Positions 1 to 7,313 of a DNA stretch of 7,313 nucleotides are shown here, piece after piece; position 1 is the first letter of the stretch; every line of letters begins with the position of its first letter. The translations under genes were made by a program, and so were the position numbers. The notes beneath the pieces were generated by a model. It was not told the origin of the DNA and did no database searches. It worked only from the letters and a program-made list of their open reading frames with translations. The DNA lies in assembly GCA_027028665.1 (NCBI GenBank), contig JALVIU010000366.1, positions 1 through 7,313 of the forward strand, given 5' to 3'. This DNA is from Candidatus Atribacteria bacterium (GTDB lineage Bacteria; Atribacterota; JALVIU01).

Positions 1-1588
1 ACTCTCTCCAGATGCTCTTATGAAGGCTGTAAGGGCATTTATGGTATTTAATAAGTTAAAAGAAATAGGAGAGGTTGTAAAGTCTGTTCCAGACGCATCT
101 GATCTGGAAGCAGAAAAATTTGATAAAGGTTTTAAATTAATATTTATTTCTAAAGAGAAAAAAGATATAATCTACAACTCTATATCCTCTATTTCAGAAA
201 TAGAAAAAGTGGATATAAGAGAAATAGAGATGAAAGATGTGGTACCGAAAACTGATGAGAAGTCAAAAGTTGCAAAAGAAGAGAAAAAGGCCACTTCTTC
301 TGCAAAAGAAGAGTCAAAGGCAGCCACCTCTAAGACACAGCAAAAACCTCAAAAGAAGCAGGAACATACTATTAGGGTAAGTATAGAGAAGCTGGATATT
401 CTTTTGAATTTAGTAGGTGAGTTGGTAATAGATAGGAGTAAACTTGCACAGATTGGCGAAGTATTAGAAGCCAAATATAAGGAAACAGAGATCTCAGATG
501 AGTTACGAGATACGGTGTCTCATATAGAGAGAATAGCAAATGACCTACAGGAAAATATAATGAAGGCAAGAATGTTGCCTATAGGTCAGTTATTTAGCAG
601 ATTTCCAAGAATGATGAGAGATCTATCCCGAAAGATGAATAAAAAAATAAATTTCATTATGACAGGTGAAGAGACAGAACTTGATAGAACGGTTATTGAA
701 GAGATGGGAGATCTCCTTATTCATCTTTTGAGAAATGCAGTGGATCATGGTATTGAACCAGAAGAAGAAAGGATTGCTAAAGGCAAAGACCCTGTAGGTA
801 CTATAAAATTAAGTGCAAGGCATGAAGAAAGCCATATTATAATCGAAATAGAGGATGATGGAAGGGGTATAGACCCTGAAGTTATTAAAGAGGCAGCTAT
901 AAAAAAAGGATTCGCTACACCAGAAGAACTCTCAAGACTTTCTAATGAAGAGATAATAAACTTTATTTTCTTACCAGGTTTTAGTTCTGCAAAGAAAGTA
1001 AGTGAGGTATCTGGAAGAGGAGTAGGTCTTGATGCTGTAAAAGATGGAATAGAAAAATTGAAAGGACAAATAGAGGTAGAATCAGTACCTGGCAAGGGTA
1101 GTAAATTTATCTTGAAATTACCGCTTACTCTTGCTATAATAAAGGCACTATTGGTAGAGGCAATAAATATTACATTTGCTATTCCTCTTATTTCAGTGGA
1201 AGAGATTATAAGGATAAGAAGAGATGAAATCTCGTCACGTGTAAAGCTTGTGAAGGGGCATAGAGTGATAAAATTAAGAGGTATGGTATTGCCCCTTGTA
1301 AGTATGGGAGAGATTTTTGGTATAGAAGAAGAGGAAAAAGATCCTGATAGATTACTTATAGTTGTAGTAAAAACAGATCAGAGAAAACTTGGTATCATCG
1401 TAGATGAACTTATAGGGGGGCAGGATGTTGTAATTAAAAGCCTTGGGGCATACCTTGGTAAAGGTAGGCTTTTTGGTAAGATCCCAGGCCTTGCAGGGTC
1501 TACTATTCTGGGCAGTGGAAAAGTTGCCCTCATCCTGGATGTAGCTACCTTAGTGAAGGATATTGAAAAAAAGACAAGGAGGGAATAA
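1..1588 (+). CDS. cheA: Chemotaxis histidine kinase CheA (5' partial)
   Basis: CheA is the cytoplasmic kinase that autophosphorylates under control of chemoreceptors and CheW and passes phosphate to CheY. The reading frame is already open at base 2 (L-S-P-D-A-L precedes the first Met at 20), so the N-terminal P1 domain with its phosphorylated His lies outside the window. Numbering from Met20: residues 1-72 are a P2 CheY-binding domain (K-A-V-R-A-F-M-V-F). A charged Lys/Glu/Ser/Gln linker spans about 75-115. The P3 dimerisation helices are at about 116-185. The P4 ATPase follows, with the N box (H235, N239, D242-H243-G244), G1 box D279-D280-G281-R282-G283 and G2 box G332-R333-G334-V335-G336-L337. 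The CheW-like P5 domain covers about 370-515. The family assignment is certain. cheY follows three bases after the stop, and the end of cheA carries the cheY ribosome binding site. Confidence 0.97.
   Translation, partial: LSPDALMKAVRAFMVFNKLKEIGEVVKSVPDASDLEAEKFDKGFKLIFISKEKKDIIYNSISSISEIEKVDIREIEMKDVVPKTDEKSKVAKEEKKATSSAKEESKAATSKTQQKPQKKQEHTIRVSIEKLDILLNLVGELVIDRSKLAQIGEVLEAKYKETEISDELRDTVSHIERIANDLQENIMKARMLPIGQLFSRFPRMMRDLSRKMNKKINFIMTGEETELDRTVIEEMGDLLIHLLRNAVDHGIEPEEERIAKGKDPVGTIKLSARHEESHIIIEIEDDGRGIDPEVIKEAAIKKGFATPEELSRLSNEEIINFIFLPGFSSAKKVSEVSGRGVGLDAVKDGIEKLKGQIEVESVPGKGSKFILKLPLTLAIIKALLVEAINITFAIPLISVEEIIRIRRDEISSRVKLVKGHRVIKLRGMVLPLVSMGEIFGIEEEEKDPDRLLIVVVKTDQRKLGIIVDELIGGQDVVIKSLGAYLGKGRLFGKIPGLAGSTILGSGKVALILDVATLVKDIEKKTRRE
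1576..1583 (+). promoter_or_regulatory. Shine-Dalgarno site of cheY
   Basis: AAGGAGGG lies within the last codons of cheA, 8 bases before the ATG at 1592. It is a near-complete anti-16S match and fixes the cheY start. It also shows that translation of cheY does not depend only on reinitiation after cheA. Confidence 0.85.
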
Positions 1589-1591
1589 AAT

Positions 1592-1954
1592 ATGGGTGCT
1601 CGCGTATTAGTTGTGGATGATGCTGCATTTATGAGAATGATGATAAAAAATATCCTTACAAGTAATGGATATGAAGTAGTGGGAGAGGCAGAAAATGGAG
1701 TACAGGCAGTTGAGAAGTACAAGGAATTGAAGCCTGATCTTGTTACTATGGATATTACTATGCCTGAAATGGACGGTATAACGGCTGTAAAGGAGATAAA
1801 AAAGATAGACCCAAATGCAAGAATTATCATGTGTAGCGCAATGGGTCAACAATCGATGGTAATTGAAGCAATTCAAGCAGGGGCTAAAGATTTCATAGTA
1901 AAGCCATTTAATCCGCAGAGGGTCTTAGAGGCTGTAGAAAAGGCCCTTTCTTAG
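1592..1954 (+). CDS. cheY: Chemotaxis response regulator CheY
   Basis: This is a stand-alone receiver domain of 120 residues, the normal length for CheY, with no output domain. It accepts phosphate from CheA and then binds the flagellar switch (FliM). The acidic pocket is D9-D10, the phosphoacceptor is D54 (in M-D-I-T-M-P), the switch hydroxyl is S82, and the conserved Lys is K104 followed by P105. The rotating aromatic position is F101 where E. coli CheY has Tyr; from memory, Phe is also found in some Gram-positive-type and Thermotoga CheY proteins. The gene starts three bases after cheA and ends ten bases before the HD-GYP gene, so it is cotranscribed with both. A CheY partner to the P2 domain of the upstream CheA is the simplest reading. 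Confidence 0.96.
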   Translation: MGARVLVVDDAAFMRMMIKNILTSNGYEVVGEAENGVQAVEKYKELKPDLVTMDITMPEMDGITAVKEIKKIDPNARIIMCSAMGQQSMVIEAIQAGAKDFIVKPFNPQRVLEAVEKALS

Positions 1955-1964
1955 TTAAAGTTAT

Positions 1965-3053
1965 ATGAGATGGATTTCTTTAAGATTTGCCAAACCGCAT
2001 ATGCGTTTGGCAAAATCTATTTTTGGATCAGATGGTAGAGTGCTTCTTGCAGCAGGTACTGAACTAAATGAACGGTTTATAAATCGTCTTATAGAGCTTG
2101 GTATAAATGGTGCATATATTGAAGATGGAATCACTGAAGATGTATTGGTTGAGGATGTAATATCTGATAGAACAAGGCTTGAAGCAATACATACAATAAG
2201 AAGTATTATGGAAGATATAGATCTTGAGAAGTGTGTAGATGAGGAGGCAAGGGAAAAGGTAAAGGTAGACCTTGCAAGAAGTGCTGTTTCTAAAATCCTT
2301 GATGACTTAAGTTTAAACAGGGATCTTATTGTAAGTTTGTTAGATCTTAGGACATATAATGACTATACATTTTCACACTCTGTAAATGTTACTATCTTAT
2401 CCCTTGTACTGGGAGTAGCTTTATCACTTAATGAGCTTGAAATAAGGGATTTGGGTATCGGAGCTCTTCTTCATGATATAGGGATGGCAAGGATCCCAAA
2501 GAAGATGTATCTAAAGCCGGGACCCCTTACAAAAAGAGAATATGAAATAATAAAAGAGCATCCAAAGATAGGTTTTGATTTATTGAAATGGAATCAGGAC
2601 ATAAGCCTGGTGGCTGCCCATATTGCCTACCAACACCATGAGAGAATGAATGGGTCTGGATATCCAAGAGGTCTTCCGGGAGAGAGGATTCATAGATTTG
2701 CCCAGATCGCCATGGTTGCTGATGTGTATGATGCCTTAACATCAGATCGTTCTTATCGAAAAAGGGTACTACCTCATGAAGCTGTAGAATACCTAATGGG
2801 TGGTGCAGGCACCCTTTTTAGTTTAAAAGTGGTTGAAGTGTTTGTAAAACATGTGGCAATATATCCCATAGGCGTAATGGTAAGGTTAAATACAGGAGAA
2901 AAGGGGGTGGTTGCAAAAATTAATAAGCCGCTTCTGGCACGTCCTGTCGTAAAAATAATATATGATAAAGATGGAAATCTTCTAAAAGAACCCAAAATGG
3001 TAGATCTGTCGAAAGAATTTACATTATCTATAGTAGAGGTGTTGGAAGGTTAG
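1965..3053 (+). CDS. HD-GYP domain protein, probable c-di-GMP phosphodiesterase
   Basis: This is a 362-residue cytoplasmic protein without membrane segments. The N-terminal ~60 residues match the leader common in HD-GYP proteins (K-P-x-M-x-L-A-K followed by a D-G-R-V-L-L strand), which supports the ATG at 1965. Residues ~130-300 form the HD-GYP domain. It has H138 (S-H-S-V-N), H170-D171-I172-G173, H199 (K-E-H-P), H219, H224-H225-E226, then G230-S231-G232-Y233-P234 and D253 in V-A-D-V-Y-D-A-L. All metal-binding and GYP residues are present, so it is predicted to hydrolyse cyclic-di-GMP to pGpG or GMP. The C-terminal ~60 residues (from I302-G303) form a small beta-rich extension often seen after this domain. 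No receiver domain is fused, but cheY lies directly upstream. The start lacks a clear Shine-Dalgarno sequence and is followed by a hairpin within the coding sequence. Confidence 0.93.
   Translation: MRWISLRFAKPHMRLAKSIFGSDGRVLLAAGTELNERFINRLIELGINGAYIEDGITEDVLVEDVISDRTRLEAIHTIRSIMEDIDLEKCVDEEAREKVKVDLARSAVSKILDDLSLNRDLIVSLLDLRTYNDYTFSHSVNVTILSLVLGVALSLNELEIRDLGIGALLHDIGMARIPKKMYLKPGPLTKREYEIIKEHPKIGFDLLKWNQDISLVAAHIAYQHHERMNGSGYPRGLPGERIHRFAQIAMVADVYDALTSDRSYRKRVLPHEAVEYLMGGAGTLFSLKVVEVFVKHVAIYPIGVMVRLNTGEKGVVAKINKPLLARPVVKIIYDKDGNLLKEPKMVDLSKEFTLSIVEVLEG
1983..2024 (+). repeat. Terminator-like inverted repeat inside the HD-GYP gene
   Basis: Bases 1983-2000 and 2001-2018 are inverted copies. 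AGATTT (1983-1988) pairs with AAATCT (2013-2018), GCCAAAC (1989-1995) with GTTTGGC (2005-2011), and the centre is GCATATGC. Only one bulged C (1996) and one extra A on the right arm break the symmetry. A T-run (2020-2024) follows almost at once, as in an intrinsic terminator. It covers codons 7-18 of the HD-GYP gene. Part of the symmetry comes from codons for the conserved K-P-x-M-x-L-A-K motif, so regulation is only an inference. Confidence 0.45.
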
Positions 3054-3096
3054 CCAATATTATATTAGTGTTTTTATATTTTTAATAGGGCTTTTA

Positions 3097-3804
3097 TTGG
3101 GGAGTTTTTTTAATGTTTGTATACATAGGATTCCAAAAGGTGAATCTATAATATATCCCCCTTCTCATTGTCCCAATTGTAACATGCCTCTTAAGTTCTA
3201 TGATAATATACCTATTATGAGTTACATATTTCTTAAGGGAAAGTGTAGATATTGTGGGACGAGGATTTCACCTACTTATCCTATTGTAGAATTTCTAACC
3301 GGTTTTTTATATTTTTTATCGTATATGTATTTTGGAAAAAATTTATGGATATTTATTTCATCTACAGTCTTTATTTCATTTCTTATAATAATAACGTTTA
3401 TTGATCTCAGACATATGATTATTCCTGATATTGTAGTATATCCTGCAATTACCATAGGTCTTTTAATATCACTATTTAAAGGATATGAATTTTTATTTGA
3501 TAGTGTTTTGGGTGGTATAATTGGGGGATTTACTATATTTTTAATTATCTTTTTAAGCAGAGGAGGTATGGGGATAGGTGATATAAAGCTTGCTACTATG
3601 ATAGGTATATTTTTAGGTGTGAATTATATTATTATGGCACTTATTCTTTCCTTTATCATAGGTGGATTTATTGGTATATTCCTCCTTTTGCTCAAAATAA
3701 AGAAACGAAAAGATCCTATACCTTTTGGCCCTTTTCTCAGCATAGGCGCCATTCTATCACTTTTTTGGGGAAATATAATTGGAAAGATATGGGGGTGGTA
3801 TTAA
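3097..3804 (+). CDS. pilD: Type IV prepilin peptidase (A24 family, PilD/ComC/GspO-like)
   Basis: This is an integral-membrane aspartic peptidase that cleaves, and usually N-methylates, prepilins of type IV pili or type II secretion systems. Numbering from TTG 3097: the opening G-S-F-F-N-V-C-I-H-R-I-P-K-G motif is followed by the four-cysteine loop C25-x2-C28 and C50-x2-C53. Catalytic D103 lies in F-I-D-L-R, and D162 lies in the GxGD motif G-I-G-D-I-K-L. Several hydrophobic helices cover the rest. TTG 3097 is the first canonical start in frame and has a weak AGGG six bases upstream. However, the frame is open back to 3037 and the bases from ~3064 encode I-S-V-F-I-F-L-I-G-L-L, the first membrane segment expected in this family. 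The real protein probably begins further upstream, at a rare codon such as ATT 3064, or after a homopolymer error. The end abuts the ATPase gene. Confidence 0.9.
   Translation: MGSFFNVCIHRIPKGESIIYPPSHCPNCNMPLKFYDNIPIMSYIFLKGKCRYCGTRISPTYPIVEFLTGFLYFLSYMYFGKNLWIFISSTVFISFLIIITFIDLRHMIIPDIVVYPAITIGLLISLFKGYEFLFDSVLGGIIGGFTIFLIIFLSRGGMGIGDIKLATMIGIFLGVNYIIMALILSFIIGGFIGIFLLLLKIKKRKDPIPFGPFLSIGAILSLFWGNIIGKIWGWY
3794..3798 (+). promoter_or_regulatory. Ribosome binding site of the DnaB-like ATPase gene
   Basis: GGTGG, in a G-rich run from 3791, ends 7 bases before ATG 3806. It favours that ATG over the in-frame TTG at 3779, which would overlap the prepilin peptidase gene further and has no upstream purine-rich site. 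Confidence 0.55.
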
Positions 3805-3805
3805 T

Positions 3806-4930
3806 ATGCAATTATCAGTGCTTGATAAGGCACCAAAACCAATCTCTCAAGAGATTTATAATATATTTTCAGATCTTAAAGAGAGGGAAAGTAGGAATGT
3901 AGATAAAGAACTTTTAGGATTTTCAATAACACCTTTTGATATCCTCAATGAGACCATATCTGGTATAAGACCAGGGTTTTATTATGGTATAGCAGGGGCA
4001 CCTCGTAGAGGAAAGACTAATCTTACTCTGGAAGTTGGCCTCCTTGTGGTAAAAAATAATAAGATTCCCGTGCTTTTTTATTCATGGGAGCAGACACGAA
4101 AAGTTCTTGTCTCAAGGCTTTTATCCAAAAAAAGTGGTATACCTCCTGCTGTAATATTAGGAGAAAATATATATAAAAGGCCTGAACTTAGAGAAAAGCT
4201 CAGCAAGGCAAAAGAAGAGCTTTCTGAGATAGCAGATTGGTTTTATATGATTGAGGCAGGAAGAATGCATACTATCCCCCGTATCAGAGAAGATGCTATG
4301 CGTATAATGGATGAGAAAAAGACAGATAAGATTGCTATTTTTATAGATTATTTGCAAAAAGTACCGCCAGAGAAGCCTGTGCAGGATATGTCCTATCGAA
4401 TAGATGATATATCCGCAGGACTTGCAGAGCTTAGTCTGGAGCTTGAATCCCCTGTATTTGCTATTTCTTCTTTGAATAAAGAGGGACTTAAGCTGGATGA
4501 GATGGAGGATGATTCCCGTCCTACTATGCATCACTGCACAGGGAGCGGGGATCTTGAATATGACCTTGATGTAGCTATGGTACTTTCCAAGGACTGGCTT
4601 GATACAAAGAGCCTGAAGAAGCAAATAGATGAAAGACTCAAGGCTCAGGGTATTGATCCTTATTCATATCCTATGTCTCGTATAGATATAATCAATATGT
4701 TCATAGATAAAAATAGAGATGCTATCCCTGGTATATCTGATACAATTCAATATTTGTTTTTTATAGATCAAAATATGTTTTTAGAAGTAGGGTATAAGCT
4801 CCCCATTGAGATGGATCCTTCTAAATTCAACAGATATGTAAAGATAGAAAAGATCATAGATAATTTGATAGATAGGGGCTTGATATTTCAGGACCTTGAA
4901 GAATGGAAAAAGAAAAATTTAAAGGTATAG
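3806..4930 (+). CDS. DnaB/RecA-like ATPase without the DnaB N-terminal domain
   Basis: This is a 374-residue soluble protein whose core (about residues 35-325) follows the motif order of the DnaB helicase C-terminal domain. Walker A is G64-A-P-R-R-G69-K70-T71-N. The catalytic Glu is E95 in F-Y-S-W-E, like F-S-L-E-M of DnaB. Walker B is I-F-I-D181-Y-L-Q. The strand F-A-I-S-S222-L-N corresponds to DnaB S-Q-L-N, with Ser in place of the usual Gln. G246-S-G-D-L-E-Y-D-L-D-V-A-M-V-L matches the DnaB S-G-x-I-E-x-D-A-D segment. K302-N-R304-D resembles the K-N-R-x-G motif. Only ~35 residues precede the core, so the DnaB N-terminal (primase-binding) domain is missing, and it is not the replicative helicase. 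The ~50-residue C-terminal tail is unassigned. The gene lies between a prepilin peptidase and a sigma factor, overlapping the latter. Its function is unknown: it could be a nucleic-acid motor, or a KaiC/FlaH-like regulator. Confidence 0.85.
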   Translation: MQLSVLDKAPKPISQEIYNIFSDLKERESRNVDKELLGFSITPFDILNETISGIRPGFYYGIAGAPRRGKTNLTLEVGLLVVKNNKIPVLFYSWEQTRKVLVSRLLSKKSGIPPAVILGENIYKRPELREKLSKAKEELSEIADWFYMIEAGRMHTIPRIREDAMRIMDEKKTDKIAIFIDYLQKVPPEKPVQDMSYRIDDISAGLAELSLELESPVFAISSLNKEGLKLDEMEDDSRPTMHHCTGSGDLEYDLDVAMVLSKDWLDTKSLKKQIDERLKAQGIDPYSYPMSRIDIINMFIDKNRDAIPGISDTIQYLFFIDQNMFLEVGYKLPIEMDPSKFNRYVKIEKIIDNLIDRGLIFQDLEEWKKKNLKV

Positions 4931-5595
4931 AATCTTTTTTTCCATTAGTGGAAAAGATCGCTCGAAAGTATACTTTCTCTGGTGTAGAATTTGAGGATCT
5001 AAAGCAGCAAGGTATGTTAGGTCTTGTAGAAGCATTCGAAGCATGTGATCCAGACAGGAAAAAGACATTGACTGCATTTGCTATGAGATATATAGAGGGT
5101 GCGATAAAACATTATATAAGAGATAAGAGCACTCTTATTCGCTATCCAAGGTGGTTTAAGGCGCTTTCTAAAAAGATAGAAAACTTTATAGTGGAATTTC
5201 AAGAAAAATACAATAGATTCCCCAATATCAAGGAGATAAGTGATGCACTTAATGTACAAAAAGAGGGTATAAGGGAGTTTTTTAGACTGAAAAAGATTCT
5301 ATATTTACAATACTTTGAAGAGGGAGAAAGCGAAGAAAATATAGACTATAACCAACTTAGGGCAAAGATAAAACATAATAGATATGAAAGTTTTAAACTT
5401 CCTATAGAGGATGTAATTACACTTTATAATGCTATTGATAAACTCTCAGATCTTCAAAAAAGGATTGTTTATTATATCTTCTTCCGAGGTTATACACAAA
5501 AGGAGACGGCTAAAGAGGTAGGAATATCCCAAAGACATGTATCCCGAATAAAAAAAGAAGCGCTGAAAAAGCTAAAAGGAGAGTTAAAGGACTAA
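4903..5595 (+). CDS. Sigma-70 family sigma factor (FliA/SigB-SigF type)
   Basis: This is a 230-residue alternative sigma factor that directs RNA polymerase to a dedicated promoter set. Region 2 spans about residues 12-80: D32-L-K-Q-Q-G-M-L-G-L is the core-binding helix, and A60-M-R-Y-I-E-G-A-I-K-H-Y-I-R-D is the -10 recognition helix. Region 3 is at about 90-135 (R-F-P-N-I-K-E-I-S-D-A-L). Region 4 is at about 175-226, with a helix-turn-helix in T198-Q-K-E-T-A-K-E-V-G-I-S-Q-R-H-V-S-R-I. There is no region 1.1, and the length fits group 3 factors such as FliA, WhiG, SigB and SigF. The chemotaxis context favours a flagellar (FliA-like) role, but the I-R-Y-P-R segment after region 2.4 is closer to SigB/SigF types, so no symbol is given. 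It starts inside the ATPase gene (28-base overlap), without a strong ribosome binding site, which suggests translational coupling. Confidence 0.92.
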   Translation: MEKEKFKGIESFFPLVEKIARKYTFSGVEFEDLKQQGMLGLVEAFEACDPDRKKTLTAFAMRYIEGAIKHYIRDKSTLIRYPRWFKALSKKIENFIVEFQEKYNRFPNIKEISDALNVQKEGIREFFRLKKILYLQYFEEGESEENIDYNQLRAKIKHNRYESFKLPIEDVITLYNAIDKLSDLQKRIVYYIFFRGYTQKETAKEVGISQRHVSRIKKEALKKLKGELKD

Positions 5596-5599
5596 TATC

Positions 5600-5628
5600 T
5601 TGACATCTATAATAGCTTATGGTAAACT
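5600..5628 (+). promoter_or_regulatory. Housekeeping promoter of the amino-acid ABC operon
   Basis: A perfect -35 TTGACA (5600-5605) is followed by a 17-base spacer and a -10 TAAACT (5623-5628). The TG at 5620-5621 sits at the extended -10 position. Transcription would start near 5635, leaving a leader of about 28 bases. A perfect TATAAT also occurs at 5608-5613 but has only a poor -35 match (TTAAAG, 5584-5589), so it is at most a secondary start. The promoter begins five bases after the sigma-factor stop. Confidence 0.7.
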
Positions 5629-5646
5629 ATTTTTTAACTAATTTTG

Positions 5647-5655
5647 AAAAGGAGG
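5647..5655 (+). promoter_or_regulatory. Strong Shine-Dalgarno site of the binding protein gene
   Basis: AAAAGGAGG ends 7 bases before ATG 5663. This is the optimal sequence and spacing and fits high expression of the solute-binding protein. Confidence 0.85.
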
Positions 5656-5662
5656 TTAAAGT

Positions 5663-6418
5663 ATGGCAAAAAGAATAGTTATTTTTACTTTTATTTTGGT
5701 CTTTGTGTTTTCTGTAATGGCCCTTGCAGGTACCCTTGATGAAATATTAAAAAGTGGTGTATTTAAAATTGGAACTGATGCAACATATGCACCTTTTGAA
5801 TATCGTAATTTCCAGAATAAAATAGTAGGTTTTGATATCGATCTTGTAACTGCCCTTGTAAAGGAGATAGGTAATATTAAGCCAGTGTTTGTAGATACTG
5901 CATGGGATGGCATCATTCCAAGTCTTCTTTCAAAAAAATATGATATGATTGCATCTGCAATGACTATAACCAAGGAAAGAGCAAAAAAGGTTACCTTTTC
6001 TGATCCATATTTCGAAACAGGTCAGGTGATAGTGGTCTCTAAAGACAGAAATGATATAAAGTCAGTTGATGATTTGAAGGGAAAGGTTATTGCTGTTCAG
6101 CTTGGCACAACAGGTGATTTTGCAGCAAGTAAGATCGAAGGTGCAACTATTAAGAGATTTGATACCATTGATAAGGCATATTTTGAGGTAATGCTTGGTA
6201 GAGCAGATGCAGTAGTTAATGATTTGGCTCAAACTGCATATGGAATTAAAAGATTTCCTCTCAAAATAGTGTGCGAACCTTTCACAGTAGAGTATTATGG
6301 TTTTGCAATGAGAAAAGAGGATAAAGACCTTCATAAGGCAGTGAATGATGCCCTTAAGAAGTTGAAAGAAAAAGGAATTTATGATAAAATTTATAAAAAG
6401 TGGTTCGGTAATAAGTAA
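5663..6418 (+). CDS. Polar amino-acid ABC transporter substrate-binding protein
   Basis: This is a 251-residue secreted family 3 (GlnH/HisJ/FliY-like) binding protein that delivers a polar amino acid to the permease encoded next. The N-terminus is a signal peptide (K3-R4, hydrophobic 5-20, A-L-A at 20-22) with a likely signal peptidase I site after A22. No lipobox Cys is present, so the protein is predicted free in the periplasm. The mature part has the entry motif G36-T-D-A-T-Y-A-P-F-E-Y, the family signature G56-F-D-I-D-L-V, and the ligand-binding loop A99-M-T-I-T-K-E-R106, whose Arg typically holds the substrate carboxylate. It also has Q146-L-G-T-T-G and N186-D187, the Asp typically binding the amino group. 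The end, Y-K-K-W-F-G, is typical of the family. The ligand cannot be settled from sequence; glutamine, other polar or basic amino acids, and cystine are all possible. It is the first gene of its operon. Confidence 0.95.
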   Translation: MAKRIVIFTFILVFVFSVMALAGTLDEILKSGVFKIGTDATYAPFEYRNFQNKIVGFDIDLVTALVKEIGNIKPVFVDTAWDGIIPSLLSKKYDMIASAMTITKERAKKVTFSDPYFETGQVIVVSKDRNDIKSVDDLKGKVIAVQLGTTGDFAASKIEGATIKRFDTIDKAYFEVMLGRADAVVNDLAQTAYGIKRFPLKIVCEPFTVEYYGFAMRKEDKDLHKAVNDALKKLKEKGIYDKIYKKWFGNK

Positions 6419-6447
6419 TTAGTAGAAATTATTTTTAATAGTAATTA

Positions 6448-6480
6448 TATAATGCTCCCCTATGAGAGGGGAGCATTATA
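6448..6480 (+). terminator. Strong intercistronic hairpin between binding protein and permease genes
   Basis: TATAATGCTCCCC (6448-6460) and GGGGAGCATTATA (6468-6480) form a perfect 13-base-pair stem with a 7-base loop. The bases after it are GTTTAAGG rather than a long T-run, and the permease ribosome binding site starts 5 bases later. It is therefore more likely a partial terminator or 3'-protecting mRNA processing element than a full stop. In binding-protein operons such hairpins commonly raise the ratio of binding protein to permease; that role is inferred here. Confidence 0.75.
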
Positions 6481-6484
6481 GTTT

Positions 6485-6491
6485 AAGGAGG
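6485..6491 (+). promoter_or_regulatory. Shine-Dalgarno site that fixes the TTG start of the permease
   Basis: AAGGAGG lies 5 bases before TTG 6497. No ATG or GTG in frame gives a better position, since the encoded N-terminus from TTG is already of normal family length. Confidence 0.8.
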
Positions 6492-6496
6492 ATACA

Positions 6497-7153
6497 TTGC
6501 AACTTGACTTTTCAATACTTGTAAAATCATTTCCTTATCTTCTTGCTGGCGCATGGATGACAGTAAAGATTACATCACTTTCTGTGGCAGTGGGAATAAT
6601 TATAGGGACTATTGGTGGACTTATGAGGGTCTCAAAGAATCCTATTTTATTTTGGCTCTCCACTATTTATGTAGAAGTAATAAGAGGTACTCCATTGCTT
6701 GTTCAAATTTTCATTGTATATTTTGGACTTCCATCTATAGGGATTCGGCTTACTCCATATCTTTCTGCAGTTGCAGCACTTGGTATAAATAGTGGTGCAT
6801 ATGTCTCTGAGATCGTAAGGGGTGGCATACAATCTATTTCAAAAGGGCAGATGGAGGCTGCAAGGTCCTTGGGTATGAGTTATGGGCAGGCAATGAGATA
6901 TGTAGTATTACCTCAGGCAATGGTCAGAATATTACCCCCTTTGGGAAATGAATTTATAGCACTTTTGAAAGATTCTTCTCTGGTTTCAACTATTGCAATA
7001 GCAGAACTTACCCGTGTAGGACAGCAGATTATTACACGTACTTTTCAGTCTTTTGAAATCTGGATAGGGGTTGCGCTTTTTTATTTTGTAATGACATTTA
7101 TAATGTCACGTATTGTAAGATTTTTAGAAAGTAGGTTGGCAATCAATGACTAA
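6497..7153 (+). CDS. Polar amino-acid ABC transporter permease (HisM/GlnP family)
   Basis: This 218-residue inner-membrane subunit of the amino-acid importer has a typical length for the His/Glu/Gln/Arg/opine permease family. Hydrophobic segments lie at about residues 12-42, 50-78, 87-105, 150-170 and 187-206. Family motifs are E60[10 protein letters not shown] near the second membrane segment and the cytoplasmic EAA loop E120-A-A-R-S-L-G-M, continuing to L138-P-Q-A, which docks on the ATP-binding subunit. Downstream, N151-E-F and L157-K-D-S-S-L are also characteristic. It starts with TTG and overlaps the ATP-binding gene by 8 bases, so the two subunits are translationally coupled. Only one permease gene is visible, so the channel may be a homodimer. 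Confidence 0.95.
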
Positions 7154-7313
7154 AGGTGAAGACTATATCGTAAAAACTATTGATGTACATAAGTACTTTG
7201 GTAAAAACCACGTATTAAAGGGAATAAACCTTTCTGTTAAAAGGAATGAAGTTGTTGCAATAATAGGTGCTTCAGGTTCTGGAAAAAGCACATTTTTACG
7301 TTGCCTGAATGGG
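7146..7313 (+). CDS. Polar amino-acid ABC transporter ATP-binding protein (3' partial)
   Basis: The first 56 codons of a GlnQ/HisP-type ATPase that powers the transporter are present; the rest lies beyond the window. The ATG at 7146 overlaps the permease end. Visible features are the aromatic A-loop residue in H15-K-Y17-F-G, the V23-L-K-G-I-N-L-S strand, and Walker A G41-A-S-G-S-G-K47-S-T49, followed by F-L-R-C-L-N, a characteristic sequence of the polar amino-acid subfamily. The signature motif, Walker B and H-loop are not reached. The ribosome binding site is weak (AGTAGG about a dozen bases upstream), consistent with coupling to the permease. Confidence 0.95.

Follow-up and report, generated by a model that had tools for sequence, protein, structure and literature searches.

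The window, a stretch of 7,313 nucleotides, is an entire contig (C366) of a genome assembly that comprises 413 contigs and 1.79 Mb and is 90% complete. Its genes all lie on the forward strand in the order cheA, cheY, HD-GYP, prepilin peptidase, ATPase, sigma factor, and amino-acid ABC transporter genes (Table 1). A possible ribosome-binding site (GGGGGTGG, positions 3791–3798) lies ahead of the ATPase open reading frame at 3806–4930; scans of the window for promoters and terminators returned results near chance level.

Table 1. Genes of the window and functional sites of the ATPase, in window coordinates
Feature	Positions	Strand	Remarks
CheA, incomplete at contig edge	2–1588	+	Profile match; best matches in same phylum
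CheY-like response regulator	1592–1954	+	cheY homologues adjoin cheA in relatives
HD-GYP-type protein	1965–3053	+	PF13487, 2.3e-28
Prepilin peptidase (PilD, A24), directly upstream of ATPase gene	3049–3804	+	PF06750, 1e-34; PF01478, 5.7e-20
DnaB-paralogue ATPase (linker helix and RecA-type core, without N-terminal domain)	3806–4930	+	374 amino acids, ATG start
Segment aligned with DnaB linker helix, residues 10–30	3833–3895	+	Family alignment; AF2 helix 13–30
Walker A GAPRRGKT, residues 64–71	3995–4018	+	K70 invariant in 57/57 family members
Catalytic Glu E95 in YSWEQT	4088–4090	+	57/57 family members
Walker B D181-Y-L-Q (I-D-Y-L-Q in window protein)	4346–4357	+	D181 in 57/57
S222 at DnaB sensor Gln position	4469–4471	+	Ser/Pro/Ala in 57/57 of family; Gln in 25/26 DnaB
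T245-G246-S247-G248 at ssDNA-contact loop R-E-S-G of DnaB	4538–4549	+	Alignment; DnaB residues from PMC6391071
K302-N-R304, Lys and Arg fingers (D-K-N-R)	4709–4717	+	56/56 members covering site
Sigma-70 family factor (SigB/F/G-like)	4903–5595	+	Overlaps ATPase gene by 28 bases

PilD is the sole type IV pilus (T4P) gene adjoining the ATPase in the window itself; the motor genes pilB, pilT, and pilC lie together on another contig of the genome (C157). The prepilin peptidase frame contains no ATG, GTG, or TTG before position 3097. Starting at 3097 would cost the protein most of its first membrane helix; the gene either begins with a rare start codon or contains a wrong base. The sigma factor is of the SigB/F/G type and scores under the family cut-off. 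FliG was unmatched in the 90% complete assembly, even though CheA and CheY are present. Relatives in the same phylum carry cheA and cheY followed by genes of flagellar-operon sizes, a comparison of sizes without annotation. Because T4P motor genes are present and FliG was not matched, the Che genes of the source organism may serve surface motility.

In profile searches, the window ATPase matched the DnaB core but scored far under the DnaB cut-off. Residues 42–305 matched Pfam DnaB_C (PF03796) with E=3.9e-30, and the DnaB N-terminal model went unmatched in the Pfam search. The score against TIGR00665, the DnaB equivalog model, was 103–106 bits and did not reach the cut-off of 385.25 bits. At E≤1, neither the KaiC-type model PF06745 nor any RadA model was matched, and the Pfam search gave no match to T2SSE, the family of the PilB/PilT ATPases, which also form rings and are gene neighbors of the ATPase in several lineages. 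A role as a defense-system component was rejected, since no PADLOC model matched better than E=0.0078.

An earlier reading of this DNA, made from the sequence only, had described Walker A, catalytic Glu, Walker B (I-D-Y-L-Q), and K-N-R motifs in DnaB order, a Ser (S222) at the position of the sensor Gln, and a location within a motility/sigma operon. Each of these observations stands: all four motifs are present, the position of S222 is occupied by Gln in 25 of 26 DnaB controls, and the gene lies between prepilin peptidase and sigma factor, downstream of cheA-cheY-HD-GYP. The same reading had counted only about 35 residues before the core and hence no DnaB N-terminal domain (NTD). That domain is indeed absent, but the short stretch is not featureless, as it includes the segment that aligns with the DnaB linker helix. 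In DnaB, this helix packs against the neighboring subunit.

The sequence-only reading also called for comparison with DnaB, KaiC, RadA, and FlaH. An AF2 model of the window protein, built from 15 sequences and of modest confidence (mean pLDDT 66.5), found its nearest solved folds among DnaB-type ATPase domains (Z 21.7, 251 residues, rmsd 3.2). T4 gp41, T7 gp4, Twinkle, RadA (Z 16.6, 197 residues), and KaiC (Z 15.2) came next. The comparison places the protein nearer to DnaB than to KaiC or RadA, and the absence of ArlH (FlaH) from the list of structural matches proves nothing. The RecA-type core is shared with RadA/Sms; however, the window protein contains no zinc finger, Lon-like tail, or RadA family match.

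The window ATPase clearly belongs to a distinct and coherent family of DnaB paralogues. Among 57 aligned members, core identity to the window protein is 44–55%, compared with at most 26% for DnaB. A scan of 84,980 species genomes yielded 17 loci at 42–52% identity, and a profile made from 15 sequences added ten genomes out of 386, each at E≤5e-160. The boundary is sharp, as no genome in the domain-wide survey scored between E 5e-160 and the limit of 1e-60. The gene is present in 36 of 43 searched genomes of the phylum of genome G125, to which L034–L037, L039, and L049 belong; their own records say Armatimonadota, Bacillota, or unassigned. It is also present in 30 of 39 searched genomes of the G305 phylum; the phylum of G133 is represented by a single genome. 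In a core tree rooted with DnaB, 50 family sequences form one clade with a support of 0.957 and a long stem, and the window protein lies inside this clade on a lone long branch. The other members score about 105–157 bits against TIGR00665, far under the DnaB cut-off.

Members are recognized by the signature GAPRRGK[TS], [FY][ST]-x-EQ, DY[LI]Q[KR], [KR]EG in place of the Q-motif, G-[SG]-GD-[IL]-EYD, and DKNR. The window protein bears every one of these motifs, most of which occur in 52–57 of the 57 members by strict pattern. Three of them (GAPRRGKT, YSWEQT, and DYLQ[KR] in the form considered here) set the family apart from DnaB. The family is apparently undescribed: no description of it was found in the papers searched on DnaB-like proteins with type IV pili, and the words helicase and RecA are absent from a review of PilB cofactors. 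Its genes probably receive automatic names such as 'replicative DNA helicase' or 'DnaB-like', and names of this kind would conceal it.

The other family members are about 500–800 amino acids long and share with DnaB (TIGR00665, PF03796/PF00772) a three-part architecture of NTD, linker helix, and RecA-type core. Aligned with hhalign, they match DnaB over the full length (416 columns, probability 100%), NTD included, and the N-terminal part of the L036 model superimposes on the solved DnaB NTD (1b79) with Z 13.6 and rmsd 2.4 over 101 residues. Because a DnaB-like NTD is present in every other member, its absence is particular to the window copy and is not a family trait. Most members in a set formed by the G305 phylum and L069 (L070, L071, L153–L167, and L069) have two C-x-x-C motifs in the N-terminal part, probably a zinc ribbon, and some have a long, low-complexity linker rich in Pro, Ser, and Gly.

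Examination of gene neighborhoods revealed repeated linkage to type IV pili. In the G125 phylum, T4P genes adjoin the family gene in 20 of 25 loci, either as motor genes on its flanks or as a neighboring pilD. The motor arrangement begins with pilB, divergent or upstream, and continues with the family gene, pilT, and pilC, in many cases with another pilB-like ATPase gene before pilT; pilin-like genes come last. A sigma factor lies within several kb of the family gene in many of these T4P-linked loci. At L150, the genes after the family gene encode a prepilin peptidase and a protein that carries a pilin methylation motif. PilB is encoded a few genes on from the family gene in G133 (L069), and a PilB homologue lies at a similar remove of a few genes in family f260 (L153, L154). 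With the PilD of the window counted, the family gene stands beside T4P genes in four lineages. One of the neighbors in f260 is unusual in itself: the gene at 4484–7618 of L153 encodes a 1044-amino-acid protein in which a PilB-type ATPase (MshEN and T2SSE) is fused to a C-terminal HATPase_c domain of the histidine-kinase type, and L154 has a 1046-amino-acid PilB match at the corresponding position.

The survey of homologue neighborhoods proposed in the sequence-only reading thus returned a mixed answer, with repeated T4P linkage on one side and lineages that lack it on the other. No such linkage was found in the Acidobacteriota loci, in the Caldiserica-type family f20 with the Caldiserica locus L040 (where the neighbors are germane, amidohydrolase, and PGM), in the accB/accC lineage, in five G125-phylum loci of family f254, or in most of the G305 phylum. 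Six Acidobacteriota loci (L041–L044, L046, and L048) place the family gene near enolase, a calcineurin-like phosphoesterase, and paired dynamin-like GTPases. In f126 loci L160, L161, L164–L167, and L071, a conserved protein of 580–640 amino acids with weak TPR matches is encoded directly 3' of the ATPase gene, and an Omp85 gene often lies divergent upstream. This TPR protein was considered as a conserved downstream partner and rejected; it was found at the seven f126 loci of the G305 phylum and as one weak match, with no counterpart in the other lineages tested.

The presence of pili in the same genome carries little information. PilB-type ATPases occur in 23 of 23 tested genomes, and T4P motor ATPases in 14 of 14 genomes of the control family rings; motors are so common that co-occurrence is weak evidence. 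As for adjacency, the G125-phylum loci owe their linkage to common descent and were treated as a single case. At 4% per lineage, chance linkage in four of nine lineages (P of about 0.0003) or three of nine (P of 0.0045) would be unusual, but these values are rough and post hoc, as the lineages were defined after the data were seen and PilD falls outside the background. That background is an upper bound, with about 1.5–5% of each genome lying within 5 kb of a T2SSE gene.

The ATP site of the family is intact. None of the 57 members departs from the Walker A Lys, catalytic Glu, or Walker B Asp, and the 56 that extend over the finger sites all have the Lys and Arg there; DnaB has the same residues at these positions. 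The sites that would couple hydrolysis to DNA are different. The sensor Gln of DnaB, which lies in S-Q-L-[SN]-R (25 of 26 controls have the Gln), is replaced by Ser in 31, Pro in 25, and Ala in 1 of the 57 members. In Geobacillus DnaB, R381, E382, and G384 contact phosphates of ssDNA (PMC6391071). The family has Thr (17), Val (15), Lys (15), or Met (9) at the position of R381 and an invariant Gly at that of E382, so that the R-E-S-G loop of DnaB reads x-G-[SG]-G; the window protein has T245 and G246 there and retains only the Gly (G384). These substitutions suggest that translocation on DNA has been lost. They fall short of proof because H. pylori DnaB has Lys-Asp at the Arg-Glu contact position and the DNA contact of E382 is made by its backbone amide (PMC8421360). 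Family members could still bind DNA, since 15 of them have Lys at the position of the contact Arg, as does H. pylori DnaB.

Gene order leads us to favor, tentatively and with somewhat less than even confidence, a role for the family ATPase as an accessory ring ATPase that serves type IV pili. We infer a model in which the linker helix and RecA-type core would assemble into a ring that binds and hydrolyzes ATP between subunits, as the invariant catalytic residues and trans fingers imply. Hydrolysis would no longer be coupled, in the manner of DnaB, to walking on ssDNA. Instead, the ring may bind to the PilB/PilT motors, or control these motors or the way they are assembled, a direction of action that is itself conjectural. 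In the source organism, the che/HD-GYP/PilD/sigma operon would be a surface-motility regulon, because T4P motors are present and FliG was not detected. The sequence-only reading had suggested that the protein may act on surface appendages or sigma activity rather than in replication. The first half of this suggestion is encouraged by recurrent T4P linkage and a separate dnaB. It is tempered by the lineages without linkage (the Acidobacteriota, the Caldiserica-type family, and most of the G305 phylum), and we put the pilus role forward as a proposal. Regulation of sigma activity comes down to adjacency: the window and one other phylum have a sigma factor near the ATPase gene.

The archaellum offers a parallel. 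It contains ArlI, a PilB-type ATPase, and ArlJ, a PilC homologue, and the KaiC-like ring ATPase ArlH, which works on ArlI, is encoded among them (PMC8978795). Family members of the G125 phylum are likewise RecA-fold ATP-binding proteins encoded among pilus-type motor genes. However, ArlH is of the KaiC type, does not hydrolyze ATP, and autophosphorylates (PMC8978795), whereas the family is of the DnaB type with a complete hydrolysis site. The comparison with FlaH drawn in the sequence-only reading is a fair one as far as position and class of fold go, and does not extend to family. The protein is best read as a non-replicative ring ATPase, one that probably assists the pilus motor in the way that FlaH/ArlH serves the archaellum.

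Pilus linkage would also be explained, given that type IV pili take up DNA, if the family ATPase processed DNA during natural transformation or repair, as a ring akin to RadA or DnaB that handles the incoming strand. The DnaB-like fold is there in full, RadA is described in one source as a bacterial helicase with a transformation role in Firmicutes (PMC11612176), and the backbone could still make the contacts of E382 and G384 alongside the Lys retained by 15 members. We nonetheless consider such an activity unlikely: the sensor Gln is lost in 57 of 57 members, the R-E pair is changed in every member that covers it, and the recurrent neighbors are motor ATPases, prepilin peptidase, and pilins, with no competence gene recognized beside the ATPase in the selection of neighbors scanned at annotated loci.

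Near-universality in two phyla, of the kind expected of a core gene, is what might be seen if the family were instead a general cellular regulator, whether a KaiC-like signaling ATPase or a housekeeping chaperone, and its pilus linkage incidental and lineage-specific. Metabolic or housekeeping neighbors elsewhere (enolase, PGM, EF-P/accB/accC, and adenylosuccinate synthetase) are consistent with this interpretation. It must, however, accommodate T4P genes that adjoin the family gene in four lineages with different arrangements, above the rough chance estimate, and we regard it, too, as improbable.

The window copy is exceptional in ways that raise the question of whether its missing NTD reflects damage rather than design. 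Only 66 residues precede its P-loop, compared with at least 204 in every other member measured (a count that leaves out the 515-amino-acid L149, whose P-loop is RRGKS), and it is the only copy among 50 genomes of its phylum, a lone occurrence that suggests acquisition or repeated loss. Decay or mis-assembly of a normal member would leave such a protein. The gene is, however, an open frame with an ATG and a possible ribosome-binding site, its spacing is that of a natural operon (the prepilin peptidase stops at 3804, the ATPase starts at 3806, and the sigma factor starts inside the ATPase 3' end), and every catalytic residue is intact. Moreover, the tetranucleotide composition of the window correlates at 0.86–0.94 with three contigs of its own genome and at no more than 0.84 with 13 others, and the ten best matches of its CheA outside its own genome are all in the same phylum; these properties make a mis-binned contig unlikely as well. 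A damaged or wrongly assembled copy is therefore, in our judgment, very unlikely.

Pfam and NCBIfam name the window ATPase DnaB-like, yet that it is an ordinary replicative helicase, or one from a mobile element, is hardly credible in view of its distance from the DnaB cut-off (103–106 against 385 bits), the altered DNA-coupling residues of the family, a separate dnaB in the same genome, and a search of phages, plasmids, and viral contigs in which nothing beyond generic DnaB was found. The sequence-only reading had advised a search for that second gene, which was found: contig C110 (G000:C110) encodes a full-length DnaB that scores 572 bits against TIGR00665, above the cut-off, so the window gene, which has no NTD, is not the sole dnaB. 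The same pairing recurs in the family, whose gene is a second gene beside a true dnaB. A DnaB above the TIGR00665 cut-off accompanies it in 19 of 23 tested genomes, a divergent full-length DnaB (1e-88 to 1e-93) takes that place in three, and in one, G397, no DnaB was found. The earlier reading had also allowed that homologues might prove to be mainly prophage or plasmid helicases. Searches of 50,697 phage and 72,556 plasmid records gave no close relative, just generic DnaB at about 26–31% identity, and a scan of viral contigs gave no relative; a phage or plasmid origin was rejected on these results. Thus, of the two outcomes that the sequence-only reading had named as refuting it, neither was obtained. 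A cellular, non-replicative family of DnaB paralogues is the best reading of these results.

The usual view of DnaB is that of a motor dedicated to replication. A bolder and somewhat unlikely version of the pilus proposal is that bacteria recruited a DnaB-derived ring ATPase as a regulator or switch of the T4P motor, a counterpart of FlaH/ArlH that would have evolved independently from a replicative helicase and that, in the window organism, would also have shed the helicase NTD. If an accessory role in pili is correct, a widespread paralogue with an intact ATP site, rebuilt DNA coupling, and a location in pilus operons would represent a replicative helicase turned to another job. The family would then be a concrete candidate for an unrecognized component of type IV pili.
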